A DNA stretch of 64,000 nucleotides. Origin: Candidatus Aminicenantota bacterium. GTDB lineage: Bacteria > Acidobacteriota > Aminicenantia > Aminicenantales > UBA4085. This document shows positions 1-64,000 of the stretch, in pieces; the stretch's first letter is position 1, and the number at the start of each line of letters is the position of its first letter. The position numbers were made by a program, and so were the translations under genes. The notes beneath the pieces are model-generated. The model was not told the DNA's origin. It searched no databases and worked only from the letters and a program-made list of their open reading frames with translations. The DNA is taken from NCBI GenBank assembly GCA_003141555.1, contig PLMN01000029.1, forward strand, positions 151,922-215,921. Reading direction: 5' to 3'.

Positions 1-99
1 AAGAATCTGGACTGAGGCGGCGAGCAGGCCCAGAAGGAAGGCCGCCGGGGAGAATTTCAGGCCCAGATTCCCGGGACCGGATTTCGGCAGCTGGGACAC
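1..99 (-). CDS. Membrane protein, N-terminal fragment (cut by window edge)
   Basis: Only the first 33 codons are present. A GTG start at 99 follows a GGGGGGAGC Shine-Dalgarno and lies inside the 3' end of the radical SAM gene, in a different frame. After about 15 polar residues the protein enters a hydrophobic segment (FSPAAFLLGLLAASVQIL), the beginning of a first membrane helix. The style resembles multi-helix membrane proteins fused to spermidine-synthase domains, but too little is visible to assign a family. It is the third gene of the DUF362-radical SAM operon by overlap. Confidence 0.45.
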   Translation of the reverse strand, partial: MSQLPKSGPGNLGLKFSPAAFLLGLLAASVQIL

Positions 100-1178
100 G
101 CTCCCCCCTTGATCGCGTTTTCTTCTACGGCGAAGCCGTTCCGCCGGATGAGGAGGGTCCGGCAGGTCGGGCACCAGGTGTTCTCGCCCTCGTCGCCGGG
201 GATATTGCCCGTATAGACGTACTGGAGGCCCTCGTCGAGGGCGATCTTCCGCAGGCTGCGGAGCGTGGAAAGCGGCGTGGGAGGCAGGTTTTTGATCAGG
301 TACATCGGCGTGAACCGAGTGAAGTGAAGGGGCACCCCGGGCCCGACCTCCTTCAAGATCCAGCGGGCCATCTTCCGGACCTCTTCGGGCTCGTCGTTGA
401 GCGTCGGAATCACGAGATAGACGATCTCGAGCCAGATCTTCTGCCGGGCGACGAGCTTGATGGCCTCGAGGACGGGCGCGAGATCGCCCCGGACGTAATC
501 CTTGTAGAAGGCCTGGGTGAAAGCCTTGAGGTCGATCTTGATCGCGTCGACGACCTTGGTCAGCGCCTCGAGCGGCTCGGGGTTGATGAGGCCCCCGGTG
601 ACGACGAGGCTCCGGATGTTTCGCCTCCGGGCTTCGACGGCCGTGTCGAACATGTATTCATAGAAGACCGTGGGCTCGGAATAGGTGTAGGCGATCGAGG
701 GGCAGCGATTAGCCTCGGCGGCGGCGGCGACGTCCCGGGGGGGGAAGTCGTAGGCGGTCACCTGCTCGGCCCGGACCTGGGAGATCTCCCAGTTCTGGCA
801 GAACTTGCAATTGACGTTGCAGCCCGCCGAGGCGATGGACAGGGCGGCCGTCCCCGGGAGCACGTGGAAGAACGGCTTTTTCTCGACGGGGTCGATGTTG
901 CGGGCGCAGGCCTTGCCGTAGACCAGGGTGTAATAGGTCCCGCCGTCGTTCTCCCGGACTCCGCAGTACCCGCGCTCCTTGTCCCCGAGTCGGCACTTTC
1001 GGGGGCAGAGCTGGCATTCGATCTCGCGGTCGGGCAGCTTGATGTAATAGCGGGCCTCGACGTGCGATAGGTTGGCCGTCTCCTGGAAGGCATAGAGATC
1101 CCTGACGAAAGCGCCGGGGCGGGCGGCGAGGACCGCGCCCGTTCCCGCCGCCGTCCGGATGAAGTCGCGTCGGTCCAT
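57..1178 (-). CDS. AMMECR1-linked-type radical SAM protein with Tat-like signal
   Basis: A 373-residue protein of the PflA-like radical SAM family often called AmmeMemoRadiSam system radical SAM enzyme. The CX3CX2C cluster for the [4Fe-4S]/SAM site is C120, C124, C127 (CNVNCKFC). An N-terminal cysteine set (C55, C58, C62, C72) and two C-terminal CxxC pairs suggest extra metal sites. The first 20 residues (MDRRDFIRTAAGTGAVLAA) form a twin-arginine-like signal, which is odd for a SAM-dependent enzyme. The gene lies 7 bp after DUF362, so the two are one operon. The reaction is unknown; other members are described as glycyl-radical-activase-like. Confidence 0.85.
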   Translation of the reverse strand: MDRRDFIRTAAGTGAVLAARPGAFVRDLYAFQETANLSHVEARYYIKLPDREIECQLCPRKCRLGDKERGYCGVRENDGGTYYTLVYGKACARNIDPVEKKPFFHVLPGTAALSIASAGCNVNCKFCQNWEISQVRAEQVTAYDFPPRDVAAAAEANRCPSIAYTYSEPTVFYEYMFDTAVEARRRNIRSLVVTGGLINPEPLEALTKVVDAIKIDLKAFTQAFYKDYVRGDLAPVLEAIKLVARQKIWLEIVYLVIPTLNDEPEEVRKMARWILKEVGPGVPLHFTRFTPMYLIKNLPPTPLSTLRSLRKIALDEGLQYVYTGNIPGDEGENTWCPTCRTLLIRRNGFAVEENAIKGGACPSCRNPVPGIWA

Positions 1179-1185
1179 GGCCGTA

Positions 1186-2082
1186 TTATACCTCGTCTTC
1201 CAGGAGCCGGATATCGGCCTCGGCCGCCCGGCCGAGACCCAGGCGCTCCGCGGTTTGGAGGTAAAGGGGCGGCCGGCCCTCCTCGGCGAGCGTCGGCAGG
1301 CCTTTCTCCTTCCGAAGACGCTCGACGAGCCTCCAGCCGGCCGCGTCCACGGCCACCGGGTCCGTGCCGAAGATCAGCGATTCGGCCGGCGCGGCCCACG
1401 CGGCGTGGAAGGCCGGTCCGCGGTGGCACTGGACGACGAGCGCATCGAGGACCGTCAAGCGGTGCCGGGTCCGGACCGGCGGCGCGTCGAAAAGCTCGGC
1501 GACGAACGGATCGCAGTGGTCGTCATGGTATTTGTTGGGGTTGTGGATCGCCCCGAAATAGTTCTTCATTCCGGCCGTAACGCCCGCAAGGCCGTGGTCC
1601 TTCAGGATGGCGAAGCTCACCGAAGCCGTGACCCGATCGGTCAGGACGGCCGAGATCCGGCTGGCGATGTTCCGGTGGACGAAGGGTTCGGCGTCGTAGC
1701 CCACGCCGGCCGTGTCCGTCCCGAGGATCCGCGGCCCGGGACCGTCCGCGTTCAAGGCATACCCCGCCGCCCTGAGCTCCCGGTTCGTCCGGTCCCAGAT
1801 GACGACGTTTCGGTCGGCGATCCCGATGCGGGAGAACAGCCCGGCGAAGGGAAGGGTGACGGCCGGGGGAGAGGTCAGCTCCCGTCCGGCGATGGCGTTG
1901 ATCTTGATGCCGACCTTGTCGGAGGGCGCGAACAGCGTCCGGAGCGCCTCCTCGGCGCCGGTCTGGCCGGTGAGGAGCCCGAGCCCCCGTTCATAGATCC
2001 GGGCCAGGACGGCCGGGGCGATCTCCCCTCCGCGGGAGCGGACGCCGCGGCCGCGGACGATCACCACGAGCGACTCGGTCAT
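1186..2082 (-). CDS. DUF362 domain protein
   Basis: A 298-residue DUF362 protein. Recognisable features are the KVGIKIN strand near residue 53, the conserved DRTNRELRAAGY region, and the GLAGVTAGMKNYFGAIHNP block that characterises the family. DUF362 proteins often accompany ferredoxin-like or radical SAM proteins; no ferredoxin cysteines are seen here. It is the first gene of an operon with the Tat-tagged radical SAM protein. Its start codon lies only 7 nt after the predicted -10, so the mRNA is probably leaderless. Its biochemical role is not established. Confidence 0.8.
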   Translation of the reverse strand: MTESLVVIVRGRGVRSRGGEIAPAVLARIYERGLGLLTGQTGAEEALRTLFAPSDKVGIKINAIAGRELTSPPAVTLPFAGLFSRIGIADRNVVIWDRTNRELRAAGYALNADGPGPRILGTDTAGVGYDAEPFVHRNIASRISAVLTDRVTASVSFAILKDHGLAGVTAGMKNYFGAIHNPNKYHDDHCDPFVAELFDAPPVRTRHRLTVLDALVVQCHRGPAFHAAWAAPAESLIFGTDPVAVDAAGWRLVERLRKEKGLPTLAEEGRPPLYLQTAERLGLGRAAEADIRLLEDEV

Positions 2083-2089
2083 GGTTTCT

Positions 2090-2140
2090 CAAGTACCACG
2101 TCCCTCCCGCCTTGTCAATCCGGCCCGAAGCGCCTATATT
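2090..2140. promoter_or_regulatory. Divergent promoters sharing one -35 element
   Basis: On the plus strand TTGTCA (2112-2117), 17 bp, TATATT (2135-2140) drives the DUF6599 gene. On the minus strand TTGACA (2118-2113), 17 bp, TACTTG (2095-2090) drives DUF362. The two -35 hexamers are the two strands of the same heptamer, TTGTCAA. The minus -10 is a weak match, but its start codon is only 7 nt away. Confidence 0.65.
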
Positions 2141-2174
2141 AGGGCGGTCATCATTTCCTATGAGGAGTCCCGCC

Positions 2175-3086
2175 ATGCGCCATGGTTTCACGAACGCGGG
2201 CTGGACGCTCGCCGCCGTGCTCGGGGCATCGCTCGCCGCTGCGGCCGCGCCCGTCCAGACCGCCGCCCCGTCGCCCTTAAAAGCCCTCCTGCCTCCGGCA
2301 ACCGAGTGGAAGGCGGTCGAAGCCGCCCGCTCCTACGACCCCGCCTCGCTTTTCGAATACATCGACGGCGCCGCCGAAGCGTATATCGGCTACGATTTCA
2401 AGGAGCTCCTCGTCGCGGATTATCAGCACGCCTCGTCCAAGGCCACGCTGACGGCCGAGCTCTACGACATGGGGACCGCCCTGAACGCCTTCGGCATTTA
2501 CGGCGCCGAGCGCTACCCCCAGAGCCAGTTCCTCCCGATCGGGGTCCAGGGATACCTGGAGGAGGGGGCCCTGAACTTCCTGGCCGGCCGCTACTACATC
2601 AAGCTGATGTGTTACGAGGCGGGGGACAAGGCGGGAGCGCTCCTCATGTCCTATGCCGGCGCGCTCGCCTCGCGGATCAAGGATCCCGGCGCGTTCCCGG
2701 GAATCCTACGGGTCTTCTCCGGCGAGGGCTTGGTCGCAAACAGCGAGAAGTATGTCGCCCGGAATTTCATGGGCTTCAAGTTCCTCAGCCGGGGGTTTAC
2801 CGCGGCGTTCAAGCGGGACGGGCAGGAGTTCGAGGCCTTTGTCGTCGACAGCCGGACGACCGACGAGGCCGGCGCCACGCTGAAGCTGCTGGCCGACCAC
2901 TTCGCCGCCGCGGGCCGGGTGGAGACGTCGGGACCCGGCTTCAAGACCAAGGACGCCTACCTCAAGAACGTCTTTGTCGCCGTATCGGGACGGCGCCTCT
3001 GCGGCGTGACCAAGATCAAGGACGGCGGCGAGGCGACCGGGTGGAAAGCTCTCGAGAGCCTGATCAAAGCCTTGGCCGGGATTTAG
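2175..3086 (+). CDS. DUF6599 family secreted protein
   Basis: A 303-residue protein. The ATG at 2175 is chosen because AGGAG lies 7 nt upstream; earlier in-frame starts fall inside the promoter. A signal peptide is visible (short basic start, hydrophobic TLAAVLGASLAAAAA, likely cleavage near residue 26). The mature part carries the conserved FEYIDGAAEAYIGYDF block with an aromatic-rich region of the DUF6599 family. Function is unknown. It is transcribed alone from the divergent promoter at 2112-2140. Confidence 0.7.
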   Translation: MRHGFTNAGWTLAAVLGASLAAAAAPVQTAAPSPLKALLPPATEWKAVEAARSYDPASLFEYIDGAAEAYIGYDFKELLVADYQHASSKATLTAELYDMGTALNAFGIYGAERYPQSQFLPIGVQGYLEEGALNFLAGRYYIKLMCYEAGDKAGALLMSYAGALASRIKDPGAFPGILRVFSGEGLVANSEKYVARNFMGFKFLSRGFTAAFKRDGQEFEAFVVDSRTTDEAGATLKLLADHFAAAGRVETSGPGFKTKDAYLKNVFVAVSGRRLCGVTKIKDGGEATGWKALESLIKALAGI

Positions 3087-3119
3087 GGTTCCGCCTCCGT
3101 CGACCCGCGGAAACGGGGG

Positions 3120-3148
3120 TTGAATCGGCGGAAAGAGTCGTGTAGAAT
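3120..3148 (+). promoter_or_regulatory. Promoter of the AI-2E-type permease gene (leaderless)
   Basis: TTGAAT (3120-3125), 17 bp, TAGAAT (3143-3148). The GTG start codon at 3155 is 7 nt past the last -10 base, where transcription itself should begin, so the mRNA would start with the start codon. Confidence 0.7.
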
Positions 3149-3154
3149 AGTCCC

Positions 3155-4174
3155 GTGGAAAAAAACAGAATCCTGACGATCTCGACCGCGTTCATTGCCG
3201 TCGTCGTCGCGGGCTTCCTTCTGCGGCTGGCCAAGCCCGTCTTCTTCCCGTTCTTCCTCGCCCTGTTCTTCTTCTTCGTCCTTTCGCCGATCCTCGATTT
3301 CCTGATGGCGAGGAAAATCCCGCGCGCGATCGCGGTGGTGATCATCCTGGTTTGCACCTTCCTCGTCCTCTATCTCATGGGCCTGCTCTTCTATTCGAGC
3401 GGCGCGACCTTCGCCGACGCGCTCCCGACCTACATCCAGAAGCTCACGAATTTCCTCAACGAGCTCCAGACCGAGCTCAAGCTGCCGCAGACGAACGTGG
3501 ACCCTCTGGCCTGGATCAAGGGCCTCGACATCAGCCGGGTGGGCTCGATCTTCCTGTCCTCGGTGGGCACGGTGGTCTCGTTCGTGTCCACCCTGTTCCT
3601 GGTCCTCATCTTCCTGGTGTTCATGCTGGCCGGCAAGGGCAAGTTTAAGGCCAAGATCAAGGCCTCGTTCGAGGCGCACGAGGCCTCGCGGCTGACCCAT
3701 ATCTTGGACAACATCGATGCCCAGATCCAGAGGTACCTGGTCATCAAGACCGCGATGTGCGTCCTGACGGGCTTCATGACCCTCCTCGTCCTCCGCTCGT
3801 TCAAGGTCGATTTCGCCGTGATCTTCGCCTTCATCGCCTTCCTTCTGAATTACATCCCCAGCATCGGGTCGTTCATCGCCAAGATCTTCCCCTTCGTCTT
3901 CACCTTCCTCCAGTTCAACAGCATAATCAAGGCGGTCTGGGTGCTCGCCGCCCTTCTTCTCTTCGACACGGTCCTGGGGATGGTCGTCGAGCCGAAGCTC
4001 ATGGGGAAGGGGCTGGGGCTCAGCCCGCTGGCGATCCTCTTCGCCTTGTTCTTCTGGGGCTGGCTATGGGGCATCCCCGGGATGATCCTCTCCGTGCCGA
4101 TGATGGTCATCCTGAAGATCACGGCGGACAATGTGCCCTCGCTCAAGTTTATGTCCGCCCTGCTGAGCAAATAG
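3155..4174 (+). CDS. AI-2E family transporter (PerM-like permease)
   Basis: A 339-residue inner-membrane protein of the AI-2E transporter/PerM family. N-terminal hydrophobic hairpins (about residues 8-75) are followed by an amphipathic middle part and a C-terminal bundle. The bundle has the family's conserved core: FLLNYIPSIGSFIA near residue 230 and the GLSPLAILFALFFWGWLWGI region near residue 290. The family exports small molecules or ions (autoinducer-2 in TqsA, Na+/H+ in some). The substrate cannot be read from sequence. The start is GTG with no Shine-Dalgarno, consistent with leaderless expression. Confidence 0.88.
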   Translation: MEKNRILTISTAFIAVVVAGFLLRLAKPVFFPFFLALFFFFVLSPILDFLMARKIPRAIAVVIILVCTFLVLYLMGLLFYSSGATFADALPTYIQKLTNFLNELQTELKLPQTNVDPLAWIKGLDISRVGSIFLSSVGTVVSFVSTLFLVLIFLVFMLAGKGKFKAKIKASFEAHEASRLTHILDNIDAQIQRYLVIKTAMCVLTGFMTLLVLRSFKVDFAVIFAFIAFLLNYIPSIGSFIAKIFPFVFTFLQFNSIIKAVWVLAALLLFDTVLGMVVEPKLMGKGLGLSPLAILFALFFWGWLWGIPGMILSVPMMVILKITADNVPSLKFMSALLSK

Positions 4175-4192
4175 GCCAATCAGCCGCGGCTT

Positions 4193-4837
4193 TCAGCCCG
4201 GGGTGATGATCTTGGACGGCCGGGACTGCTCCCGGAGCCGGGCGAACTGCTCGCGGAGCCGCTCGAGGTAGGCCCTCCCCCCGAATTCCCCGCCCGCCCA
4301 GGACTTCGCGGCCTTGATCACGCGCTCGAGGACCCGGAGCTTGTCCTCGGGCGCATACCCCTCGGCCGCCCCGACGAGGATCACGGCCCGGTCGTAGCGG
4401 CAATTCTCCAGGCTTTGGAAGACGGCCTCGCCGGCCGCATTCGAGGGCTTGCGCTCCTCGCCGGGCAGAATCAGGCGCCCGCGGCCGCGCGTCAGCTTGT
4501 CCTTTGCGTATTCCAGGGCGAGGATCGCCTCGCCGTCGGTGAACCGCGGGTCTCGCTCCGCGAGCTCCCGGAACGGGGCCTCGATATTAAGCGCCAGCCA
4601 GGCCAGGCGTTCGTCGCGGAGGAGGTCGTCCCCCGGACCGGCGGGGGCCGGAGAGGATGCCCGGGCCAGGGCCCGCCGGTCCTGGTAGGGCTTGTGCTCG
4701 GCGAGATACTTGCAGGAGGCCGGGCAGGAAATCTCCCGCCCCCGGTGCGTCCCGCAGCAGGCCGGGCAGATGAGGCTCCTGAGCGCCGGGCAGGCCCGTT
4801 TGCCCTTTCTCTGCCCGCATTTCCGGCATTTGGCCAT
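4193..4837 (-). CDS. Cysteine-rich zinc-knuckle protein, function unknown
   Basis: A 214-residue protein whose first 45 residues hold a dense cysteine set: CRKCGQRKGKRACP, then CPACCGTHRGREISCP and CKYL. This spacing is typical of a two-zinc treble-clef or knuckle and recurs in uncharacterised bacterial proteins. The remaining part is alpha-helical with no recognised domain. The gene starts 4 bp after the rnc stop codon and is the last gene of the DUF1844-ribF-pyrR-pyrC-rnc operon. The position after RNase III might hint at an RNA-related role, but that is only association. Confidence 0.6.
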   Translation of the reverse strand: MAKCRKCGQRKGKRACPALRSLICPACCGTHRGREISCPASCKYLAEHKPYQDRRALARASSPAPAGPGDDLLRDERLAWLALNIEAPFRELAERDPRFTDGEAILALEYAKDKLTRGRGRLILPGEERKPSNAAGEAVFQSLENCRYDRAVILVGAAEGYAPEDKLRVLERVIKAAKSWAGGEFGGRAYLERLREQFARLREQSRPSKIITPG

Positions 4838-4841
4838 GGAG

Positions 4842-5612
4842 CTAGTCCTTGCGGATGAACGTGTCCGGGGTCAGGTCCTCGATTTTTTTGCCGAAAAAGC
4901 TCTTGAGCGCTTTTTCCGCCGCCTTGAGCTCCGCGCTCTTGCGCGACGGCCCGGCGGCCCGGGCCAGCGAAGTCCTGTTGACCAGGACCTCGACGATGAA
5001 TTCCTTGCGGTGGTCGGGGCCCGTGGTCTTCACCATCTTGTACTGGGGCGCCGGCAGGCCTTCCTTCTGGAGGAATTCCTGGAGGGCGGACTTATAGTTG
5101 TTGATCTCGAACGAGGCGCCGTCCTTGATCGTCTCGAACGATGGCCGGATGAGGGGCAGGAAGAAGTCGCGCGCGGCCCCATAGCCCCCGTCGAGATAGA
5201 GCGCTCCCACTACGGACTCGAAGACGCCGGCCAGAATCGTGTCCTTGTCGCGGCCCCCGCTCTTCTCCTCTCCGCGGCCCACTTTCATGTGGACGTCGAG
5301 CCCGATCGTCCGGGCGAAGCGGGCCAGGGCGGCCGTGCTGGTCGAAGACGATTTCAGCTTGGACAGGTCCCCTTCGTTGGATTCCGGATAGGCCCCGTAG
5401 AAATACTCGGCCGCGATCAGGCCGATGACCGAGTCGCCGAGGAACTCGAGCCGCTCATTGTCGCCGCCCTTCCCGGCGTGTTCATAAGCGTATGAGCTGT
5501 GGGTCAGGGCGAGCGTCAGGAGAGCCTTGTCCCGGAAGCGAAGCCCGAGGGTCTGCTCCGCATCGGCCGGGGCGCCGTCCTTTCTGCGTTTCTTCAGGAG
5601 GAAGCGGATCAT
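4842..5612 (-). CDS. rnc: Ribonuclease III
   Basis: A 256-residue RNase III that cleaves double-stranded RNA in rRNA maturation and mRNA processing. The signature NERLEFLGDS gives catalytic acidic residues E53, E56 and D60; the second set is in DTILAGVFESVVGALYLDGG (about residues 124-143). A C-terminal double-stranded RNA-binding domain spans roughly 175-250 (YKSALQEFLQ, with ERLAAAEKALKSFF-like end). The ATG at 5612 overlaps the pyrC stop as ATGA, so it is preferred over a longer upstream reading. Translation is probably coupled to pyrC. Confidence 0.95.
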   Translation of the reverse strand: MIRFLLKKRRKDGAPADAEQTLGLRFRDKALLTLALTHSSYAYEHAGKGGDNERLEFLGDSVIGLIAAEYFYGAYPESNEGDLSKLKSSSTSTAALARFARTIGLDVHMKVGRGEEKSGGRDKDTILAGVFESVVGALYLDGGYGAARDFFLPLIRPSFETIKDGASFEINNYKSALQEFLQKEGLPAPQYKMVKTTGPDHRKEFIVEVLVNRTSLARAAGPSRKSAELKAAEKALKSFFGKKIEDLTPDTFIRKD

Positions 5613-6892
5613 GGGATGAAAGGGAAAGCGACACGGCCGCCGACGATCGTCATCGCCGGTCGTCCCTTGAGGCGCCATCCCTCGAAGGGCGTGTTCCGGC
5701 CTTTCGACTGGAATGCGGCCGCATCCACGGTGAATTTTGATTCGGGATCGAACAGGGTGAGGTCGGCATCGGCTCCGGGTGCGATCCGGCCCTTATCCGT
5801 CAGGCCCAAAATCCGGGCGGGGCCGGCGGAAAGCATCTCGACCAGGCGGGACAGGGAAATGACTCCCCGGTGCACGAGGCGGTCGAGCAGCACGGCGACG
5901 GCGGTCTCGAGGCCGACCATGCCGAATGGCGCCCGATCGAAAGGCTCGGCTTTTTCCGCGGGCGAGTGCGGGGCGTGGTCCGTGGCGACGGCGTCGATCG
6001 TCCCGTCCCGGACGGCCTCGACGAGCGCCCGTACGTCCTCGACGCTTCGGAGAGGGGGATTGACCTTGAAGCGCGTATCGGGCGATGTCAAGGCCGAATC
6101 ATCGAGGACGAGGTGGTGGGGAGTCGCTTCGGCCGTGATCTTCGCCCCCCGCCCTTTCGCCTCGCGGACGAGGCGAACCGCGCCCCGGGTGCTGAGGTGG
6201 GCGATGTGGAGGCGTGCGTCGAGGCTCTCCGCAAGGTCGATATCGCGTCGGACCATGGCCTCTTCGGCTTCGGCCGGGATTCCGCGAAGGTTGAGCCGGC
6301 GGGCCGCCTCGCCGGCATGGACGACGCCGCCCGCGGCCAAGGCCGCATCCTCGCAATGATCCGTGATCAGGGAGCCGAGGGCGCGGATTTCCTCCACCGC
6401 CCGCCGCATGATCCGGGCGTCCTGGATGCAGCGGCCGTCGTCCGAGAAGGCGACGACTCCCGCCTCGAGCTGGGCCCGGTAATCGGCCGGCTCGAGGCCC
6501 CGGAGCCCCAGGGTCAGGGCCCCGATGGGAAAGACGTTCACGGCCGCGGTCGCCGCCGCCCGGGCCAGAATCTCCTCCGTCGCGCCCCGCCGGTCGTTCG
6601 GGGGCGAGGTGTTGGGCATGGCGCAGACCGAGGTGAACCCGCCGGCGGCCGCGGCTCGCGTCCCCGTGGCGATCGTTTCCTTGTATTCCTGGCCCGGCTC
6701 GCGGAGATGGACGTGCATGTCGATGAATCCGGGGGCGACGACCAGGCGGGAGGCATCGATGATCGACGCCTCGGGAGCATCGATTCGGGGGGCGATGGCC
6801 GCAATCCGAGAGCCGTCGATCAGGATTTCAAGGAGGGCATCCGTGCCTGAGGCAGGGTCGATGATCCGGCCGCCCCTGATCAGCGTTTTCAA
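5609..6892 (-). CDS. pyrC: Dihydroorotase
   Basis: A 427-residue class-I dihydroorotase of the amidohydrolase superfamily, which closes N-carbamoyl-aspartate to dihydroorotate in pyrimidine synthesis. The metal-binding H60 and H62 lie in GFIDMHVHLREPGQEYKET; the substrate-binding AMPNTSPPND follows. Later metal residues lie in the LITDHCED and LHIAHLSTRGA motifs, and the catalytic Asp in VATDHAPHS. The start is TTG, ten bases after pyrR with GAGG upstream. It overlaps rnc by 4 nt. No pyrB lies between pyrR and pyrC as it does in many bacteria. Confidence 0.95.
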   Translation of the reverse strand: MKTLIRGGRIIDPASGTDALLEILIDGSRIAAIAPRIDAPEASIIDASRLVVAPGFIDMHVHLREPGQEYKETIATGTRAAAAGGFTSVCAMPNTSPPNDRRGATEEILARAAATAAVNVFPIGALTLGLRGLEPADYRAQLEAGVVAFSDDGRCIQDARIMRRAVEEIRALGSLITDHCEDAALAAGGVVHAGEAARRLNLRGIPAEAEEAMVRRDIDLAESLDARLHIAHLSTRGAVRLVREAKGRGAKITAEATPHHLVLDDSALTSPDTRFKVNPPLRSVEDVRALVEAVRDGTIDAVATDHAPHSPAEKAEPFDRAPFGMVGLETAVAVLLDRLVHRGVISLSRLVEMLSAGPARILGLTDKGRIAPGADADLTLFDPESKFTVDAAAFQSKGRNTPFEGWRLKGRPAMTIVGGRVAFPFIP

Positions 6893-6902
6893 GCCCGGCC
6901 TC

Positions 6903-7460
6903 TTATTTCCTCAGGGCGACGGGTTCGGCGATCAGGACCTCGTCCCGGCCGTCGATTTCCTTGAGATGCACCTGGACCATTTCCCGGCGTGAGGTGGGGA
7001 GCGATTTCCCGATGTAGTCGGCCCGGAGAGGCAGCTCGCGGTGGCCTCGGTCGATCAGGACCATCAGCTGGATCGTCTGGGGCCGCCCGAGGTGGAACAA
7101 GCCGTCCATTGCGGCCCGGATCGTCCGGCCGGTCATCAGGACGTCGTCGACGAGGATGACGTCCTTCTTGGAGATGGTGAAGGGGATTTTGGTCCTGTGA
7201 GCCCGGGAGGAAGCTCCGGTCTTGGAGAAGTCGTCGCGGTAGCGGGTAGTGTCCATGACCCCGACCGGCAGATCGATGTCCTCCATCTCCTTGATGAGCT
7301 TGGCGACGCGCTTCCCGAGGTATGTCCCGCGCGTCCAGATCCCGATGATAACGAGATTCTTGAGGTTCCGGTTGCGCTCGAGGATCTCCGTGACCATTCT
7401 CTGCAGGACGCGCCGGATCCCGGTCGCGTCCATGACGCTGGCCTTGATTTTCTGCTGCAT
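6903..7460 (-). CDS. pyrR: Bifunctional pyr operon regulator / uracil phosphoribosyltransferase
   Basis: A 185-residue PyrR-type phosphoribosyltransferase. The PRPP-binding loop VILVDDVLMTGRTIRAA lies at about residues 98-114, and IGIWTRGTYLGKR gives the pyrophosphate loop. In Firmicutes and some other bacteria PyrR binds pyr mRNA and causes attenuation. No clear PyrR-binding RNA leader was recognised in the 20 bp between ribF and pyrR, so its RNA target is unknown. The start ATG at 7460 has AAGGAG upstream; longer in-frame starts run into ribF. Confidence 0.92.
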   Translation of the reverse strand: MQQKIKASVMDATGIRRVLQRMVTEILERNRNLKNLVIIGIWTRGTYLGKRVAKLIKEMEDIDLPVGVMDTTRYRDDFSKTGASSRAHRTKIPFTISKKDVILVDDVLMTGRTIRAAMDGLFHLGRPQTIQLMVLIDRGHRELPLRADYIGKSLPTSRREMVQVHLKEIDGRDEVLIAEPVALRK

Positions 7461-7480
7461 GGCAACTGTTCTCCTTGGAA

Positions 7481-8398
7481 TCACAGCTCGAAATATCTCT
7501 TCCCGGCCTCGCGGTCCTTCCTCAGCTGGGCGGTGAGCTCGCTCGCTCCGGCGTAGGACTTTTCGTCGCGAAGCTTCCGCAGGAAAAAAACCTTCACGGC
7601 CTCGCCATAGATATCCTTTCGGAACCGGAGGACGTAGGTCTCGATGGAAAGATCGTTCAGGCCGAAAGTCGGCCGGACACCGATGCTGGTCAGAGCGGGG
7701 TGGTCTTTGCTGTCGACGCGGAACCGGGTGAAAAAAACGCCGCGGGGCAGGATCTCGTTCGGCGTTTCGATGTTGGCCGTCGGGAACCCCAGGCGATGTC
7801 CCCGGCCGGCGCCCCGGATGACATCGCCCTCGATCTCGAAGGGGCGGCCGAGGAGCCTCCGGGCCGTCCCGACGCGCCCCCGCGACAGCATGTCCCGGAT
7901 CAGGCTCGAGCTGACGGCCCGGCCGCTCCAAGAGACCGGAGGGACGGGCAGGGTCTCGAAGCCCGCCGCCCGCCCCATCTTTCCGAGGAGGGCGACGTCG
8001 CCTTCCCGGCCCCGGCCGAACCGGAATCCCCGGCCGATGATCACCAGCCGGGCCCGGAGCGTGCGGACGAGCACCCTTCGGACGAAGGCCTCGGCCGACA
8101 AGCGGGCGAACGGGCGGTCGAAGGGGATGACAAAAGCCAGGTCGATGCCTTCTTTGGCGATGCCGTCGAGTCTCTGGTCGAGGGTCTGGATCATGGAGAT
8201 CGGACGGGATTTGAAGAACCGCTCGGGGTGGGGGGAAAACGTCAGGACGCAGGCCGGCCGGCCGGAGGCGCGGGCCTGCGTCACGAGGAGGTGCAGGATC
8301 TCGCGGTGACCCCGGTGAAGGCCGTCGAAATTCCCGATGGCCAGGGCCGTTCCCCGGGAAAGCGACGGGACCGCCTCGAGCGAACGAAAAACCCTCAT
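7481..8398 (-). CDS. ribF: Bifunctional riboflavin kinase / FAD synthetase
   Basis: A 305-residue two-domain enzyme making FMN and FAD from riboflavin. The N-terminal nucleotidyltransferase domain shows AIGNFDGLHRGHREIL (about residues 20-35), the cytidylyltransferase-like HxGH motif. The C-terminal flavokinase domain starts near 180 with GRVGTARRLLGRPFEIEG, GHRLGFPTANI and GVRPTFG. The length is normal. The gene begins 4 bp after DUF1844 and precedes pyrR by 20 bp in the same operon. Confidence 0.95.
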   Translation of the reverse strand: MRVFRSLEAVPSLSRGTALAIGNFDGLHRGHREILHLLVTQARASGRPACVLTFSPHPERFFKSRPISMIQTLDQRLDGIAKEGIDLAFVIPFDRPFARLSAEAFVRRVLVRTLRARLVIIGRGFRFGRGREGDVALLGKMGRAAGFETLPVPPVSWSGRAVSSSLIRDMLSRGRVGTARRLLGRPFEIEGDVIRGAGRGHRLGFPTANIETPNEILPRGVFFTRFRVDSKDHPALTSIGVRPTFGLNDLSIETYVLRFRKDIYGEAVKVFFLRKLRDEKSYAGASELTAQLRKDREAGKRYFEL

Positions 8399-8402
8399 GA
8401 AA

Positions 8403-8702
8403 TCAGGATTGGGGAGGCTTGGACTTCTCGAGATAGGCCGACTTGAGCTGGAGCAGGCAGGATTCCAGGAATTTCTCTTCGTCGGGCTCCAGATTGCCCT
8501 TGGTCCGGTCTTTCAGGAGATCGAGGATGTCGATCAGGCGTCGGGCGAAGGCCGGGTTCTCGTCCGGGCCTTTGCCGAGCGGATCTTCCATCACCCCGAG
8601 CTTCACCAGGGCCTGGGTGTAAAAAGGGAAGACGATGGAGCTGAAATCCAGGGGGGGCAGGAATTCCTTTTGTTCGCCGTCATCATGCGCTTCATGGTTC
8701 AT
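8403..8702 (-). CDS. DUF1844 domain protein
   Basis: A 99-residue acidic, helical protein of the DUF1844 family, recognised by LPPLDFSSIVFPFYTQALVKLG followed by a C-terminal helix pair around ARRLIDILDLLKDRTKGNL. The function of the family is unknown. It heads the operon that continues with ribF. The ATG is only 9 nt from the -10 with no Shine-Dalgarno, implying a leaderless transcript for the six-gene operon. Confidence 0.8.
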   Translation of the reverse strand: MNHEAHDDGEQKEFLPPLDFSSIVFPFYTQALVKLGVMEDPLGKGPDENPAFARRLIDILDLLKDRTKGNLEPDEEKFLESCLLQLKSAYLEKSKPPQS

Positions 8703-8711
8703 GGCCGTTTC

Positions 8712-8740
8712 ATCTTATCTGGAACCCCCGCGAATTTCAA
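8712..8740 (-). promoter_or_regulatory. Promoter of the DUF1844-ribF-pyrR-pyrC-rnc operon
   Basis: TTGAAA (8740-8735), 17 bp, TAAGAT (8717-8712). The ATG at 8702 follows after only 9 nt, so the predicted 5' untranslated region is about 0-3 nt. Confidence 0.7.
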
Positions 8741-8799
8741 GCCAAGGCTCCGGCGGGTGGCGCCGACCGGGGCACCCCGCCGGCCGAAGCGAATGGGAC

Positions 8800-8869
8800 G
8801 GAAAAAGGGGACACAGAACGCTTGTCAACTCTTAGCAAGTCATCATCGGGGTTCTGTGTCCCCTTTTCC
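8800..8869. repeat. REP-like palindromic element with near-perfect 19-bp arms
   Basis: The left arm 8800-8819 and right arm 8851-8869 are inverted copies that differ only by one extra A. Each contains GGGGACACAGAAC. An internal loop (8820-8850) carries a smaller CTTG/CAAG stem. The style matches the GGGGACA-type palindromes that litter many genomes, often with IS200-like REP-associated transposases. No transposase is nearby. The 305-bp gap 8703-9007 holds this repeat, the DUF1844 promoter and the mazG leader. Confidence 0.75.
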
Positions 8870-8966
8870 CGGAGGCCGGTGGGGCAGGGCGGAGTCGCAT
8901 GCGCCGGAGGCGCGACGATCGCGACCCCGCTGGTCGGCGACAGGACCCGCCGAAGGCGAAAAAGTA

Positions 8967-8972
8967 TATAAT
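8967..8972 (+). promoter_or_regulatory. -10 element of mazG
   Basis: A perfect TATAAT at 8967-8972 lies 35 nt before the mazG ATG. No good -35 hexamer is seen at the usual distance. The transcript would have an ordinary leader ending in GAGGAG, unlike several neighbours. Confidence 0.5.
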
Positions 8973-9007
8973 GGGCCGTCGAGACGCCGACTTTTTGCGA
9001 GGAGCCC

Positions 9008-9811
9008 ATGCACGACGCCCATGACGCCGGTTCGAGATTCCAGGAGCTGGTGAATATCCTGGCCGCCCTGCGCGGTCCCCGGGGGTGCCCTTGGGACCGG
9101 GAGCAGGATGAGAAGTCGATCGCCGATTATTTTCTCGAGGAAGTCTATGAAGTCCTCGACGCCCTGGTACGGGGCGACCGGGCCGCCCTGTCCGAGGAGT
9201 TGGGCGACGTCCTGATGGAAGTCGTATTCCTTTCCCGGCTCGCCGAGGAGAAGGGGGATTTCTCGGTTGCCGACGCCCTCGGCGGCATCAACCAAAAAAT
9301 GGTCCGCCGCCATCCTCATGTGTTCGGAAGCGAAAAGGCGGAATCCTCCCGCGAGGTGCTGGACGCCTGGGCGCGCCGCAAAAAAGAAGAGAAGCGGAGA
9401 AGCTCGCATTTCGAGGGGATCTCCCCGCAGGCGCCGTCGCTCCTGGCCGCGTTCCAGATCGGAAACAAGGTCGCCGCTTTCGGGTTTGATTGGCCCGCTC
9501 CGGGCGACGCGCTGGCCAAGGCCCGGGAAGAGCTCGGGGAGCTCGAAGAGGCGATGGGCGGGGGAGACGCGGCCCGGATCGAGGAGGAGCTGGGCGACTG
9601 TCTCTTCGCCCTGGCCAACGTGGCCCGCAAGCTGAAGCTGAACCCGGAGATCGCCCTTCGCCAGGGAAACGCCAAGTTCATTCGCCGCTTCACCGAGCTC
9701 GAGGCGGGACTCGAGGCCGAGGGGAAAAAGCTCGGCGCCTCGACCCTCGAGGAAATGGACGCCGTCTGGGAGTGGGTCAAAGCGTCGGACGGGGGGAACG
9801 GCGGGGCGTGA
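9008..9811 (+). CDS. mazG: Nucleoside triphosphate pyrophosphohydrolase MazG
   Basis: A 267-residue MazG with two helical MazG domains. The first shows RGCPWDREQDEKSI and the metal-binding EExxE pattern in FLEEVYEVLDA, then ELGDVLMEVVFLSRLAEE (about residues 22-80). The second repeats this as AREELGELEEAM and EELGDCLFALANVARKL near residues 172-210. It hydrolyses NTPs and dNTPs to monophosphates and pyrophosphate. The ATG at 9008 has GAGGAG 4-9 nt upstream. It stands alone, convergent with prfB. Confidence 0.93.
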   Translation: MHDAHDAGSRFQELVNILAALRGPRGCPWDREQDEKSIADYFLEEVYEVLDALVRGDRAALSEELGDVLMEVVFLSRLAEEKGDFSVADALGGINQKMVRRHPHVFGSEKAESSREVLDAWARRKKEEKRRSSHFEGISPQAPSLLAAFQIGNKVAAFGFDWPAPGDALAKAREELGELEEAMGGGDAARIEEELGDCLFALANVARKLKLNPEIALRQGNAKFIRRFTELEAGLEAEGKKLGASTLEEMDAVWEWVKASDGGNGGA

Positions 9812-9826
9812 GTTTGCGGTCGGCCT

Positions 9827-10969
<1,143 letters not shown>

Positions 10970-10973
<4 letters not shown>

Positions 10974-12484
10974 GTTCGTCTCTTGAAGCAGGCCACTATA
11001 AGCAGCAGGGCGGCGATTGTCAAGCAAGTTCCGGAGAAGACATCACCCCAGCGGGCGTAGAACGTCAAGACGGACAAGGGTGTGACCGTTCCCTGGAGGA
11101 AAGTCTGGAGGCCGATCTCCGACCGAGCCAGGATCCGGCCGTAAGGGTCGACGAGGCCGCTGATCCCGGTTGTCGCGGCCCGGAGAAGGAAGCGGCGGTT
11201 TTCCACGGCCCGGAAGACGGCGTTGGCGAAATGCTGGTAGGGGGCCGAGGACCGGCCGTACCAGCCGTCGTTCGTGATGGTCACCAGGAAGTTCGCCCCG
11301 GCCTTCGTGAAGCGGCGGACGAGGTCGGGAAAGATGAGCTCGTAGCAGATCGGGGTTCCGAATTTGAGGTCCCGGAAGGCGTGGAGCGTCGGTCCGGGGC
11401 CCGGCGTGAGCTCACCGATGGCGTGCGAGACCTTTTCGACGAATCCTAGGATCTTCTTGTAAGGGGTGTACTCGCCGAACGGGACGAGATGCATTTTCGC
11501 GTAGGAGGTGACCGGGCGGCCCGGATTCAGGCAGAGCGACGAGTTGAAGTAAAGCTTCGCCTCGGGGGGGCCCGACGCTTCGTTCGAGCCGACGACAAGC
11601 GTCGTCCCGGTCTCCTCGACGAATTGGGCAAGGACGTCCTTGAAGCTCCGATACAAAGGATCGTCGCAGGAAAAGCAGAGCGGCACGGAGAATTCCGGCC
11701 AGATGACGAGCTTCGCGCCCTGGTCCGACGCCCGGCGGGTGAGGGCCATGTGATCTTCGAAGAGGGACATGATCTTGTCCGCGCCGGTCTGGGTCCAATA
11801 CACGTCCGAAGAGACATTGCCCTGGACGACGGCCGCCGAGAACGAACGGTCGGAAGGCGCGACCCGGCCCATGCTCAGGAATCCTCCGATGTGGACGAGG
11901 GCCATGAGGATGAGGCCCAGGGCGAACGGCAGGCGGCGCGAGGTCCGCATGGAATAGACGAACAAGCCCTGGAACAAAACCAGGATGAACGACACGCCGT
12001 ATATGCCTGTAACGGCCGAAATCTGGATGAAAGGCAGGTTTCGGTACTGGCTGAGCCCGAAAAGCCCCCAGGGGAAGCCGGTGAGGACGTGGGTGAGGAT
12101 ATACTCGATGCCGACCCAGAGGAACGGGGCCGCGGCGAACGCGGCCCCGGGCCGCCTCCGGTGGAGGAAGGCAAACGCCAGCCCGAAAAGGGCCCAGCTC
12201 GCCCCGAGGACGAGGATGAGCAGGAGATAGACGCCGAGGCTGAGGGTCATGGGCATGCCGGCATAATGGGACGGCACGGCGGGGATCCAATACAGCAGGA
12301 TTCCATAGTAGACCGTCCCCGCGATCCAGCCGGCGAGCCAGCGCTTCCGGGCTCCCTTCCTGGCGAGGACGGCTAACAAGGGGATGAGAGCGATCCAGGC
12401 CATGAAAGGCCATTCGATCTTGGGAAAGGCCGCCGCCCCTAAAAACCCGCTCAGGACGGCGAAGACGAGATCGGAGAACGTCAT
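10970..12484 (-). CDS. lnt: Apolipoprotein N-acyltransferase
   Basis: A 504-residue inner-membrane enzyme that adds the third acyl chain to lipoproteins. About six N-terminal membrane helices (residues 1-210) are followed by a periplasmic nitrilase-fold domain. The catalytic triad is visible: Glu in LVIWPEFSVPL, Lys in YAKMHLVPFGEYTPY, and Cys in TPICYELIFPDL. A final membrane segment closes the protein. It lies 18 bp after the SPOR gene and overlaps prfB by 4 nt. Its presence confirms a diderm-type lipoprotein pathway. Confidence 0.95.
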
Positions 12485-12502
12485 AACGGCGGCGACGCCG
12501 GC

Positions 12503-13264
12503 CTAGTCCTTGACGATGAAGAAGTCGGTTTTCTTCTTCTTCAGCGCCGCGGCGAGCTTGCCCTGGGCGTCATCGGCTTCGGTTTTCGTGTCGTAGGGCC
12601 CGACGCGGACGCGAAAGACCGTCCTTTTATCCGTGCCCAGGGGATCGAGAACGGCGGCCGGGAATCCCAACTGCTCAACCTTATCGGCGAAGCCTTTGGC
12701 CGCCGGCTTGTCCGTCACGGCGCCGACTTGGACATAGAATCGGCCTTTGGGCGCTTCGGCCGTCTTAGACCCTGGCTTTTTTACGGCCGCGGGGATCGTC
12801 GTCGTGTCCGCCGGTTTTGTTTTAGCTTCGGGCGCGGCGTCCACCTTCGTTTCCGGAACCTTCACTGCCGGCTTATCGGCCGGCTTTCCGGAGGGCGATG
12901 AGGCGGGCTTGGCATTTTCGGATTTAGCCCCCGCCGGACTTTCGGGCTTCTTTGCCCCGGACGGCTCCGGCTTGGCGGTCTGGACAGCCGTCTCTCCGGA
13001 CTTCGCTATTTCCGGGACCGCGCCCGCGGGCTGGGTTCCGCTTCCCGCCGGGAAGGCTTCGGCCGGCTTGGGCGCTTTCGAGGCGACGGTCTCCGACTTC
13101 AAGCCGCGACCCGTCCCCGGCCCCGCGGTCAGCTGGGCCTGCTTTTTGCCGACCGAGATGCCCAGCAGGAAGATGAAGACGCCCAAGACGAGGATCGCCA
13201 GGAAGACGATGATGAGCTGTGCGCTCGAAAACTGAAGCTCGCGGAACGGTTTATCTTTGGGCAT
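12503..13264 (-). CDS. SPOR domain membrane protein
   Basis: A 253-residue bitopic protein. A single membrane helix lies at about 16-36 (LIIVFLAILVLGVFIFLLGI), then a long Lys/Pro/Ala/Glu-rich periplasmic linker (50-170), and a C-terminal SPOR domain (about 175-253, starting GRFYVQVGAV). SPOR domains bind denuded septal peptidoglycan, so a role in division is likely. GGGAGGAG lies 13-14 nt before the ATG, inside the end of a 36-codon upstream ORF. First full gene of an operon with lnt and prfB. Confidence 0.85.
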   Translation of the reverse strand: MPKDKPFRELQFSSAQLIIVFLAILVLGVFIFLLGISVGKKQAQLTAGPGTGRGLKSETVASKAPKPAEAFPAGSGTQPAGAVPEIAKSGETAVQTAKPEPSGAKKPESPAGAKSENAKPASSPSGKPADKPAVKVPETKVDAAPEAKTKPADTTTIPAAVKKPGSKTAEAPKGRFYVQVGAVTDKPAAKGFADKVEQLGFPAAVLDPLGTDKRTVFRVRVGPYDTKTEADDAQGKLAAALKKKKTDFFIVKD

Positions 13265-13268
13265 GGGG

Positions 13269-13379
13269 CTAATCGGTCTCCTCCCGGCGGTCCGCGGGAA
13301 GTCCTCCGCCCGCGGCCGGAACCGCAGAATCAGCGTGAAAAACAGCCGTTCTCCGCGACGGCGAAATCATTTTCTTCAT
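13269..13379 (-). CDS. Possible 36-residue leaderless leader ORF
   Basis: An ATG at 13379 lies 9 nt after a perfect TATAAT, so transcription begins within a few bases of it. The frame runs 36 codons (beginning MKKMISPSRRTAVF) and stops at TAG 13271-13269, four bases before the SPOR start. Its 3' end contains the Shine-Dalgarno of the SPOR gene, so its translation could affect SPOR initiation. No homology is recognised. It may instead be an untranslated leader that happens to be open. Confidence 0.4.
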   Translation of the reverse strand: MKKMISPSRRTAVFHADSAVPAAGGGLPADRREETD

Positions 13380-13388
13380 GTTGATTTC

Positions 13389-13417
13389 ATTATAGAAAGG
13401 AGCCGCGGACAAGTCAA
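13389..13417 (-). promoter_or_regulatory. Promoter of the SPOR-lnt-prfB operon
   Basis: TTGACT (13417-13412), 17 bp, TATAAT (13394-13389): close to consensus. It is back to back with the HU promoter; the two -35 boxes are 8 bp apart. Confidence 0.8.
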
Positions 13418-13425
13418 TAAATGTC

Positions 13426-13454
13426 TTGACTTTTAGGGGCCAATAAACTAATTT
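13426..13454 (+). promoter_or_regulatory. Promoter of the HU-family gene
   Basis: TTGACT (13426-13431), 17 bp, TAATTT (13449-13454). The gene start at 13479 has its own Shine-Dalgarno (CGGAGG), so this transcript has an ordinary short leader. Confidence 0.7.
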
Positions 13455-13478
13455 TATGCTTTCTCGGAGGATCCATCG

Positions 13479-13763
13479 ATGATCAAAAACGACATTGCCC
13501 TGGAAATCGAGAAGAAATCCGAATTCAACGGGGCGAAGTCTCTGGCGATCGTCGAGAACATCCTGAAGGCCCTGAAGGACGCGCTGGCTCTCCAGGACAA
13601 AGTCGAAATCCGGGGCTTCGGGAGCTTCAAGGTCGTGGCCAAGAAGACGGGCTACGGCCGCGATATCCGCCGCAAAAAGCAGATCCACATCACCCAGGGC
13701 AAGCGGATCAAGTTCCGCTGCGGCCAGGAATTGAAAAGCATCGCCCCCAAGCCGGGCGATTGA
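13479..13763 (+). CDS. HU/IHF family DNA-binding protein
   Basis: A 94-residue histone-like DNA-bending protein. The helical N-terminal half (to about residue 45) is followed by the beta-arm with EIRGFGSFKVVAKKTGYGRDI, where the family signature GFGxF is clear, then a conserved KRIKFRCGQELK end. The Pro that intercalates into DNA in classical HU (RNP motif) is not evident; the arm reads GRDIRRKKQI. HU and IHF subunits cannot be separated by eye. Possibly cotranscribed with the DHS-like gene 39 bp downstream. Confidence 0.88.
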   Translation: MIKNDIALEIEKKSEFNGAKSLAIVENILKALKDALALQDKVEIRGFGSFKVVAKKTGYGRDIRRKKQIHITQGKRIKFRCGQELKSIAPKPGD

Positions 13764-13802
13764 TCCCGGCGGCCCTCGGGCCGGCCCGATCGAGGACGAG
13801 CA

Positions 13803-14753
13803 TTGGCCAATCGCGCGAAGCCGCTTCCCCCCGCCGTCCTGTCGACCTACTCCCTCCGCTCGCGGAAGAGCAAGGTCGACATTCGCCGCGCCGCGAAAGT
13901 TTCCCGAGCCGGCGATTCCATCGGGCGCTTCCTCCGGGGCCTGCCCGACGTCCTGGCCGCGGCCGAGTTTCGCGATCTTGCCGGCCGCATGGCCGCCGCC
14001 CGGGCGGGGCGGAAAGCCCTGATTTGGGCCTTGGGCGCCCACGTGATCAAGGTCGGGCTCAATCCCGTCCTCGTCGATCTTATGCGGACGGGCTGGATCT
14101 CGGCCCTGGCCCTCAACGGTGCCGGGATCATCCATGATTTCGAGTTGGCCTTCGCCGGGCGGACCTCCGAGGACGTGGAATCCGCCATCCGGACCGGCCG
14201 GTTTGGCATGGCCCGCGAGACGGGCGAGTTCCTCAACGGGGCGGTGACGGCCGGGGCGGCCGAAGGCCTCGGTCTGGGCGAGGCCGTGGGACGGATGATC
14301 GCCCGCTCCAGGTTTCCTTATCGCCGGACGAGCCTTCTCGGCGAAGCCTGGCGGTTGAAGATCCCCGTGACGGTCCACGTCGCCCTCGGGACCGACATCA
14401 TCCACATGCACCCGGCGGCCAGCGGGGCTGCCATCGGCGAAGCCTCTCTTCGGGATTTCCGGCTGTTCGCCGCGCAGGTCGCGGCCCTCGACGGAGGCGG
14501 AGTTTATCTCAACATCGGCTCGGCCGTCCTCCTACCCGAGGTCTTCCTCAAGGCCGTGTCGCTCGTGCGGAATTCAGGTCTCCGGCTGGATGGGTTCTCG
14601 ACCGCGGTCTTCGATTTCAACCACCATTACCGGCCCGCCCAGAACGTGGTCAAGAGGCCGTTGGGCAGAACGGGGAAAGGGTATTATTTCCTCGGCCACC
14701 ACGAGATCATGGTCCCTCTCCTGGCCGCAGCGCTGAAAAACGGCCGCCGCTGA
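13803..14753 (+). CDS. Deoxyhypusine-synthase-like protein
   Basis: A 316-residue protein with a TTG start following GAGGACGAG. The arrangement resembles the NAD-binding fold of deoxyhypusine synthase: an ALGAHVIKVGL segment, an ALALNGAGIIHDFELAFAG strand-loop matching the DHS 'TAGGIEED' region, and a GGGVYLNIGSAV loop near residue 235. Bacteria lack eIF5A, so the substrate must differ; bacterial DHS-like proteins are known to act on other amine donors or acceptors. The catalytic Lys of true DHS is not obvious. The family call comes from motif resemblance only. Confidence 0.5.
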   Translation: MANRAKPLPPAVLSTYSLRSRKSKVDIRRAAKVSRAGDSIGRFLRGLPDVLAAAEFRDLAGRMAAARAGRKALIWALGAHVIKVGLNPVLVDLMRTGWISALALNGAGIIHDFELAFAGRTSEDVESAIRTGRFGMARETGEFLNGAVTAGAAEGLGLGEAVGRMIARSRFPYRRTSLLGEAWRLKIPVTVHVALGTDIIHMHPAASGAAIGEASLRDFRLFAAQVAALDGGGVYLNIGSAVLLPEVFLKAVSLVRNSGLRLDGFSTAVFDFNHHYRPAQNVVKRPLGRTGKGYYFLGHHEIMVPLLAAALKNGRR

Positions 14754-14799
14754 TCCCGGGAGCGGCGCTCCAATCTCCCCATCCGCGGCGTCCGGAATC

Positions 14800-15444
14800 C
14801 TAGGTCGATTGTTTTTCCGGGCCCGTCTCCGCGCGCTTGGAGCGCTCGTCGCGGAGGAGGTCCTTGTAAAGCCCTTCGGCCTGTTGGATCGTGTCCTCGA
14901 GCGAGATCGAGGTGTCGATCGGATAATCGGCGAAGGCCAGACGGATGGCGGCGGGGATCTGGGCCTCGATCCTCCGGCGGGCGCTTTCGACCGGGATTCC
15001 GTCGCGGACAACGAGCCTCGCGATTTGGAGATCGGGCGGGCAATATGTGACGATGATCCTATCGAAGAAGCCCGCGAAGCCGGCTTCGATCGTGAGAGCG
15101 GCGTCGTGGATGAAAATGCGGACCCGACCCTCGGCCTCGAGCCGGGCGGCCGCGGCCCGGGTGTTCTCGAAGACCAGGGGATGGACGATGCCGTTCAAAG
15201 CCTTGCGCTCGCGGGCGTCGGCGAAGACGATCGTCCCGAGCTTCGCCCGGTCGATCTCCCCGCCGGGGCCGAGGATGGAGCGCCCGAAGTGGGCGACGAT
15301 TTCCTCCCAGGCGGGGCGGCCGGGCGCTTCGAGCTCGCGGGCGATCAGGTCGGCTTCATGGATATGACAGCCGCGGCGGCGGAGCGCCCCGGCGACGATG
15401 GATTTTCCCGTGGCGATGCCGCCGGTCAGGGAGACGATGAGCAT
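14800..15444 (-). CDS. coaE: Dephospho-CoA kinase
   Basis: A 214-residue P-loop kinase for the last step of coenzyme A synthesis. The Walker A loop GGIATGKS lies at residues 8-15, the substrate-binding EADLIARELEAPGRPAW at about 29-45, and HPLVFENTR near residue 87 is the family LID-adjacent motif. The C-terminal 15-20 residues are charged. It begins 16 bp after the PilZ gene in the LuxR-PilZ-coaE run. Confidence 0.93.
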   Translation of the reverse strand: MLIVSLTGGIATGKSIVAGALRRRGCHIHEADLIARELEAPGRPAWEEIVAHFGRSILGPGGEIDRAKLGTIVFADARERKALNGIVHPLVFENTRAAAARLEAEGRVRIFIHDAALTIEAGFAGFFDRIIVTYCPPDLQIARLVVRDGIPVESARRRIEAQIPAAIRLAFADYPIDTSISLEDTIQQAEGLYKDLLRDERSKRAETGPEKQST

Positions 15445-15460
15445 GCCGGGGGAGGCGGGG

Positions 15461-15856
15461 CTATTTGCCGACCGGGAGGAACGCGAAATCCCGGCCGAAT
15501 CGGACGGCGACGCCCTTTTTCGAACTCTGGGCGCCGGTCCCCTCGAGCCGGATGGCCTTCCCGCCCACCTGGAGCTGGATCTTGCGCCCTCCGGTCGCGG
15601 ACTTGGGCAGCTCGATGAGCAGCTTGCACTTGGACCCGACCGTCACGTCCGGAGAGATCAGGAAATACGCGCCGCCCGAGCTGATGTTGTCGAGCTTCGC
15701 CTTGACCCGGAACTCCGTCCCGTCGGGGCGGAGGCCCTCGATGACGGCCGTCAAGGGGAGGAAAAAGCGCCATTCCCGGCGGCGGGGGGCGGCCGGGACG
15801 CGCGACCGGCGGGCGCGGGATTGGGTCGGGCTCTTGGTCACGGCGGAAGTCTTCAT
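15461..15856 (-). CDS. PilZ domain protein
   Basis: A 131-residue single-domain PilZ protein. The beta-barrel carries the NISSGGAYFL motif, the c-di-GMP-binding D/NxSxxG element. The usual upstream RxxxR motif appears only as the basic REWRFFLPL entry, so binding could be weak. The start at 15856 is chosen because AAGGAA lies 7 nt upstream; an upstream ATG at 15874 overlaps the regulator's stop. It sits between a LuxR-type regulator and coaE. Confidence 0.75.
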   Translation of the reverse strand: MKTSAVTKSPTQSRARRSRVPAAPRRREWRFFLPLTAVIEGLRPDGTEFRVKAKLDNISSGGAYFLISPDVTVGSKCKLLIELPKSATGGRKIQLQVGGKAIRLEGTGAQSSKKGVAVRFGRDFAFLPVGK

Positions 15857-15873
15857 GGCCTGTTCCTTTCGCA

Positions 15874-16563
15874 TTAAAAGAGAGCCGAATTGATGGCGTA
15901 GAGCGCCAGCTGGAGCCGGCTGTGCGTGTCGAGCTTGGCGTAGATGCTCTTGATGTGCGAGCGCACGGTGTTCTTGCTGATGAAAAGGATGTCGGCGATC
16001 TCGTCGTTGCTCTTGCCCTGGCCGATGAGCTTGAGGACCTGGAATTCCGTGGGTGTGAGTTGGTCGAGCGTCTTTTCCTTCATGTCGCGGCCGACGACCG
16101 AGATGATCCGGTCCATGATGCTGCTCATCTTGTCCCGGGGGAGCCAGATCTCGCCCCGGTGAATGACCCGGACGGCCTCCGGCAGCTGGCCCGACGGGTC
16201 GTTGAGGTCGAAATAGCCCCGGGCGCCGACGTTGATCAAGCTGACGATCTCCTCGTGGGAGGGGATGTTGCCCAGGAGAAGCATCTGGGACTTGATCTGG
16301 TCCTTCGAGATCTCGCGGATCGCCTTGCAGATCTCGCGTATGTTGGGCAGCGATTCCGTGCTGGCGAACAGGATGACATGGGGCAGGAGCTTGCGGATCG
16401 AGTCCATGAACGATTCGATCGTGGCCTTCTCGATGGCCACGACTTCGATGTCAGGGTCGGTCTCCAGGGCCTTGAGGATGCCCGACAGGATCAGGTCCGA
16501 GGGGCAGTACACAAGAAGATGGATGGCCGGGGATTCCGTCTGGGGCGCTTTCTTTTTGTTCAT
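15874..16563 (-). CDS. LuxR/NarL-type regulator with degenerate receiver domain
   Basis: A 229-residue NarL-like protein. Residues 14-135 follow the receiver fold (LLVYCPSDLILSGILKAL, then VGARGYFDLND), but the phosphorylation site is lost: the Asp position is Ala67 (HVILFASTE), the acidic pair is replaced, and the Lys is missing. The C-terminal LuxR helix-turn-helix (about 165-229) is intact, with LTPTEFQVLKLIGQGKSNDE and ISKNTVRSHIKSIYAKL. It therefore probably works without phosphotransfer. Its 5' region has a consensus promoter. First gene of the run PilZ-coaE. Confidence 0.88.
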   Translation of the reverse strand: MNKKKAPQTESPAIHLLVYCPSDLILSGILKALETDPDIEVVAIEKATIESFMDSIRKLLPHVILFASTESLPNIREICKAIREISKDQIKSQMLLLGNIPSHEEIVSLINVGARGYFDLNDPSGQLPEAVRVIHRGEIWLPRDKMSSIMDRIISVVGRDMKEKTLDQLTPTEFQVLKLIGQGKSNDEIADILFISKNTVRSHIKSIYAKLDTHSRLQLALYAINSALF

Positions 16564-16620
16564 GCGGTTTTCGGTCCCTTCGATGGATTGGCGTTCCCGC
16601 CGTCCTCTCGATGTGGGAGA

Positions 16621-16649
16621 ATTCTAATCGAACGGGGCGAGGCTGTCAA
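16621..16649 (-). promoter_or_regulatory. Promoter of the LuxR-PilZ-coaE run
   Basis: TTGACA (16649-16644), 17 bp, TAGAAT (16626-16621). The leader to the ATG at 16563 is about 50 nt. Confidence 0.78.
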
Positions 16650-16686
16650 GAAAGGCCGGGATGCGGCCCTCATCCGCGCCGCCTTT

Positions 16687-17061
16687 TCAAGGGGCGACGG
16701 GCTGGATGCGGAAGTTCCGATCGAGGCGCACCGAGATGAGCCTCCGTTGGCCCCGCCCGGGCATCTCCGATCCGACGCTCCGGATCATCCCCGAGAGGCT
16801 CAATTCCAGGGGCGCTTCGAGGAGACGCGTCGGCGGGATCCGAAGACGGAGCAGGATCTTGGCCCCGGAGGTCACGGGGGATTTGAGTCGGAGCACGGCT
16901 TCTTCGGCACTGAGCGAGGCGATCTCGGCCGTCTCCGAGAATGTCCCGGACTGGGGGTACTGACCCTGGACGAAGGCGGGCAGGGCCAGATCGAAAGACC
17001 GCTCATGTTTCGGGGCGTGCGTCCCGATCGGGATGGCCAACCTTGTATTCGCGGCGTCCAT
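16687..17061 (-). CDS. PilZ-like domain protein
   Basis: A 124-residue all-beta protein, arranged like the neighbouring PilZ proteins (a FDLALPAFVQGQ strand, an EIASLSAEEAVLRL turn in place of DxSxxG, then a terminal FRIQPVAP strand). The glycine and serine of the c-di-GMP motif are poorly conserved, so ligand binding is doubtful. It starts 5 bp after the next PilZ-like gene. Confidence 0.55.
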   Translation of the reverse strand: MDAANTRLAIPIGTHAPKHERSFDLALPAFVQGQYPQSGTFSETAEIASLSAEEAVLRLKSPVTSGAKILLRLRIPPTRLLEAPLELSLSGMIRSVGSEMPGRGQRRLISVRLDRNFRIQPVAP

Positions 17062-17066
17062 GATGA

Positions 17067-17429
17067 TCAGGCCTCGGGCTTGATGATGTATTTCCCGTCA
17101 AACTTGAGCGTAATCTTCTGGGATGCGGCCCGGTCCCGGAGGGGTTCGACTTTTTCCACGCGCCCTTTGATGACGAGCTTCAAGTCCTTGTCCTCGAGCG
17201 ACAACTTCTCGGGGAGATCGATGATGAGCCTCAGGCGGATGCCGACCAGGATGGGATTCCTCAGGATGAACGACGATATCTCATGGCTGATGAAGGAGAG
17301 GACCGTTTCCTCGGAAAATTCCCGGCCGTGCGCGTTTACGCCCTGGACCGACATGGGCAGGGGAAATGAAAAGCCCGGATCCTGCCCTCCGCCGGCTTCG
17401 CCCGGATCCAAAAAAGACTGTTTCAGCAT
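17067..17429 (-). CDS. PilZ-like domain protein
   Basis: A 120-residue beta-rich protein similar in layout to the two PilZ proteins downstream: FPLPMSVQGVNAHGREFSEE, then a central TVLSFISHEISSFIL turn lacking a clean DxSxxG motif, and a closing KYIIKPEA strand. The ATG at 17429 is used because AAAGGAAG lies 7 nt upstream. A longer reading from GTG 17507 would place its start inside the -35 box. It pairs with the 16687 gene. Confidence 0.55.
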   Translation of the reverse strand: MLKQSFLDPGEAGGGQDPGFSFPLPMSVQGVNAHGREFSEETVLSFISHEISSFILRNPILVGIRLRLIIDLPEKLSLEDKDLKLVIKGRVEKVEPLRDRAASQKITLKFDGKYIIKPEA

Positions 17430-17474
17430 AAGCGCTTCCTTTTCTTCAAATTCCTTTTCCTTGGCTTCGGGTTC

Positions 17475-17503
17475 AGGATAAGGCCGGGGCGCGGACCGGT
17501 CAA
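17475..17503 (-). promoter_or_regulatory. Promoter of the PilZ-like gene pair
   Basis: TTGACC (17503-17498), 17 bp, TATCCT (17480-17475). It overlaps the in-frame GTG at 17507 and so argues for translation from ATG 17429. Confidence 0.6.
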
Positions 17504-17597
17504 TCACCCCTATGGATGAACTCCAGGGTGATATTGTTTTTCCCCGCCCTCACCCTTTCCCCGGGCCGGCCCCCCGCGCGGGGGACGGGGCCTCAAG

Positions 17598-17626
17598 TTG
17601 ACAAGGGAGGTTCCGGAAGCTAGAAT
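17598..17626 (+). promoter_or_regulatory. Promoter of proS
   Basis: TTGACA (17598-17603), 17 bp, TAGAAT (17621-17626), near consensus. The GTG at 17659 has GGAGAG upstream. Confidence 0.82.
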
Positions 17627-17658
17627 GAGCCCGCTTCATTTTACCCCCGGAGAGAAAC

Positions 17659-19116
17659 GTGAGCAAAGACGAGCGTCTGGTTAAGCAAATAACGCCCAAA
17701 AGCGAGGATTTTTCGCGATGGTACGCTGAAATCGTCCAAAAAGCCGAGCTGGCCGACTATACGCCCATGAAAGGCATGATGGTCATCCGCCCCTACGGGT
17801 ACGCCATCTGGGAGAACATCCAGCGCCTGATGGACGACCGGATCAAGGCGACCGGCCATGTGAACGCCTATTTCCCCCTGTTCATCCCGGAGAGCTTCCT
17901 CAAGAAGGAAGCCGAGCACGTCGAGGGGTTCACTCCGGAGGTAGCCTGGGTCACGGCCGGGGGGAATGAGGAGCTCGAAGAGCGCTTGGCCGTCCGGCCG
18001 ACCTCGGAAGCCATCATCGGCTACCTTTATTCCAAATGGATCAAATCCTGGCGCGATCTGCCGATCCTGTATAACCAATGGGCCAACATCGTCCGCTGGG
18101 AGAAAGTGACCCGCCCGTTCCTCCGCACGACCGAGTTCCTCTGGCAGGAAGGGCATACCTGCCATGAGACCGCCCAGGAAGCCGAGGAGGAGACGCTGAA
18201 GATCCTGGCTATGTACAAGGAGTTCTGCGAAACCGAGCTCGCCATCCCGGTCATCGCCGGCCGCAAGACTCTTCGCGAGAAGTTCGCCGGGGCCCAGATG
18301 ACCTATGCTATCGAGGCCCTGATGTCCGACGGCAAGGCGCTCCAAATGGGGACTTCCCACAACCTCGGCCAGCATTTCTCCAAGGCCTTCGACATCAAGT
18401 TCGAGGACCGGAACCAGACCCTGCAGTACGTCTGGCAGACCTCCTGGGGGACCACGACCCGGATGGTCGGGGCCGTGATCATGGCCCACGGCGACGACTC
18501 GGGCCTCCGCCTCCCGCCCCGCGTGGCTCCCGTGCAGGTCGTCCTGATCCCCATCGCCTTCGGCAACTGGAAGGAGACCGTCCTGCCCGCCGTCCTGGCC
18601 GCCCAGGAGACCCTGAAGAAGGCGGGCCTCCGGGTCCTGGTTGACGCCCGCGAGGAATTCACCCCGGGCTGGAAATTCGCCGAGCACGAAATGCGGGGCG
18701 TCCCGCTTCGGATCGAAATCGGCCCCCGCGACGTCAAGGCGGGGCAGGCCGTCTTCGTCCGCCGCGATATCAAGGCCAAAGAGCCGGTTCCGCTCGGCGA
18801 GCTCGCGGTCCGGGCCGCGGCCGTGCTCGATGAGATCCAGGCCTCGCTCTATGCGGCCGCATTGAAATTCCAGGACGACAATACGCGCGTCGCCGAAACT
18901 TATGCCGATTTCAAGGACATCCTGGAGAACCGGCGCGGCTTCGTCAAGAGCCCGTGGTGCGGTGGGGGAGAATGCGAGGACAAGATCAAGGCCGAGACGA
19001 TGGCCACGATCCGGGTCATTCCCCCGGACTGCGAAGGTCCCGCGGCCGAAGGCCGGACTTGCATTTCATGCGGGCGGGAGGCCAAAGCCATCGCTTACTT
19101 CGCCCGCGCGTATTGA
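17659..19116 (+). CDS. proS: Prolyl-tRNA synthetase (short, archaeal/eukaryal type)
   Basis: A 485-residue class-II synthetase lacking the bacterial INS editing domain. Class-II motifs are visible: motif 1 near KGMMVIRPYGYAIWENI, motif 2 in RWEKVTRPFLRTTEFLWQEGH, motif 3 later with GTTTRMVGA and the final GDDSGLRLPP. A C-terminal zinc-type extension with Cys residues (PWCGGGECED, TCISCG) closes the protein, typical of this type. The start is GTG. It is followed 5 bp later by pcm. Bacteria with this form usually use trans-editing or none. Confidence 0.95.
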   Translation: MSKDERLVKQITPKSEDFSRWYAEIVQKAELADYTPMKGMMVIRPYGYAIWENIQRLMDDRIKATGHVNAYFPLFIPESFLKKEAEHVEGFTPEVAWVTAGGNEELEERLAVRPTSEAIIGYLYSKWIKSWRDLPILYNQWANIVRWEKVTRPFLRTTEFLWQEGHTCHETAQEAEEETLKILAMYKEFCETELAIPVIAGRKTLREKFAGAQMTYAIEALMSDGKALQMGTSHNLGQHFSKAFDIKFEDRNQTLQYVWQTSWGTTTRMVGAVIMAHGDDSGLRLPPRVAPVQVVLIPIAFGNWKETVLPAVLAAQETLKKAGLRVLVDAREEFTPGWKFAEHEMRGVPLRIEIGPRDVKAGQAVFVRRDIKAKEPVPLGELAVRAAAVLDEIQASLYAAALKFQDDNTRVAETYADFKDILENRRGFVKSPWCGGGECEDKIKAETMATIRVIPPDCEGPAAEGRTCISCGREAKAIAYFARAY

Positions 19117-19121
19117 GCCGG

Positions 19122-19760
19122 ATGTTTCCCGACGAAGGCGCCCGGCGCGAGCGGATGGTCGGGGGCCAGATCGCCGGCCGGGGCGTTCATGAGCCGAGGG
19201 TCCTGGCCGCCCTGCGCAAGATTCCCCGCGAGGCCTTTGTCCCCGACCCGCTGAAGAATGTCGCCTATGAAGACGAGCCCCTGCCGATCGGCGAGGGGCA
19301 GACGATCTCCCAACCCTATATCGTGGGGTTCATGACCGAAGCTCTCGCCCTCAAAGGCGGGGAGCGCGTCCTGGAAATCGGGACGGGCTCGGGCTACCAG
19401 ACGGCGGTCCTGGCGGAGCTGGCCGGCGAAGTTTTTACCGTCGAAATCGTCGAGAGCCTCTCTCTCGGCGCTCGGGGGACGCTCTCGACCCTAGGCTATG
19501 CCAACATCCGTTTCAGGACCGGGAACGGCGCCGAGGGCTGGGCGGAATTCGGGCCTTATGACGCGATCATGGTCACCGCCGCGCCGGTTTTGATCCCCCC
19601 TGCGCTCCGGGACCAGCTCAAGGTGGGCGGGCGGATGATCATCCCCGTCGGAAGCGGCGGACAGACACTCATCCTCGTCCGGCGCGGGGAGGAAGGATTC
19701 GAGGAGAGGGATCTCCTGGCGGTCCGCTTCGTTCCCCTGGTGAACGAGCGCCGAATGTAG
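19122..19760 (+). CDS. pcm: Protein-L-isoaspartate O-methyltransferase
   Basis: A 212-residue SAM-dependent repair enzyme that methylates isoaspartyl residues in damaged proteins. The Rossmann motif I is VLEIGTGSGYQTAVLAEL at about residues 80-97; the preceding GQTISQPYIVGFMTEAL is the family signature and FVPLV near the end is typical. The ATG at 19122 follows the proS stop by 5 bp; a TTG at 19113 overlapping that stop is an alternative. Confidence 0.92.
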   Translation: MFPDEGARRERMVGGQIAGRGVHEPRVLAALRKIPREAFVPDPLKNVAYEDEPLPIGEGQTISQPYIVGFMTEALALKGGERVLEIGTGSGYQTAVLAELAGEVFTVEIVESLSLGARGTLSTLGYANIRFRTGNGAEGWAEFGPYDAIMVTAAPVLIPPALRDQLKVGGRMIIPVGSGGQTLILVRRGEEGFEERDLLAVRFVPLVNERRM

Positions 19761-19782
19761 GCCCCGTCCGAGGGAGGCACCG

Positions 19783-20244
19783 ATGAAACGAGGGATTCCG
19801 GCGATGGTCCTGCTCCTGGTTATTCTCGGCGGGCGCCTGGCGGCCCAGTCCGGGCGGCCCGACGACAAGTTCATCAAGATCTATCTCCCCTCGGGATCGT
19901 CCGTCACCGCCGAGCTTGCGGTCACCGATGCGGAGCGGGCGCGCGGGTTGATGTTCCGCGAGAGGCTCCTTCCCGACCAGGGAATGCTCTTCGTCTTCGA
20001 ACGGGAGAGCGCCGCCGCGTTTTGGATGAAGAATACGCTGATTCCCCTCGACATGCTGTGGCTCGACCGCGACCGCCTCATCGTCCACGTCGAGCGGAAC
20101 GTCCCGCCCTGCAAGTCCGATCCCTGCCCGTCCTACGGCCCGTCCCGCCCCGGCCTCTATGTCCTCGAGCTCCCGGCCGGGGCGGCCGACCGCTTCGGAT
20201 TGAAGACGGGCGATCGGCTCGATTTTGCCCTCCCGAGACGATGA
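19783..20244 (+). CDS. DUF192 family exported protein
   Basis: A 153-residue protein with an N-terminal signal peptide (RGIPAMVLLLVILGG) and a DUF192 domain: ARGLMFRERL, MLFVFERE and AAFWMKNTLIPLDMLW are all standard motifs. The function of the family is unknown. Starts 22 bp after pcm with GGGAGG upstream; last gene of the proS transcript. Confidence 0.85.
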   Translation: MKRGIPAMVLLLVILGGRLAAQSGRPDDKFIKIYLPSGSSVTAELAVTDAERARGLMFRERLLPDQGMLFVFERESAAAFWMKNTLIPLDMLWLDRDRLIVHVERNVPPCKSDPCPSYGPSRPGLYVLELPAGAADRFGLKTGDRLDFALPRR

Positions 20245-20261
20245 CGCCCGGCGCCGACGAT

Positions 20262-20290
20262 TTGTCAGGCGTCGGCGAACCGGGTATAAT
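20262..20290 (+). promoter_or_regulatory. Promoter of the CDP-alcohol phosphatidyltransferase gene
   Basis: TTGTCA (20262-20267), 17 bp, TATAAT (20285-20290). The ATG is only 14 nt downstream with no Shine-Dalgarno, so the leader would be about 7-8 nt. Confidence 0.8.
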
Positions 20291-20304
20291 GACTCCTTTT
20301 TAAA

Positions 20305-21192
20305 ATGTCGAAAATCATCCAGGAATTCCGCAAAACGCTGAAGCTCACCGAGGTCGAGGAGCTCGCCGACCTCTATATTCTCCGGCCCCTGGCCTTCCTC
20401 CTGGTCAAGGCCATCGCCGGGACGAACATCACCCCTAACCAGCTGACGATGCTGTCGATGGCCGTCGGCGTCCTGGGAGGAGTCGGCTATGGGCTCGGGC
20501 GCCCGTCGACCATCGTCCTCGGAGCCGTCCTCTTCGGCCTCTCGCTGGTGCTCGATTGCGCGGACGGCCAGCTCGCCCGGCTGAAGAAAAACGGCACGCC
20601 GCTTGGCCGCATCCTCGACGGCCTGATCGACTACGTAGTTACGATCGCGGTCTTTGTCGGCCTGGCCGTGGGGCTTGACCCCGGCCCGGGCCGTCGGACG
20701 GCCTGGATCCTTCTTCTCGCCGCCGCCGGGCTGAGCAACGTCTTCCATTCCGTCGTGGTCGACTATTACCGGTCCCGGTTCATGGATCGGGCGAAGGGCG
20801 AAAAGCACGACGTGGCTTTCGAATACCGCGATCTCAAAGCGGAATTGGAGGGGCTCAAGGGAAAGCCGGGGAGCTCGGTCCGGAGGGGAATCATCGGCTT
20901 GTATCTGAGATATCTTTCGCTCCAGATGAGGATGATCCGGCCGGGAAGCGTGCCCCGGCCCGCGTCCGCCGCCGGCCGGGACGCGTTCTATCGGGCGAAC
21001 AAGGGGATCATGCGCGGCTGGACGTTCCTGGGGTCGGGGACGTTCGGAGTCCTGATGGTCGCGACCACGCTCATCGGGCGGTTTGATCTCTACTTGTGGG
21101 CGCGGATCGTAGTCGGCAATCTCCTGGCCGCGGTCCTCTTCGTCATCCAGATCAGGATCGACCGGCGGCTCGAGCTCCGGTCGCCCTTATAA
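20305..21192 (+). CDS. CDP-alcohol phosphatidyltransferase family protein
   Basis: A 295-residue inner-membrane enzyme. The CDP-OH motif DG..AR...G...D...D is present in DCADGQLARLKKNGTPLGRI with LDGLID (about residues 91-116). Several membrane helices flank it. It would transfer a phosphatidyl or related group from a CDP-linked donor to an alcohol; the substrate cannot be told from sequence. The C-terminal end overlaps lpxB by 6 bp on the opposite strand. Confidence 0.88.
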   Translation: MSKIIQEFRKTLKLTEVEELADLYILRPLAFLLVKAIAGTNITPNQLTMLSMAVGVLGGVGYGLGRPSTIVLGAVLFGLSLVLDCADGQLARLKKNGTPLGRILDGLIDYVVTIAVFVGLAVGLDPGPGRRTAWILLLAAAGLSNVFHSVVVDYYRSRFMDRAKGEKHDVAFEYRDLKAELEGLKGKPGSSVRRGIIGLYLRYLSLQMRMIRPGSVPRPASAAGRDAFYRANKGIMRGWTFLGSGTFGVLMVATTLIGRFDLYLWARIVVGNLLAAVLFVIQIRIDRRLELRSPL

Positions 21193-22329
21193 GGCCGAGG
21201 TTCGGGCCAGCGCGGAAAGCTCGGCGGTGACGTTCGCCGAAGCCGGCTCGTCTCCCAGGCTCCTCCGGATCTCCTTGAAGCGGGCGATCATCTCGGCCCG
21301 GTCGGGGGCCGACTCGAGCAGCCGCAGCCCCTCGCGGGCGACATTCTCCGCGGTGAAATCCTTTTGGACGAGCTCGGGGACGATCCTCGTTCCGGCGAGG
21401 ATGTTGACGATGCTGTAATCGCCGATGCGGACGAAGCGGCGGCCCAGGGCGTACGTGAGCCGCGAGATCCTATAGAACGCGACGAACGGCGCGCCGAGCA
21501 GGGCGGCCTCGAGGTTGGCCGTTCCGCAGGCGGACAAGACGACGTCGGCCGCGGCCATGGCCTCGTAAGCGTCGCGGTCGAGGATCGCGACCTCGGGCCC
21601 GCCCGCGGGAAGGGCTTCCCGGACGGCGCGCGCGTCCAGGTCCTGAGCCTGGATGAGAACGAACTGGCAGGGGACCCGGTCGCGGATTCTCGCCAGCGCG
21701 TCGGCCAAGACGCTCATATGGAAGCGGATCTCGCTCCGGCGGCTGCCGGGCATGACGGCGATCAGCTTCCGGGAGGGATCGAGGCCGTATTTGCGGAAAA
21801 ACTCCTCGCGTCCGAACGCCGTCCGGACGCGCTCGAACAGGGGATGCCCGACGAACCTGGCCGGGATGCCCGCGTCCGCATAGATTTTTTCCTCGAAGGG
21901 GAAGATCAGGCACATCTTCCGGACGGCTTTTTTAATCGTCGACAGCCGGCCTTTGCGCCAGGCCCAGACGGTCGGGCTGATATAATAAAGGACCGGAACC
22001 CCGAGCGCCTTCAGGCGCTTGGCCAGGCGGAGGTTGAAATCGGGGGAATCGATGAGCAGGGCGGCGGCAGGCATCCGCGCCTTGACCTGGTCCCGGATCC
22101 CCCTGAAGATCCGGCGGATCCGCGGCAGGTGAGCCACGACTTCGGCGAGCCCTACGACGGCCAGATCCTCCATCGGGTAGAGGATCTCCACGCCCGCCTC
22201 GGCCATGGCCGTCCCCCCGATCCCGAAGAATCTGGCGCCGGGAAGCTCGGCCGCGCAGCGGCGGACGACCGCGGCGCCGTAGTTTTCCCCCGATTTCTCG
22301 CCGGCGACGATCAGGATGGGGCGCATCAT
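21187..22329 (-). CDS. lpxB: Lipid-A-disaccharide synthase
   Basis: A 380-residue GT19 glycosyltransferase that joins UDP-2,3-diacylglucosamine and lipid X in lipid A synthesis. The diagnostic N-terminal AGEKSGENYGAAVV and GIGGTAMAEAGVE are clear; ISPTVWAWRKGR and GHPLFERV are family motifs, and LIAVMPGSRRSEI marks the donor site. The start ATG 22329 overlaps the upstream pseudopilin stop. It proves LPS-type lipid A in the host. Confidence 0.96.
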   Translation of the reverse strand: MMRPILIVAGEKSGENYGAAVVRRCAAELPGARFFGIGGTAMAEAGVEILYPMEDLAVVGLAEVVAHLPRIRRIFRGIRDQVKARMPAAALLIDSPDFNLRLAKRLKALGVPVLYYISPTVWAWRKGRLSTIKKAVRKMCLIFPFEEKIYADAGIPARFVGHPLFERVRTAFGREEFFRKYGLDPSRKLIAVMPGSRRSEIRFHMSVLADALARIRDRVPCQFVLIQAQDLDARAVREALPAGGPEVAILDRDAYEAMAAADVVLSACGTANLEAALLGAPFVAFYRISRLTYALGRRFVRIGDYSIVNILAGTRIVPELVQKDFTAENVAREGLRLLESAPDRAEMIARFKEIRRSLGDEPASANVTAELSALARTSAL

Positions 22330-22883
22330 TTCTTGTCCCGCTGGTCGTAATAAACGACCTCGGGGGTTTTCTTGGGGTCCTGCCCGATGTAGAAGAACCA
22401 TTGGTCATAGGACTCTTGTTCGTCGTAAATCCGGATGGAGGCCCGCGTCGACGGGCTGACGACGCCGATAATGCGGGGCGTCTCGATGGCCGCCAGGCTT
22501 TTCTCCGGGACGATCATGAGCTGGGCGGGCGCGCCCGAGGTCCCGCCGGGAGCGGCGGCGGACCCGCTCGAGGGCAAGCGGTTGTCGTTTTGGACGATGA
22601 TGTCCCAGCGTCCCTCCCGAGTCATCGGATCCTTGTAAAGCCGGCGGAGGAAGCGCTTCTTGTAGAGCTCCTCGAGCGAGGGAGGGTATCGTCCGGGGTT
22701 TTTCTTTTGATAAAGACGGATCGCATTCACGATCTGCAAGCCCCGGAAGATGAGCTCCTCCTCGGTATCGCGCCGGACCTGGGTTTCCCAGACCGGCACC
22801 GCGGCCAGGAGGCCCACGGAGAGGATCGCGACGAGGACGAGCAACAACACCATCGTGGTGCCGGCTTGGAGGCGGGTCACCAT
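22326..22883 (-). CDS. Pseudopilin-like protein of a type II secretion/type IV pilus system
   Basis: A 185-residue protein with a prepilin-like N-terminus (MVTRLQAG before the hydrophobic TTMVLLLVLVAILSVGLL). The Glu at position 5 of the mature part is absent, as in minor GspK-like pilins. Next comes EEELIFRGLQIVNAIRLYQ, a typical stalk helix. Positioned between the GspG-like gene and lpxB, overlapping both. Which complex it joins is not shown, as no secretin or ATPase lies in this window. Confidence 0.7.
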   Translation of the reverse strand: MVTRLQAGTTMVLLLVLVAILSVGLLAAVPVWETQVRRDTEEELIFRGLQIVNAIRLYQKKNPGRYPPSLEELYKKRFLRRLYKDPMTREGRWDIIVQNDNRLPSSGSAAAPGGTSGAPAQLMIVPEKSLAAIETPRIIGVVSPSTRASIRIYDEQESYDQWFFYIGQDPKKTPEVVYYDQRDKK

Positions 22884-23281
22884 GTGGAGTAGGGCGTCCC
22901 GTCGAGCCCGTTGCCCTCGGCCCCGGATTTGACGTCCAAGATCCCGAACTCGGTTCCCGGCTGGACGAGCTCGTCGATCGAGGGCTGGTCCTTGACCTCG
23001 ATCCAGGTGTCGGGCTTGGTGGTGATGGGGTCGACCGGCATCTTGCGCAGGTAGTTCTCGTCGACCAGGGCCTCGAGCGAGGCGGGATATTTGCCCTTGT
23101 CGGTGTGGTACTGGTCGATCAGCTTGCGCAGCTGGAAGAGGGTTTCCCTGAGCACGGTCTCCCGGGCCTTCTTCACCGAGTTCTGGTAGTGGGGGAGAGA
23201 GAGGCCGACCAGGATCCCGATGAGGGTCAGGACGATGATCATCTCGATCAAGGTGAAGCCTCGGGTTGAGCGGCGGGGCAT
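22877..23281 (-). CDS. GspG-like pseudopilin
   Basis: A 134-residue type II secretion major-pseudopilin-like protein. The prepilin cleavage site RG|FTLIEMIIVL with Glu5 is followed by an 18-residue helix and a long N-terminal alpha helix. The C-terminal DPITTKPDTW region is typical of GspG. The ATG at 23281 has GAGGA upstream and lies 7 bp after the previous pseudopilin gene. Overlaps the next gene by 7 bp. Confidence 0.82.
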   Translation of the reverse strand: MPRRSTRGFTLIEMIIVLTLIGILVGLSLPHYQNSVKKARETVLRETLFQLRKLIDQYHTDKGKYPASLEALVDENYLRKMPVDPITTKPDTWIEVKDQPSIDELVQPGTEFGILDVKSGAEGNGLDGTPYSTW

Positions 23282-23288
23282 GCGTTCC

Positions 23289-23774
23289 TCACCAGTCCCG
23301 GTACTTGGTCCCGTCGAGGGCCTTGCCCCGGCTCTTGGTATACACATCGAACACATTCTCCTCCCCCCAGCTCGTCGCGTCGGGAGCGTCCTGGCTCGAG
23401 AGCAGGCCCCATTCGCCGGAGGGGGTCATGGGGTCGCGGGGGATGCGGCGCAGGAACTTGATGATCTTGTCGGAGCTCGTCTTGCCCTTGGCATCGGCCT
23501 TGAGCTTGACCCCCTTCACCAGGACGTCGAGCGTCGGCGGATAGCCGTCGGTGTCGGCCTCGAACTCGATTTTCTTGTCGTCGGCGAACTTCTTGTATTC
23601 GTCGATGGCCTCCCGGATCGCCCGGACGTCGCGCCGGAGCTCGGTTTCGCGCTCCCGCTGAATCGCAATCTTGGCCATGGGCAGGACGGCCCCGGCCAGG
23701 ATGGCGATGATGGCCGCCGTCACCAAGACTTCGACAAGGGTGAACCCTGATCTCCGCCGGATTATCTCGGCCAT
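23289..23774 (-). CDS. Type II secretion-type pseudopilin (prepilin N-terminus)
   Basis: A 161-residue protein. The prepilin motif SG|FTLVEVLVTAAIIAILAG has Glu5 and a hydrophobic helix; EYKKFADDKK and a DPMTPSGEWGLL ending follow the GspG/GspH style. The start is ATG 23774 (with GAGG 9 nt upstream), although GTG 23780 is possible. It lies 50 bp after pnp on the same strand, which suggests read-through. Confidence 0.8.
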   Translation of the reverse strand: MAEIIRRRSGFTLVEVLVTAAIIAILAGAVLPMAKIAIQRERETELRRDVRAIREAIDEYKKFADDKKIEFEADTDGYPPTLDVLVKGVKLKADAKGKTSSDKIIKFLRRIPRDPMTPSGEWGLLSSQDAPDATSWGEENVFDVYTKSRGKALDGTKYRDW

Positions 23775-23830
23775 ATGCACGGACCTCGACTCCTCCGGAA
23801 GGCCCCCCGGGACGCGCGCCGCCGGCGCGG

Positions 23831-26032
23831 TCAGTACCGGTTCTTCCGGTGATCGCCGCCGCGGCCGCCGCCCCCGCCGTGGGGTCGCTTATAGCGCGAG
23901 TCGCGGTCCCGGTTGTACCCGCCCTCGGGGGCGCTGGAGCCGCCTTCGGGGTTCGGGTTCTCGATGAGGGCCTTCATACTGAGTTTTATCTTGCCGCCCT
24001 CTTCGACGTTAAGGACCTTGACGTTGATGGTCTGGCCGATGCTCAGGACGTCGCGCACGCTCGCGGTGCGCTGATGGGCGATCTCGGAGACGTGCATCAA
24101 GCCGACGAGGTTGGGCAGGATCTCGACGAAGGCGCCGTATTCCTCGATGCGGACGACCTTGCCCGTGTACGTCCGACCCACCTCGGCCTCGGCCGTGATC
24201 TCGCTGATCATTTGCTTGGCCTTCTCCGCCGCCGCCATGTCGGTCGAGGCGATCGTGATCTTGCCCGTTTCGTCGATGTCGATCTTGGCCTTGGTGGCGG
24301 CCACGATCCGCTTGATCACCTTGCCGGAAGGTCCGATGACTTCGCCCACCTTTTCGGGGCTGACGAACATGGTGTAGATGTGGGGGGCGTAAGGCGAGAT
24401 ATCGGGGCGGGGGGCCGCGATGACCGCCTTCATTTTCTCGAGCACCTGGAGGCGGGCGATCCTGGCCTTGGCCAAGGCCTCGCGGATGAGGTCCAGGCTG
24501 AGAGCGTGAATCTTGAGGTCCATCTGAACGGCGGTGATGCCCCGCTCGGTGCCGGCAACCTTGAAGTCCATGTCGCCGAAGTGGTCCTCGAGGCCGGCGA
24601 TGTCCGTCAAGACGGCGTGGCGATCGCCTTCCTCGACCAGGCCGATGGCGATCCCGGCGACGATCATCGTCAGGGGGACGCCTGCGTCCATGAGCGACAA
24701 GATCCCGCCGCAGACCGTGGCCATGGACGAGGATCCGTTGGATTCCATGATGTCGGAAACGATGCGGACCGTGTAAGGGAACTTCTCCTCGTCCGGCATG
24801 GCTTGGAGGATGGATTTTTCGGCGAGCGCCCCGTGGCCGATCTCGCGGCGACCGGGCCCGCGGAGGAAGCCCACTTCGCCGACGGAAAAGGACGGGAAGT
24901 TGTAATGAAGCATGAACCGTTTGTGGGTCTCTTCGCCCAGGCCGTCGATTCTCTGGACGTCCTCGGGCGTGCCGAGGGTGACCGTGGCCAGACACTGGGT
25001 TTCGCCCCGGGTGAACAAGGCCGAGCCGTGCGTCCGGGGGAGGAGGCCGACTTCGGCCGAGATCGGGCGGATCTCGTCGAATGTCCGGCCGTCCACACGG
25101 ACGCCCTGTTCCAGGATGAGCTTGCGGGCGAGCTTTTCCTCGATCCGCTCGAAGATCGCCTTGGCTTCCGCCCGGCCGTTCTTGTCCTCCTCGGGGATGG
25201 ACTCGATCAGGGCCTTTCTGATGTCGGTCACGGCCGTCTCGCTGGCCTTCTTGCCGTGCGTCTGAAAGGCAACCAGGAGCGAGGGCCCGATCTTGGCTTC
25301 GACCTCGGCGAGCTTGGCCGGGTCCGGAATCTTGGGGCTGAAGGCGCGCTTCGTGATGCCCATCGCCCGGTAGTGCTCTTTCTGGAGCTCGATGATCTGG
25401 CGGATGGGATCGAGGGCCGCGGCGATGGCGCCGTGCATCTTCTCCTCGTCCACTTCCTTAGCTCCGGCCTCGAGCATGCAGACGCCGTCCTCGGTCCCCA
25501 CGACGAGCAGGTTGAGGGGGCTTTGTTCGAGTTCCTTGGCCGTGGGGTTGATGACGTACTGGTCGTTGATCAGGCCGACTTTCACCGCCCCGATGGGTTT
25601 GGTGAACGGGATGTCCGAGAAGTACAGGGCGGCCGAGGCCCCGATGATGCCCAGGGTGTCGGGCTCGTTCTCGAGGTCGGCCGAGAGGAGCAGCGCCACG
25701 ACCTGGGTGTCGTTGAAGTAGCCTTCGGGGAAAAGCGGCCGGACGGGCCGGTCGATCAGGCGGGCGACCAGGATCTCGCGCTCCGAGGGACGGCCCTCGC
25801 GCTTGAAGAAGCCGCCCGGGATCTTGCCCGCGGCATAGGTGTTCTCACGGTAGTCGATGGTGAGAGGGAGAAAATCCTTGTCCTCCTTGGGTTCCCGGCG
25901 CGAGGTCGCGGACACGAACATGATCGTGTCGCCGTAGCGGACGATCGCCGAGCCGTCCGCCTGTTTGGCCATCTTTCCAAGCTCGATGGACAGGATTCTG
26001 CGATTGATTTCCAGGCTAATCGTATGGGTCAT
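23831..26032 (-). CDS. pnp: Polyribonucleotide nucleotidyltransferase (PNPase)
   Basis: A 733-residue enzyme degrading RNA 3'-to-5' by phosphorolysis. Two RNase PH-like domains are visible: the first begins at residue 1 with SLEINRRILSIELGKMA, the second has the GETQCLATVTLG and GILSLMDAGVPLT motifs. KH (VIGPSGKVIKRIV, near 570) and S1 (about 632-700, with GKVVRIEEYGAFVEI) domains follow, and a Gly/Arg-rich tail ends the protein. It lies 20 bp after rpsO, the standard order. Confidence 0.97.
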   Translation of the reverse strand: MTHTISLEINRRILSIELGKMAKQADGSAIVRYGDTIMFVSATSRREPKEDKDFLPLTIDYRENTYAAGKIPGGFFKREGRPSEREILVARLIDRPVRPLFPEGYFNDTQVVALLLSADLENEPDTLGIIGASAALYFSDIPFTKPIGAVKVGLINDQYVINPTAKELEQSPLNLLVVGTEDGVCMLEAGAKEVDEEKMHGAIAAALDPIRQIIELQKEHYRAMGITKRAFSPKIPDPAKLAEVEAKIGPSLLVAFQTHGKKASETAVTDIRKALIESIPEEDKNGRAEAKAIFERIEEKLARKLILEQGVRVDGRTFDEIRPISAEVGLLPRTHGSALFTRGETQCLATVTLGTPEDVQRIDGLGEETHKRFMLHYNFPSFSVGEVGFLRGPGRREIGHGALAEKSILQAMPDEEKFPYTVRIVSDIMESNGSSSMATVCGGILSLMDAGVPLTMIVAGIAIGLVEEGDRHAVLTDIAGLEDHFGDMDFKVAGTERGITAVQMDLKIHALSLDLIREALAKARIARLQVLEKMKAVIAAPRPDISPYAPHIYTMFVSPEKVGEVIGPSGKVIKRIVAATKAKIDIDETGKITIASTDMAAAEKAKQMISEITAEAEVGRTYTGKVVRIEEYGAFVEILPNLVGLMHVSEIAHQRTASVRDVLSIGQTINVKVLNVEEGGKIKLSMKALIENPNPEGGSSAPEGGYNRDRDSRYKRPHGGGGGRGGDHRKNRY

Positions 26033-26052
26033 GGGAGGGAGTCGGGCGTCCG

Positions 26053-26319
26053 TTACTTGCGGAGACCAAGCTTCTGGATGAGCTTTTCGTAGCGTCCGGA
26101 ATCCTCGCGCTTCAGGTAGGCGAGGAGCTTCTTCCTCTGGCCGACGAGCCTCTGCATGCCGGTCGGGGCATGATGATCGTTTTTGAAGCCGGTCATATGC
26201 TGGGAAAGCTGGGTGATGCGCTCGCTCAGGAGGGCGATCTGGACCTCAGCCGAGCCCGTATCCGTCGGTTGGATTCTGTTCTCGGTGATGATCTTGGTTT
26301 TCTTGTCTTTCATCAACAC
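26053..26319 (-). CDS. rpsO: 30S ribosomal protein S15
   Basis: An 88-residue S15 from the first GTG. The conserved TGSAEVQIALLSERI, MQRLVGQRKKLLAYL and YEKLIQKLGLR blocks are all present. Three in-frame starts sit close together (GTG 26319, TTG 26316, ATG 26313); AGGAG lies 10 nt before GTG. Upstream of pnp, the usual cotranscription. Confidence 0.96.
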   Translation of the reverse strand: MLMKDKKTKIITENRIQPTDTGSAEVQIALLSERITQLSQHMTGFKNDHHAPTGMQRLVGQRKKLLAYLKREDSGRYEKLIQKLGLRK

Positions 26320-26350
26320 TTTCTTATATCTCCTATTTTAAATCATTGAT

Positions 26351-26379
26351 AACTTAGCAAAATAGCCCGGGAATGTAAA
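26351..26379 (-). promoter_or_regulatory. Promoter of rpsO-pnp
   Basis: TTTACA (26379-26374), 17 bp, TAAGTT (26356-26351). The leader to the start is about 25 nt and contains AGGAG. Confidence 0.6.
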
Positions 26380-26475
26380 CCCCGGCGCGCGGGGCTGAGC
26401 CTTGTCGCCGGCATGGAGGAAGGGGCTGAAGAGGCCGTACGGGACACGAGGGACGGGAGGATACGGAGGGCCGGA

Positions 26476-26661
26476 TCAGGATCCGAGGGCCTTCTTGCGC
26501 TGAATGAGCTGACGGGCGTATCGCGATTTCTGTCCGCCTTGGGAAGTCTTGAGCTCATTGAGCTTGACGTCGATCTCGGCCGGGGTCATCTTGTTGATTT
26601 TCTTGTTCCCGGCTTCCTTTTCGCCTTCGGCCCCGGAGGCCGCGACTTGCGTGTCTGCCAT
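26476..26661 (-). CDS. Small conserved-looking protein, function unknown
   Basis: A 61-residue charged protein (start MADTQVAASGAEGEKE, middle MTPAEIDVKLNELKTSQGG, end IQRKKALGS). The helical C-terminal half is strongly basic, so binding to nucleic acid or ribosome is possible but not shown. It has a near-consensus promoter (26708-26736) and AAAGGA before the ATG, which supports a real gene. It lies 156 bp upstream of rpsO on the same strand. Confidence 0.6.
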   Translation of the reverse strand: MADTQVAASGAEGEKEAGNKKINKMTPAEIDVKLNELKTSQGGQKSRYARQLIQRKKALGS

Positions 26662-26707
26662 GATCTTTTGTCCTTTGTCTCTAGGCTTTTTTTATTTTTT
26701 CTCGGTT

Positions 26708-26736
26708 ATTCTACCAGAAATCGACGGATCTGGCAA
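26708..26736 (-). promoter_or_regulatory. Promoter of the 61-residue protein gene
   Basis: TTGCCA (26736-26731), 17 bp, TAGAAT (26713-26708). A leader of about 40 nt, rich in A, leads to the Shine-Dalgarno AAAGGA. Confidence 0.75.
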
Positions 26737-26790
26737 CCGAAATCTTGGCGATGGGCGGGGAAGCGGATTGATGAACGTTCCTCCCGGCGG

Positions 26791-26819
26791 TTGACACGGC
26801 CGGCGTCCCCAGATAGCAT
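26791..26819 (+). promoter_or_regulatory. Promoter of the lipoprotein at 26899
   Basis: TTGACA (26791-26796), 17 bp, TAGCAT (26814-26819). The 5' leader of about 73 nt ends in GGGAGGA. Confidence 0.72.
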
Positions 26820-26898
26820 GAATCGGTGCAGTTCCCGGCGCGCCGCGAGATTCCGGCGGGATGATGGGAGAGCGGACCCGGGCGCCGGGTCGGGAGGA

Positions 26899-27636
26899 AT
26901 GATGATGAGACTGGCCAAGACCGCCGCGCTTCTTTTTGCCGCCACCGCCGCGATGTCGTGCATGTCGTTCAATCTCGGCACCGTCAAGCCGAATATCGCC
27001 CTCGGCAGCGAAATCGTATCGACGCCGGAGCTGAAAGCGATGCTCCAGGAGATCCCTAAGCCCAAAATCGTCATCCGGGTTCCCAACCCGCCGGCCAACG
27101 TGACGGAGGCGGACCGGTTCAATTCCTATATCAACGTGATCGAGAAGACGTTCGTCCAAGCCGGTTATACCGTCCGCGACCGGGCCCTGCTTCAGAACGT
27201 CATGGGAGGCGGAAACGTCGATTACAAGAGCCTCAAGGAAAAAATCGACACGGACCTGATCATCGATATCCTGGGTCTTCAATTCGACGGCTCAACTGCG
27301 GTCCACACGTTCTTCAACAAGACGACGCAGAAGGAGGAGCCGTTCGCGACGCCCCAGACTTATGTCGAATGCGGCTTCGCCTCCCTCGAATGCCGCGTGA
27401 CCATCGTCGACCGGGGGCAGCTCGGGGGGATGTTTACCCTGCGCACGTCGCCAGCCGACGCGCAGGAACTGGATTTCTACATCGACGGGTTCCGCCAGAA
27501 CATGGCCTGGGTGGGTCAGGAATCGGCGGGCCTGTTTCCGGTGCTCCGGATCGTCATTGGCGAAGAGCAGAAACTCCAGTTCACTCAGGTCTTGGCCCGG
27601 CGCCTGATCGATCTTCTGTCCGGCCCCAAGGGATAG
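26899..27636 (+). CDS. Putative lipoprotein, function unknown
   Basis: A 245-residue protein with a lipoprotein-like signal: basic MMMRLAK, hydrophobic TAALLFAATAAMSC, giving Cys at 19. The AMSC lipobox is not ideal. The mature part has two parts: a helical FNSYINVIEKTFVQAGYTV segment and a beta-rich C-terminal half. No family is recognised. GGGAGGA precedes three tandem ATG codons (26899, 26902, 26905), so the exact start is uncertain by two residues. Confidence 0.6.
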   Translation: MMMRLAKTAALLFAATAAMSCMSFNLGTVKPNIALGSEIVSTPELKAMLQEIPKPKIVIRVPNPPANVTEADRFNSYINVIEKTFVQAGYTVRDRALLQNVMGGGNVDYKSLKEKIDTDLIIDILGLQFDGSTAVHTFFNKTTQKEEPFATPQTYVECGFASLECRVTIVDRGQLGGMFTLRTSPADAQELDFYIDGFRQNMAWVGQESAGLFPVLRIVIGEEQKLQFTQVLARRLIDLLSGPKG

Positions 27637-27664
27637 GCCCAGGCCTTTTCCCGGCCGGATCCCC

Positions 27665-28564
27665 CTAGAAGTTGATCTTGATTCCGAATCTCAGCCCCAG
27701 TCCGGAGAAATCGATCTTGGCCTCCCTGACGCTCCGGACCGAGCTCCCGGACGGCGCGACCGCCGCGATCATCGTCGACGGGTACCATTTCCCGGTGTTC
27801 GAATCCAGCCATTCGAAATAATAGAGAGACCCGGAACCGGACGACGTGGTCGTGCCGTCATTCGATTGCCAGTCCCCTTTGAACCCCCCGATGTTGACGT
27901 AGCGGCCGAAGATTTCGAAGACGAAGGCGAAATTGGGGGTGATCCAGTTCTCGGACCCGAATCCGCCGTGGAAGCCGATTCCGTTGGATTTGGAGGTCTC
28001 CGTGTAATTCGAGTAGAGCGTATCGGTCGACCAGTTCTCGGTCATGGCGAACTGGGCTGAATAGAACCCGATCCCGCAGAAAAGATAGAAGCTGCTTTTC
28101 CCCGTCGGAACGAAGATGGAGTGGAAAGCGTAATAAATGCCCAGCTTGACGGGTACGGCGGTGGCGCTGACGGTGTTGGCGTCCGTCTCGGTCGTCGAGC
28201 TGTGGCCGATGATCTGTGTGCCCGAGCCGAAGAGCGTTCCGTTCCGGATAAATCCGGTCCCGATGCTGATCCCGAATTGGGGGGTCAGGTAGAGGATGGC
28301 GTCGGCGTCGAACTCCAAGCCCAAATGGGCCACTAGGGGGGTGACCGATTGATCGAGGGAATATCCGGTCGAGGCGATGAAATCGTCGGTCCGCTCTTTG
28401 AGCCCCCGCAGATATGCGTCGCCGTCTCCCAAAAACTGATAATTGATTCCACCCGTCAGCTTAAATCCGAGCTTCAGGCCCTCCGCCTGGCCCGGCGCGC
28501 TCAGGATGAGGACGCTTGCCGCGGCGATTCCGAGAAGGGCGATCATCCTTTTCTTTCTGTTCAT
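27665..28564 (-). CDS. Outer-membrane beta-barrel protein
   Basis: A 299-residue protein with a signal peptide (RKKRMIALLGIAAASVLILS, cleavage near APGQA). The mature part alternates polar and aromatic residues in strands (LGIYYAFHSIF, SSFYLFCGIGFYSAQF, FAFVFEIFGRYVNIGG) and ends in FGLRFGIKINF-like Phe, typical of an 8-to-12-strand barrel recognised by BamA. Ligand unknown. AAAGGA precedes ATG 28564. It is divergent from waaA. Confidence 0.8.
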   Translation of the reverse strand: MNRKKRMIALLGIAAASVLILSAPGQAEGLKLGFKLTGGINYQFLGDGDAYLRGLKERTDDFIASTGYSLDQSVTPLVAHLGLEFDADAILYLTPQFGISIGTGFIRNGTLFGSGTQIIGHSSTTETDANTVSATAVPVKLGIYYAFHSIFVPTGKSSFYLFCGIGFYSAQFAMTENWSTDTLYSNYTETSKSNGIGFHGGFGSENWITPNFAFVFEIFGRYVNIGGFKGDWQSNDGTTTSSGSGSLYYFEWLDSNTGKWYPSTMIAAVAPSGSSVRSVREAKIDFSGLGLRFGIKINF

Positions 28565-28593
28565 TCTTTTATGTCCTTTAAGCAATTTTGAGA

Positions 28594-28622
28594 ATGATCA
28601 ACGAATGAGGGCTTATTGTCAA
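28594..28622 (-). promoter_or_regulatory. Promoter of the beta-barrel protein
   Basis: TTGACA (28622-28617), 17 bp, GATCAT (28599-28594). The -10 is weak in its first base, but the -35 is perfect. Confidence 0.55.
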
Positions 28623-28660
28623 GGCATGAAAGCGATTTCGGACGCTGGGCGGCCGCCGGG

Positions 28661-28690
28661 TTGACCCCTTCCGAGAATATAAAGTATATT
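28661..28690 (+). promoter_or_regulatory. Promoter of waaA (near-leaderless)
   Basis: TTGACC (28661-28666), 18 bp, TATATT (28685-28690). The first in-frame start that could be used after this, GTG 28700, is 9 nt downstream. Confidence 0.65.
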
Positions 28691-28699
28691 CGTTGGGCC

Positions 28700-29977
28700 G
28701 TGTATGTCCTCTATTCATTTCTGTTGAGCGCCGCTCTTCTGATCGTGCTCCCATCGTATTTCATAAAACTCCGCTTGGGCAAAGGCGAGAGGCTGTTCTT
28801 TGCGGAACGGATGGGGATCAAGCTCCCGGAGAGGAAAAGGCAGGGGCCGTTCCTCTGGATCCATGCCGTTTCGGTGGGCGAGGTCTTGTCTCTCCAAAGC
28901 CTGGTGCGAGAGATTCGGAAGCGCCATCCTTCCTGGGAGATTGGCTTCTCCTGCTTGACCAACGCGGGCTACCGCATGGCTTCCTCGAGGATCGAAGGGG
29001 CGGACAGCCTCTTCTTCGTGCCGTTCGACCTGCGCCGGCCGGTGCGGAGATTCCTGAGGCGCCTCCATCCCGACCTCCTTGTGCTGGCCGAATCCGAGCT
29101 TTGGCCGCGGCTGATCCGGGAGGCGGGAATGTCCGGCTGCCCGGTCCTGGCGATCAACGGCCGCATTTCGGCCCGTTCTTTCCGGCGGTACGTCCGGCTG
29201 CGCCGGCTGGCCCGGCCCCTCCTTGGCGGCGTCAAGCTGTTCCTCGTCCAGACCGAGACGGACCGGTCGCGCCTGGAGACGATCGGCGTTCCCCCGGACC
29301 GGATCTCCGTGGCCGGAAATCTCAAATGCGAAACGCGGCTGCCCGAGTTCGGCGAGGGCGAACTCAGCGAGATGAAGCGGCAGCTCGGCATCTCTCCGGG
29401 CACACGGATGGTCGTGGCGGGAAGCATCCATCGGGGCGAGGAAGGCCCGCTCCTCGAGGCGTTCGCCGCGGCGCGCAGAGTCCGGGGCGATGTCCGGCTC
29501 ATCCTCGCGCCCCGGCATCCGGAAAAATTCGCGGATTTCGAGAAGGAATCGGCCGGCCGATCGTTCATCATCCGCCGCCGGACGACGCCTTCCGCCGGAG
29601 GGCCCTGGGACATCCTGATCCTGGACACGATCGGGGAGCTGGCTCGATTCTATGCGCTCGCCGACGCCGCGTTTATCGGCGGCAGCCTCATTCCCTGGGG
29701 AGGGCAGAACCTCCTCGAGCCGGCCTTCTACGGCAAGCCCATCTTCTTCGGCCCCCACATGGAGAATTTCGCCGATCTGGCCGAGTGGTTCGTCCAGGGA
29801 GGAGGCGCGGCGGTTGTCCGGACACCGGACGAACTTGCGGCCATGTTCCGGTTCGAGGATGAAAGCCGGCTGGCCGGCCTGGGAGCTTCGGCCAAGACGA
29901 TCCTGGATTCGCTTCAGGGAGCCACGGCGAAGACTCTGGACGCCATCGATTCGCTCATGGCCCATGCGCGATCCTAG
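28700..29977 (+). CDS. waaA: 3-deoxy-D-manno-octulosonic acid transferase
   Basis: A 425-residue GT30 enzyme that adds Kdo to lipid A. An N-terminal membrane anchor (VLYSFLLSAALLIVLPSYF), then WIHAVSVGEV, the SVGE motif whose Glu is the catalytic base, and AESELWPRLI, are clear. The C-terminal donor domain has GSIHRGEE and GGSLIPWGGQNLLEPAFYGKP. The GTG at 28700 is selected because upstream TTG starts (28616, 28661) lie before or within the promoter. Together with lpxB it confirms LPS core synthesis. Confidence 0.92.
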   Translation: MYVLYSFLLSAALLIVLPSYFIKLRLGKGERLFFAERMGIKLPERKRQGPFLWIHAVSVGEVLSLQSLVREIRKRHPSWEIGFSCLTNAGYRMASSRIEGADSLFFVPFDLRRPVRRFLRRLHPDLLVLAESELWPRLIREAGMSGCPVLAINGRISARSFRRYVRLRRLARPLLGGVKLFLVQTETDRSRLETIGVPPDRISVAGNLKCETRLPEFGEGELSEMKRQLGISPGTRMVVAGSIHRGEEGPLLEAFAAARRVRGDVRLILAPRHPEKFADFEKESAGRSFIIRRRTTPSAGGPWDILILDTIGELARFYALADAAFIGGSLIPWGGQNLLEPAFYGKPIFFGPHMENFADLAEWFVQGGGAAVVRTPDELAAMFRFEDESRLAGLGASAKTILDSLQGATAKTLDAIDSLMAHARS

Positions 29978-30066
29978 GAACGGGCCGGCGCGCGCCGTCC
30001 CTGGCGCGAAAATCCCGTGGACAGGACGCTCCGGTTCGTTCTAAGATGGGCGGGTTGGATCGAGAC

Positions 30067-31005
30067 ATGAAGCACCGCATCGGCCGAGCGAGGCTCGCAG
30101 GAGCGGCGTCGGTCTTCGCCTTGGCGGGGATCCTCGTCTTGTCATCCGCCTCGGCCCCGCGACCGCGGCCTGTCGGCGATACCCATTCGGTGGCGCTCCA
30201 GGGTTCGCCCGTGGAGCTCGTGTTCCGCTCGCTCCAGCCGGGGGAAGCCATTCTGGCCTTCCTCAAAGACGGTCCCGGGGTCAGGCGGGTCACGCTCCAG
30301 GTGCGGGATGCTAAATATGTCCTTGGCGGGACGGAATGGGGGGCAAAGCCTTTCGCCCTGATCGGGATCGATGTCGCGGCCAAGGCCGAGCCGCTGGACA
30401 TCCGGGTGACCGAAGAGAAGACCGACGGGACGCTCGCCCATTTCGATGAAGCCCTGGCGATCGAACCCAAGGAGTTCCCGCGCCAGCGGTTCAACGTCGC
30501 GGAAGCGATGCTGAATCCCCCCCCGCAGGAGCAAGAGCGGGTCGCGCGCGAGGCGGACCTCGTCCAATCCGTCTTCGACATCTTCACCCCGGAGTGGATG
30601 GCGACGGGCGGCTTCCAGTCTCCGCTTCCCGGCCGCAAGCCGTTCCCGAACTTCGGGCAACTGCGGATCTACAACAAGACGCGCCAGGCGGTCCACGCCG
30701 GCGTCGACATCGCGGCGCCGTGGGGCACGCCTGCTCTGGCATCCAACGCAGGGCGGGTCGTGCTCGCCAGCAACCTCTATCTGAGCGGCGAGACGGTCAT
30801 CATCGACCATGGCCGGGGCGTCTTCACCTTCTACTGCCATTTCTCCAAGATTCTGGTCAAGCGGGGCGACCTGGTGAAGCGGGGCCAGCCGATCGCCCGG
30901 GTCGGCAACACCGGCCGGTCCACCGGGCCGCACCTCCATTGGGCGGTCCGCATCCGCGACGTCCGGGTCGATCCCTTCTCGCTCGTCGACCTGCCCCTGG
31001 ACTAG
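30067..31005 (+). CDS. M23 family metallopeptidase
   Basis: A 312-residue secreted LytM-type peptidoglycan endopeptidase or its regulator. A signal segment (SVFALAGILVLSSASA) is followed by an immunoglobulin-like region and then the peptidase domain (about 195-312). Zinc-binding residues appear as HAGVDIAAPWG (HxxxD) and GPHLHWAV (HxH), so the site looks complete. ATG 30046 is the alternative start; 30067 follows a possible TAAGAT box better. Confidence 0.88.
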   Translation: MKHRIGRARLAGAASVFALAGILVLSSASAPRPRPVGDTHSVALQGSPVELVFRSLQPGEAILAFLKDGPGVRRVTLQVRDAKYVLGGTEWGAKPFALIGIDVAAKAEPLDIRVTEEKTDGTLAHFDEALAIEPKEFPRQRFNVAEAMLNPPPQEQERVAREADLVQSVFDIFTPEWMATGGFQSPLPGRKPFPNFGQLRIYNKTRQAVHAGVDIAAPWGTPALASNAGRVVLASNLYLSGETVIIDHGRGVFTFYCHFSKILVKRGDLVKRGQPIARVGNTGRSTGPHLHWAVRIRDVRVDPFSLVDLPLD

Positions 31006-31035
31006 CCCGCCGATCGGCGGATTCCCCGGCATCCC

Positions 31036-31064
31036 TTGAGGATTTCGGGAAATTGGTATACATT
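31036..31064 (+). promoter_or_regulatory. Promoter of lepB (short leader)
   Basis: TTGAGG (31036-31041), 17 bp, TACATT (31059-31064). The ATG is 14 nt later and has no Shine-Dalgarno. Confidence 0.55.
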
Positions 31065-31078
31065 GGCGCCTGATCGAC

Positions 31079-31774
31079 ATGCCTGAAACGACGAGTCCCG
31101 CCGCCCCCCGGCGCCGCCAGAGCGTCTTCCGCGAATATTTCGAGCTGATCGCCGAGACGGCGGTCTTTGTCTTCTTCGTCATGACGTTCGTCGTCCAGGC
31201 GTTCCAAATCCCCACGGGATCGATGGAGCCGACCTTGCTCGTCGGCGATTTTCTCCTCGTCAACAAGCTGGTCTACGCCGGAGCAGGATCCCCGCTCGAG
31301 GCGAAGATTCTGCCCCGGCGCGACATCCGGCGGGGCGACATCATCGTCTTCAAGTATCCGAACGAGCTCACCAAGGATTACGTGAAGCGGGCGATCGGCT
31401 TCCCCGGCGAAAAGCTCGAGATCCGGAACAAGCATGTCTTCATCAACGACGAGCCCCTCGATGAGGCCTACGCGGTTCACGCGGACGGCCAGATCTATCC
31501 TGCCGGGGCCGAGGTCCGGGACAACTTCGGACCCGTGACGATCCCGGAGGGATCGATCTTCGCCATGGGCGACAACCGGGACAACAGCCAGGACAGCCGC
31601 TATTGGGGATTCCTGCCGCTGTCCTACGTCAAGGGCCGGCCGTGGGTGATCTATTTCTCCTACAAGGCCGAGTCGGATGCCTACCAGAAAACAGGCGTCG
31701 GGGATCGGCTGAAGAAGCTGGTCAGCTTCCTGCCGAAGGCCCGTTGGAGCCGGCTCTTCAAGGTCGTCCGCTGA
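31079..31774 (+). CDS. lepB: Signal peptidase I
   Basis: A 231-residue type I signal peptidase anchored by one helix (AVFVFFVMTFVVQAFQI, about 28-44). The catalytic Ser48 lies in PTGSMEPTLLVGDFLLV and Lys103 in DYVKRAIGFPGEKLEI. GDNRDNSQDSR (box E) is also present near 160. It removes Sec signal peptides at the outer face of the inner membrane. Convergent with the S9 peptidase gene. Confidence 0.95.
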   Translation: MPETTSPAAPRRRQSVFREYFELIAETAVFVFFVMTFVVQAFQIPTGSMEPTLLVGDFLLVNKLVYAGAGSPLEAKILPRRDIRRGDIIVFKYPNELTKDYVKRAIGFPGEKLEIRNKHVFINDEPLDEAYAVHADGQIYPAGAEVRDNFGPVTIPEGSIFAMGDNRDNSQDSRYWGFLPLSYVKGRPWVIYFSYKAESDAYQKTGVGDRLKKLVSFLPKARWSRLFKVVR

Positions 31775-31798
31775 GGGGCGGCCGCCCGGCCGTCGCGC

Positions 31799-33835
31799 TT
31801 ATTTCTTCAGATAGCTTCCCAGCCAGTCAAGCACGGTCTTCCACCAGAGCTCCGCGTTCTGGGGCTTGGAGACGAAGTGGTCCTCGTCGGGGAAATAGAG
31901 GAGCTTCGAGGGAACGTTCATCCGCTGCAGCGAGCTGAACAGTTGGAGTCCCTGCTCGAGCGGGACGCGGAAGTCGTTCTGGCTGTGGACGACCAGCATG
32001 GGCGTCTTGAAGGCCTTGACATAGGAGCTCGGCGACCACTTGGCGTACTGCTCGGGGCTCGTCCAGGGCGTGCCGAGCTGTTCCCATTCCGGGAACCAGA
32101 GCTCTTCGGTGGCGCCCCACATCGACCGCAGGTCGAAGACTCCGTCGTGCGAGACGAGGCAGACGAACCGGTTCGTCTGGCCTTCGATCCAGTTGATGAG
32201 GTATCCCCCGTACGAGGCGCCCGCGGCCCCGACCCTGGCTTTGTCGATGAAGGCGTTCCTCGCCAGAATGTAATCCAAGCCCTTCATGATGTCCTGGTAA
32301 GGCTTGCCGCCCCAGTCGCCGACGATGGCGTCCGAGAACTTCTGGCCGTAGCCGCCGCTCGCGTGGAAATTGATTTCGCCGACGACGAACCCGGCCGCGG
32401 CGAACATCTCGGTGTTCCAGCGGTAGTGGAACTCGTCCTTCCACGGGCCATGCGGGCCGCCGTGGATGAGGAGGACGAGGGGATACTTCTTCGCCGCGTC
32501 GAACGCGGGCGGCCTGACCAGCCAGCCGTGGACCTTGTCCTTCGCCCCGCCCTCGAACCAGAATTCCTCGGCGGGATTCATCTCGAGGCCGGCCAGGAGG
32601 TCGGCGTTGGTGTCGGTGACGCGGACCGCTTTTTTCGCCGCGGCGTCGTAGCTCCAGACATCGGCCGGCCGGTTCATGGCCTCGTCGAGGAGGACGAACG
32701 TCGTCCCGTCCGGGAGGAGGCTGACCCCGTTGAACGTCCTCCCGTCGAGGATCTTGTCCGCCTTCCCGCCGGCGGCCGGGATGCGGTAGAGGGCCGTGCG
32801 GCCCCGCTCGTCCGCGGTGAAATACAGCGCTCCCGAATCGCGGGACCAGAACAGCTCGTCGGCCGAGACGTCCAGGCCGGCCGTGAGGTTGACCGCCTTT
32901 TTGGCCGCCAGGTCGTAGAGCATCACGTCCAGCTTGTCGGATTCATAGCCCGGCCGGGCCATGGCTTTGTAAGCCAGATATTTTCCGTCGGGCGAATAGC
33001 GGGGGGAGTTGTCGTTGGCCTTGCTCGTCGTCACGGCGGTGATCGGCCCGCCGCCGGACGGCGTCACGAAGACGTCGTTGTTCGTCCCGATTCCTTTTTT
33101 CAGGTCGGGATCGACGTTCCGGACGAAGGCGATCTCGAGGCCGTCGGGGGAGAAGGCGTAGTCGGGGTTGCCGCCCAGGTCCATCGGCGGGGCGTCGTAA
33201 TCGCCCGGGGTCACGTCGACCGGCGAGCCGCCGTCCAGAGCCAGGACGAAGACATGGTTCCGGGTGCCGTCCCGCCAGGCGTTGAAATAGCGGAAGAAGA
33301 GGGCGTCGAGGATCCGGGCCTTGACCTTGCCCTTTTCCCAGGCTTCGGACTTCTTCCGGTTCGCCTCGTCGTCGGCCGCGTCGGGATAGACCGAGGAAAC
33401 AAACGCCAGGCGCTTGCCATCGGGCGACCAGACGGGCCCCGTCGCGCCGGTCGAGAGATGGGTCACCGGAGTGGCTTCGCCCCCGTCGATGGCGAGCATC
33501 CAGATCTGGGGAGACCCGCTTCGGCCGGAGACGAACGCGATCCTCCTGCCGTCCGGCGACCAGCGGGGGCTGTTATCCGCCGCCGGGCTCGACGTCAGCC
33601 GCCGGGGGCCGCCGCCTTTGGTCGGCACGAGCCAGATGTCGCTGTCGCCCCGGTTGGCGTCCTTGTCCATGACCGTGACGACATAGGCGATCCAGCGGCC
33701 GTCGGGGGACGGCTGCGGGTCGGTGACGCGCTTGATCTTGATGAAGTCGGCGAACGTCAGCGGCTTCGTGGGTGTCGGCGCGCCGAATCCGAGGCAGGCG
33801 ATGATCGGGATCAGGGCGAGGATGCGTTTTCTCAT
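31799..33835 (-). CDS. S9 family prolyl-oligopeptidase-like peptidase, secreted
   Basis: A 678-residue serine peptidase. A short signal (RILALIPIIACLGFG) precedes a seven-bladed TolB-like propeller (about 25-420; repeated SPDGRRIAF / SPDGKRLAF) and the C-terminal alpha/beta-hydrolase. The nucleophile Ser lies in GAAGASYGGYLINW, Asp in HSQNDFRVP, and His in EDHFV near the end: a complete triad. AGGAGGG precedes ATG 33835. The likely role is dipeptidyl or acylaminoacyl cleavage of imported peptides. Confidence 0.92.
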   Translation of the reverse strand: MRKRILALIPIIACLGFGAPTPTKPLTFADFIKIKRVTDPQPSPDGRWIAYVVTVMDKDANRGDSDIWLVPTKGGGPRRLTSSPAADNSPRWSPDGRRIAFVSGRSGSPQIWMLAIDGGEATPVTHLSTGATGPVWSPDGKRLAFVSSVYPDAADDEANRKKSEAWEKGKVKARILDALFFRYFNAWRDGTRNHVFVLALDGGSPVDVTPGDYDAPPMDLGGNPDYAFSPDGLEIAFVRNVDPDLKKGIGTNNDVFVTPSGGGPITAVTTSKANDNSPRYSPDGKYLAYKAMARPGYESDKLDVMLYDLAAKKAVNLTAGLDVSADELFWSRDSGALYFTADERGRTALYRIPAAGGKADKILDGRTFNGVSLLPDGTTFVLLDEAMNRPADVWSYDAAAKKAVRVTDTNADLLAGLEMNPAEEFWFEGGAKDKVHGWLVRPPAFDAAKKYPLVLLIHGGPHGPWKDEFHYRWNTEMFAAAGFVVGEINFHASGGYGQKFSDAIVGDWGGKPYQDIMKGLDYILARNAFIDKARVGAAGASYGGYLINWIEGQTNRFVCLVSHDGVFDLRSMWGATEELWFPEWEQLGTPWTSPEQYAKWSPSSYVKAFKTPMLVVHSQNDFRVPLEQGLQLFSSLQRMNVPSKLLYFPDEDHFVSKPQNAELWWKTVLDWLGSYLKK

Positions 33836-33951
33836 GGTCCCTCCTGGGCGATTCGTCCCGTCCTCTTCGGCCCCGGGGTGGGCTCGAGAGGGGGAATCCG
33901 TATTCTAATACAGGCCGGGCCGCGCGGGAAGGCGGATTTTCCCGCCTGCCC

Positions 33952-33980
33952 TTGGTCGCGGGCCGGGGTTCATGTATAGT
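33952..33980 (+). promoter_or_regulatory. Promoter of the phosphoglycerate mutase gene
   Basis: TTGGTC (33952-33957), 17 bp, TATAGT (33975-33980). The chosen ATG 33999 is 18 nt away; the leader has no Shine-Dalgarno. Confidence 0.62.
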
Positions 33981-33998
33981 AAGGACTCCTTGCCGTCC

Positions 33999-35603
33999 AT
34001 GAGCCAAGAACGAAGAGTTTCTTCCGCCGGCCTTTCCCTGGGGGCCGCCATCCGCGCGGCCTATGCGGCCGGACAGGAGGACGAAGCCCTTGAACCCATC
34101 GTCAAGGTCCGCCCGGACGGGACGCCCGCAGGGCGGATCGGCCGGGGCGATTCCGTCATTTTCTACGACATCCGCGGCGAGCGCGAGATCGAGATGACCC
34201 GGAGCTTGACCGATCCGTCGTTCGCCTCTTTTCCCGTGGAGAAGAACCTGGGCCTCTATTTCGCGACGATGATCGAATACGACTCGACGCTCGACGTCGC
34301 CGTAGCGTTCCCGAAGGAAGGGAAGATCCGGAACACCCTGGCCGAAGTCGTCTCCCGGGCGGGGCTCCGGCTGGCCAAGGTCGCCGAGTCCGAAAAGGCG
34401 GCCCATATCGGCTTTTTTCTGAACGGCAAATCCGAAGACGTCTTCCCGGGCGAGGAGCGGGTCATCGTCCCGTCGCCCGAGGGACTGGCTAACTATGATG
34501 AGCGGCCGGAGATGAGCGCCCGCCTCGTGGCTGAGGCGGCCGTCCGCAAAGCCCTGGAGCCGGGAATCCGGCTGGTGGTCGCCAATTTCGCCAACGTCGA
34601 CGTCGTGGGCCACATCGAAAACCGTCCGGCCGTCCTCCGGGCCGTCGAAGCCGTGGATGAGGCGCTCGGCCGGGTCGCGGCCACCGCGGAAGCGGCCGGG
34701 GCGATCCTCGTCGTGACGGCCGACCACGGGACGGTCGAGGAATGGATGTACGCGGATGGGACGGTCAACACGGGCCACACCGCCAACCCGGTGCCCTTCC
34801 TCCTCGCCGATTTCTCGCGATCCTCCGCCGTCTCCGGCTTGCGGGCCGACGGCGAACTGGCCGATGTGGCCCCGACCGTCCTCGAGCTCCTCTCGCTCGC
34901 CCCGCCCGCCGAAATGACGGGTCGAAGCCTGATTCTCCCGGAAAACGGACGGCCCGGCGCCGGTCGGACCGTCGTGCTCCTCATCCTGGACGGCTGGGGG
35001 CTCGGCGACGGTGGCCCGGGCGATCTCATCGCCGGGGCGCGCACCCCCCATTTCGACGCGCTCTGGAAGCGTTTCCCGCACGCGCGGCTCGCGTCCTCGG
35101 GTGAGGCCGTGGGCATGCCTCCCGGTACGGTCGGGAATTCCGAAGCGGGGCACCTCCACCTCGGGGCGGGCCGGCGCGTTTTCCTGGACCGGGTCAGGAT
35201 CGACCGGGCCATCCGCGACGGCAGCTTCCAAGCCAACCCCGTCTTCCGCGAAGCCATGGAGCGGGCCCGCGCGGCGCGGCGGCAGCTTCATTTCATGGGG
35301 ATCGTCTCCCACTACAGCTCGCACGGCACGATCGCCCACCTCTTCGCCCTGCTCGAGATGGCCCGGGCGGCGGGGATGACGGACGTCTGTGTCCACGGCT
35401 TCATCGGGCGCCGGGGGGAGCGTCCGGAAAGCGGGGCGATCTATGTCGAGAAGGTCGAGGAGGAATGCCGGGCCATCGGAGCGGGGGAGGTCGTGACCGT
35501 CCTCGGCCGCTACTGGTCCCTCGACCGGGAAGGGAATTGGGACCGCGTGGAAAAGGCGTATCGGGCCTTGGTCTACGGCGAAGGGACGCGCGCCGGCGGA
35601 TGA
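33999..35603 (+). CDS. gpmI: Cofactor-independent phosphoglycerate mutase, circularly permuted
   Basis: A 534-residue iPGM of the alkaline phosphatase superfamily, interconverting 3- and 2-phosphoglycerate with Mn2+. The order of parts is reversed. Residues 11-312 match the usual second half (R59 and R62, EK133, D201 and H205, D242-H243, H260, ending AEMTGRSLIL). Then comes a short linker (314-322). Residues 324-534 match the usual first half (ILDGWG with D331, GNSEAGH with S381, H442, R504, R510). Metal ligands and the phospho-Ser are kept, but the DGRDTPP substrate loop is changed to GRRGERP (470-476). The breakpoint is inside the transferase domain. Confidence 0.85.
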   Translation: MSQERRVSSAGLSLGAAIRAAYAAGQEDEALEPIVKVRPDGTPAGRIGRGDSVIFYDIRGEREIEMTRSLTDPSFASFPVEKNLGLYFATMIEYDSTLDVAVAFPKEGKIRNTLAEVVSRAGLRLAKVAESEKAAHIGFFLNGKSEDVFPGEERVIVPSPEGLANYDERPEMSARLVAEAAVRKALEPGIRLVVANFANVDVVGHIENRPAVLRAVEAVDEALGRVAATAEAAGAILVVTADHGTVEEWMYADGTVNTGHTANPVPFLLADFSRSSAVSGLRADGELADVAPTVLELLSLAPPAEMTGRSLILPENGRPGAGRTVVLLILDGWGLGDGGPGDLIAGARTPHFDALWKRFPHARLASSGEAVGMPPGTVGNSEAGHLHLGAGRRVFLDRVRIDRAIRDGSFQANPVFREAMERARAARRQLHFMGIVSHYSSHGTIAHLFALLEMARAAGMTDVCVHGFIGRRGERPESGAIYVEKVEEECRAIGAGEVVTVLGRYWSLDREGNWDRVEKAYRALVYGEGTRAGG

Positions 35604-35690
35604 AACCTTTTCCCCCGGAATCCGTATCTTGGAGCGAGGGACATCCGGGCCCCGCTCTCCCCGAGGCGGGAAAGGGAAATTGATTCGGGC

Positions 35691-36602
35691 ATGAACATCG
35701 AGCTCAAAGACCTCCGTTTCAGCTACGGTCCGGTCGTTGCCCTGGCGGGCGTGGACCTCTCTCTTGGGGAAGGCGCCTGCGGCCTGCTCGGCCCGAACGG
35801 CGCGGGGAAGAGTACGCTCCTCCGGATCCTCCTCGGGTTCCTCCGGCCCGACCGGGGCGAGGGGCGCGTTCTGGGCTTTGACATCCGGCACGAACAGGCC
35901 CGGATCCGGCGGCTCGTGGGCTATATGCCCGAGGACGACTGCCTGATCCCCGGCATGGACGCCGTGACGTTTACCGCCTATTTCGGCGAGCTGTCCGGGA
36001 TGCCGCGCCAGGAGGCGATGAAGCGGGCCCACGATGTCCTCTTCTACGTCGGCCTCGGCGAAGCCCGCTACCGGAGCCTCGAGACCTACTCGGCCGGGAT
36101 GAAGCAGCGGCTGAAGATGGCCCAGGCCCTCGTCCACGATCCCAAGCTTCTCTTCCTCGACGAGCCGACCAGCAATCTCGATCCGCAGGGCCGGACCGAG
36201 GTCCTGGAGCTCATCAAGGACATCTCTTCGAAAAAGGACATCCAGGTTCTCGTCTCCTCCCATATCCTGACCGATATCGAATACACCTGTTCCCGGGTCG
36301 TCATCTTGAACCAGGGCAAGGTCGCCGCCCAGGGCGACATTGACGCCCTCAAGGAGATCCGGTTCAGCCTCTACGAGATCACGACCAAGGGCGACAACGC
36401 GAAATTCCTCAAGGCCCTGGCCGGGCGGGGGTGCAAGGTGGAGGAGACCGAGGACGGGATTCTCAAGGTCTATCTCCCGGCGGACATGGACCGACGAGGG
36501 ATCTTCGAGGCAGCCGTCCGGGAAAGCGTCCAGATCCGGACGTTCATCCGAAGCCGGACCTCGCTCGAGGACCTGTTCGCCCGGACGGTGGGAGTGGATT
36601 GA
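35691..36602 (+). CDS. ABC transporter ATP-binding protein
   Basis: A 303-residue ABC ATPase. Walker A is LLGPNGAGKST (about residues 33-43), the signature is YSAGMKQRLKMAQAL, Walker B is LLFLDEPTSNLDPQ, and the switch His lies in VSSHILTD. A C-terminal extension of about 80 residues follows, as in ABC-2-type exporters. The stop overlaps the permease start (TGATG). Substrate unknown. Confidence 0.9.
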   Translation: MNIELKDLRFSYGPVVALAGVDLSLGEGACGLLGPNGAGKSTLLRILLGFLRPDRGEGRVLGFDIRHEQARIRRLVGYMPEDDCLIPGMDAVTFTAYFGELSGMPRQEAMKRAHDVLFYVGLGEARYRSLETYSAGMKQRLKMAQALVHDPKLLFLDEPTSNLDPQGRTEVLELIKDISSKKDIQVLVSSHILTDIEYTCSRVVILNQGKVAAQGDIDALKEIRFSLYEITTKGDNAKFLKALAGRGCKVEETEDGILKVYLPADMDRRGIFEAAVRESVQIRTFIRSRTSLEDLFARTVGVD

Positions 36603-37480
36603 TGCCGATCGCGGAACAAGGCTACACGCACTGGACGGGTCATTTCGTCGATCGCCGCCTCCCCTGGTGGCCGATCTCCCGCCTGGGCATCAAGATGGCC
36701 TTCAAGCGCAAGTTCTTCAAGTTCGCCTTCGCCCTGTCCTTCTTGCCGGCGCTCATCTTTGCGGTGGGGATTTACATTTCCGAGCGGCTCGAGGATTTCC
36801 AGTTCATGTTCAAGGGGAGGAAGGGCTCGATGAGCTTCCTCGAGGTCAATCCCCTCTATTTCAAATCCTATTTCGGCGGGGATTTCCTCCTCTTCATGAT
36901 GGTCATGATGATGGTCCTCGGCGGGGCGGGCCTCATCGCCGACGACCTCAGGTCCAATTCGCTCCAGCTCTATTTCTCCCGCCCGATCCGCAAAGGCGAC
37001 TACCTTCTCGGCAAGCTGGCCACGGCCGGCTTCTTCCTCCTTCTGTTCACCCTCCTCCCCGGCCTGCTCTTCATCCTGCTGAAGATCATCTTTGCCGGGA
37101 GCTTCAAGCTGCTGACGGCCTATCCCTGGATCCTGCCGGCCGTCGTCCTGGATTCGCTTCTGGTCTCCGTGTTTTTCGCGGCCTATACGCTCCTCGTCTC
37201 CTCGCTCAGCAAGAACCGGCGCTATGCGGCGATCCTGATTTTTCTCATATATTTCTTCTCCGACATCTTCTTCAGCATCTTTTACGGCATCTTCCACAAC
37301 CCGTACTTCTGCCTGCTTTCAATCAAGGCCGATCTCCAGCAGGTCACGGCCGCCCTGTTCCGGGTGAAGCCCGCGTTCGAAGTCCCCTGGATTTATTCGC
37401 TCCTCGTCCTGGCCGGCCTCGTCCTGGCCTGCGGGGTCGTCCTCGTCCGGAAGACGCGCGGCGTCGAGGTGATCAAGTGA
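36602..37480 (+). CDS. ABC-2-type transporter permease
   Basis: A 292-residue membrane protein with about six helices, starting with a long N-terminal helix region (FFKFAFALSFLPALIFAVGI) and with GLIADDLRSNSLQLYFSRPI, the conserved cytoplasmic coupling loop of ABC-2 permeases, near residue 118. The start ATG overlaps the ATPase stop; the end overlaps the next ATPase by 4 nt. It partners the 35691 ATPase. Confidence 0.8.
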   Translation: MPIAEQGYTHWTGHFVDRRLPWWPISRLGIKMAFKRKFFKFAFALSFLPALIFAVGIYISERLEDFQFMFKGRKGSMSFLEVNPLYFKSYFGGDFLLFMMVMMMVLGGAGLIADDLRSNSLQLYFSRPIRKGDYLLGKLATAGFFLLLFTLLPGLLFILLKIIFAGSFKLLTAYPWILPAVVLDSLLVSVFFAAYTLLVSSLSKNRRYAAILIFLIYFFSDIFFSIFYGIFHNPYFCLLSIKADLQQVTAALFRVKPAFEVPWIYSLLVLAGLVLACGVVLVRKTRGVEVIK

Positions 37481-38403
37481 CGGCCGTCATCCGCGCGGAC
37501 AAGCTCAGCAAATGGTACGGCAACGTCCTCGGCCTGTCCGACGTGTCGCTCGAGATCGGCCCGGGGATCACCGGCCTGCTGGGCCCGAACGGGGCGGGCA
37601 AGTCGACGTTCATGAAGCTCGTCACCGGCCAGCTCAAGCCGAGTCTCGGCCGGGTGGAGATCTTCGGGCGCCCGATCTGGAACGCCACCGGGCTCTTCGC
37701 CCGGATCGGCTTCTGCCCCGAGCAGGACGCGTTCTATGACGAGCTGACCGGGGGAGAATTCGTGACCCGGCTCCTGGGGCTCCAGGGGTTTTCCCGGACG
37801 GAAGCGATGGCCCGGGCCGAAAAAGCCCTGCGGTTCGTGGAGCTCTTCGCGGAGAAGGACCGACTCCTGCGGGGATACAGCCGGGGCATGCGCCAGCGCC
37901 TGAAGATCGCCCAGACGATCGCCCATGATCCCGAGATCCTCATTCTCGACGAGCCGCTGAACGGGCTCGATCCCCTGAGCAAGCGCAAGATCATCCGGCT
38001 CATCCGCGACCTCAGGGACGCAGGCCGGACGATCATCGTCTCGAGCCATGTCCTGCCCGAAATCGAGGCCCTGACCCGGTCGATCGTTCTCCTCCACCAG
38101 GGCAAGATCCTGGCCCAGGGGGACATTCCCTACATCCGCGACCTCATCGACAAGCATCCCCACAAGATCTCGGTCAAGTGCGCCGATCCGCGGGCCCTAG
38201 CCTCCGGGCTCCTCGAACAGCCCTCGGTCCGGGCGATCCAATTCGGGCCCGAGGCGGAAACGGTCGTCTTCGAGACGCAGGATCGGGACGCGTTCTTCGG
38301 GCTCCTGACCCGGCTGATCGTGGAGAACGGGCAGGACATCGAAGAGATCACCTCGCCCGACGACAATCTGCAGGCGGTCTTCGATTACCTGGTGGGAACA
38401 TGA
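37477..38403 (+). CDS. ABC transporter ATP-binding protein
   Basis: A 308-residue ABC ATPase with GTG start overlapping the permease stop. Walker A is GLLGPNGAGKSTFMKL, the signature YSRGMRQRLKIAQTI, Walker B ILILDEPLNGLDPL, and the His loop VSSHVLPEIEAL. The C-terminal domain (about 225-308) is the extra region seen in ABC-2-type ATPases. Sequence-similar to the 35691 gene, so the pair probably arose by duplication. Confidence 0.9.
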   Translation: MTAVIRADKLSKWYGNVLGLSDVSLEIGPGITGLLGPNGAGKSTFMKLVTGQLKPSLGRVEIFGRPIWNATGLFARIGFCPEQDAFYDELTGGEFVTRLLGLQGFSRTEAMARAEKALRFVELFAEKDRLLRGYSRGMRQRLKIAQTIAHDPEILILDEPLNGLDPLSKRKIIRLIRDLRDAGRTIIVSSHVLPEIEALTRSIVLLHQGKILAQGDIPYIRDLIDKHPHKISVKCADPRALASGLLEQPSVRAIQFGPEAETVVFETQDRDAFFGLLTRLIVENGQDIEEITSPDDNLQAVFDYLVGT

Positions 38404-39197
38404 GCGCTCTGGCCCGTTCGGTCCGGTCCGTCTTCTCGTTTTATCTTTTCATCGTGCGCCGGGCGCGCCGGACCAAGATCTTCGCCCTGGTCAGCTTCCT
38501 CCCCGCGTTGGCGGCCCTGGTCATCAGAGTCAACGCCTGGCTGTCGCCCGGGGCGGCGGTCGACGGGCCGGCCGTGTTCTCCAACATCATCCTGACCTTC
38601 AATCTCCAGTTCCTCATCCTCGTCCTGGCCTTGTTCTACGGGACGTCGATCTTGGCCGAGGAGCTCGAAGGGAAAACGCTGACCTATCTCACGACCCGGG
38701 CCGTGCCGAAGGCGGCCATCATTCTCGGCAAATACGCGGCTTACGTATCGTTCCTCATCGTGATGGTGGCGGCCGGCGTGACGCTGGCCTTCGTGATTCT
38801 TTTCGCCGACCGGCTGGGGGACGCCCAAGCCTGGCTCGTGCTCGCCCGCAGCGCGGCCGTCCTCGCCCTCGGCCTTCTGACCTACACGGCCTTTTTCACC
38901 CTGGCGGGCGTCCTCCTCAAGAAATCAATCCTCTTCGGTCTGATGTTCAGCTTCGGCTGGGAGAATATCGTTCCCTATTTCCCGGGCGCGACGCAGCGCT
39001 TCGCGATCATGCATTACCTCAAGTCGCTGCTGCCCCCGATTTCGACGGGAGGGGAGGGGAACTTCGCGTTTCTGATGTTCAAGTTGGAGCCCAGCACTCC
39101 GGCCGCGGCGATCGTGACGCTGGCCGTCGTGACCGCCGCGGCCTTGGGGCTGGCCTGTTGGGCCTTCGCCCGGAAGGAATATCTCTTCGAGGAATAG
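38400..39197 (+). CDS. ABC-2-type transporter permease
   Basis: A 265-residue membrane protein with about six helices and a SILAEELEGKTLTYLTTRAV coupling loop. Its ATG overlaps the ATPase stop (ATGA). The sequence is paralogous in layout to the 36602 permease. Together the four genes encode two ATPase-permease pairs that may form one heteromeric exporter. Confidence 0.8.
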   Translation: MSALARSVRSVFSFYLFIVRRARRTKIFALVSFLPALAALVIRVNAWLSPGAAVDGPAVFSNIILTFNLQFLILVLALFYGTSILAEELEGKTLTYLTTRAVPKAAIILGKYAAYVSFLIVMVAAGVTLAFVILFADRLGDAQAWLVLARSAAVLALGLLTYTAFFTLAGVLLKKSILFGLMFSFGWENIVPYFPGATQRFAIMHYLKSLLPPISTGGEGNFAFLMFKLEPSTPAAAIVTLAVVTAAALGLACWAFARKEYLFEE

Positions 39198-39209
39198 CTT
39201 CCTCGAAGC

Positions 39210-40241
39210 CTACTTCTTTTCGACCTTCTTCTCGTCCTTGGCGACTTCGTCCTTGGCCCCGGCCATTTTCTCCTTCACCGTCTGCTCGGCCGTGGCGCTG
39301 AGCTTGGTCAGGAGCTCCTCGGGCAGGAGGGCCGCGATCTTGACGAATTCGGGAGACGACGTGACCTCGATCTTGTTGACGAGTTCGCCGATCTCAGGCT
39401 TTTCGCCGGCGGCCATGGCCCCCAGGGCCTTGAGGCCGTTCAGGGCGTCGGCCGTCTGCTTGTTCTTTTCGGCGTCGCCGCCCATGCCCTTGATCTCGAT
39501 CTTGAGGGCCTTGTTCTTGTAGTCCAGGGCGATGAGGACGGACTTCAGGCCTGCCAAGCTGGAGACCATCGGATTCTGCGCGGCCACGGCCTTCATCGCC
39601 TCGGGCGGAAGGATGGCGGCGGCCCAGAGCATGGCGGTCTGGTCGGCCGACTTGAGGAGGGTGGTCAGGCCCTCATTCTTGAGAACGCTGTCCGCCCCCT
39701 TCTTGACGACATCGATGACCGCTTTCACGTCCTTGGCTTCGCCCAGGATGATGTTCGAAGAATCATAGAAAACCCCGGACATGGGTTTTTTCTCGTCGCC
39801 CTCGGGGACCGTGTATAGCGTCAGGCCCTCATAGGTCTCTTCCGTGACGTTCGTCGCCTTTTCCTTCAGCTTGGCCAGGAGCTTGTCCTTGTCGTATTTC
39901 AGATTGACGACGATCGCGGGAGAGGCCTTGTCCAAGCCCTCCGATCCCATCAGCCCGACGACGGCGTAATAGACGTCCTTCTGGGGGTCGATCCCCGTGT
40001 CCTTGATGAAATCCAAGTATTTCTGGTTGTCCTTGCCGTCCTTGAGAGCCTTGTCGACGAAGGCCGTGTTCATCCCGGCGTGGACGTCGATGACGACGAC
40101 CCCTTGGACGCTCTTGGGGAGCATCGAGAGCATGTCCGCAGCCGAGGCCGAACCGGCCGCGGGTGCGCCGGCCTTCTTGCAGGCGGCGAATCCGAAGACC
40201 AGTAGGAGCAGAGCAAGTGAACCGACGGCGAATTTTTTCAT
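39210..40241 (-). CDS. Lipoprotein of unknown function
   Basis: A 343-residue protein with a clean lipoprotein signal: KKFAVGSLALLLLVFGFAAC, where Cys21 follows FAA. After the Cys come a short linker and a repeated alpha/beta domain (AADMLSMLPKSVQGVVVIDV; SGVFYDSSNIILGEAKDVK) typical of large bacterial lipoproteins such as DUF3352-like, though the family is not certain. The Lys/Glu-rich tail ends EKKVEKK. GGAGGA precedes ATG 40241. Single gene. Confidence 0.65.
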   Translation of the reverse strand: MKKFAVGSLALLLLVFGFAACKKAGAPAAGSASAADMLSMLPKSVQGVVVIDVHAGMNTAFVDKALKDGKDNQKYLDFIKDTGIDPQKDVYYAVVGLMGSEGLDKASPAIVVNLKYDKDKLLAKLKEKATNVTEETYEGLTLYTVPEGDEKKPMSGVFYDSSNIILGEAKDVKAVIDVVKKGADSVLKNEGLTTLLKSADQTAMLWAAAILPPEAMKAVAAQNPMVSSLAGLKSVLIALDYKNKALKIEIKGMGGDAEKNKQTADALNGLKALGAMAAGEKPEIGELVNKIEVTSSPEFVKIAALLPEELLTKLSATAEQTVKEKMAGAKDEVAKDEKKVEKK

Positions 40242-40286
40242 GGATTCCTCCTCTCCAGATCGATATACGAAAATGGAGCGAATATG

Positions 40287-40329
40287 GTTTGCTCCGGGAC
40301 TATAACACACTCGGAATCCGGGAGCAAAC
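40287..40329. repeat. Inverted repeat overlapping a lipoprotein promoter
   Basis: GTTTGCTCC (40287-40295) and GGAGCAAAC (40321-40329) form a 9-bp perfect inverted repeat with a 25-bp centre. One arm is also the -35 of the lipoprotein promoter and the -10 TATAGT lies between the arms, so it could be an operator. Confidence 0.45.
40299..40327 (-). promoter_or_regulatory. Promoter of the 39210 lipoprotein
   Basis: TTGCTC (40327-40322), 17 bp, TATAGT (40304-40299). Ordinary leader of about 50 nt ending in GGAGGA. Confidence 0.55.
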
Positions 40330-40356
40330 GCTTCCCGGCCGCCGGCTCCTCCGGCC

Positions 40357-40385
40357 TTGTGCCGGTCCTAGGGTTGGTATATAAA
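40357..40385 (+). promoter_or_regulatory. Promoter of the nitroreductase-phosphoesterase pair
   Basis: TTGTGC (40357-40362), 17 bp, TATAAA (40380-40385). The leader carries AAGGAG before GTG 40424. Confidence 0.55.
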
Positions 40386-40423
40386 AGGTCTTTCCTTCCG
40401 GACTCTCGTCAAGGAGCGAAGAC

Positions 40424-40981
40424 GTGACGCTGACGCCCTTCCAACAGCTCGTCCAAGGACGGCGGAGTATCCGCCGCTTCCTGCCCCAGCCCGTGGAGCG
40501 GGAGAAGATCCTGGCCTGCCTCGAGGCCGCCCGCCGGGCGCCGTCGGCCGAGAACGCCCAGACGTGGCGGTTCCTCGTGATCGACGATCCGGACCTCAAG
40601 GCCCGGTTCTCGAGCGAGGCGTTCTCCGGCCTCTATTCCATGACGAAATTCGCCGCCCAGGCGCCCGTCCTCGTCCTCGTCCTGGCGAGGCTCGATTTCT
40701 TGGCCAATCGGCTCGGGAAGCAGATCCAGGGCGTCCCGTTCTTCCTGATCGACATCGGCATCGCCGGCGAGCATTTTGTCCTCCAGGCCGAGGAGCTGGG
40801 GATCGGGACGTGCTGGATCGGGTGGTTCAGCTTCCGCAAAGCCCGCAAGCTCCTTCGCATTCCGCGAAGCTACAAGATCGTGTCGCTGATCGCGGCCGGG
40901 TATTATGACAAGAAGCCGAGCCGCGAACAGATCCGTAAGCCGCTCGACGAGATCGCCTGGTTCAACGCCTTCAAGGGATGA
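40424..40981 (+). CDS. Nitroreductase family protein
   Basis: A 185-residue FMN-binding reductase. The RRSIRRFLPQPV start is the FMN-binding signature and RRAPSAENAQTWRFLV follows. EELGIGTCWIGWF gives the second FMN contact. The substrate is unknown for this large family (flavin reduction, nitro compounds). GTG start with AAGGAG; the gene overlaps the phosphoesterase by ATGA. Confidence 0.85.
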   Translation: MTLTPFQQLVQGRRSIRRFLPQPVEREKILACLEAARRAPSAENAQTWRFLVIDDPDLKARFSSEAFSGLYSMTKFAAQAPVLVLVLARLDFLANRLGKQIQGVPFFLIDIGIAGEHFVLQAEELGIGTCWIGWFSFRKARKLLRIPRSYKIVSLIAAGYYDKKPSREQIRKPLDEIAWFNAFKG

Positions 40982-42138
40982 ATCCCCTGTTCTGGCTCAT
41001 CGCTCTCGGTCTTTATACCGGGCTCCAGACTTATCTCCTGCGGAAAGGTTGGCGGGCCCTGGCCGGGTGCGGCGCCTGGCGTATCTTCGGCCTCGGCGCG
41101 GCCATATTCCTGGCCGCGAGTCTCGTCGTCGGCCGGATGCTCCTGGCGTGGCTCCCGGGCCCCCCAGCCACGATCCTGGTCGTCATCGGGAACATCTCCC
41201 TGGCAGCCTGGGTCTATCTTATCCTCTTCGCCCTCCTGATCGATATCTTTCGGGCGATCAACGCCCTCGTCCCGTTTTTTCCCCGGGCGGTTCGCGAGCA
41301 TCCCCGGCGCGCGGCCCGGGCCGCGCTTGCCTCCGTCCTCGCGACGACGGTGCTCATCCTCGCCGCCGGTGCCGTCCACGCCGCCCGGTTCCGCGTCCGA
41401 GATCTCGACATCTTCGTCCCGAAGGCGGCCCGGCCGGTCCGGGAATTGACCATCGTCCTCGCCTCAGATATTCATGTGAACCCGATCATGCGCGACTCCC
41501 ATTTGGAGAAGATCGTAGAGACGATCAACGGGCTGGCTCCCGATCTCATCATTCTGGCCGGGGACATCATCAACGACGACATCACGCCCCGCGGGCTCGA
41601 GCGGATGGCGGTCACGCTCCGGAAGCTCACGGCGAAATACGGGGTCCTCGGCGTGCTCGGCAACCACGAAATTTACGGCGGCGTCGAGCGGAGCCTGGAC
41701 TGGCTGGCCAGGAGCGGCGTCGACGTCCTCGTCGACCGGGCGATCCTCGTCGCGGATTCGTTTTACATCGTCGGCCGGATGGACGGCGGCCACGGTCTTC
41801 GGAGCGGCGGCCGGCCGCGCAAGCCGCTCGACGAGGTCCTGGCCGGCGTGGACCGGAGCTACCCGCTGATCTTGGTCGACCACCAGCCCCGCCACCTTGA
41901 CGACGCGCGGGCGAACGGCGTCGATTTCCAGATGTCGGGCCACACCCACGGCGGGCAGATCTTTCCCTTCAACCTCATCAACCGCCTGGTCTATGAGGAT
42001 CCCCTGGGCTATTATCGGAAGGGGGCCACCCAGTACTACGTCTCCTCGGGCGTGGGGAATTGGGGGCCTCCCATACGGATCGGGAGCACCGCCGAAATCG
42101 TCCGGATCCGGATATCCCTCCGGCCTCCGCCGGGATGA
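40978..42138 (+). CDS. Membrane-anchored metallophosphoesterase (YaeI-like)
   Basis: A 386-residue protein. About four N-terminal helices (residues 1-130) are followed by a calcineurin-like domain. Metal-binding motifs are DIHVNPIM, LAGDIINDD, LGNHEIYGG, and SGHTHGGQIFP near 325. The family acts on lipid or small phosphodiesters. Its overlap with the nitroreductase suggests cotranslation, though a joint function is not evident. Confidence 0.87.
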   Translation: MNPLFWLIALGLYTGLQTYLLRKGWRALAGCGAWRIFGLGAAIFLAASLVVGRMLLAWLPGPPATILVVIGNISLAAWVYLILFALLIDIFRAINALVPFFPRAVREHPRRAARAALASVLATTVLILAAGAVHAARFRVRDLDIFVPKAARPVRELTIVLASDIHVNPIMRDSHLEKIVETINGLAPDLIILAGDIINDDITPRGLERMAVTLRKLTAKYGVLGVLGNHEIYGGVERSLDWLARSGVDVLVDRAILVADSFYIVGRMDGGHGLRSGGRPRKPLDEVLAGVDRSYPLILVDHQPRHLDDARANGVDFQMSGHTHGGQIFPFNLINRLVYEDPLGYYRKGATQYYVSSGVGNWGPPIRIGSTAEIVRIRISLRPPPG

Positions 42139-42153
42139 GGCGGACATCCGGAG

Positions 42154-42182
42154 TTGCAACGGAGCTTCGCCCATGATAATTT
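42154..42182 (+). promoter_or_regulatory. Promoter of the glycosidase gene
   Basis: TTGCAA (42154-42159), 17 bp, TAATTT (42177-42182). AAGGAAG precedes the ATG at 42230. Confidence 0.5.
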
Positions 42183-42229
42183 TTGGGCGACGCCGTGCTC
42201 GTCCATCGAGCCGCCGTGAAGGAAGATTC

Positions 42230-44803
42230 ATGAACATCAAGCGCCCCGCACTTCTCGCGATCTTGCTCCCGGTCCTGTCGTCCGCCGCTCTCGCCGGCGG
42301 CGGCCTCGTGCCGCGCTTCCCCCTTGACCCTTCGCCGATCGCCCTTCACCGCCTGGCTCAGCCGGGCACCTATTTCGACAAGGTCGGCCGGAAATTCGCC
42401 GTCCTCGGCACCGAAAGCGGTTCGTTCGAGGCTTGGGCCTACCCGCTCAAGCTGCTCCGTAACTTCGAGATCTCGTTCCTGATCGGCTCGAGCACCCAGC
42501 CCATCCCGGCCAAGGATATCGTCCGCTTCATCGACGTCACGCCCGAGGCGACGACCCTCACCTATGCCTACCAGTCGTTCTCGGTGAAGGCGACGTTTGT
42601 CGCGGCCGTCGAGGCGCCCGGGGCGGTGGTGCTCCTGGCCGTGGATTCGACCGAGCCCCTGACCGTCGTCTGCAGCTTTCTGCCGGTCCTCCAGCCCATG
42701 TGGCCGGCGGGGTTGGGCGGGCAATACGCCTCGTGGGACGATCATTTGAAGGCCTATCTCCTGGGTGAGCCCACCCGCCGGAACCACGGATACGTCGGCT
42801 CGCCCGCCGCCCAGGGCATTTCCTACACGCCGGCCCATATGCTGTCGGACACGCCCAATCAGTTTAAGATGGCCGTCGACGATCCGGCCGCGGTGCGGCA
42901 TAGCTTCATTCCCATCGTCCTGGCCGGGGGGGAAGGGAAGCGCGAGGACGTCCGCAAGGTTTACGAGCAGCTGGCCGCGGACCCCGCGGCCGTCTACCGC
43001 GAGGCGGCGGACCACTTCCGGCGCCTGGCCCGGACCACGCTCCGGGTGAAGACGCCGAACCCCGATCTCGACCTGGCCTTCGAGTGGGCCAAAGTCGCCT
43101 ACGACAACCTGATCGTGGACAACCCCGACCTCGGCCGGGGACTGGTGGCCGGCTTGGGAACGTCGGGCACGGGCGGCCGGCCGGGATTCGGCTGGTTCTT
43201 CGGGGGCGACGCCTTCATGAATTCCCTCAGCCTCAACGCCTATGGGGCGTTCGCCGATGTCCGGCAAGCCCTGTCCTTCACTCAAAAGTGGCAGCGCGAG
43301 GACGGCAAGGTTTTCCATGAGCTGTCCCAGGCCGCAGGCTACCTGAACTGGTTCAAAGACTATCCCTACGGGTACATCCACGGCGACACGACCCCGTTTT
43401 ATATCGCCGCCTGCTACGATTACCTCCGGATGTCGGGCGACGTCGAATTCATCAAGGCCAGCTGGCCGTCGATCAAGAAGGCCTACGCCTGGTGCCAGGC
43501 CACCGATGCCGACGGCGACGGACTGATGGACAACGGCAAAGCCGGGCTCGGCGCGCTCGAGTTCGGGGCGCTCACCGGCATCCGGACCGACATCTATCTT
43601 GCCGCGGCCTGGATTCGGGCAGCCTTCGGCATGGAGCGGCTGGCCGAGGCGGCGGGCGACGCGGCGTCGAAGACGGCCGCTCATGATGTCTGGGCGCGCG
43701 CGGAAAAGGCTTTGGAGGCGAAGTTCTGGGACGCCGAAAGCGGCCGCTACACGTTCGCCTTCAACGCCGACGGGGGACAGGTGAAGGAGCTGACGCCCTG
43801 GTGCGCGGTCCCGCTCGCCTGGGGCCAGGGGGACCGCGATCGGGGCGGCCGGACGCTCGAAGCGATCAACGGCTCCGATCTGACCACGGACTGGGGCGTC
43901 CGGATGCTGTCGAACGGGAGCCGGTACTACGAGCCATTGAACTACAACTATGGCGCGGTCTGGCCCTTCCTGACCGGTTGGGTTGCCACGGCCTTGTTCA
44001 AGAACGACTACGTCGTCCAGGGATACAATCTTCTGGAAGCCGCCGTCCGCCATACCTTCGACAACGCCCTCGGCGATATCACCGAGCTCTTTTCGGGCAG
44101 CCAGAACGTCTGGCCGCAGGAGGGCGTCTGTCACCAGGGATTTTCCTCGAGCGGCGTGGCTTTTCCGCTGGTGAGGGGGTTGCTTGGTCTGGAGGGGGAC
44201 GCCTTGAAGAGCGAAATCCGTTTCGAGCCCGGCTTTCCCGCCGATTGGAGTGAAGTCGACGTAGAGAATTGCCGGGTCGGGGCCGAGACGTTTTCGTTCC
44301 TGTATCGCCGGACGGGAAACGTGGTCCGTTTGGAGGCCGGCCGGAAGACGTCCGCGCCCTGGAGGATCGTTTTTTCCCCGGCGTTCGGCCCGGGGACCCG
44401 GGTCATCACCGCCCGGGTGAACGGCCGGAGCGTCGGGCTGTCGCCTGTCTCAGCCTCGCCCGCTCAAGCGGTCCATCCGGTGATCGAAACGGCGCTTTCC
44501 GCCAAGGACGTTCTGGAATTCACCCTGGAGAGCGTCCCGGAAATCCTCCCTCCGGCCAACGAGACCAGGACGGGAGAGACAAGCTGCGGGCTGAGGATCC
44601 TCAAGCAGGACTATGCGGATCGCCGATTGATCGTGACCGTCGAAGGCCTGGCGGGCGAGACCTATCGCCTGCCGATAGCCGGTCCGGGGCTCATCCGGGA
44701 AGCGGCCGGGGCGGAGATCAAGGGTACGGAGCTCGTCCTCCGGATTCCGGCCGGCCGGGAGGGCGAATATGTCCGCCACAAGGTCGTCCTGACCTTTAAA
44801 TAA
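42230..44803 (+). CDS. Secreted six-hairpin glycosidase (amylo-1,6-glucosidase/GH15-like)
   Basis: An 857-residue secreted protein. The signal peptide (RPALLAILLPVLSSAALAG) is cleaved after about residue 21. An N-terminal beta-sandwich is followed by a helical (alpha/alpha)6 catalytic core with GFGWFFGGDAFMNSLSLN, GYIHGDTTPFYIAACYDYL and DADGDGLMDNGKAGLGALEF, typical of glucoamylase and amylo-alpha-1,6-glucosidase. A C-terminal beta domain (about 660-857) ends the protein. The exact GH family and sugar are uncertain; rhamnosidase is another option. Two identical 11-bp copies at 44797-44818 repeat the stop region. Confidence 0.75.
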   Translation: MNIKRPALLAILLPVLSSAALAGGGLVPRFPLDPSPIALHRLAQPGTYFDKVGRKFAVLGTESGSFEAWAYPLKLLRNFEISFLIGSSTQPIPAKDIVRFIDVTPEATTLTYAYQSFSVKATFVAAVEAPGAVVLLAVDSTEPLTVVCSFLPVLQPMWPAGLGGQYASWDDHLKAYLLGEPTRRNHGYVGSPAAQGISYTPAHMLSDTPNQFKMAVDDPAAVRHSFIPIVLAGGEGKREDVRKVYEQLAADPAAVYREAADHFRRLARTTLRVKTPNPDLDLAFEWAKVAYDNLIVDNPDLGRGLVAGLGTSGTGGRPGFGWFFGGDAFMNSLSLNAYGAFADVRQALSFTQKWQREDGKVFHELSQAAGYLNWFKDYPYGYIHGDTTPFYIAACYDYLRMSGDVEFIKASWPSIKKAYAWCQATDADGDGLMDNGKAGLGALEFGALTGIRTDIYLAAAWIRAAFGMERLAEAAGDAASKTAAHDVWARAEKALEAKFWDAESGRYTFAFNADGGQVKELTPWCAVPLAWGQGDRDRGGRTLEAINGSDLTTDWGVRMLSNGSRYYEPLNYNYGAVWPFLTGWVATALFKNDYVVQGYNLLEAAVRHTFDNALGDITELFSGSQNVWPQEGVCHQGFSSSGVAFPLVRGLLGLEGDALKSEIRFEPGFPADWSEVDVENCRVGAETFSFLYRRTGNVVRLEAGRKTSAPWRIVFSPAFGPGTRVITARVNGRSVGLSPVSASPAQAVHPVIETALSAKDVLEFTLESVPEILPPANETRTGETSCGLRILKQDYADRRLIVTVEGLAGETYRLPIAGPGLIREAAGAEIKGTELVLRIPAGREGEYVRHKVVLTFK

Positions 44804-44818
44804 CCGCTAAATAACCGC
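44797..44818. repeat. Tandem 11-bp duplication at the glycosidase 3' end
   Basis: TAAATAACCGC occurs twice in a row, and each copy contains TAA; the first supplies the stop of the glycosidase. Probably a slippage duplication with no known role. Confidence 0.6.
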
Positions 44819-44918
44819 GGTCAGAAGCTCTTGGATCTCCGTCCTCGAGGCCCGGGCCGAAAGCGTATGTAACGTTTTCCGGCCTCCGGGGATTAGATTC
44901 GAAGAGGCCCATTTGTGC

Positions 44919-44924
44919 TAAAAT
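44919..44924 (+). promoter_or_regulatory. Possible -10 of the TonB-like gene
   Basis: TAAAAT lies 16 nt before the proposed ATC start. The -35 is not clear. The short distance fits the leader lengths seen elsewhere in this window. Confidence 0.4.
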
Positions 44925-44940
44925 ATCCAAGGAGTCGACC

Positions 44941-45909
44941 ATCCGAGACGAAAAGTCTGAATATATAAGCAAAGCCGCCATTCTCCTGATCTCGGCGGCC
45001 ATTCATGCCGTAGGATTCTATTTTCTCATCCATGCCCGGATCAGCTACCGCCTCTATCGGTATGACAAAAGCGGGGTGGCGACGGTTGTCTTCCTCCCCA
45101 AGGAATCCGTCCCGTTCAAGGTTCCCCCGGCCGGCGGCCTTAACTTCCGGGGAGCCGAGCCGCCGGTCGTCAAGCCGGGCCGGACGGCGCCGGGGACAGC
45201 CGTCGTCGACACGATAAAGGAACCGGGCGAAAAAGCGGTGCTAAAAGAGGGGGCGGGGGAGGCCGGCGGGAAGCCCGGCGCGCCGGCGGGTCCTCCGGGA
45301 GCCCCGGCCGGCGAGCCTGGAACCGGCAAAGGCGGCGAGGCCGGAGCCGCCCCGCCCGGAGCTTCGTCCGGATTCGCGTTGACGTATCCCCTGGGAAGCC
45401 AGCTTCGACTTTCCAAGCCGGCCGAGACATCGATCGATGAGATCCTCCGCCCGGGCCGCTATCGGAGCCGGTCGGACATAAATTTTTCGACCTATCTGAG
45501 GCCCGAGCCCGGAATGAAACCTCCTTCGGGCCGGAGCGGAGTCGGGCGGTCGGCGGGAGGCGGGGGAGGCGGCGGCGGTCAAGGGCGGGGCCGGGGAGGC
45601 AGCGTCACCCTGAACGTCGCCAGGTATGACCTGACGAATTGGGCCTCGGGAGTGATGACCAAGATCCAGAAGAACTGGACGCTCGACAATCCCGAGGATA
45701 CGGGCTACAAGGTCGAAGTTCGCATCTCGGTCATGATGGCCAAGAACGGCGATCTCCTGGCCGTCGAAATCGAAACGCCGTCGAATGTCGATGCCCTCGA
45801 CCGGGCGGCCCTCCGCGCCCTCCAATCGAGCGGGCCGTTCCCGCCCCTGCCTGCGGATTTTCCCAAATCTTCTCTGGATATGGTCTTCGTGTTTCAATAT
45901 GGCACCTAA
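44941..45909 (+). CDS. TonB-family energy transducer with probable ATC start
   Basis: The first ATG/GTG/TTG is GTG 45076, but starting there removes the membrane anchor. Reading from ATC 44941 gives 322 residues: a cytoplasmic start, a helix (AAILLISAAIHAVGFYFLI, about 12-32), a Pro/Gly/Ala-rich linker (60-150), a Gly-rich segment, and a TonB C-terminal domain (about 225-320). AAGGAG (44929-44934) is ideally 6 nt before ATC. The TonB domain couples the proton motive force to outer-membrane receptors. Overlaps the next gene by 11 bp. Confidence 0.72.
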   Translation: MRDEKSEYISKAAILLISAAIHAVGFYFLIHARISYRLYRYDKSGVATVVFLPKESVPFKVPPAGGLNFRGAEPPVVKPGRTAPGTAVVDTIKEPGEKAVLKEGAGEAGGKPGAPAGPPGAPAGEPGTGKGGEAGAAPPGASSGFALTYPLGSQLRLSKPAETSIDEILRPGRYRSRSDINFSTYLRPEPGMKPPSGRSGVGRSAGGGGGGGGQGRGRGGSVTLNVARYDLTNWASGVMTKIQKNWTLDNPEDTGYKVEVRISVMMAKNGDLLAVEIETPSNVDALDRAALRALQSSGPFPPLPADFPKSSLDMVFVFQYGT

Positions 45910-46969
45910 GCGAATCTTTGCCTTCGTCTTCGCCATCGTCCTGGGCGCGGGCGCCCTTGGGGCCCAGCAATGGCGGCAGGACGTCGCGGGACAATTCGCC
46001 AAGGGAAAGAACTACAAGGCCATCGCCGATTCCCTGGCCCCGATCTATGACTGGATTGACCCGGCGGAAAAGCCCGACGCGGCCGCGATCCTGGCCCTGT
46101 GCGCCGGACGCCGGGGCGACGCCCCGGAAGAGATGCGCTGGATCTTCGAATTCTTCGAGAAGGGACGGGGGAAGGATTCGGGCTTCGTCTTCCTTGATTT
46201 CTTGAACCAGACGGACATCATCGGCTACCTGAACGTCTGGAGAATGAGATACCCCTTCGTCTCGGAGATCGCCCTCGTCCGGGGGATCGGCGACGAGGCG
46301 TTCATTCCCCAAGGCCTCATGCCGATCGTTCTCGACATCTCGTCCGACGCGTATTACAAGTTTTCGCTGCGCGGAACCGTCCTCCAAGCCGGACAGTTCA
46401 AGCCCGGGGTCAACATCCTCGGCCTGGACGCGGCGGAGCTTTTTCTCAATCCGGGGAGCCGGACGTTTCTCCTGGAGATGAAATCCGGCAACCTGATCCT
46501 GAAAAAGGAGATCGACCTCGACGTCGAGGTCACGGTCCCGGCGAGGGTTCCGAGGCCGGCCGCCGCGCCGGCCCGGGGCCGGCCCGTGGATTACACGGTC
46601 TCGATGTATGTCGAGGGTGAGCTGGTCATGACGAGCCACAAGACCGAGACCCCCCTTTCCTGGAAGACCGGTGTCCCCGTGAACACGAATACGTGGGGCT
46701 GGAACTCGAACGCCTTGCCAGGAAGCGAAAAGGCCAATCCTCTGAACAATTCCGTCGATATCCCCGCCGCGATCAGCTATCTCTACGGGCTGTTGAAGGA
46801 CCTCTTCACGAAGAAGAACAAGCCGGAAGCGCCGGCGCCCCAGATCGAGACCGTCCAGGATATGTCGGTCACGTATCCGATCAAGGACAGCGACGGCCGG
46901 AGCGAGGAGATGAAGATTTCCCTGAAGCTCCGGACGAGGAACCTGCCGTTCGTCCTGAACGCGCCCTAG
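45899..46969 (+). CDS. Secreted protein, function unknown
   Basis: A 356-residue protein with a signal peptide (KRIFAFVFAIVLGAGALGAQ). The first part (to about 110) is helical and repeat-like, the centre is beta-rich (LMPIVLDISSDAYYKFSL), and a PARVPRPAAAPARGRP linker separates the C-terminal domain. No family is recognised. The start ATG lies inside the TonB-like gene, so the two are probably translated together and may share a role in outer-membrane energy coupling. Confidence 0.65.
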   Translation: MAPKRIFAFVFAIVLGAGALGAQQWRQDVAGQFAKGKNYKAIADSLAPIYDWIDPAEKPDAAAILALCAGRRGDAPEEMRWIFEFFEKGRGKDSGFVFLDFLNQTDIIGYLNVWRMRYPFVSEIALVRGIGDEAFIPQGLMPIVLDISSDAYYKFSLRGTVLQAGQFKPGVNILGLDAAELFLNPGSRTFLLEMKSGNLILKKEIDLDVEVTVPARVPRPAAAPARGRPVDYTVSMYVEGELVMTSHKTETPLSWKTGVPVNTNTWGWNSNALPGSEKANPLNNSVDIPAAISYLYGLLKDLFTKKNKPEAPAPQIETVQDMSVTYPIKDSDGRSEEMKISLKLRTRNLPFVLNAP

Positions 46970-46982
46970 CGGGCGGGGCGGC

Positions 46983-47810
46983 TCAGATCTCGACCTTGAA
47001 GACGCCCTTGAGGGCGAAGCCGAAAACGATGGACAGGGCGAAATAGGCGATGAGCCAATGGAGCCGCAGGCCGAGGAGGGGCAAGCGGCGCTCGGGATGA
47101 TCCACCTCCACCGATTCGACGGCCAGGGCGCGCGGCAGCGGCTTTTCCCCCGGATTGAAAACCTGATCAAGAAACGACGGGCCCGGCCGGACGTTGGAAA
47201 TCGGGGCCAGGAGGCTCCCGCCGACCCGCACGCTCTTGGTGAACGAGTCCGAGCCCGCTTTCAGGGTGAGATCGTAGACGCCCGGCGCCGCGGCCCGAAG
47301 CCGCCAGTCGATCTCCCGCTCCTCTTCGATTCTCAAGGGAAGTGTCTCGACGATGATTCCCGCCGGCGCATCGACCGAGATGTCCGAGGCGAGGGGAGAC
47401 CGCCCTGCGGCCAACTTGACCTTGAGGATCGCCGTCTCGCCCGGGGCGAGGGGCCGCGATCCGAACCACAAGTTGAGCTGGATGAGGATGAGCATCACCG
47501 GGACGATCATGACCAGCATCGGCCGGAGGGCGTGGAGGATGTAGCGGCCGTTGGCCGCCAGGATCCGGCCCTGAGAGCGCATCTGCTGGGCCATGCTGTC
47601 CTTGTAGAGCCGCAACTCGAGAAGATGCGCTTTGATGGCTTCCTTGGCCCGATGGATCCCCTCCTGGTTCGACGTCCAACGGAAAACGGCCAACATGAGG
47701 AGCCCGGTCAGGACCGAGATGACGATCATCGCCAGCCAGGGGTTCATGGCCCGGAAGGGCAGGACCGCGAGGCCGAAGAGGCTGCCGATGACCGCGTTGA
47801 AGGTTGCCAT
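46983..47810 (-). CDS. Membrane protein resembling DUF106/YidC-like insertases
   Basis: A 275-residue protein. The N-terminal half has two helices (about 24-44 and 92-113) flanking a charged coiled segment (NQEGIHRAKEAIKAHLLELR), a layout like DUF106/EMC3 members of the Oxa1/YidC superfamily. A periplasmic beta domain of about 120 residues follows, then a last helix near 252-268. The family match is by layout only. It is the last gene of the phosphodiesterase cassette, 8 bp after the ribbon-helix-helix gene. Confidence 0.5.
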   Translation of the reverse strand: MATFNAVIGSLFGLAVLPFRAMNPWLAMIVISVLTGLLMLAVFRWTSNQEGIHRAKEAIKAHLLELRLYKDSMAQQMRSQGRILAANGRYILHALRPMLVMIVPVMLILIQLNLWFGSRPLAPGETAILKVKLAAGRSPLASDISVDAPAGIIVETLPLRIEEEREIDWRLRAAAPGVYDLTLKAGSDSFTKSVRVGGSLLAPISNVRPGPSFLDQVFNPGEKPLPRALAVESVEVDHPERRLPLLGLRLHWLIAYFALSIVFGFALKGVFKVEI

Positions 47811-47818
47811 GGCGTTGG

Positions 47819-48010
47819 TCAGCCGATGTAGCCCAGCCCCTTGAGCTTCTTCTTGATCTCCTCTTCGGAGTCGGCTTCCTCGATCTTGGCGATCTCCTTC
47901 TCGAGGACATGGGTGACGAACTCCTCGACCGAGGAATAGCCGGACATCTCTGCGAATCTGCGGACCTTGTCCAGCAACGCCTTTTCGATCTTGATCTTTT
48001 CCTGGCTCAT
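47819..48010 (-). CDS. Small ribbon-helix-helix-like protein
   Basis: A 63-residue protein: KIEKALLDKVRRFAEMSGYSS then VEEFVTHVLEKEIAKIEE. The strand-helix-helix order is that of RHH (CopG/MetJ-like) DNA-binding proteins or toxin-antitoxin partners. A basic start followed by an acidic helix is typical. The ATG overlaps the stop of the phosphoesterase (ATGA). No toxin-like gene is adjacent, so an antitoxin role is not supported; autoregulation of the cassette is one possibility. Confidence 0.6.
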   Translation of the reverse strand: MSQEKIKIEKALLDKVRRFAEMSGYSSVEEFVTHVLEKEIAKIEEADSEEEIKKKLKGLGYIG

Positions 48011-50004
48011 CCCGGTTCTCCCTTCTTGAAGAGCGAGCTCCCGATCATCTCCTTCGGCTTTTCGATGTCGAAGACGTCCATGATCGTCGCCGTCACGTCG
48101 TAGAGCGCGGGCCGCTCGGCCGCGACCGGCCGATTGGCGAGGACGATGCCCGGCATGATCTCGGCCGCCCCCATGTGGTCCCCGCTCCATTTCGCCTTGT
48201 TGTCCTCGAGGATGTCCTTGGGCACGCGGCCGAGCGGCGACTTGAATGAAATCCGGTAGCCCCGGTTGAAGCCCAGGATGATGTCGGGGGCGGAGGAGAC
48301 GTAGGCCCCGGTGTAGACGTCCTTGGCCACATAGGCCCGGGCCAGGACCTTCTCGCCGGTCTTGGGATCCCGGAACTCCTCCAGCTTGCGGGCGATTTCC
48401 CGGACGAGGTTGTCCTTGTCGGGGCCGGTCGTGACGATGCCTTCGGATTCCCGGCCCTTCTCGTTGATGTAGAGGCCGTTCAATCCGACGCCGTAGGCCC
48501 GGGTCTTCATCCAGTTCGTCCCGGCGAAGGCCCAGTCGAGGTCCTCCTCCTTGAACTCGTTCTGGAGCTTGAGATAGCCGTTCGCCCGGAGCCAGGTGTT
48601 GAGGTTGAAGCTCCGGTAATAAGGGTTGAAGCCGTGATCGGACATGACCAGGACGATCGTGTCCTTGTCGATCCGGCCCAGGGCGCGGTCCAGGATCTCG
48701 TCCGCCTGCCGGTACGTGGACTCGATCGTCCCGCCGAAGGCCTTGGCCAGGGCCGGGTCGTAGGCCGGGTGCTTCTCGTCGAAGAGCCGCCAGAACATGT
48801 GCTGGCGCTGGTCCGTGCTCGAAATGTAGTAGAACAGCAGCCCCGCCTCGAACCGGCCCAGCTCGTAGTCCAGCATGGTCCGGCTCTCTTCGAGGACGAA
48901 GCCGTCCTGTTGGAGGAACTCCTCCTCGTTGAGGATGTCGTTTTCGAGGGCGCTCGTGTCGGCCGGGAGTCCCTTGGTGAAGAATGGGCCGAATTTCTTT
49001 TCGAGGTCCTCGCCGTACGAGGTCGGCGTTGAGACCGGCAGCGCGGGCCGGGCGGGGTCGACGTTGATCGGGGAGACATACAGTTTGACCTCGGGATGGA
49101 TCTCCTTGAGGTAGAACATGCAGATGCCGCCGACGCTCTGGGTGGGGATGAGGGGGAAGCTTACCCTCTTCCAGCCGCTCCATTCCTTCTCCCGGAGGAG
49201 GAAATCCTGGCCCTGGATGGAAATCCGGGCAACCGCATTGGACGGGTCGAGGTAAATCTTGAAGTCGATCTCGGCGGCCGGCCTGTCCGGCTTGAAGGAG
49301 TTGATCGGGCCGGGGAGCTTGGCGTCGACCCGGTTGCCGATGACGTAGACCTGGTGGACGGTTGCCCCGCCGATGTCCTCGTTCACGAGCTTCGATTCGG
49401 TGGTGTAGTAGTTCAGAGTGCCATAGGTTCCCACTATGTCCGGCGTGCCCATGCCCGAGAAGGTCCTCTGGCGGCTGTCGACAGGCGGGTAGTTGGCCGG
49501 GATCTTGAAGACCGTGGCCGGCACGTCGTGCTCCTCGAGGACCTGCCAGAACGCCTTGCCTTGGCGCAGGTTCCGGACCGAGCCGCTCTTGATGGGGAAG
49601 ACGATGTTGCCCAGGCGGATCGTCTTGGTCGAGCCCTCGGTCGCGGAGGCCGAGAACGTCGGGAAATAGGTCTTCGGATCGCGGTGAATGAAATCGAAGA
49701 TCCCATGGCCGCCCGGGTTCGTGCCGGCGATGAAGTTCGACCAGGCGACCGGGCTCTGGGGCGGGATGCTCGTCCCCAAGGGGGAGAAGCCGCCCTGGGC
49801 GGCCAGGCGCTTGAACGCCGGAAGCTTGCCCTCGCTCATCCATCGGGCGGTCATCTTCGGGTCCATGCCGTCGAACCCGAGGATGAGGACCTTCCGGGGC
49901 GTTGCCTTCCGGCCGGCGGTCCGCATCACCGCGTCGGCGCGCGGGCCCAGGGCGAGGAGCGTCGCGGCGCCGGCCCCGGCCTTGATGAAATCGCGGCGGT
50001 TCAT
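48007..50004 (-). CDS. Tat-exported alkaline phosphatase superfamily (type I phosphodiesterase) protein
   Basis: A 665-residue protein with a twin-arginine signal (MNRRDFIKAGAGAATLLALG). The AP-superfamily nucleophile is the Ser or Thr in the SPVAWSNFIAGTNPGGHGI motif (about 85-105); metal ligands include GFDGMDP at the start and SDHGFNPY near 450. The middle (about 110-420) is a beta-rich insert shared with the two paralogues upstream. Overlaps the 50001 gene and the RHH gene by 4 nt each. The substrate is unknown. Confidence 0.82.
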   Translation of the reverse strand: MNRRDFIKAGAGAATLLALGPRADAVMRTAGRKATPRKVLILGFDGMDPKMTARWMSEGKLPAFKRLAAQGGFSPLGTSIPPQSPVAWSNFIAGTNPGGHGIFDFIHRDPKTYFPTFSASATEGSTKTIRLGNIVFPIKSGSVRNLRQGKAFWQVLEEHDVPATVFKIPANYPPVDSRQRTFSGMGTPDIVGTYGTLNYYTTESKLVNEDIGGATVHQVYVIGNRVDAKLPGPINSFKPDRPAAEIDFKIYLDPSNAVARISIQGQDFLLREKEWSGWKRVSFPLIPTQSVGGICMFYLKEIHPEVKLYVSPINVDPARPALPVSTPTSYGEDLEKKFGPFFTKGLPADTSALENDILNEEEFLQQDGFVLEESRTMLDYELGRFEAGLLFYYISSTDQRQHMFWRLFDEKHPAYDPALAKAFGGTIESTYRQADEILDRALGRIDKDTIVLVMSDHGFNPYYRSFNLNTWLRANGYLKLQNEFKEEDLDWAFAGTNWMKTRAYGVGLNGLYINEKGRESEGIVTTGPDKDNLVREIARKLEEFRDPKTGEKVLARAYVAKDVYTGAYVSSAPDIILGFNRGYRISFKSPLGRVPKDILEDNKAKWSGDHMGAAEIMPGIVLANRPVAAERPALYDVTATIMDVFDIEKPKEMIGSSLFKKGEPG

Positions 50005-52181
50005 GTCGTTCGTCCTTTGGGGGAAGAAGCCCCCGCACCGGCCAGGAGCGACGCGCCGTCCATATGGGCCGGCGGCCGCAAGCCGAAGAGCTCGAGGACG
50101 GTCGGAGCGATGTCCATGATCGAGGGCGAGGGCGCGGCCAGCTTGAGGCTGGAGAAGAGGACGCCGGGGACGCAGGCCGGGTCGATGCAATGGTCCCCGC
50201 TCCAGGCCTTGACGTTGTCCTCGAACACGGTCCCGGTCACGATCCCCGTGACGCCGTCCCAGGAGGCCCTGTAGCCGGAATTGTAGCCCACGATCAGGTC
50301 GGGGGCGTTGTCCTTGTAGGGGCCGGCGTAGATCTCGTCCTTGTCGTAGATCTTGTTGATCGCCGTGGCGTCCGAAGCGACGTCCTTCAGTCCGCCAAGC
50401 TTTTCCGCGAGCTCGGCCCGGAGGCTCCGGGCTTCGGCCCCGGCGGTCACGGTTCCCTCGGCTTCGCGGCCTTTCTGGTTGATGTAGATCCCGCCCAAGC
50501 CGAGGGCGTAGGCCCGGGTCCGCGCCCAGTCGACGCCTTTGAACCATTCTCCGCTCCGGTCGGCGCTATCCTTCAAAGCCAGGTATCCGTTCGCGAACAG
50601 CCAGGAGTTGATGTTCACCCCGCGGCGGAAGGGCTTGAAGCCGTGGTCGGACATGATGAACAGGGCCCCGTTCGGCGACATCTTGGCCCTGACCCGGCCG
50701 ATCATCTCGTCCATCTTGAGGAAGAGATCCTCGATGACCTCGGGGCCCATCGCGGCCGGGCCTTTTTTCAGGGCGGGATGATCCTTGTCGAGATAGCGCC
50801 AGAACATGTGCGAAATGCTGTCGGTCGTTTCGAAGACGCAGGTGACCATGCCCCGGCGCGTCTTGTCCAGGGCGTTAAAGAGCATCTTTTCCCATTCCTT
50901 GTGGTTGGAATACGTCAGCTCGAGGAAGGCGCGCTCGTCGAGGGCGCCTTCGTTGAGCGCCCAGGTGTCGTTCGCCTCCCCCAGGGTGATGAAGCCGCCC
51001 AGGAGCTTTGAGAGGTAGACCGAATAGATGAACGGGTGGGAGATCGGCAGGGCGGGCTTCTCCGGGTCGATGTTGAGGGGGGTGACGTACATCTCGAAAT
51101 GGGGCGAGATCTGGGAGACGTAGAATTTGCAGATGGACCGGATCTTGATTCCGAGGCCGGGCCGGAACGTGATCCGCGTCCAGGGGGAGAACGTATTCCG
51201 GGCCAGGATCATTTTCTGTCCCGAGACTTCAAGATGGACCGCGTCCCGGGCGCGGTCGATCCTTACCCGGAACGGCAGCTTGATCTCGACGGGCTTTTTG
51301 AGCATCGTGTTTTCGGGCCCGGAGAGGAAGCCGTCGACCCGGTCGCCCTTGACCTCGACCGGGAACACGACCCCGCCCTCATGCTTCTGGACCTTGGCCG
51401 GGTCGGACGTGTAGAACGAGAACGTCCCCTGGCTGCCCTTGAGATCCGGCGCGCACATGCCGGATAGCAGGTGCCCACGGAATTTCTCGGGCGGGAACGT
51501 GATCGGCACCCGGAGGACGGTGCTGAAAATCCCGTGCTCGCCCAGGATCTTCCAGAAGGGGACACTCTTGCGGAGCCCCTGGATCTCGGGCTTGGACAAC
51601 GGGACCTTGTATTTCCCGAGCGAAAGCGTCCTCCGGGGTTTCCCGATGCGGGCCGAGGAGAGATCAGGAAGATAAGTCCTGGGATCGCGGCTGAGGAAGT
51701 CGAAAATGTTGTGCTTGGAAGGATTGGAGCCGGTCATGAACGAGGACCAGGCGACGGGCGAGATGGCGGGCGTCGTCGTCCGAAGCCGGCCGTAGAAGCC
51801 TTCCGCCTTGAGTTTTGATAATTGGGGGAGCTTTCCCTCGGCCATGAACTTCTCGGCCAGCTCCGGGGCCATGCCGTCCAGACCGACGATGACGACCTGG
51901 TCGACGCGGCTTTTCTGGAAGGCTTTTTTCCCCCGGATCATCCGGAAAATGAAGCGGAACGGCCACGACAGGAAGGAAAAGATAGCGAGGATAAAGGTCA
52001 GAAACAGGACGAGGAACGAGGAGAGGAAGGCGAACCCGGCGCCCGGACCGATATACGCGGCCAGGGGAAGTCCCGCGCCGAGGACGAAGAGGATGACGGC
52101 CAGCAGCCGGACGAGCGCCGTTCTTCGGCCGCCCTCCCGGCTATCGCTCTTCGGGTCGGACTCCCGAGCCGCGTTCGTCAT
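50001..52181 (-). CDS. Membrane-anchored alkaline phosphatase superfamily protein
   Basis: A 726-residue protein. The N-terminal 90 residues carry two membrane helices (LLAVILFVLGAGLPLAAYIG and FLVLFLTFILAIFSFL) after a charged start; a short basic loop joins the soluble domain. VIVGLDGMAPELAEKF, ISPVAWSSFMTGSNPSKH and SDHGFKPF are the AP-superfamily metal and nucleophile motifs. The body closely follows the Tat-exported paralogue downstream. Overlaps its neighbours by 4 nt and 1 nt. Confidence 0.82.
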   Translation of the reverse strand: MTNAARESDPKSDSREGGRRTALVRLLAVILFVLGAGLPLAAYIGPGAGFAFLSSFLVLFLTFILAIFSFLSWPFRFIFRMIRGKKAFQKSRVDQVVIVGLDGMAPELAEKFMAEGKLPQLSKLKAEGFYGRLRTTTPAISPVAWSSFMTGSNPSKHNIFDFLSRDPRTYLPDLSSARIGKPRRTLSLGKYKVPLSKPEIQGLRKSVPFWKILGEHGIFSTVLRVPITFPPEKFRGHLLSGMCAPDLKGSQGTFSFYTSDPAKVQKHEGGVVFPVEVKGDRVDGFLSGPENTMLKKPVEIKLPFRVRIDRARDAVHLEVSGQKMILARNTFSPWTRITFRPGLGIKIRSICKFYVSQISPHFEMYVTPLNIDPEKPALPISHPFIYSVYLSKLLGGFITLGEANDTWALNEGALDERAFLELTYSNHKEWEKMLFNALDKTRRGMVTCVFETTDSISHMFWRYLDKDHPALKKGPAAMGPEVIEDLFLKMDEMIGRVRAKMSPNGALFIMSDHGFKPFRRGVNINSWLFANGYLALKDSADRSGEWFKGVDWARTRAYALGLGGIYINQKGREAEGTVTAGAEARSLRAELAEKLGGLKDVASDATAINKIYDKDEIYAGPYKDNAPDLIVGYNSGYRASWDGVTGIVTGTVFEDNVKAWSGDHCIDPACVPGVLFSSLKLAAPSPSIMDIAPTVLELFGLRPPAHMDGASLLAGAGASSPKGRTT

Positions 52182-53476
52182 CAGAAGCGGTCCATGATGA
52201 TCTTCGAAATGTCCGAGATGGCCAGCGCCTCGCCGAAATCGTGCTTGGCCAGGAAGAAGGCGTCGTCCCAGGTATGCATGCCCTGCAGCCCGGGCGTCCG
52301 GCCGAAGGTTTCCTTTCTTTTGACCGAGCCTTTCACGTCGAAGCCGGGCTCGGAGAGCACGATGAGGTCCGGACCCTTGGAAACGAGTGGGCCGGAATAG
52401 ACTTCGCGGGCGGGGAAGACGTTCCGAATGACCTTCCGGCCCTCGAATTCGAGAGCGGACAGGCGGCGAATGATCGCTTCCTTGATCGCCTTGGCGTCGG
52501 CGGGCTTGACCGAGCCTTGGGGGAACTTGTCCTTGAGGTTGATATAAATGCGACCCGGATCGAGGGCGAAGGCCACGGACTTCGGCGAGATGTCCTCAAG
52601 GCCCTTGGGGAGGACGGTGGTGAACTTCAGGAATTTTTCCTTTTCGAGCCAGGCGTTGAGGTAGACCTCCTGGCGGATACCGGTGAAGCCGTGGTCCGAG
52701 AGAAAGAAGATGTTTTCCTCGTCGGCCGCGGTCTTGCGGAACGAGGTGTAAATCTTGTTGATCAACCGGTCGATCTGCCGGTAATATTCGAGGAAGTTCT
52801 GATGGTGGGGGTGGGAAGGGTTCTCGTAGGCGTTCCAGAGGAAATGGTGGAGCCGGTCCGTCCCGGTCAGGACGAGCTCGAAATAGTCCCACTCCTCCTC
52901 CCAGTAGTGATTGAGCGCCTTCTGGCGGCCCATGAGCGTCTTGATGAGCTCATCCCAAAGGATGTTGACGTTTTCCCGCGCTTTCAGCGTGTCGATGTCG
53001 ATCTGGTAGCCCATCTGCTCCAGGACGGCCTTTTGATTAAGGGGATAGACGGCTTTGCCGAGCTCGATGGCCACGAACCCGGAGATCAGGATGCCGTTCA
53101 GCGGCCGGGCGGGGTAGGTTGAAGGCTGGTTGATGATGATCGATTTCACGCCCCTGTCAGCCAGCGTGTCCCAAAAGGGCGGAGCCTTGATATCCTGGTA
53201 GTTGGGATATCGGACTTCGTAGCTCCCGGGCTTGAGGTCGGTGAAGCCGAAGATCCCATGCGTCCCGGAGTTTGTCCCGGTCATGAAGTCCGTCCAGCTG
53301 ACCGCGGAGATCTCGGGGAGGCTGGCTTTCATCTTGTGGAGGTGCCCGGAGTCGATGATCCGGCCGAGGGAGGACATGATGCCCTTCCTGGCGAGGTCGA
53401 GCAGAAGGCCGTAGGGGACGCCATCGAGGCCGATGACGCAGACTCGGTTTTTGGGCTTTTTCTTCTGGGTGGTCAT
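52181..53476 (-). CDS. Cytoplasmic alkaline phosphatase superfamily protein
   Basis: A 431-residue AP-superfamily protein lacking any signal or anchor (start MTTQKKKPKNRVCVIGLDG). Motifs are GLDGVPYGL, ISAVSWTDFMTGTNSGTHGIF and SDHGFTGI, with a more compact central insert than its two paralogues. It is the first gene of the cassette and has a near-consensus promoter 12 nt upstream of its ATG. The last base of its stop is the first base of the next ATG (TGATG). Confidence 0.82.
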   Translation of the reverse strand: MTTQKKKPKNRVCVIGLDGVPYGLLLDLARKGIMSSLGRIIDSGHLHKMKASLPEISAVSWTDFMTGTNSGTHGIFGFTDLKPGSYEVRYPNYQDIKAPPFWDTLADRGVKSIIINQPSTYPARPLNGILISGFVAIELGKAVYPLNQKAVLEQMGYQIDIDTLKARENVNILWDELIKTLMGRQKALNHYWEEEWDYFELVLTGTDRLHHFLWNAYENPSHPHHQNFLEYYRQIDRLINKIYTSFRKTAADEENIFFLSDHGFTGIRQEVYLNAWLEKEKFLKFTTVLPKGLEDISPKSVAFALDPGRIYINLKDKFPQGSVKPADAKAIKEAIIRRLSALEFEGRKVIRNVFPAREVYSGPLVSKGPDLIVLSEPGFDVKGSVKRKETFGRTPGLQGMHTWDDAFFLAKHDFGEALAISDISKIIMDRF

Positions 53477-53488
53477 GGAAAGGCGCTT

Positions 53489-53516
53489 ATTATAGCACCC
53501 CCCGCCAGGAAGTCAA
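53489..53516 (-). promoter_or_regulatory. Promoter of the phosphodiesterase cassette
   Basis: TTGACT (53516-53511), 16 bp, TATAAT (53494-53489). The ATG at 53476 is 12 nt past the -10, so the leader is about 5-6 nt, without a Shine-Dalgarno. Confidence 0.75.
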
Positions 53517-53587
53517 TTTGGCCGAGGAAACCCTCTTCGCCGGGCCGCCGAGCGGGGCGTTCGCCCTGTCGCCCGGGTTTCCGGGCC

Positions 53588-55165
53588 TCAGGCTTCTTTG
53601 GCCACCGTCCAGCCGAGAGCCTCGGCCAGGGCGTTCACCGGCTTTTTGAGATCGCCGAAGAACGTCACCCTGTGCCACCCCCAGCGGTCCCACTGGGTGA
53701 ACAGCTTTTCGATGTCGCCCACCGGCTCGGCCGAGAGCTTCGTCCGGCAGGCCCGGTCGTCGGGGTCGTTGTCCATGGACAGGCCCTGGTGGAAAATGAT
53801 CTCCTTGCGCTCATTCGAGATCTTGATGCTCGTGGTCATGTAGCCCGCGGGGAGGATCGACCGGAGCGACGCGCCTTGGCGGTCCTCGGAATGCGTCAGG
53901 ATCTGGTAGGGATTGGACGGCCCGGAGGGGCCGAAGACCTTATTCGAGGCGACGCAATGGGCATAGATGATACGGCGCTTGGCGGTGTCGATGACCGGGT
54001 CGGAGATGTAGCCCGGCCGCCCCTGGGACAGGATCCCGCCGACGACCATGGTCGTCGTCGAGGCGACGTCGCATTCGCAGCCGCCGACGAGACCCTCGTT
54101 GTTGAGCTCGTGGAAGCCGAGGCAGGGATAGGCGTGGATGTGGCCACCGTAGAAGCCGCCCAGGCAATTGATCGTGATGGCGTTCGCCCCGTGTTTTTTG
54201 AGGACGGCCTTCATGCCGAGGTACATGGCCGCCGAGTTCTCGATCTCGGCCCGGCTGACGCCTTCGATCCGGGACGCGCCCGAGATCCAGCGGTCGGCGA
54301 CGGTCTTGGCCTCGGCCTTGTCCGCCTTCGCCCAAGCGTCGTTGACTTCGGAAAAGGCAAGGTAGTCGACGGGAATCTCCATGACCGTGGTACCCTGGGA
54401 AGGTTCGGGCCCCTGGACCGCAAGGACCCGGGAAGCCTTCATCCGGCGGATCGCCTCGTCCGGTGATGCGGCCCGGACGGGGTCGGGCCGGGGAACGAGG
54501 CCGCCGGGCTTCGGAGTCAGGCTTCCCCGGATCTTCGCCGTGGCCCGGGCGAAGTCGTAGGACGGCCCGGCGGCTTTTGCCTCGGGAAAGCACTTGATCG
54601 CGGCCGCCAAGTCCTCAAACCTGGACGATGCGACATAGCCCAGATTCGGCGTCCCGGCTCGCAGGAACCCGGCCGTGTAGACCAGGAACCCGCCGCTGCC
54701 CCCGAATTGGAAGTCGGCGTAGAGGACCGGCTTGCCCGAGGCGACGAACGTCTGGGCCACGCGGTTCCAGCAGTTCATCTGGAAGACGAGGTACCCGTCG
54801 ATCCCGGCTCCGGCGTCCCCTTCGAGGATCTTCTGAGCCTGCTCGGGGCCGGTAGCCATAACCGGGAGGAACAAGATGTCCCGGAACCGGGAGGCGAGCT
54901 CGGCGTTCGTCCGTTCCATGAACGGTCGGAAATCGAAGCCCTTGTTCGGCCAGTCGGGAACCTCCTGGATCGGCCCGTGGAGGGCATATAAAACGCGGAT
55001 CCGCATCCGGCCTGCCTGGGGCGCGGCGGGGAGCCAATCCGGAAAGCCCGGGATGCCGGCGGCGCCGGCGCAGGCGGCACAGCCGGCCAGGAAGCTCCGG
55101 CGGCTGATTCCTGGATGGGCCGCGCACAGGGAGCGAGGAGTCTTGGGAAAGCCTGGATTTCTCAT
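53588..55165 (-). CDS. Tat-tagged L-fucose/arabinose-isomerase-like protein
   Basis: A 525-residue protein with a twin-arginine signal further in than usual (SRRSFLAGCAACAGAAG, after about 20 residues). The body resembles FucI/AraA-type isomerases: GGFYGGHIHAYPCLGFHELN and GGCECDVASTTTMVVGGIL near 360-390 are in line with the metal-binding region, and the C-terminal SLRSILPAGYMTTSIKI domain is like that of fucose isomerase. A periplasmic sugar isomerase would be unusual, so sugar binding or lactonase-like activity are alternatives. AAGGAGG precedes ATG 55165. Confidence 0.6.
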   Translation of the reverse strand: MRNPGFPKTPRSLCAAHPGISRRSFLAGCAACAGAAGIPGFPDWLPAAPQAGRMRIRVLYALHGPIQEVPDWPNKGFDFRPFMERTNAELASRFRDILFLPVMATGPEQAQKILEGDAGAGIDGYLVFQMNCWNRVAQTFVASGKPVLYADFQFGGSGGFLVYTAGFLRAGTPNLGYVASSRFEDLAAAIKCFPEAKAAGPSYDFARATAKIRGSLTPKPGGLVPRPDPVRAASPDEAIRRMKASRVLAVQGPEPSQGTTVMEIPVDYLAFSEVNDAWAKADKAEAKTVADRWISGASRIEGVSRAEIENSAAMYLGMKAVLKKHGANAITINCLGGFYGGHIHAYPCLGFHELNNEGLVGGCECDVASTTTMVVGGILSQGRPGYISDPVIDTAKRRIIYAHCVASNKVFGPSGPSNPYQILTHSEDRQGASLRSILPAGYMTTSIKISNERKEIIFHQGLSMDNDPDDRACRTKLSAEPVGDIEKLFTQWDRWGWHRVTFFGDLKKPVNALAEALGWTVAKEA

Positions 55166-55250
55166 GCGTCCTCCTTGGGGATTCGAACATATCTCCCGGG
55201 GACGATGAATGTCAAGCGCCGCGGTCGGGTTCCGGGGAGCGGGACGCGGC

Positions 55251-55931
55251 TCAGGCGAGAACCTTGAGGATGGTCTCGAGGACGGTGTCCTCCGGGGCCG
55301 CGCCCTCGATCGTATATATTCCATTGACGACGGTCTTGGGTACCCCCCGGACGTTGAACCGGTCGGAAAGCTCGGGGAATTCCTGCGACTCGATCATGTC
55401 GGCGGTGATGAACGGTGACTCCAGAGCGAATTGATGGGCCAGGCGGACCGCCTGCGGGCAATAGGCGCAGGTCGGGGTGATGAAGACCTGGATGTGGATC
55501 TTGCGGTCGACGGCTTTCAGGGCTTCCTTGGCCTTCGGGCTGAGCGACGACGTCCCGCGGGAGACGTCGATGAGGGCTTCGACGAGGCTGGAATATTCGT
55601 AGCCCGAGGGAATGCCGAAGAAACGGATCCCGTAGTCCAGCGCCCCGGCGAGGACCGTCGCTGGGATTTTGTCCACCCCGAACGCGGCCGCCTTTTCGGC
55701 TTCGGCCTTGAAGTCAAGGATCTTGAGATCGATCTTGTCCGAGAGGGCGGCAACCTCCTCCAGGAGCTGTCGCGTCTCCCGGCAGAAGAAACAGTCCTGG
55801 CTCCGGAGGGCTCCGGGCAGGACGAGCCGGCTCTGTTTGCCCGTGAAATGGCGCATCGTGACCGGGCCCGCGAGCTCCGCGTCGAATCTTTTTCGGGTGG
55901 CTTCGCGAACGTCCTTGCCGAGCATGTCCAT
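55251..55931 (-). CDS. Two-domain glutaredoxin-like protein disulfide oxidoreductase
   Basis: A 226-residue protein with two thioredoxin folds in tandem. The first active site is CFFC (C47, C50) and the second CAYC (C155, C158), each with a downstream cis-Pro (KIPATVL, GVPKTVV). This is the layout of archaeal and thermophile-type PDO. No signal peptide, so cytoplasmic. GGAGATG precedes ATG 55931. Divergent from the aminotransferase with a shared -35. Confidence 0.85.
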   Translation of the reverse strand: MDMLGKDVREATRKRFDAELAGPVTMRHFTGKQSRLVLPGALRSQDCFFCRETRQLLEEVAALSDKIDLKILDFKAEAEKAAAFGVDKIPATVLAGALDYGIRFFGIPSGYEYSSLVEALIDVSRGTSSLSPKAKEALKAVDRKIHIQVFITPTCAYCPQAVRLAHQFALESPFITADMIESQEFPELSDRFNVRGVPKTVVNGIYTIEGAAPEDTVLETILKVLA

Positions 55932-55981
55932 GGGTCATCTCCAGAGTCGCGCCGGGGAAAGGCGGCGGCGCGGCGGCGGGA

Positions 55982-56032
55982 ATTATATGGGCCGGCCGGT
56001 TGTTTGACAAGCGCCCCGGACACTGCTAAAGT
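55982..56032. promoter_or_regulatory. Divergent promoters sharing one -35 heptamer
   Basis: Plus strand: TTGACA (56004-56009), 17 bp, TAAAGT (56027-56032) for the aminotransferase. Minus strand: TTGTCA (56010-56005), 17 bp, TATAAT (55987-55982) for the oxidoreductase. The two -35 hexamers occupy the same TTGACAA, exactly as at 2112-2118. Confidence 0.75.
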
Positions 56033-56060
56033 GATTTCCTTTTACAACTCCGTGAAAAAC

Positions 56061-57461
56061 ATGAAGATAGACAAGTCGGCCAAGCTGATTGCGCGCCTCG
56101 AGGCCCGATACCGAAAGAAAACCCCGAAGAGCCTGCGGCTCTTCCGCGAGGCGCAGAAGGTCATGGTCCGGGGCGGAAGCCATTCCATCCGGCTGTTTTC
56201 GCCGTATCCCTTTTTCATGGCGACGGCGGACGGGCCTTACGTCCGCGACCTCGATGGCAATGCCTACCTCGATTACTGGCAGGGACATTACGCCAACGTC
56301 CTCGGGCACAATCCCAAGGTCCTGGAGAAGGAATTCCGGCGGTTCGATCCAGAGCACGGCTCCCTCCACACCGGATTCGAGGGCGAAAGCCAGGTTCGCC
56401 TCGCCGAATTGATCATGTCCCGCCTCGGCTACCGGGACCATAAGATCCGGTTCACGACGTCGGGCGCCCTCGCGACCATGTCGGCCGTCATGCTCTCCCA
56501 GGCCTTGACCGGCCGGGAGGGAATTCTGAAAATCGGAGGCGGCTGGCACGGGGCCTCGCCCTATCTCCTGAAAGGCGTGAATTTCCGGGGCAGCGAGGGG
56601 TTCGGGGCCGCGGATTCCGCGGGCATCCCGCCGGCCATGCTGCGCGCTACGCACGTCACCCGGTTCAATGACGTCGACCGGCTTGAACGGTTCTTCAAGA
56701 AATCCGGGGACAAGATCGCCTGTTTCATCGTCGAGCCGTTCCTCGGCGTGGGGGGCTTCATCGCTGCGACGCGGGACTTCCTCCAGGCCGCGCGGCGCCT
56801 GACCGAAAAATACGGGGCGGTGCTGATTTTCGACGAGATCATCACCGGCTTCCGCTTCTGCCCGAGCGGCCTCCAGAAGCTCTACGGCGTCGAGCCCGAT
56901 ATCAGCACCTTCGGGAAGCTGATCGGCGGGGGGCACGCCGTATCCGCGGTCGAGGGCAAGGCGGCGATCCTCGAAGGCAAGGGCGCCAAGAGCAAGATCA
57001 AGGCCAAGTTCGAGGGCGGGACGTTTTCTTCGCACCCCCAGTACATGCGGTCCGGGTACGTGATGCTGAAATACCTCTTCGACCACGCCGGGACGGTTTA
57101 TCCCCGGCTGGCCGCGTCCGGGGACGCGGTCCGGACGCGGGTCGAGGCCGCGTTCCGGGCGGAGGGCATCGAGGCCCATTGCACGGGCCGGGGCAACGAC
57201 GTCGTGCCCGGCAGCTCGCTGTTCATGGTCAACTTTCCGAGGACGGAGCACGCCTACGCCGCGGCCGAGGACGTGTGGGATCCGGCCCTGTCCGATGTCC
57301 GGCTCAAGGAAGACATCCTGAAGATCGCTTTGCTCACCGAGGATGTGAATGTCGTCCATGGCGGCGGGGCGATCTCCCTGGCCCACGACGCCGCGGCCAT
57401 CGACCGCACGGTCGACGCCTATGCCGCGGCGGCCCGGCTTTTTAAAAAATACCTTTTTTAG
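56061..57461 (+). CDS. Class III aminotransferase (glutamate-1-semialdehyde aminomutase-like)
   Basis: A 466-residue PLP enzyme. The PLP lysine lies in STFGKLIGGGHAV, the Asp for the pyridine nitrogen in LIFDEIITGFR, and the phosphate-binding TTSGALATMSAV near 135 is also seen. GSA aminomutases have this core, but the N-terminal 50 residues (RKKTPKSLRLFREAQKVMVRGG) and lack of nearby heme genes make the actual substrate uncertain. ATG 56061 is used; GTG 56052 is also in frame and closer to the promoter. Confidence 0.8.
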   Translation: MKIDKSAKLIARLEARYRKKTPKSLRLFREAQKVMVRGGSHSIRLFSPYPFFMATADGPYVRDLDGNAYLDYWQGHYANVLGHNPKVLEKEFRRFDPEHGSLHTGFEGESQVRLAELIMSRLGYRDHKIRFTTSGALATMSAVMLSQALTGREGILKIGGGWHGASPYLLKGVNFRGSEGFGAADSAGIPPAMLRATHVTRFNDVDRLERFFKKSGDKIACFIVEPFLGVGGFIAATRDFLQAARRLTEKYGAVLIFDEIITGFRFCPSGLQKLYGVEPDISTFGKLIGGGHAVSAVEGKAAILEGKGAKSKIKAKFEGGTFSSHPQYMRSGYVMLKYLFDHAGTVYPRLAASGDAVRTRVEAAFRAEGIEAHCTGRGNDVVPGSSLFMVNFPRTEHAYAAAEDVWDPALSDVRLKEDILKIALLTEDVNVVHGGGAISLAHDAAAIDRTVDAYAAAARLFKKYLF

Positions 57462-57495
57462 GTTTCTTTAGCGGACGCGGCGTTTGCCCGCGGCT

Positions 57496-58986
57496 TCAAG
57501 GGGCGGTAGGCCGGACGGCCGAAGGCTTACCCTCCGGTTTTGCCCGGCCCGCGGCTCCGGGCTGGGCTTGGCTCAGCAGATAATCGTAGACGTGGATGTC
57601 GTACTGGTCCGGATCGAGGGACATGAGGATCGACCGCTTGAAGCCGTTCGCCGTCCCGCTCGGCTCGACCAGGTCGACGATGCCGCCGTCGAGCTTGTTG
57701 CCTCGGGTGTCGGAAATCAGCTTCACCTTCGGCCGCTTCACGAACGCGGCGTTGGCGTTGGGCTGGATGACGACCCCGATCTCGCAGTTGTCGAGGACCA
57801 CGAGCGATCCGATGGGATAGACGCCGATCATGTTGATGAACGCTTTGAGGAGGATCGGATCGAACTCCTTGCCGCTCAGATCGACCATGAGCCGGAGCGC
57901 CTCTTCGGGAGTGAACGTCTTCGGCCGGTAGACCCGCTTGGTCGTGATGGCATCGTAGTAATCGACGATCTTCACGATCCGGCTGAACAGCGACGTTTCC
58001 CGCCGCCAGTGGTACTTGGGATAGCCCCCGAGCGAAGGCGTCAGATGGTGCTCGAAGGCCACGACGAACGCCGAGACCGGCATGTCTTGGGCGGTCCGCG
58101 TCTGGAGCAGGCGGGCCGCGCCGCGCTGCGGGTGCAATTCCATGAGCGCCCGCTCGTCGGACGTGAGCTTGCCCGGCTTGTCCACGATCTCGTTCGGGAT
58201 CTCGAACTTGCCAACGTCGTGGAGGCAGGCGCTGATCCCGAGCTCGATCAGCTCCCGGCGGGACAGACCCAGCCGGCGGCCGAGCGATAGGGCCAGGACG
58301 CAGACGTTGACCGAATGGTTGAGCGTGTAGTCCTCGAAGTTCTTGATCGTCGTCATCCCGAAGAGGATCGATTCGTCGAGAGCCAGAAGGTTGACGATCG
58401 ACTGGATCCAGCGCTTGGTGATATGCAGGTTGAGGACCCCGTGCCGGGCGTCGAAGATCTCCTTGAGATGGTAGATGCCCAGGAAATACATGGGGACCGC
58501 GTTCTGGCCCACCAGCTTGACCTCTTCGGCCGCCGGGATCTTCTCCAGCCGGATGTGGGCGAAGGCTGCCGCCTGGAGATCCTCGGCCAGCCGCTCGAAG
58601 GAGTTGCTCTGGGGGAGGAGCTTCTTGGACAAGAAGATGATGAAGCTCTGCATCTCGACTTCGGTCAGGCCCGGCAGGAAGCTCGCCGCGCCGATCCGCC
58701 AGTTCTTGAACTCTTCGAGAATGAACAGGTAGACGTGGAAGTTCGAGAAATTGAATTTCAGGCGGATCTGGTTCAGGAAAACGGAGTCCTGGACGATCCG
58801 GATCTGGACCTCCTCGCCGGTCTGAAGGATCTTCTGGAACGTGTCGAAAAGAAGCCGGATGCGCTCCTGGAACTGGACGTTGTTCTGCTCATAGACGCGG
58901 GCTTGCCGGTAGGCGACATGGAAATTGACGAAAACTCCCATGGCCTCGCGAGCGCTGACCGCAGATTTCTGGTCGTCTTGGCTCAT
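57496..58986 (-). CDS. HD-GYP domain protein (c-di-GMP phosphodiesterase-like)
   Basis: A 496-residue protein. The N-terminal region (25-120) is a domain also present at the start of the upstream HEAT-repeat gene. Next comes the HD-GYP domain: H224, HD at 256-257 (CLHDVGKFEIP), HH at 313-314 and GGYP at 320-323, so the metal and GYP motifs are intact. It probably cleaves c-di-GMP. The ATG overlaps the HEAT stop (ATGA), so the two are translated together. Confidence 0.85.
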   Translation of the reverse strand: MSQDDQKSAVSAREAMGVFVNFHVAYRQARVYEQNNVQFQERIRLLFDTFQKILQTGEEVQIRIVQDSVFLNQIRLKFNFSNFHVYLFILEEFKNWRIGAASFLPGLTEVEMQSFIIFLSKKLLPQSNSFERLAEDLQAAAFAHIRLEKIPAAEEVKLVGQNAVPMYFLGIYHLKEIFDARHGVLNLHITKRWIQSIVNLLALDESILFGMTTIKNFEDYTLNHSVNVCVLALSLGRRLGLSRRELIELGISACLHDVGKFEIPNEIVDKPGKLTSDERALMELHPQRGAARLLQTRTAQDMPVSAFVVAFEHHLTPSLGGYPKYHWRRETSLFSRIVKIVDYYDAITTKRVYRPKTFTPEEALRLMVDLSGKEFDPILLKAFINMIGVYPIGSLVVLDNCEIGVVIQPNANAAFVKRPKVKLISDTRGNKLDGGIVDLVEPSGTANGFKRSILMSLDPDQYDIHVYDYLLSQAQPGAAGRAKPEGKPSAVRPTAP

Positions 58987-60734
58987 GGTCGATTTTCATC
59001 GCCCTCGCCGGGCGCCGACTTGAGGCGCAGGAGCGCCGCGCGGCTGGCCGCCTTGACGCGGCGTGAGCCGCGCCGGGCCGCGCTCTGGAGAGGTTCGATC
59101 GCTTCCGGCCCGCCGTGCGCCTCGAGCGCGGCCACGGCGGCGAGCCGAGTCTCGCGGATCCGACGGCGCTCCACGAGCGCCGGCTTGAGGGCCATCGTCT
59201 TCAGGAACGCGGCCGCTTGGGCGGAGCCGCTTCGGCCGATGGCCATTAGGAACGCCGCCTTTTCGGCCGAGGATTTTTTCAGGAAATTCTTCCGCGACGC
59301 GCTTTGGATCAGCTCGGCCACCGTCGTCGGATCGCCGCCCAGCCTGACCGCCTCGGCGGCCTTGGTCCGGATGTCCTCGTCGTCGTCCCGGAGCAGGCTG
59401 GTCAGGATCTTCTGGGCGGGCAGGTCGGGAAACGCGGCCAGGGCCCGGATCGCCCGTAGCCGGCTCATCTTGTTCTTGAAGCCGGTGATTTCGCCGAGGA
59501 GGGGAATGGCCCGCGGGTCGCGGATCTTGGCGAAGACGCCGATGACGATCCGGGTGAATTCGGGCTGTGAGTCCTGGGCCAGCCTGGACAGCGCCTGGGG
59601 ATCCCCCCGCCCCATGTCCTCGAGGAAGCGCAGGGCCCGGCTGCGGACATCCTCGTTGGGGCCGTGGCTCACGAGCTCCGCACCGAGTTTGAGGGCGGGC
59701 AATCCCACCCGGGACAGATAAAGAAAGAAGCTCTCGGCATCGATGATCTTCTTCTCACAGGCGGCCTTGAGGAGCGCCTTTTCGGGAAACGACTCCTCCA
59801 GGTCCGTCATGAAGTCGGCGACCGCATTTGCCTTGGCGGGGGCCTTCCCCTCGACCTCTCGGCTGATCTGGCCGATCTGGCCGAGCATCTGGGCCGCGTG
59901 GACGAAGTCATGCGCCTGGAGCTGGGCCGCGTGGAATTTTTTCAAGAAGGCGAGGATCCCCGAGAAGACTTCGAAGCGCTCCTCGACGTTGAGAAGCTCG
60001 AGCGTCAAGTCCAGGAAATCCTTGTCCGGCGCGATGCGGCGCTGGCCCTCGACGGTGGATTCGAGCGTCCGCATCTCGGCTTCGTCAAGCGGTGCGAACC
60101 GGGCGGCGTAGTCGATCTCCTCCTGGGCGACGGGTTGCGCCGCGGACCTCATCCGCGCGAACATTTCGGCGACGTCGGAGGGCTTCAAATCGATCCGCCC
60201 CGCGTAGAGCTCTTCGGGCTTCACCTGGAACTGGGACGGAATCCGCTGCTGGACCGTCACCTTGGATTCCAGGAAGTCATCCGGCGCGAAGTACCGGACG
60301 TGGGCCAAGTCTCGCTGCCAGAGGGCGTCCACGATATCGCCCACATCGATCGGGAGGAGGGAGATCTCCCGGACTGTCGCGAGAAACGCCTCGATCTCAT
60401 CCGTATCGAGCCCCCGGAGGAACGCCAATTTCTTCATTCCGTCTTTGAAAAACAGGTAGGGGAGGCTCCGCAAGACGTTCTCGTCCTGGTAGGCGATTTC
60501 CCCTTCGAAGAGAAAGGCGTTTTGCAGGATTTCGATTTCAAGCTCGTCGGCGTCTCGGAAGTATGCGCTGAGCTTGTCCATGAACAGCTCTCGGAAATGG
60601 GCGGCGGAGGAGTGGCCGCCGGGATAGAGCTTCATCTGGGAGATGGTTTGGGTGAGGACAACGAGGATCTCTTTGACGGCCGCCAGGGTTTTGGCGTCGG
60701 ACGCCCCCTCCGTCCCCGCGGCCCAGCCGAGCAC
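58983..60734 (-). CDS. HEAT-repeat protein sharing an N-terminal domain with the HD-GYP gene
   Basis: A 583-residue protein. Residues 30-122 match the HD-GYP protein's N-terminal domain (SQMKLYPGGHSSAAHF, ELEIEILQNAFLFEGE, then LAFLRGLDTDEIEAFL). From about 320 onwards there are HEAT/armadillo-like repeats, as in PBS lyase-like scaffold proteins. The GTG at 60734 has AAGGAG overlapping it, so an unusual upstream start (ATT or ATC) remains possible. Function unknown; probably a partner of the HD-GYP protein. Confidence 0.7.
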   Translation of the reverse strand: MLGWAAGTEGASDAKTLAAVKEILVVLTQTISQMKLYPGGHSSAAHFRELFMDKLSAYFRDADELEIEILQNAFLFEGEIAYQDENVLRSLPYLFFKDGMKKLAFLRGLDTDEIEAFLATVREISLLPIDVGDIVDALWQRDLAHVRYFAPDDFLESKVTVQQRIPSQFQVKPEELYAGRIDLKPSDVAEMFARMRSAAQPVAQEEIDYAARFAPLDEAEMRTLESTVEGQRRIAPDKDFLDLTLELLNVEERFEVFSGILAFLKKFHAAQLQAHDFVHAAQMLGQIGQISREVEGKAPAKANAVADFMTDLEESFPEKALLKAACEKKIIDAESFFLYLSRVGLPALKLGAELVSHGPNEDVRSRALRFLEDMGRGDPQALSRLAQDSQPEFTRIVIGVFAKIRDPRAIPLLGEITGFKNKMSRLRAIRALAAFPDLPAQKILTSLLRDDDEDIRTKAAEAVRLGGDPTTVAELIQSASRKNFLKKSSAEKAAFLMAIGRSGSAQAAAFLKTMALKPALVERRRIRETRLAAVAALEAHGGPEAIEPLQSAARRGSRRVKAASRAALLRLKSAPGEGDENRP

Positions 60735-60826
60735 TCCTTCGGTTTTGATCGTAATGAGATCCTCAGATCGTTGATGCCGCGCTATTCATAAAACATTTCC
60801 AGGCGAAAATCAATCGCGGCCCGGCC

Positions 60827-62101
60827 TCAGGGCGTCGTTCGGGCGGACAAGACCTCGCGCTCGTAGCGGGCGATCTCATCCATCCATCGGCCGCCCGTCG
60901 GCACGTCGGCTTCGAGGCAGAAGCGGTCCCAGACGGCGCCGAGGGGCAAAGTCCCAACCTCCTCGCGAATCGCCAAGCGGCGGAAGCCGTCCGAGGCCGC
61001 CTCGGCGCGCCGGAGCTCAGCTTCCGGGAGGAGCAGCGCGGCGAGGAGGCCCTTGAGCGCGGCCCGGGCGCCGATGACCCAGGCCCCGACCCGGTTGAGC
61101 GACGCATCGAAGTAGTCGAGGGCGATGTGGACCCGGTCGAGGGCCTTGGTTCGGACGATCTCCTCCGTGACGGCCCGGATCTCGTCGTTCAGAATCACGA
61201 CGTGATCGCTGTCCCACCGGACGCCGCGGCTCAGGTGGAAGACGAGGCTCGGAGAGAAGAGCAGGATCGCCGAGACCTTGTCGGCGACGGATTCGGTCGG
61301 GTGATAGTGGCCGAGGTCGAGGCAGATGAGCTTGCCCCGGGACAGGGCGTAGCCCAGGTAAAACTCGTGCGAGCCGACGACGAACGACTCCGAGCCGATG
61401 CCGAAGAGCTTGCTCTCGAGCGAGTCCTTCATATGGAGCGGGCTGTATTCGACCTCGAAGATCTCGTCGAGCGCTTCCTTGAGGAGGGTCCGGGCGGCGA
61501 GCCGGTCGAAGGGGACCTCCTTGCTGCCGTCGGGAATCCAGAGGTTGTGCAGGCAGGGGCTCTTGAGCTCGCGGCCCATGGCCGCGGCGATCTTCCGGCA
61601 GCACTTCACGTGATCGATCCAGAACCGGCGGACGGCTTTGTCGGGATGGCTCAAGGTGAAGCCGGATGCGGCTAGGGGATGGGCGAAGCACGTGGAGTTG
61701 AAGTCCAGCTTGAGGCCGGATTCCCGGGCCCATTCCACCCAGCCGCGAAAGTGCTCGGGCCCGATCGCGTTCCGGTCGACCGCCTCCCGCCCGAATTCGC
61801 CGTAGATCGCGTGAAGGTTCACCCGGTGCGAGCCCGGGATCAGGGAAAAGGCCTCGCCGAGGTCGGCCCGGAGCTCGCCGACCGTGCGTGCCTTGCCCGG
61901 GTGGCTGCCCGTCACCTGGAGGCCGCTGCCCGCCAGCTCGCTGTCCGGGCGCTCGAAGCCGCCGACGTCGTCGCCCTGCCAGCAGTGAACGGAGAGCGGC
62001 ACGGACTTCAGCTCGCCCAAGGCCCGTTCGGTGTCCACACCGTGTTCGGCATAAATCTCCCGGGCGCAACGGTAGCGGTCCTCGATGCGGGCGTCGTTCA
62101 T
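60827..62101 (-). CDS. rhaA: L-rhamnose isomerase
   Basis: A 424-residue isomerase converting L-rhamnose to L-rhamnulose. LSVHCWQGDDVGGFE at about residue 35, GSHRVNLHAIYGE and CLDLGHYHPTES (metal-binding Asp and His near 265) are diagnostic. The start is ATG 62101 with GGAGGA upstream; a longer frame from 62146 lacks a Shine-Dalgarno. It lies 57 bp after rhaB. Confidence 0.93.
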   Translation of the reverse strand: MNDARIEDRYRCAREIYAEHGVDTERALGELKSVPLSVHCWQGDDVGGFERPDSELAGSGLQVTGSHPGKARTVGELRADLGEAFSLIPGSHRVNLHAIYGEFGREAVDRNAIGPEHFRGWVEWARESGLKLDFNSTCFAHPLAASGFTLSHPDKAVRRFWIDHVKCCRKIAAAMGRELKSPCLHNLWIPDGSKEVPFDRLAARTLLKEALDEIFEVEYSPLHMKDSLESKLFGIGSESFVVGSHEFYLGYALSRGKLICLDLGHYHPTESVADKVSAILLFSPSLVFHLSRGVRWDSDHVVILNDEIRAVTEEIVRTKALDRVHIALDYFDASLNRVGAWVIGARAALKGLLAALLLPEAELRRAEAASDGFRRLAIREEVGTLPLGAVWDRFCLEADVPTGGRWMDEIARYEREVLSARTTP

Positions 62102-62158
62102 GATTTCCTCCTCCGGCTGAAGCGGATGTTTGCTGACGGGGGCCATCTTAGTACAATC

Positions 62159-63640
62159 TCACGGGTGCGGCAATATTTCCCGGAAGCGGTCGTAGGCCGC
62201 CTCCCAGGCGGGCGCCTCGCCGGGCTCGTAAACGGTCGGATCGGCCGTCTCGGCGACGAGGGACCGGATGGCGTCCGGAGAACGGAGCCGGCCGAGGGCC
62301 AGCGCCTGGCCCAGGACGTTGCCGAGCGCCGTGGCTTCGACCGGCCCGGCCACGGCCGGAATGCGCGTGGCGGAGGCGGTAAACCGGCAGAGCGTCGTGT
62401 TACGGCTTCCGCCGCCGATCACGTGGATCCTCTCGATAGGCTCCGGGGAAACGCGCCGCAGGTCGTCGAGGACGTGGCGGTAGGCGAGGGCAAGGCTCTC
62501 CAAGGCGCAGCGCAGGATGGCGGCCGGCGTCGCCGGCACTTCCTGCCCGGTCCTGCGGCAGAATTCCCGGATGGCCGCGGGCATGTCCGGAGGATTGAGG
62601 AAATCGGGGGCATTGGGATCGATAAACGACCGAAAGGCCGGCGCGCCTTCGGCGAGCTCCCTCATCTCGTCATAGCTCAGAGAGCGGTCCGCGCTCCAGG
62701 CTTTGCGGCATTGCTGGACCAGCCACAGCCCGGTCACGTTCTTGAGGAACCGGATGCGGCCGCCCATCCCGCCTTCATTGGTGAAATTCAGGCGCCGGGT
62801 CTCCGCCGTAATCAGGGGAGCGGCCGTTTCGATGCCCATCAGGGACCAGGTTCCCGAGCTGATGTAAGCCCAATTCCGACCGCTTGCCGGAACTGCGGCC
62901 ACGGCCGAGGCCGTATCATGGCTGGCCGTCGCGACGACGGGGATGTCCGGCAGACTCGTCTCCGCGGCGAGCCCCGGCAGGAGGCGGCCGATGATCGTCC
63001 CGGGCGGGACCGGGTCATGGAGAATGGCCGGACGGATGCCCAGGGCGGCGATAAGCTCGGGGCTCCAGCCGCCGCGACGGGGGTCGATGAGCTGGGACGT
63101 CGAAGCGATCGTCGCTTCGGTGATCTTCCGGCCGGAAAGAAAATAGGACAGGAGATCGGGCATGAACAACAGGTCGGAGGCCTGGTCGAGGAGCTCGGGG
63201 TTTTCACGGGCCAGAGCGTGGAGCTGGAAAAGGGAGTTGAAGGGCAGGAACTGGATGCCCGTGAGCTCGTAGACTTTTTCCCGCGGGAATTTTTCAAGGA
63301 ACTCGTCCATCGCCCGGACGTTGCGGAGGTCCCGGTAGGCGAACGGCAGGCCGAGGAGCGAACCGTCCCGGCCGAGCAGGCCGAAGTCCACCCCCCATGT
63401 ATCGACGGCCACGCTGTCGATCCCGCCGGGGCAGACGGCCGCGGCTCGCTTCAATCCCTCGACGATCTCCGCGTAGAGGGCATACGGGTTCCAATGGAGG
63501 CGACCGAACAGGGAGATCATCGCGTTGGGAAAACGATGGACTTCCCGAAGGACGACCCGGCCGCCGTCGAGAGTTCCCAAGATCGCCCGTCCGCTTTCCG
63601 CGCCCAGGTCGAATGCCACGTAGCTGCGACGCTCGTTCAT
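62159..63640 (-). CDS. rhaB: Rhamnulokinase
   Basis: A 493-residue FGGY kinase phosphorylating L-rhamnulose. FDLGAESGRAILG near the start is the phosphate-binding DxGxxxxR-like loop; VDTWGVDFGLL and the adenosine-binding HVIGGGSRNTTLC (about residues 400-412) follow. ATG 63640 has GAAGGA at a normal distance; ATG 63646 overlaps that site and is less likely. No rhamnulose-1-phosphate aldolase or transporter is in the window. Confidence 0.93.
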   Translation of the reverse strand: MNERRSYVAFDLGAESGRAILGTLDGGRVVLREVHRFPNAMISLFGRLHWNPYALYAEIVEGLKRAAAVCPGGIDSVAVDTWGVDFGLLGRDGSLLGLPFAYRDLRNVRAMDEFLEKFPREKVYELTGIQFLPFNSLFQLHALARENPELLDQASDLLFMPDLLSYFLSGRKITEATIASTSQLIDPRRGGWSPELIAALGIRPAILHDPVPPGTIIGRLLPGLAAETSLPDIPVVATASHDTASAVAAVPASGRNWAYISSGTWSLMGIETAAPLITAETRRLNFTNEGGMGGRIRFLKNVTGLWLVQQCRKAWSADRSLSYDEMRELAEGAPAFRSFIDPNAPDFLNPPDMPAAIREFCRRTGQEVPATPAAILRCALESLALAYRHVLDDLRRVSPEPIERIHVIGGGSRNTTLCRFTASATRIPAVAGPVEATALGNVLGQALALGRLRSPDAIRSLVAETADPTVYEPGEAPAWEAAYDRFREILPHP

Positions 63641-63652
63641 GATCATCCTTCT

Positions 63653-63681
63653 TTTTTATTCGTTTTGACGGCTCTTGGCAA
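63653..63681 (-). promoter_or_regulatory. Possible promoter of rhaB-rhaA
   Basis: TTGCCA (63681-63676), 17 bp, TAAAAA (63658-63653). The -10 lacks the terminal T. No CRP or RhaR site is recognised. Confidence 0.4.
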
Positions 63682-63705
63682 GGAGGATTTTCAAGCCGCC
63701 CGCCG

Positions 63706-63734
63706 TTGAGGTCCCGCCCGGCTTCGTGTATCAT
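63706..63734 (+). promoter_or_regulatory. Promoter of the last, cut gene
   Basis: TTGAGG (63706-63711), 17 bp, TATCAT (63729-63734). The leader of about 15 nt contains GAAGG. Confidence 0.6.
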
Positions 63735-63755
63735 GGAGTCATCCGGTTGAAGGCC

Positions 63756-64000
63756 ATGGGCATCAAGGACGAACTCGATTTCCTCAAGAAGAGCAAGGGC
63801 GCGCGCGTCCGTCCGCGGTCCGCATCCGTGGAGCAGGCCTGGTCCCGCCTCTCGGGCAATGACGGGCTCTCGGTCAAGGAGAAGCTCGAGAAGCTCATCA
63901 CCCTCACCGGGGCCAAGACAACGGTCAAGCCTCCTGCCCCGGCCGTCGAGATCGATCGCGGCCGCGGCGAGCCCCTCCTTTTTCTCGAGCATCCGTATCC
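63756..64000 (+). CDS. Cytoplasmic protein, 5' fragment cut by the window end
   Basis: The first 81 codons of a longer gene, starting MGIKDELDFLKKSKGARVRP. It is charged, without a signal peptide, has a helical LSVKEKLEKLITLTG stretch at 39-53, and ends at PLLFLEHPYP. The layout recalls the N-terminus of RNase H-like YprB-type exonucleases, but the catalytic domain lies outside the window. A promoter is present at 63706-63734 and GAAGG precedes the ATG. Confidence 0.5.
   Translation, partial: MGIKDELDFLKKSKGARVRPRSASVEQAWSRLSGNDGLSVKEKLEKLITLTGAKTTVKPPAPAVEIDRGRGEPLLFLEHPY

Follow-up and report, generated by a model that had tools for sequence, protein, structure and literature searches.

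A circularly permuted relative of cofactor-independent phosphoglycerate mutase spread across bacterial phyla

Does a gene of a Candidatus Aminicenantota bacterium encode a cofactor-independent phosphoglycerate mutase (iPGM, GpmI) whose two halves have exchanged places, and if it does, is the product still a phosphoglycerate mutase (PGM)? The gene lies in a 64,000-nucleotide stretch of contig PLMN01000029.1 (assembly GCA_003141555.1), analysed as a whole and called the window here, and a preliminary description made from the letters alone had read it as a permuted and probably active iPGM. Its open reading frame (33972..35603, forward strand, 543 aa) is open throughout from an ATG at 33972. The internal ATG at 33999, where the preliminary description placed the start, is the likely initiation codon because the start codons of relatives cluster at its position; initiation at 33972 is in-frame and possible, and is disfavoured since the start sites of relatives fall at 33999. 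Residues such as D210, S390 and G482 are numbered here from 33972, while the preliminary description counted from 33999. Coordinates are collected in Table 1.

Table 1. Features of the permuted gene and its surroundings, in window positions.
Feature	Coordinates	Strand	Remarks
Gene for circularly permuted iPGM-fold protein	33999..35603	+	534 aa from ATG 33999
First segment, iPGM ~217-510 (second transferase part and phosphatase part 2)	34044..34934	+	TIGR01307 and 1EJJ matches
Linker, ~10 residues	34935..34964	+	Old C-terminus AEMTGRSLI to old N-terminus TVVLLILDGWG
Second segment, iPGM ~4-211 (phosphatase part 1 and first transferase part)	34965..35588	+	TIGR01307 and 1EJJ matches
Codon of phospho-acceptor Ser390 (Bst Ser62)	35139..35141	+	Invariant, 86/86 rows
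GRRGE loop, residues 479-483, replacing DGRD(V/T); Asp154 = Gly482	35406..35420	+	Invariant in type I
Two ABC ATPase and ABC-2 permease pairs	35691..39197	+	About 35691-36602, 36596-37480, 37474-38403, 38400-39197
Lipoprotein-like DUF3352 protein	39213-40310	-	Same place in about 25 Aminicenantes loci

We find that the window protein is a circularly permuted relative of GpmI. It scores 473.9 bits against the iPGM model TIGR01307 (equivalog cut-off 330.65), in two stretches whose order is swapped: residues 25-321 cover model positions 215-504, and the model's N-terminal half falls on residues 332-539. Comparison with the Geobacillus iPGM (1EJJ) by phmmer, an enzyme that had been proposed as a reference for this check, places residues 27-322 on chain residues 220-510 and residues 332-539 on 4-211, at about 200 bits each, and the Pfam iPGM_N match is split as well, with model positions 135-216 first and 1-131 second. 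The three profile and sequence methods thus agree on the order transferase-b, phosphatase-2, linker, phosphatase-1, transferase-a, in place of the usual phosphatase-1, transferase, phosphatase-2; a collinear order, named beforehand as the outcome that would overturn the claim, is not what the alignments show. A chance match is excluded by the E-values, and the swapped order recurs at 44-80% identity in independent genomes.

The first segment carries the metal ligands D210, H214, D251, H252 and H269 (DxxxH, DH and HT motifs) and the substrate residues R68, R71 and K142. The short linker that the preliminary description had reported is present between the matches of the two halves, and in most family members 15-20 residues separate MTGxSL from LDGW. 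The second segment ends at VEKAYRALVYGEG (VYGEG), the point where the ordinary protein would run on; the new termini lie in a transferase-domain loop at about iPGM residues 212-219. With 26 permuted homologues as input, AlphaFold2 gives a confident model (pLDDT 82.3, pTM 0.78), and iPGM structures are its only significant Foldseek matches; where aligned, it is about 37% identical to solved iPGMs. These matches cover about half of the chain (TM 0.43), as permutation predicts for Foldseek, a sequential aligner that follows sequence order.

The swapped order occurs in one open frame in more than 85 distinct sequences from at least seven bacterial phyla. Permuted hosts belong to the Acidobacteriota (Aminicenantia, B38), Syntrophales/Deltaproteobacteria, Eisenbacteria, Zixibacteria, Armatimonadota, Stahlbacteria and Chloroflexota, and the named records include Candidatus Aminicenantes, candidate division B38, Syntrophaceae/Smithella/Syntrophus, other Deltaproteobacteria, Eisenbacteria, Zixibacteria, Armatimonadetes, Stahlbacteria and Chloroflexi. 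Additional Chloroflexota genomes extend this list. Close to the window's genome, where a look for the same arrangement had been proposed, permuted relatives with 54-80% identity are found in most of its taxonomic order, and further ones occur in a different order of that class and elsewhere in the phylum, in other classes. Trees built on rotated alignments place every permuted sequence on one side of a branch, as one clade (bootstrap 100, SH-aLRT 99; SH-aLRT 100 in another tree), so one permutation event suffices on the phylogenetic evidence. This single ancient event would most simply have been a tandem duplication or fusion after which an iPGM gene lost its outer parts, so that a short linker connected the former C-terminus with the former N-terminus and the new ends came to lie in the loop at ~212-219; the product should fold as the same two-domain enzyme.

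The family divides into a main subfamily, type I, and its sister, type II, which comprises four permuted Chloroflexota proteins at 44-47% identity (L146-L149; genomes G424, G355, G392 and G393). The metal ligands D12, D403, H407, D444, H445 and H462 (Geobacillus numbering) and the phospho-acceptor Ser62, which is Ser390 in the window protein, are invariant in 86/86 type I rows, and the ligand positions given in the preliminary description (D331, D201, H205, D242, H243, H260 and S381, counted from 33999) are correct, as is its statement that the metal and phosphoserine site is intact. Nine residues are reported to touch phosphoglycerate in iPGM: S62, H123, R153, D154, R185, R191, R261, R264 and K336 (PMC3886921). 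Eight of them are kept in the permuted family, with H123, R153, R261, R264 and K336 unvarying in the 86 type I rows and R185 and R191 unvarying where covered (one type I row has a gap there), and the ninth, Asp154, is always lost: all 86 type I rows have Gly in its place, and all four type II proteins have Ser. In the iPGM mechanism, Asp154 engages the hydroxyl groups of the glycerate while the substrate is re-oriented.

The loops around these residues are rewritten. D151-G152-R153-D154-V155 becomes G-R-R-G-E in every type I row, a count biased for the 80 loci whose detection relied in part on the motif GRRGE[KR]PES; other permuted loci came from searches with the whole protein, and wherever these were read the motif is the same, type II excepted. 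The His123 loop changes from SDGGVHS to S.[YF]SSHG in type I, and the corresponding type II motifs are D-G-R-S and T-E-K-S-S-H-G (TEKSSHGS), whereas none of the 21 collinear rows checked has lost the DGRD loop. The replacement of DGRD by GRRG(E) had been noticed in the window protein at the outset, with the comment that substrate handling may differ, and the invariant loss of Asp154 is in line with that comment.

We further asked which other PGMs the hosts carry. The window's genome has one ApgM candidate (G000:C9:83027-84145), above the TIGR00306 and PRK04135 cut-offs, and neither a collinear iPGM nor gpmA, the two genes that had been proposed as a check, was found in it. Within the class, ApgM occurs in 51/56 permuted-bearing genomes versus 0/8 with collinear iPGM (Fisher p=3e-7), and within the Chloroflexota in 14/14 versus 1/6 (p=4e-4), counts taken over phylogenetically non-independent genomes that include incomplete MAGs and drafts. 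A further 29 permuted hosts, mostly from other phyla, carry ApgM with one exception (28/29), and the exception, G315, has a collinear iPGM. A protein that served as its host's PGM would be expected to take the place of ApgM, not to occur beside it, unless the two are isozymes. In the host and in the related genomes scanned, ApgM scores above the cut-off of an NCBIfam equivalog model for PGM. Near-complete relatives without any iPGM (e.g., G101 and G104) retain the same PRK04135-type ApgM, which points to ApgM as the working PGM and to the permuted protein as an extra, and many relatives that keep ApgM are without the permuted gene.

Two less usual combinations were also seen. G075 and G076, relatives from the window's order (genus g33), hold the only gpmA genes among 142 class genomes and are both without a convincing ApgM; G076 also has a permuted gene, which is cut off. 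Four Syntrophaceae loci (L135-L138; G333, G335, G326 and G343) come from genomes that have, besides the permuted protein, a very divergent collinear iPGM (~549 aa, 'DDDMGNSEVGHNA' and 'GGGRMKVTMDRYNSDW', branch length >2).

The gene neighbourhood differs among lineages. In most Aminicenantes loci the permuted gene is followed at a distance of 30-340 bases by the four-gene ABC block, which is probably not functionally tied to it because the block is not conserved in other phyla. Syntrophales and relatives have divergent pcm/nlpD/CarD/IspDF genes upstream, and in many of their loci (L098, L100, L104-L106, L108, L114, L117, L118, L120, L122, L126, L127 and others) only a few bases separate the stop of the permuted gene from the start of a macro-domain (PF01661) gene, which suggests an operon of the two. 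A histidine phosphatase (PF00300) gene follows by no more than 2 bases in two Chloroflexota (L133/L161 and L162). The type II gene of G355 and G424 is preceded by tandem HAD-phosphatase genes and directly followed by a second PRK04135-type ApgM, in a locus that includes a LacI regulator, joined in G355 by a GH130 phosphorylase; B38 neighbours are of the transaldolase/PALP/glycosyltransferase kind. No neighbour common to all lineages was found among the loci compared, and since the lineages share no partner we draw no pathway from the neighbourhood. A phosphonate link through a split sulfopyruvate/phosphonopyruvate-decarboxylase-like pair close to the permuted gene in G100 was dropped: the pair is seen in one genome, on the opposite strand and with a gene between.

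The rewritten acceptor side and the presence of another PGM in the hosts modestly favour a changed substrate or a phosphatase-like reaction over an ordinary isozyme. We give a probability of roughly 0.55 to the reading of the protein as an active phosphoryl-transfer enzyme, dependent on metal and phosphoserine, which would be a paralogue of the main, housekeeping PGM with a changed acceptor or substrate or a phosphatase-like role. Two divalent metals and Ser390 would take phosphate from a small phosphorylated, probably carboxylate-bearing substrate that the Arg/Lys set binds. The transferase domain, its pocket rebuilt by the loss of Asp154 and by the GRRGE and YSSHG loops, would then direct the phosphate from Ser390 to an acceptor or let it go to water. 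The broader proposal, that the permutation founded a new family of permuted iPGM-fold phosphotransferases (two subfamilies, at least seven phyla) with a rebuilt pocket and a reaction other than that of PGM, may be right or wrong with about equal chance.

The strongest rival, somewhat less probable than the changed-substrate reading, is a plain isozyme, an active cofactor-independent PGM in which permutation is the sole oddity, with Glu483, beside Gly482, or another residue standing in for Asp154. The equivalog-level TIGR01307 score, the invariant metal ligands and the identity to solved iPGMs in the structural alignment speak for it; the eight unchanged contacts, among them the likely carboxylate- and phosphate-binding Arg/Lys residues, are what one expects for a glycerate phosphate; the type II genes of G355 and G424 adjoin carbohydrate catabolism genes, and two PGM isozymes per genome are common, for example in E. 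coli and Geobacter (PMC2964296). The unchanged contacts, the possible stand-in Glu483 and the frequency of paired isozymes weigh against a changed substrate, together with the non-independence and incompleteness behind the co-occurrence counts and a neighbourhood that gives no consistent pathway. An isozyme fits less well with the loss of Asp154 in both permuted subfamilies and the rewritten His123 loop, with an ApgM or collinear iPGM in nearly all permuted hosts, unlike collinear-iPGM hosts, and with the absence of the permuted gene from many relatives that keep ApgM. The name iPGM in the preliminary description stands as far as a permuted iPGM relative is meant; as an identification of the protein as a phosphoglycerate mutase it is a candidate reading.

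A catalytically inactive or regulatory descendant of iPGM, to which the lost contact and the redundancy with ApgM could point, is improbable, because the 86 rows, from several phyla, all keep the metal ligands, Ser62 and the Arg/Lys set, as a dead enzyme would not. An assembly error, whether by joining two contigs or by merging two tandem genes, could be imagined in a draft assembly of 33 contigs, but is ruled out by the same order and junction in the more than 85 distinct sequences, which come from independent assemblies, include two single-contig genomes (G059 and G060) and form one clade.

Among core metabolic enzymes natural circular permutation is rare, and an iPGM must open and close around two hinges. 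A permuted iPGM was not found in the open-access literature searched, which agrees with the preliminary statement that none had been described, and a survey of PGMs in 702 genomes makes no mention of permutation (PMC2964296). We would file the protein as an iPGM variant rather than as a proven PGM. The permuted form is old, widely inherited and hidden from standard annotation, because annotation sums both stretches and names the protein plain 'phosphoglycerate mutase'. It offers a natural experiment on how a two-hinged enzyme tolerates new ends within its moving domain, and, if the substrate has changed, a carbon-metabolism step is misnamed in models of many genomes of uncultured anaerobes.

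Among known systems, GpmI/PgmI (TIGR01307; 1EJJ, 1O98 and 5KGN) is the closest, sharing the two-domain fold by sequence, all metal ligands, phospho-Ser62 and H123, R153, R185, R191, R261, R264 and K336; the permuted protein differs in its order, in Asp154 to Gly (or Ser), in the changes of SDGGVHS to S.[YF]SSHG and DGRD to GRRGE, in forming a separate clade and in living beside another PGM. The ApgM or archaeal-type iPGM (TIGR00306, PRK04135) belongs to the same metalloenzyme superfamily and occurs in the same hosts, but is collinear and ~400 aa long, and the window protein scores far below the cut-offs of TIGR00306 (25.9 bits; cut-off 320) and of the phosphopentomutase models NF003766 and NF009049 (29.8 and 31.5 bits; cut-offs 256 and 254). 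PhpG (NF038358), a phosphonoformyl transferase of the iPGM superfamily with its own curated model and another substrate, shows by analogy that this superfamily can change its acceptor, although PhpG is of the ApgM branch, unpermuted and without a close sequence link to the permuted protein. For the rearrangement itself the comparison is eukaryotic glutathione synthetase, a metabolic enzyme family in which natural circular permutation is on record (PMC2876114); its fold and reaction are unrelated, and its reaction was conserved despite the permutation.

Follow-up and report, generated by a model that had tools for sequence, protein, structure and literature searches.

A conserved five-gene cassette of putative NPP-type phosphodiesterases, a small LGY-tailed protein and a membrane protein from Aminicenantia as a candidate inner-membrane module of PAPS-dependent sulfation

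The window, a stretch of 64,000 nucleotides from a Candidatus Aminicenantota bacterium, carries five tightly joined genes on its minus strand. Gene 1 (AP1; 53476-52181, 431 aa) encodes a soluble enzyme of PF01663 with no signal or transmembrane (TM) helix seen; gene 2 (AP2; 52181-50001, 726 aa) encodes a PF01663 enzyme with a signal-like helix and a TM helix; and gene 3 (AP3; 50004-48007, 665 aa) encodes a third PF01663 enzyme with a Tat-type export signal. They are followed by gene 4 (48010-47819), whose 63-aa product is ribbon-helix-helix (RHH)-like and ends in a C-terminal LGY tail (residues ~48-63, 47869-47822), and by gene 5 (47810-46983), which encodes a membrane protein of 275 aa of the EMC3/DUF106 (archaeal MJ0480-like) type. 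Genes 1 and 2 overlap by 1 nt, genes 2 and 3 as well as genes 3 and 4 by 4 nt, and a gap of 8 nt separates genes 4 and 5. Upstream of gene 1, a promoter on the same strand (53516-53489; TTGACT, 16 nt, TATAAT, with a TG extension) agrees with the consensus at 11 of 12 positions and leaves a leader of a few bases before the ATG. All five relatives that were aligned with the window (L020-L023 and L028) share the promoter's TTG and TATAAT. The coordinates, the overlaps and this conserved promoter confirm the initial annotation, which had described five joined genes under a single strong promoter. No RNA element was found at Rfam gathering scores between 44000 and 57000.

Genes 1, 2 and 3 match PF01663 with E values of 2.5e-35, 1.3e-30 and 8.4e-32, and their scores of 107.6-123.1 bits, against a cut-off of 23, place all three in the superfamily. 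The metal motifs that they had been said to share are indeed present in each of them as seven residues (D45, S84, D398, H402, D456, H457 and H610), which are invariant in 22/22 aligned rows; their roles as metal ligands and nucleophile are ones that we assume from NPP structures. The serine taken to be the nucleophile lies in the context SPVAW/SAVSW. Over 632 residues, genes 2 and 3 share 37% identity, and both carry a large β insert; gene 1 is more distant. The fold of AP3 is closest to those of NPPs (2gsn, Z 26.3, rmsd 3.9 over 348 residues), and a phmmer search of the PDB sequences with AP3 (P0003) alone gave no match up to E 1. Judged by sequence, AP1-AP3 belong to the NPP-type PF01663 phosphodiesterase superfamily as putative two-metal phosphodiesterases. 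A sulfatase identity was also considered for genes 1-3 and rejected, as PF00884 gave no match up to E 1 and the C/S-x-P-x-R motif is absent.

The N-termini of the three enzymes point to different locations. In gene 2, a signal-like helix, an AYIGPGAG loop, a TM helix and a basic linker precede the catalytic domain, and the linker carries a net positive charge in 79/79 evaluable sequences (14 of 93 were not evaluable). Since a basic linker that follows the helices would hold the catalytic domain on the cytosolic side, the catalytic domain of AP2 is predicted to face the cytosol. The start of gene 3 is Tat-like, with a PF10518 match (E 1.4e-4, 22.0 bits) under the cut-off of 22.7 and a TIGR01409 match (17.6 bits) over the cut-off of 16.7; the export signal covers residues 1 to ~27, and its pattern recurs in 96/97 evaluable sequences (14 of 111 were not evaluable). 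All scans for signals, TM helices and linkers used simple patterns, not a trained predictor. The earlier proposal of three paralogues, one for each cell compartment, thus holds for the soluble AP1 and the Tat-signal AP3 but has to be redrawn for AP2, so that the predicted compartments become the soluble cytosol (AP1), the cytosolic face of the membrane (AP2) and the periplasm (AP3). Likewise, genes 2 and 3 form a conserved pair, whereas gene 1 is limited to certain lineages.

Gene 5 had been called YidC/DUF106-like. The DUF106 part of this name stands, since a profile of gene 5 (A1) matches the archaeal DUF106 protein MJ0480 with an E value of 6.7e-8 over TM1, the hairpin and TM2, with a weakly aligned TM3. 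The YidC part does not, as there is no PF02096 match up to E 1; the ordinary YidC of the genome (PF02096) is encoded elsewhere, at C25:16789-17343. The match to PF01956 (EMC3/TMCO1) is below the cut-off (E 0.003, 17.8 bits against 27.1). In the AF2 model (pLDDT 90), helices span residues 24-46, 49-68, 73-116 and 252-267, from which we infer a membrane topology of three TM helices with a cytosolic helical hairpin after TM1. An Ig-like domain (residues 118-200; 47211-47459, minus strand) lies between TM2 and TM3 and is predicted to be periplasmic. The matches listed by the fold searches are Ig-like domains, which makes these searches uninformative on the Oxa1 fold. The product of gene 5 therefore appears, from its sequence matches, to be a relative of EMC3/TMCO1/DUF106 (Oxa1 superfamily). 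A plasmid search with gene 5 (P0005) gave no match.

The five-gene order, when sought in other genomes, recurs across Acidobacteriota as a conserved operon. It is kept in 52 of 77 named loci, mostly of Ca. Aminicenantes, and 23 of the remaining 25 loci are cut by a contig end. Two loci, L088 (titled Krumholzibacteriia) and L091 (titled Deltaproteobacteria), keep genes 2-5 and have no gene 1; the lasting core is genes 2-5, and gene 1 is not universal. The gene-5 family is present in 101/396 Acidobacteriota genomes and in 45/47 of those in the window's class. Homologues scattered singly through unrelated contexts would have spoken against a functional unit; instead, the recurrence of the order in relatives indicates that the cassette is more than a chance assembly. 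An apparent order of gene 5 before gene 4 at two loci in one listing is an artefact of stop-to-stop ORF ends, and L069/L134 and L076/L162 are apparently the same contigs sampled twice. All five genes are also found at L037, in a record titled Clostridiales. Neighbours conserved in Aminicenantes, named here from their sequences, are aminotransferase-like (c4), thioredoxin-like (c9), OmpH-like (c10) and acyl-CoA synthetase-like (c16), and these four gave no functional lead.

A functional lead came from the surroundings of the cassette outside the window's class. Forty stretches, some only 3-7 kb long, were chosen for family breadth from the 101 gene-5 genomes (39 genomes, one used twice), and sulfate genes were labelled by phmmer matches of at least 60 bits to nine reference proteins, with the APS kinase of L133 and L142 labelled through a match to a Sat-CysC fusion. 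Outside the class, 25 of the 32 chosen stretches contain a sulfate gene: a sulfotransferase in 19, an activation gene in 13 and both in 7. This linkage extends over 18 of 23 family labels, which were assigned by hand. In L131 the order is CysQ-RHH-Sat-APS kinase-AP1-AP2-AP3-RHH-gene 5, where neighbouring genes from Sat on are separated by -4 to 29 nt, and CysD-CysN precede AP1 in L132, L134, L141 and L149. One representative of each kind matched in Pfam, as ATP sulfurylase with APS kinase, PAPS_reduct, GTP_EFTU, Inositol_P and Sulfotransfer_3. One sulfotransferase family has 69 strong matches, of which 41 are no more than 15 kb from a gene-5 homologue, a count that is partly built in because the profile was seeded with cassette neighbours (five cassette-adjacent genes and one from L176); the proximity expected by chance is about 0.7% per genome. 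Gene 5 occurs in 52/66 genomes with this family, the other 14 having no gene 5, against 49/330 genomes without it (Fisher 4e-24, uncorrected for relatedness). An APS kinase is found in 93/101 gene-5 genomes against 150/295 others, although this enzyme has a part in ordinary sulfur assimilation too.

From this recurrent adjacency to genes of sulfate activation and transfer, we propose that the cassette is probably the membrane part of a sulfation pathway, namely an inner-membrane module of PAPS-dependent sulfation, with a sulfated glycan or glycolipid of the cell surface as the most likely product. We put the probability of this reading at roughly 0.55. That genes 1-3 are all PF01663 members would also suit a plain cassette for scavenging phosphodiesters or phosphate, lying near sulfate genes by accident in some lineages, and the window's own class, with no adjoining sulfate genes, would suit it too. 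Such an accident is nevertheless very unlikely given that the linkage recurs under 18 of 23 family labels and extends to one sulfotransferase family at so low a chance rate, and given a membrane-face enzyme, AP2, that is predicted to look into the cytosol.

Within the window's class, none of the eight chosen stretches (some of them short) has a sulfate gene beside the cassette, and among the 77 named loci such genes occur only in L069 and L091, of which L069 is apparently the same contig as L134 and lies outside the class. The window's own genome does contain a PAPS operon (CysD-CysN-RHH/LGY-AP-APS kinase-epimerase-UDP-sugar dehydrogenase), elsewhere on the contig and away from the cassette. 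This genome has no match to the linked sulfotransferase family; its single Sulfotransfer_3 match belongs to another type, of 408 aa, and lies about 17 kb away. The sulfate link is therefore well supported outside the window's class, and within the class we infer it. The initial annotation had guessed at a phosphodiester or sulfate-like substrate, a guess that gains from the linkage in relatives but not from the window locus itself.

The AP of the PAPS operon in the same genome is related to AP1 (P0001), at 26% identity over 428 aa. This relationship, the position of AP genes between Sat/CysN and APS kinase or directly after them, and the NPPs as closest solved folds, several with nucleotides bound, would all accord with nucleotide housekeeping, in which AP1-AP3 would hydrolyse what sulfate activation leaves over or makes in surplus (PAP, APS, PAPS and pyrophosphate), the membrane and periplasmic copies would take leaked or exported nucleotides, and the clean-up would pull sulfation forward. 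We regard this explanation as doubtful, the pull included, since a CysQ-like gene is also present in 4 of the 32 outside-class stretches (L131, L133, L142 and L152) and since nucleotide clean-up needs neither two large, conserved β-insert enzymes on both faces of the membrane nor a membrane protein. Two observations bear on the chemistry. The NPP-type sites of AP1-AP3 indicate phosphorus rather than sulfur chemistry, which counts against the sulfation module. In G112 and G213, where CysD-CysN lie directly beside the cassette, no APS kinase match was found, and PAPS does not fit there.

Gene 4 matches RHH proteins weakly (NikR-like, E 0.044; pArc, E 0.16) and has no RHH Pfam match, and its C-terminal GLGY is invariant in 24/24 rows. 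Away from the cassette, its relatives adjoin genes for sulfate activation and for phosphodiesterases, for example in the window's own genome and in haloarchaea. An RHH/LGY match lies within 1 kb at 86/106 gene-5 places. For 86 of the 150 listed strong RHH/LGY matches, gene 5 is no more than 1 kb away, and for 38 a listed APS kinase is no more than 5 kb away; the other 26 include six with an AP or sulfotransferase gene in their flanks, three within 0.3 kb of a sulfotransferase, and one (G073) beside an AP gene in L158. The matches in L232 and L233 have no AP or sulfate gene in their flanks. In 19 stretches around APS kinase, RHH/LGY is present, as a separate or fused domain, in 11 (L170, L172-L177, L180-L182 and L188), being fused to APS kinase itself in L177, and absent in 8 (L171, L178, L179 and L183-L187), so that it is not universal beside APS kinase. 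A plasmid search with AP2 (P0002) gave 49 records, mostly haloarchaeal, of which 10 were inspected; of 11 haloarchaeal AP-family genes, 6 have an LGY-type tail in cis, and three of those without it have a small LGY protein encoded directly upstream. The tail occurs in 14/357 AP, sulfatase and sulfate genes against 3/1016 others, and in none of the 265 proteins labelled AP1-AP3. Two of the three tailed others are gene-4 relatives called too long.

The RHH-like character of gene 4 and its NikR-like and pArc matches would also agree with a repressor of sulfate and AP genes. Gene 5, as a member of an insertase superfamily in a genome that also has an ordinary YidC, could then be a dedicated insertase of AP2, and the cassette would be a regulon whose enzymes are only loosely related, not a pathway step. 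We think this unlikely, because the invariant GLGY, the fusion to APS kinase, the haloarchaeal tails in cis or in a small protein upstream, and the position of gene 4 inside the operon all argue against it.

If the cassette is a sulfation module as proposed, a cytosolic sulfotransferase would modify a membrane-bound intermediate, whose phosphodiester-linked groups would be cleaved or transferred on both sides of the membrane, by AP2 at the cytosolic face and by periplasmic AP3. Gene 5 could serve as a membrane scaffold or translocation partner, and gene 4 as a docking subunit whose LGY tail would tie AP2 to the sulfate-activating enzymes. AP1 would be a soluble variant that acts near PAPS production. 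A bolder version, quite unlikely as a whole, is that the serine of AP2 passes a sulfuryl group, or a head group bearing sulfo, from cytosolic PAPS or APS to a lipid carrier, the EMC3-type protein moves or presents this lipid, and exported AP3 hands the group over to glycans of the surface, with RHH/LGY as a general docking subunit for enzymes of sulfate handling and of the AP family in Bacteria and Archaea, its tail acting in cis or in trans; such a relay would allow extracellular sulfation without PAPS outside the cell.

The closest known relatives of the AP enzymes are the NPPs (Xac NPP, ENPP4-7) and phosphonoacetate hydrolase, which have a similar fold (Z ~26 and ~24, respectively). The seven metal and nucleophile positions of the APs, with roles assigned as in NPPs, agree with the NPPs in order and identity, except that serine replaces the threonine nucleophile of NPPs. 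Compared with the listed NPP-type structures, the APs are only 14-19% identical, genes 2 and 3 have the large β insert, and gene 2 has a membrane tether. The formylglycine sulfatases (PF00884) belong to the same alkaline phosphatase superfamily, and PF00884 proteins occur among the neighbours in relatives; genes 1-3 differ from them in lacking both the family match and C/S-x-P-x-R, which we take to be the modification motif of these sulfatases. EMC3/DUF106 members elsewhere are insertases, and archaeal DUF106 (MJ0480, 5c8j) and EMC3/TMCO1 have a three-TM core in common with gene 5, which differs in being bacterial and in its Ig-like domain between TM2 and TM3. PMC8887752 treats DUF106 as an archaeal family.

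Within the parts of the open-licence PMC literature that were covered, we found no published account of the cassette or of an LGY-tailed protein. The capsule clusters of Vibrio KMM 8419 and Cobetia KMM 1449, as described in PMC11641403 and PMC11766843, combine PAPS-synthesis, sulfotransferase and sugar-nucleotide genes, and the terms 'alkaline phosphatase', 'nucleotide pyrophosphatase' and 'phosphodiesterase' are absent from the main texts of both papers. If our reading is true, the cassette would represent a membrane stage of bacterial sulfation that is absent from those texts, and a pathway would be assigned to a group of uncharacterised PF01663 enzymes. The small LGY-tailed protein would then offer an inexpensive way to trace sulfation-linked enzymes in the genomes of Bacteria and Archaea, and the EMC3/DUF106 family would gain a bacterial branch marked by an additional domain.

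The cassette consists of five genes on the minus strand. Its first three members, AP1 (53476-52181), AP2 (52181-50001) and AP3 (50004-48007), all match PF01663; they are followed by gene 4 (48010-47819), encoding a ribbon-helix-helix (RHH)-like protein of 63 residues with no Pfam match above the cut-off, and gene 5 (47810-46983), whose EMC3-like match lies under that cut-off. The observation behind the initial annotation, namely overlaps of 1, 4 and 4 nt followed by an 8-nt gap and one promoter for all five genes, is upheld at these coordinates. The single promoter (53516-53489) is a near-perfect sigma-70 type, with TTG and TATAAT invariant in an alignment of the window with five chosen relatives. 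Only 12 nt separate the end of its -10 box from the start codon (53477-53489), so the operon is probably transcribed into an mRNA with almost no leader.

Gene 3 gave 77 named relatives with up to 83% identity, whose titles are mostly Candidatus Aminicenantes or Acidobacteri(ot)a. All five genes occur in the same order in 52 of these loci, and a contig end interrupts 23 of the remaining 25; in L088 (Krumholzibacteriia) and L091 (Deltaproteobacteria), genes 2-5 are present without gene 1. The gene-5 family was found in 101 of 396 Acidobacteriota genomes, from which 40 stretches were chosen by hand, 32 outside the window's class (Aminicenantia) and 8 inside. In stretches of sufficient length the closely spaced series 2-3-4-5 is found again, the exceptions being L135 (order 3-4-5-2), L152 (gene 3 divergent), L158 (gene 4 adjoining another AP gene on the other strand), L146 (gene 3 not found), L145 (gene 2 in pieces) and L156 (a second, partial copy). 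Only a subset of the 40 includes gene 1. The core is therefore four genes, 2 to 5. Upstream in the window, the protein encoded at 55251-55931 reads as thioredoxin-like and has the two CxxC motifs CFFC and CAYC; similar proteins (cluster c9) often lie directly upstream of gene 1 in Aminicenantes; two adjacent large proteins (57496-60734; clusters c6 and c13) are kept near the cassette in many Aminicenantes loci.

Across 22 aligned sequences covering all three types of enzyme, D45, S84, D398, H402, D456, H457 and H610 (gene 3 numbering) are invariant, and we take these seven positions to be the two-metal ligands and nucleophile of NPP structures, the nucleophile here being Ser. AP2 and AP3, with 37% identity across 632 residues, are by sequence a true pair; AP1 is shorter and more distant from both. 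The AlphaFold model of AP3 (pLDDT 87.6) has NPPs as its nearest folds: Xac NPP (2gsn) aligns with Z 26.3 and rmsd 3.9 over 348 residues, ENPP4-7 with Z about 26, and phosphonoacetate hydrolase with Z about 24. A formylglycine sulfatase identity for genes 1-3 was ruled out by family search and active-site alignment.

Locations were predicted by simple pattern scans. AP1 lacks a hydrophobic segment in 57 of 62 sequences. Of 111 AP3 sequences, 14 could not be evaluated; 96 of the other 97 show an export-signal pattern of the Tat-like, lipobox or hydrophobic kind. In AP2, a YIGPGAG-type loop is flanked by two helices in 89/93, and the linker ahead of the catalytic domain is net positive in all 79 evaluable cases (14 of 93 not evaluable), so that, by the positive-inside rule, the catalytic domain is predicted to be cytosolic. 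Accordingly, the three enzymes are predicted to cover the cytosol, the cytosolic membrane face and the periplasm.

A gene 5 profile built from 26 homologues reaches E 6.7e-8 against the archaeal protein MJ0480 (entry 5c8j). DUF106 is presented in PMC8887752 as an archaeal family with three TM helices. In the gene 5 model (pLDDT 90), TM1 is followed by a helical hairpin and TM2, and residues 118-200 form an Ig-like domain ahead of TM3; this domain has a VIA Z of at most 6.7, which is middling. An ordinary YidC is also encoded in the window's genome. Topology and fold together suggest a division of labour among AP2, AP3 and gene 5.

In loci from outside the window's class, sulfation genes often surround the core. 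Pfam searches on one representative of each neighbour gave ATP sulfurylase (Sat) fused to APS kinase, a sulfotransferase, and three proteins that we read as CysD (PAPS_reduct domain), CysN (EF-Tu-like GTPase) and CysQ-like (inositol-phosphatase family). The order is CysQ-RHH-Sat-APS kinase-AP1-AP2-AP3-RHH-gene5 in L131 and sulfotransferase (opposite strand)-CysQ-APS kinase-CysD-CysN-AP2-AP3-RHH-gene5 in L142, and CysD-CysN precedes AP1 in L132, L134, L141 and L149. At least one such gene is found in 25 of the 32 stretches outside the class (sulfotransferase in 19, activation gene in 13, both in 7); by family label, a hand count outside the class gives linkage in 18/23. The sulfotransferase profile, four of whose six seeds are cassette neighbours from these same genomes, yields strong hits (E below 1e-43) to 69 genes in 66 of the 396 genomes, with 41 of the 69 within 15 kb of gene 5 against a chance expectation under one. 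With kinship ignored, as in the linkage tests above, gene 5 is present in 52 of the 66 genomes with this family versus 49 of 330 without, and APS kinase in 93 of 101 gene-5 genomes versus 150 of 295 others.

In relatives of gene 4, G24, Y25 and the tail G58-L59-G60-Y61 (LGY) are invariant in 24/24 aligned rows; a tandem pair of gene-4-like genes lies at L140:5184-5534, the first (49 aa) without the tail. A second RHH/LGY type accompanies ATP sulfurylase and APS kinase (L170, L172-L176, L181, L182; CysD-CysN in L170), sometimes with a PF01663 enzyme or sulfotransferase in between. The APS kinase at L177:320-1108 carries an RHH/LGY domain as a C-terminal fusion. RHH/LGY is not universal beside APS kinase: of 19 stretches chosen around such a gene, 8 lack it. 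Of 150 strong RHH/LGY matches listed from the 396 genomes, 86 have gene 5 at a distance of up to 1 kb and 38 have a listed APS kinase at up to 5 kb. An AP, Sat, APS-kinase or sulfotransferase gene flanks the match in 28 of 30 loci examined. Near these loci, some proteins of the CysD, APS-kinase and sulfatase kinds terminate in a similar tail. Ten stretches of haloarchaeal plasmids hold 11 annotated AP-family genes: six carry the tail in cis, three, all from Halorussus, lack it but are preceded at 2-3 nt by a gene for a small LGY protein, and two have neither. For two of these small Halorussus proteins, the A5 profile gives 28 and 19 bits and the A2 profile 14 and 8. We read the tail as one that may be supplied in cis or in trans; so short a motif can converge. 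In L194, L195 and L199 (Halorussus plasmids), the LGY-tailed protein (72-73 aa) lies inside glycosyltransferase clusters.

The proposal of a pathway for a phosphodiester or sulfate-like substrate across the inner membrane is partly supported, and sharpened, by the sulfation link in relatives outside the class. The strongest doubt is that the linkage is missing in the window's own class. None of the 8 stretches inside the class has sulfate genes beside the cassette, and of the 77 named loci only two do, L091 and L069, the latter on the contig of L134, which is from outside the class. The linked sulfotransferase family has no match in the window's genome by profile search; the single Sulfotransfer_3 protein of that genome is of another type. 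This 408-aa protein (L192:1354-2580; about 222-223 kb on the window's contig, G000:C30) is encoded about 17 kb from the cassette, adjoining a CxxxCxxC protein that is radical SAM-like by reading alone. The sulfation case in this genome rests on a separate operon away from the cassette and outside the window, at the start of the same contig (L170:78-7555), which encodes CysD and CysN, then an RHH/LGY protein and a PF01663 enzyme whose nucleophile position is, by eye, Thr, followed by APS kinase, an epimerase and a UDP-sugar dehydrogenase, and which suggests a sulfated, uronate-containing glycan. APS kinase has no match genome-wide in G112 (L149) and G213 (L141), both with CysD-CysN directly before the cassette; these genomes may therefore make APS but not PAPS, an APS-only route.

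The sulfation link is the firmest functional part of the proposal, and we class the cassette as a putative cluster of sulfation genes that includes an undescribed membrane module. Published clusters for sulfated capsules also combine PAPS synthesis with sulfotransferases; in the main text of two papers on them (PMC11641403, PMC11766843), neither alkaline phosphatase nor nucleotide pyrophosphatase nor phosphodiesterase is mentioned.
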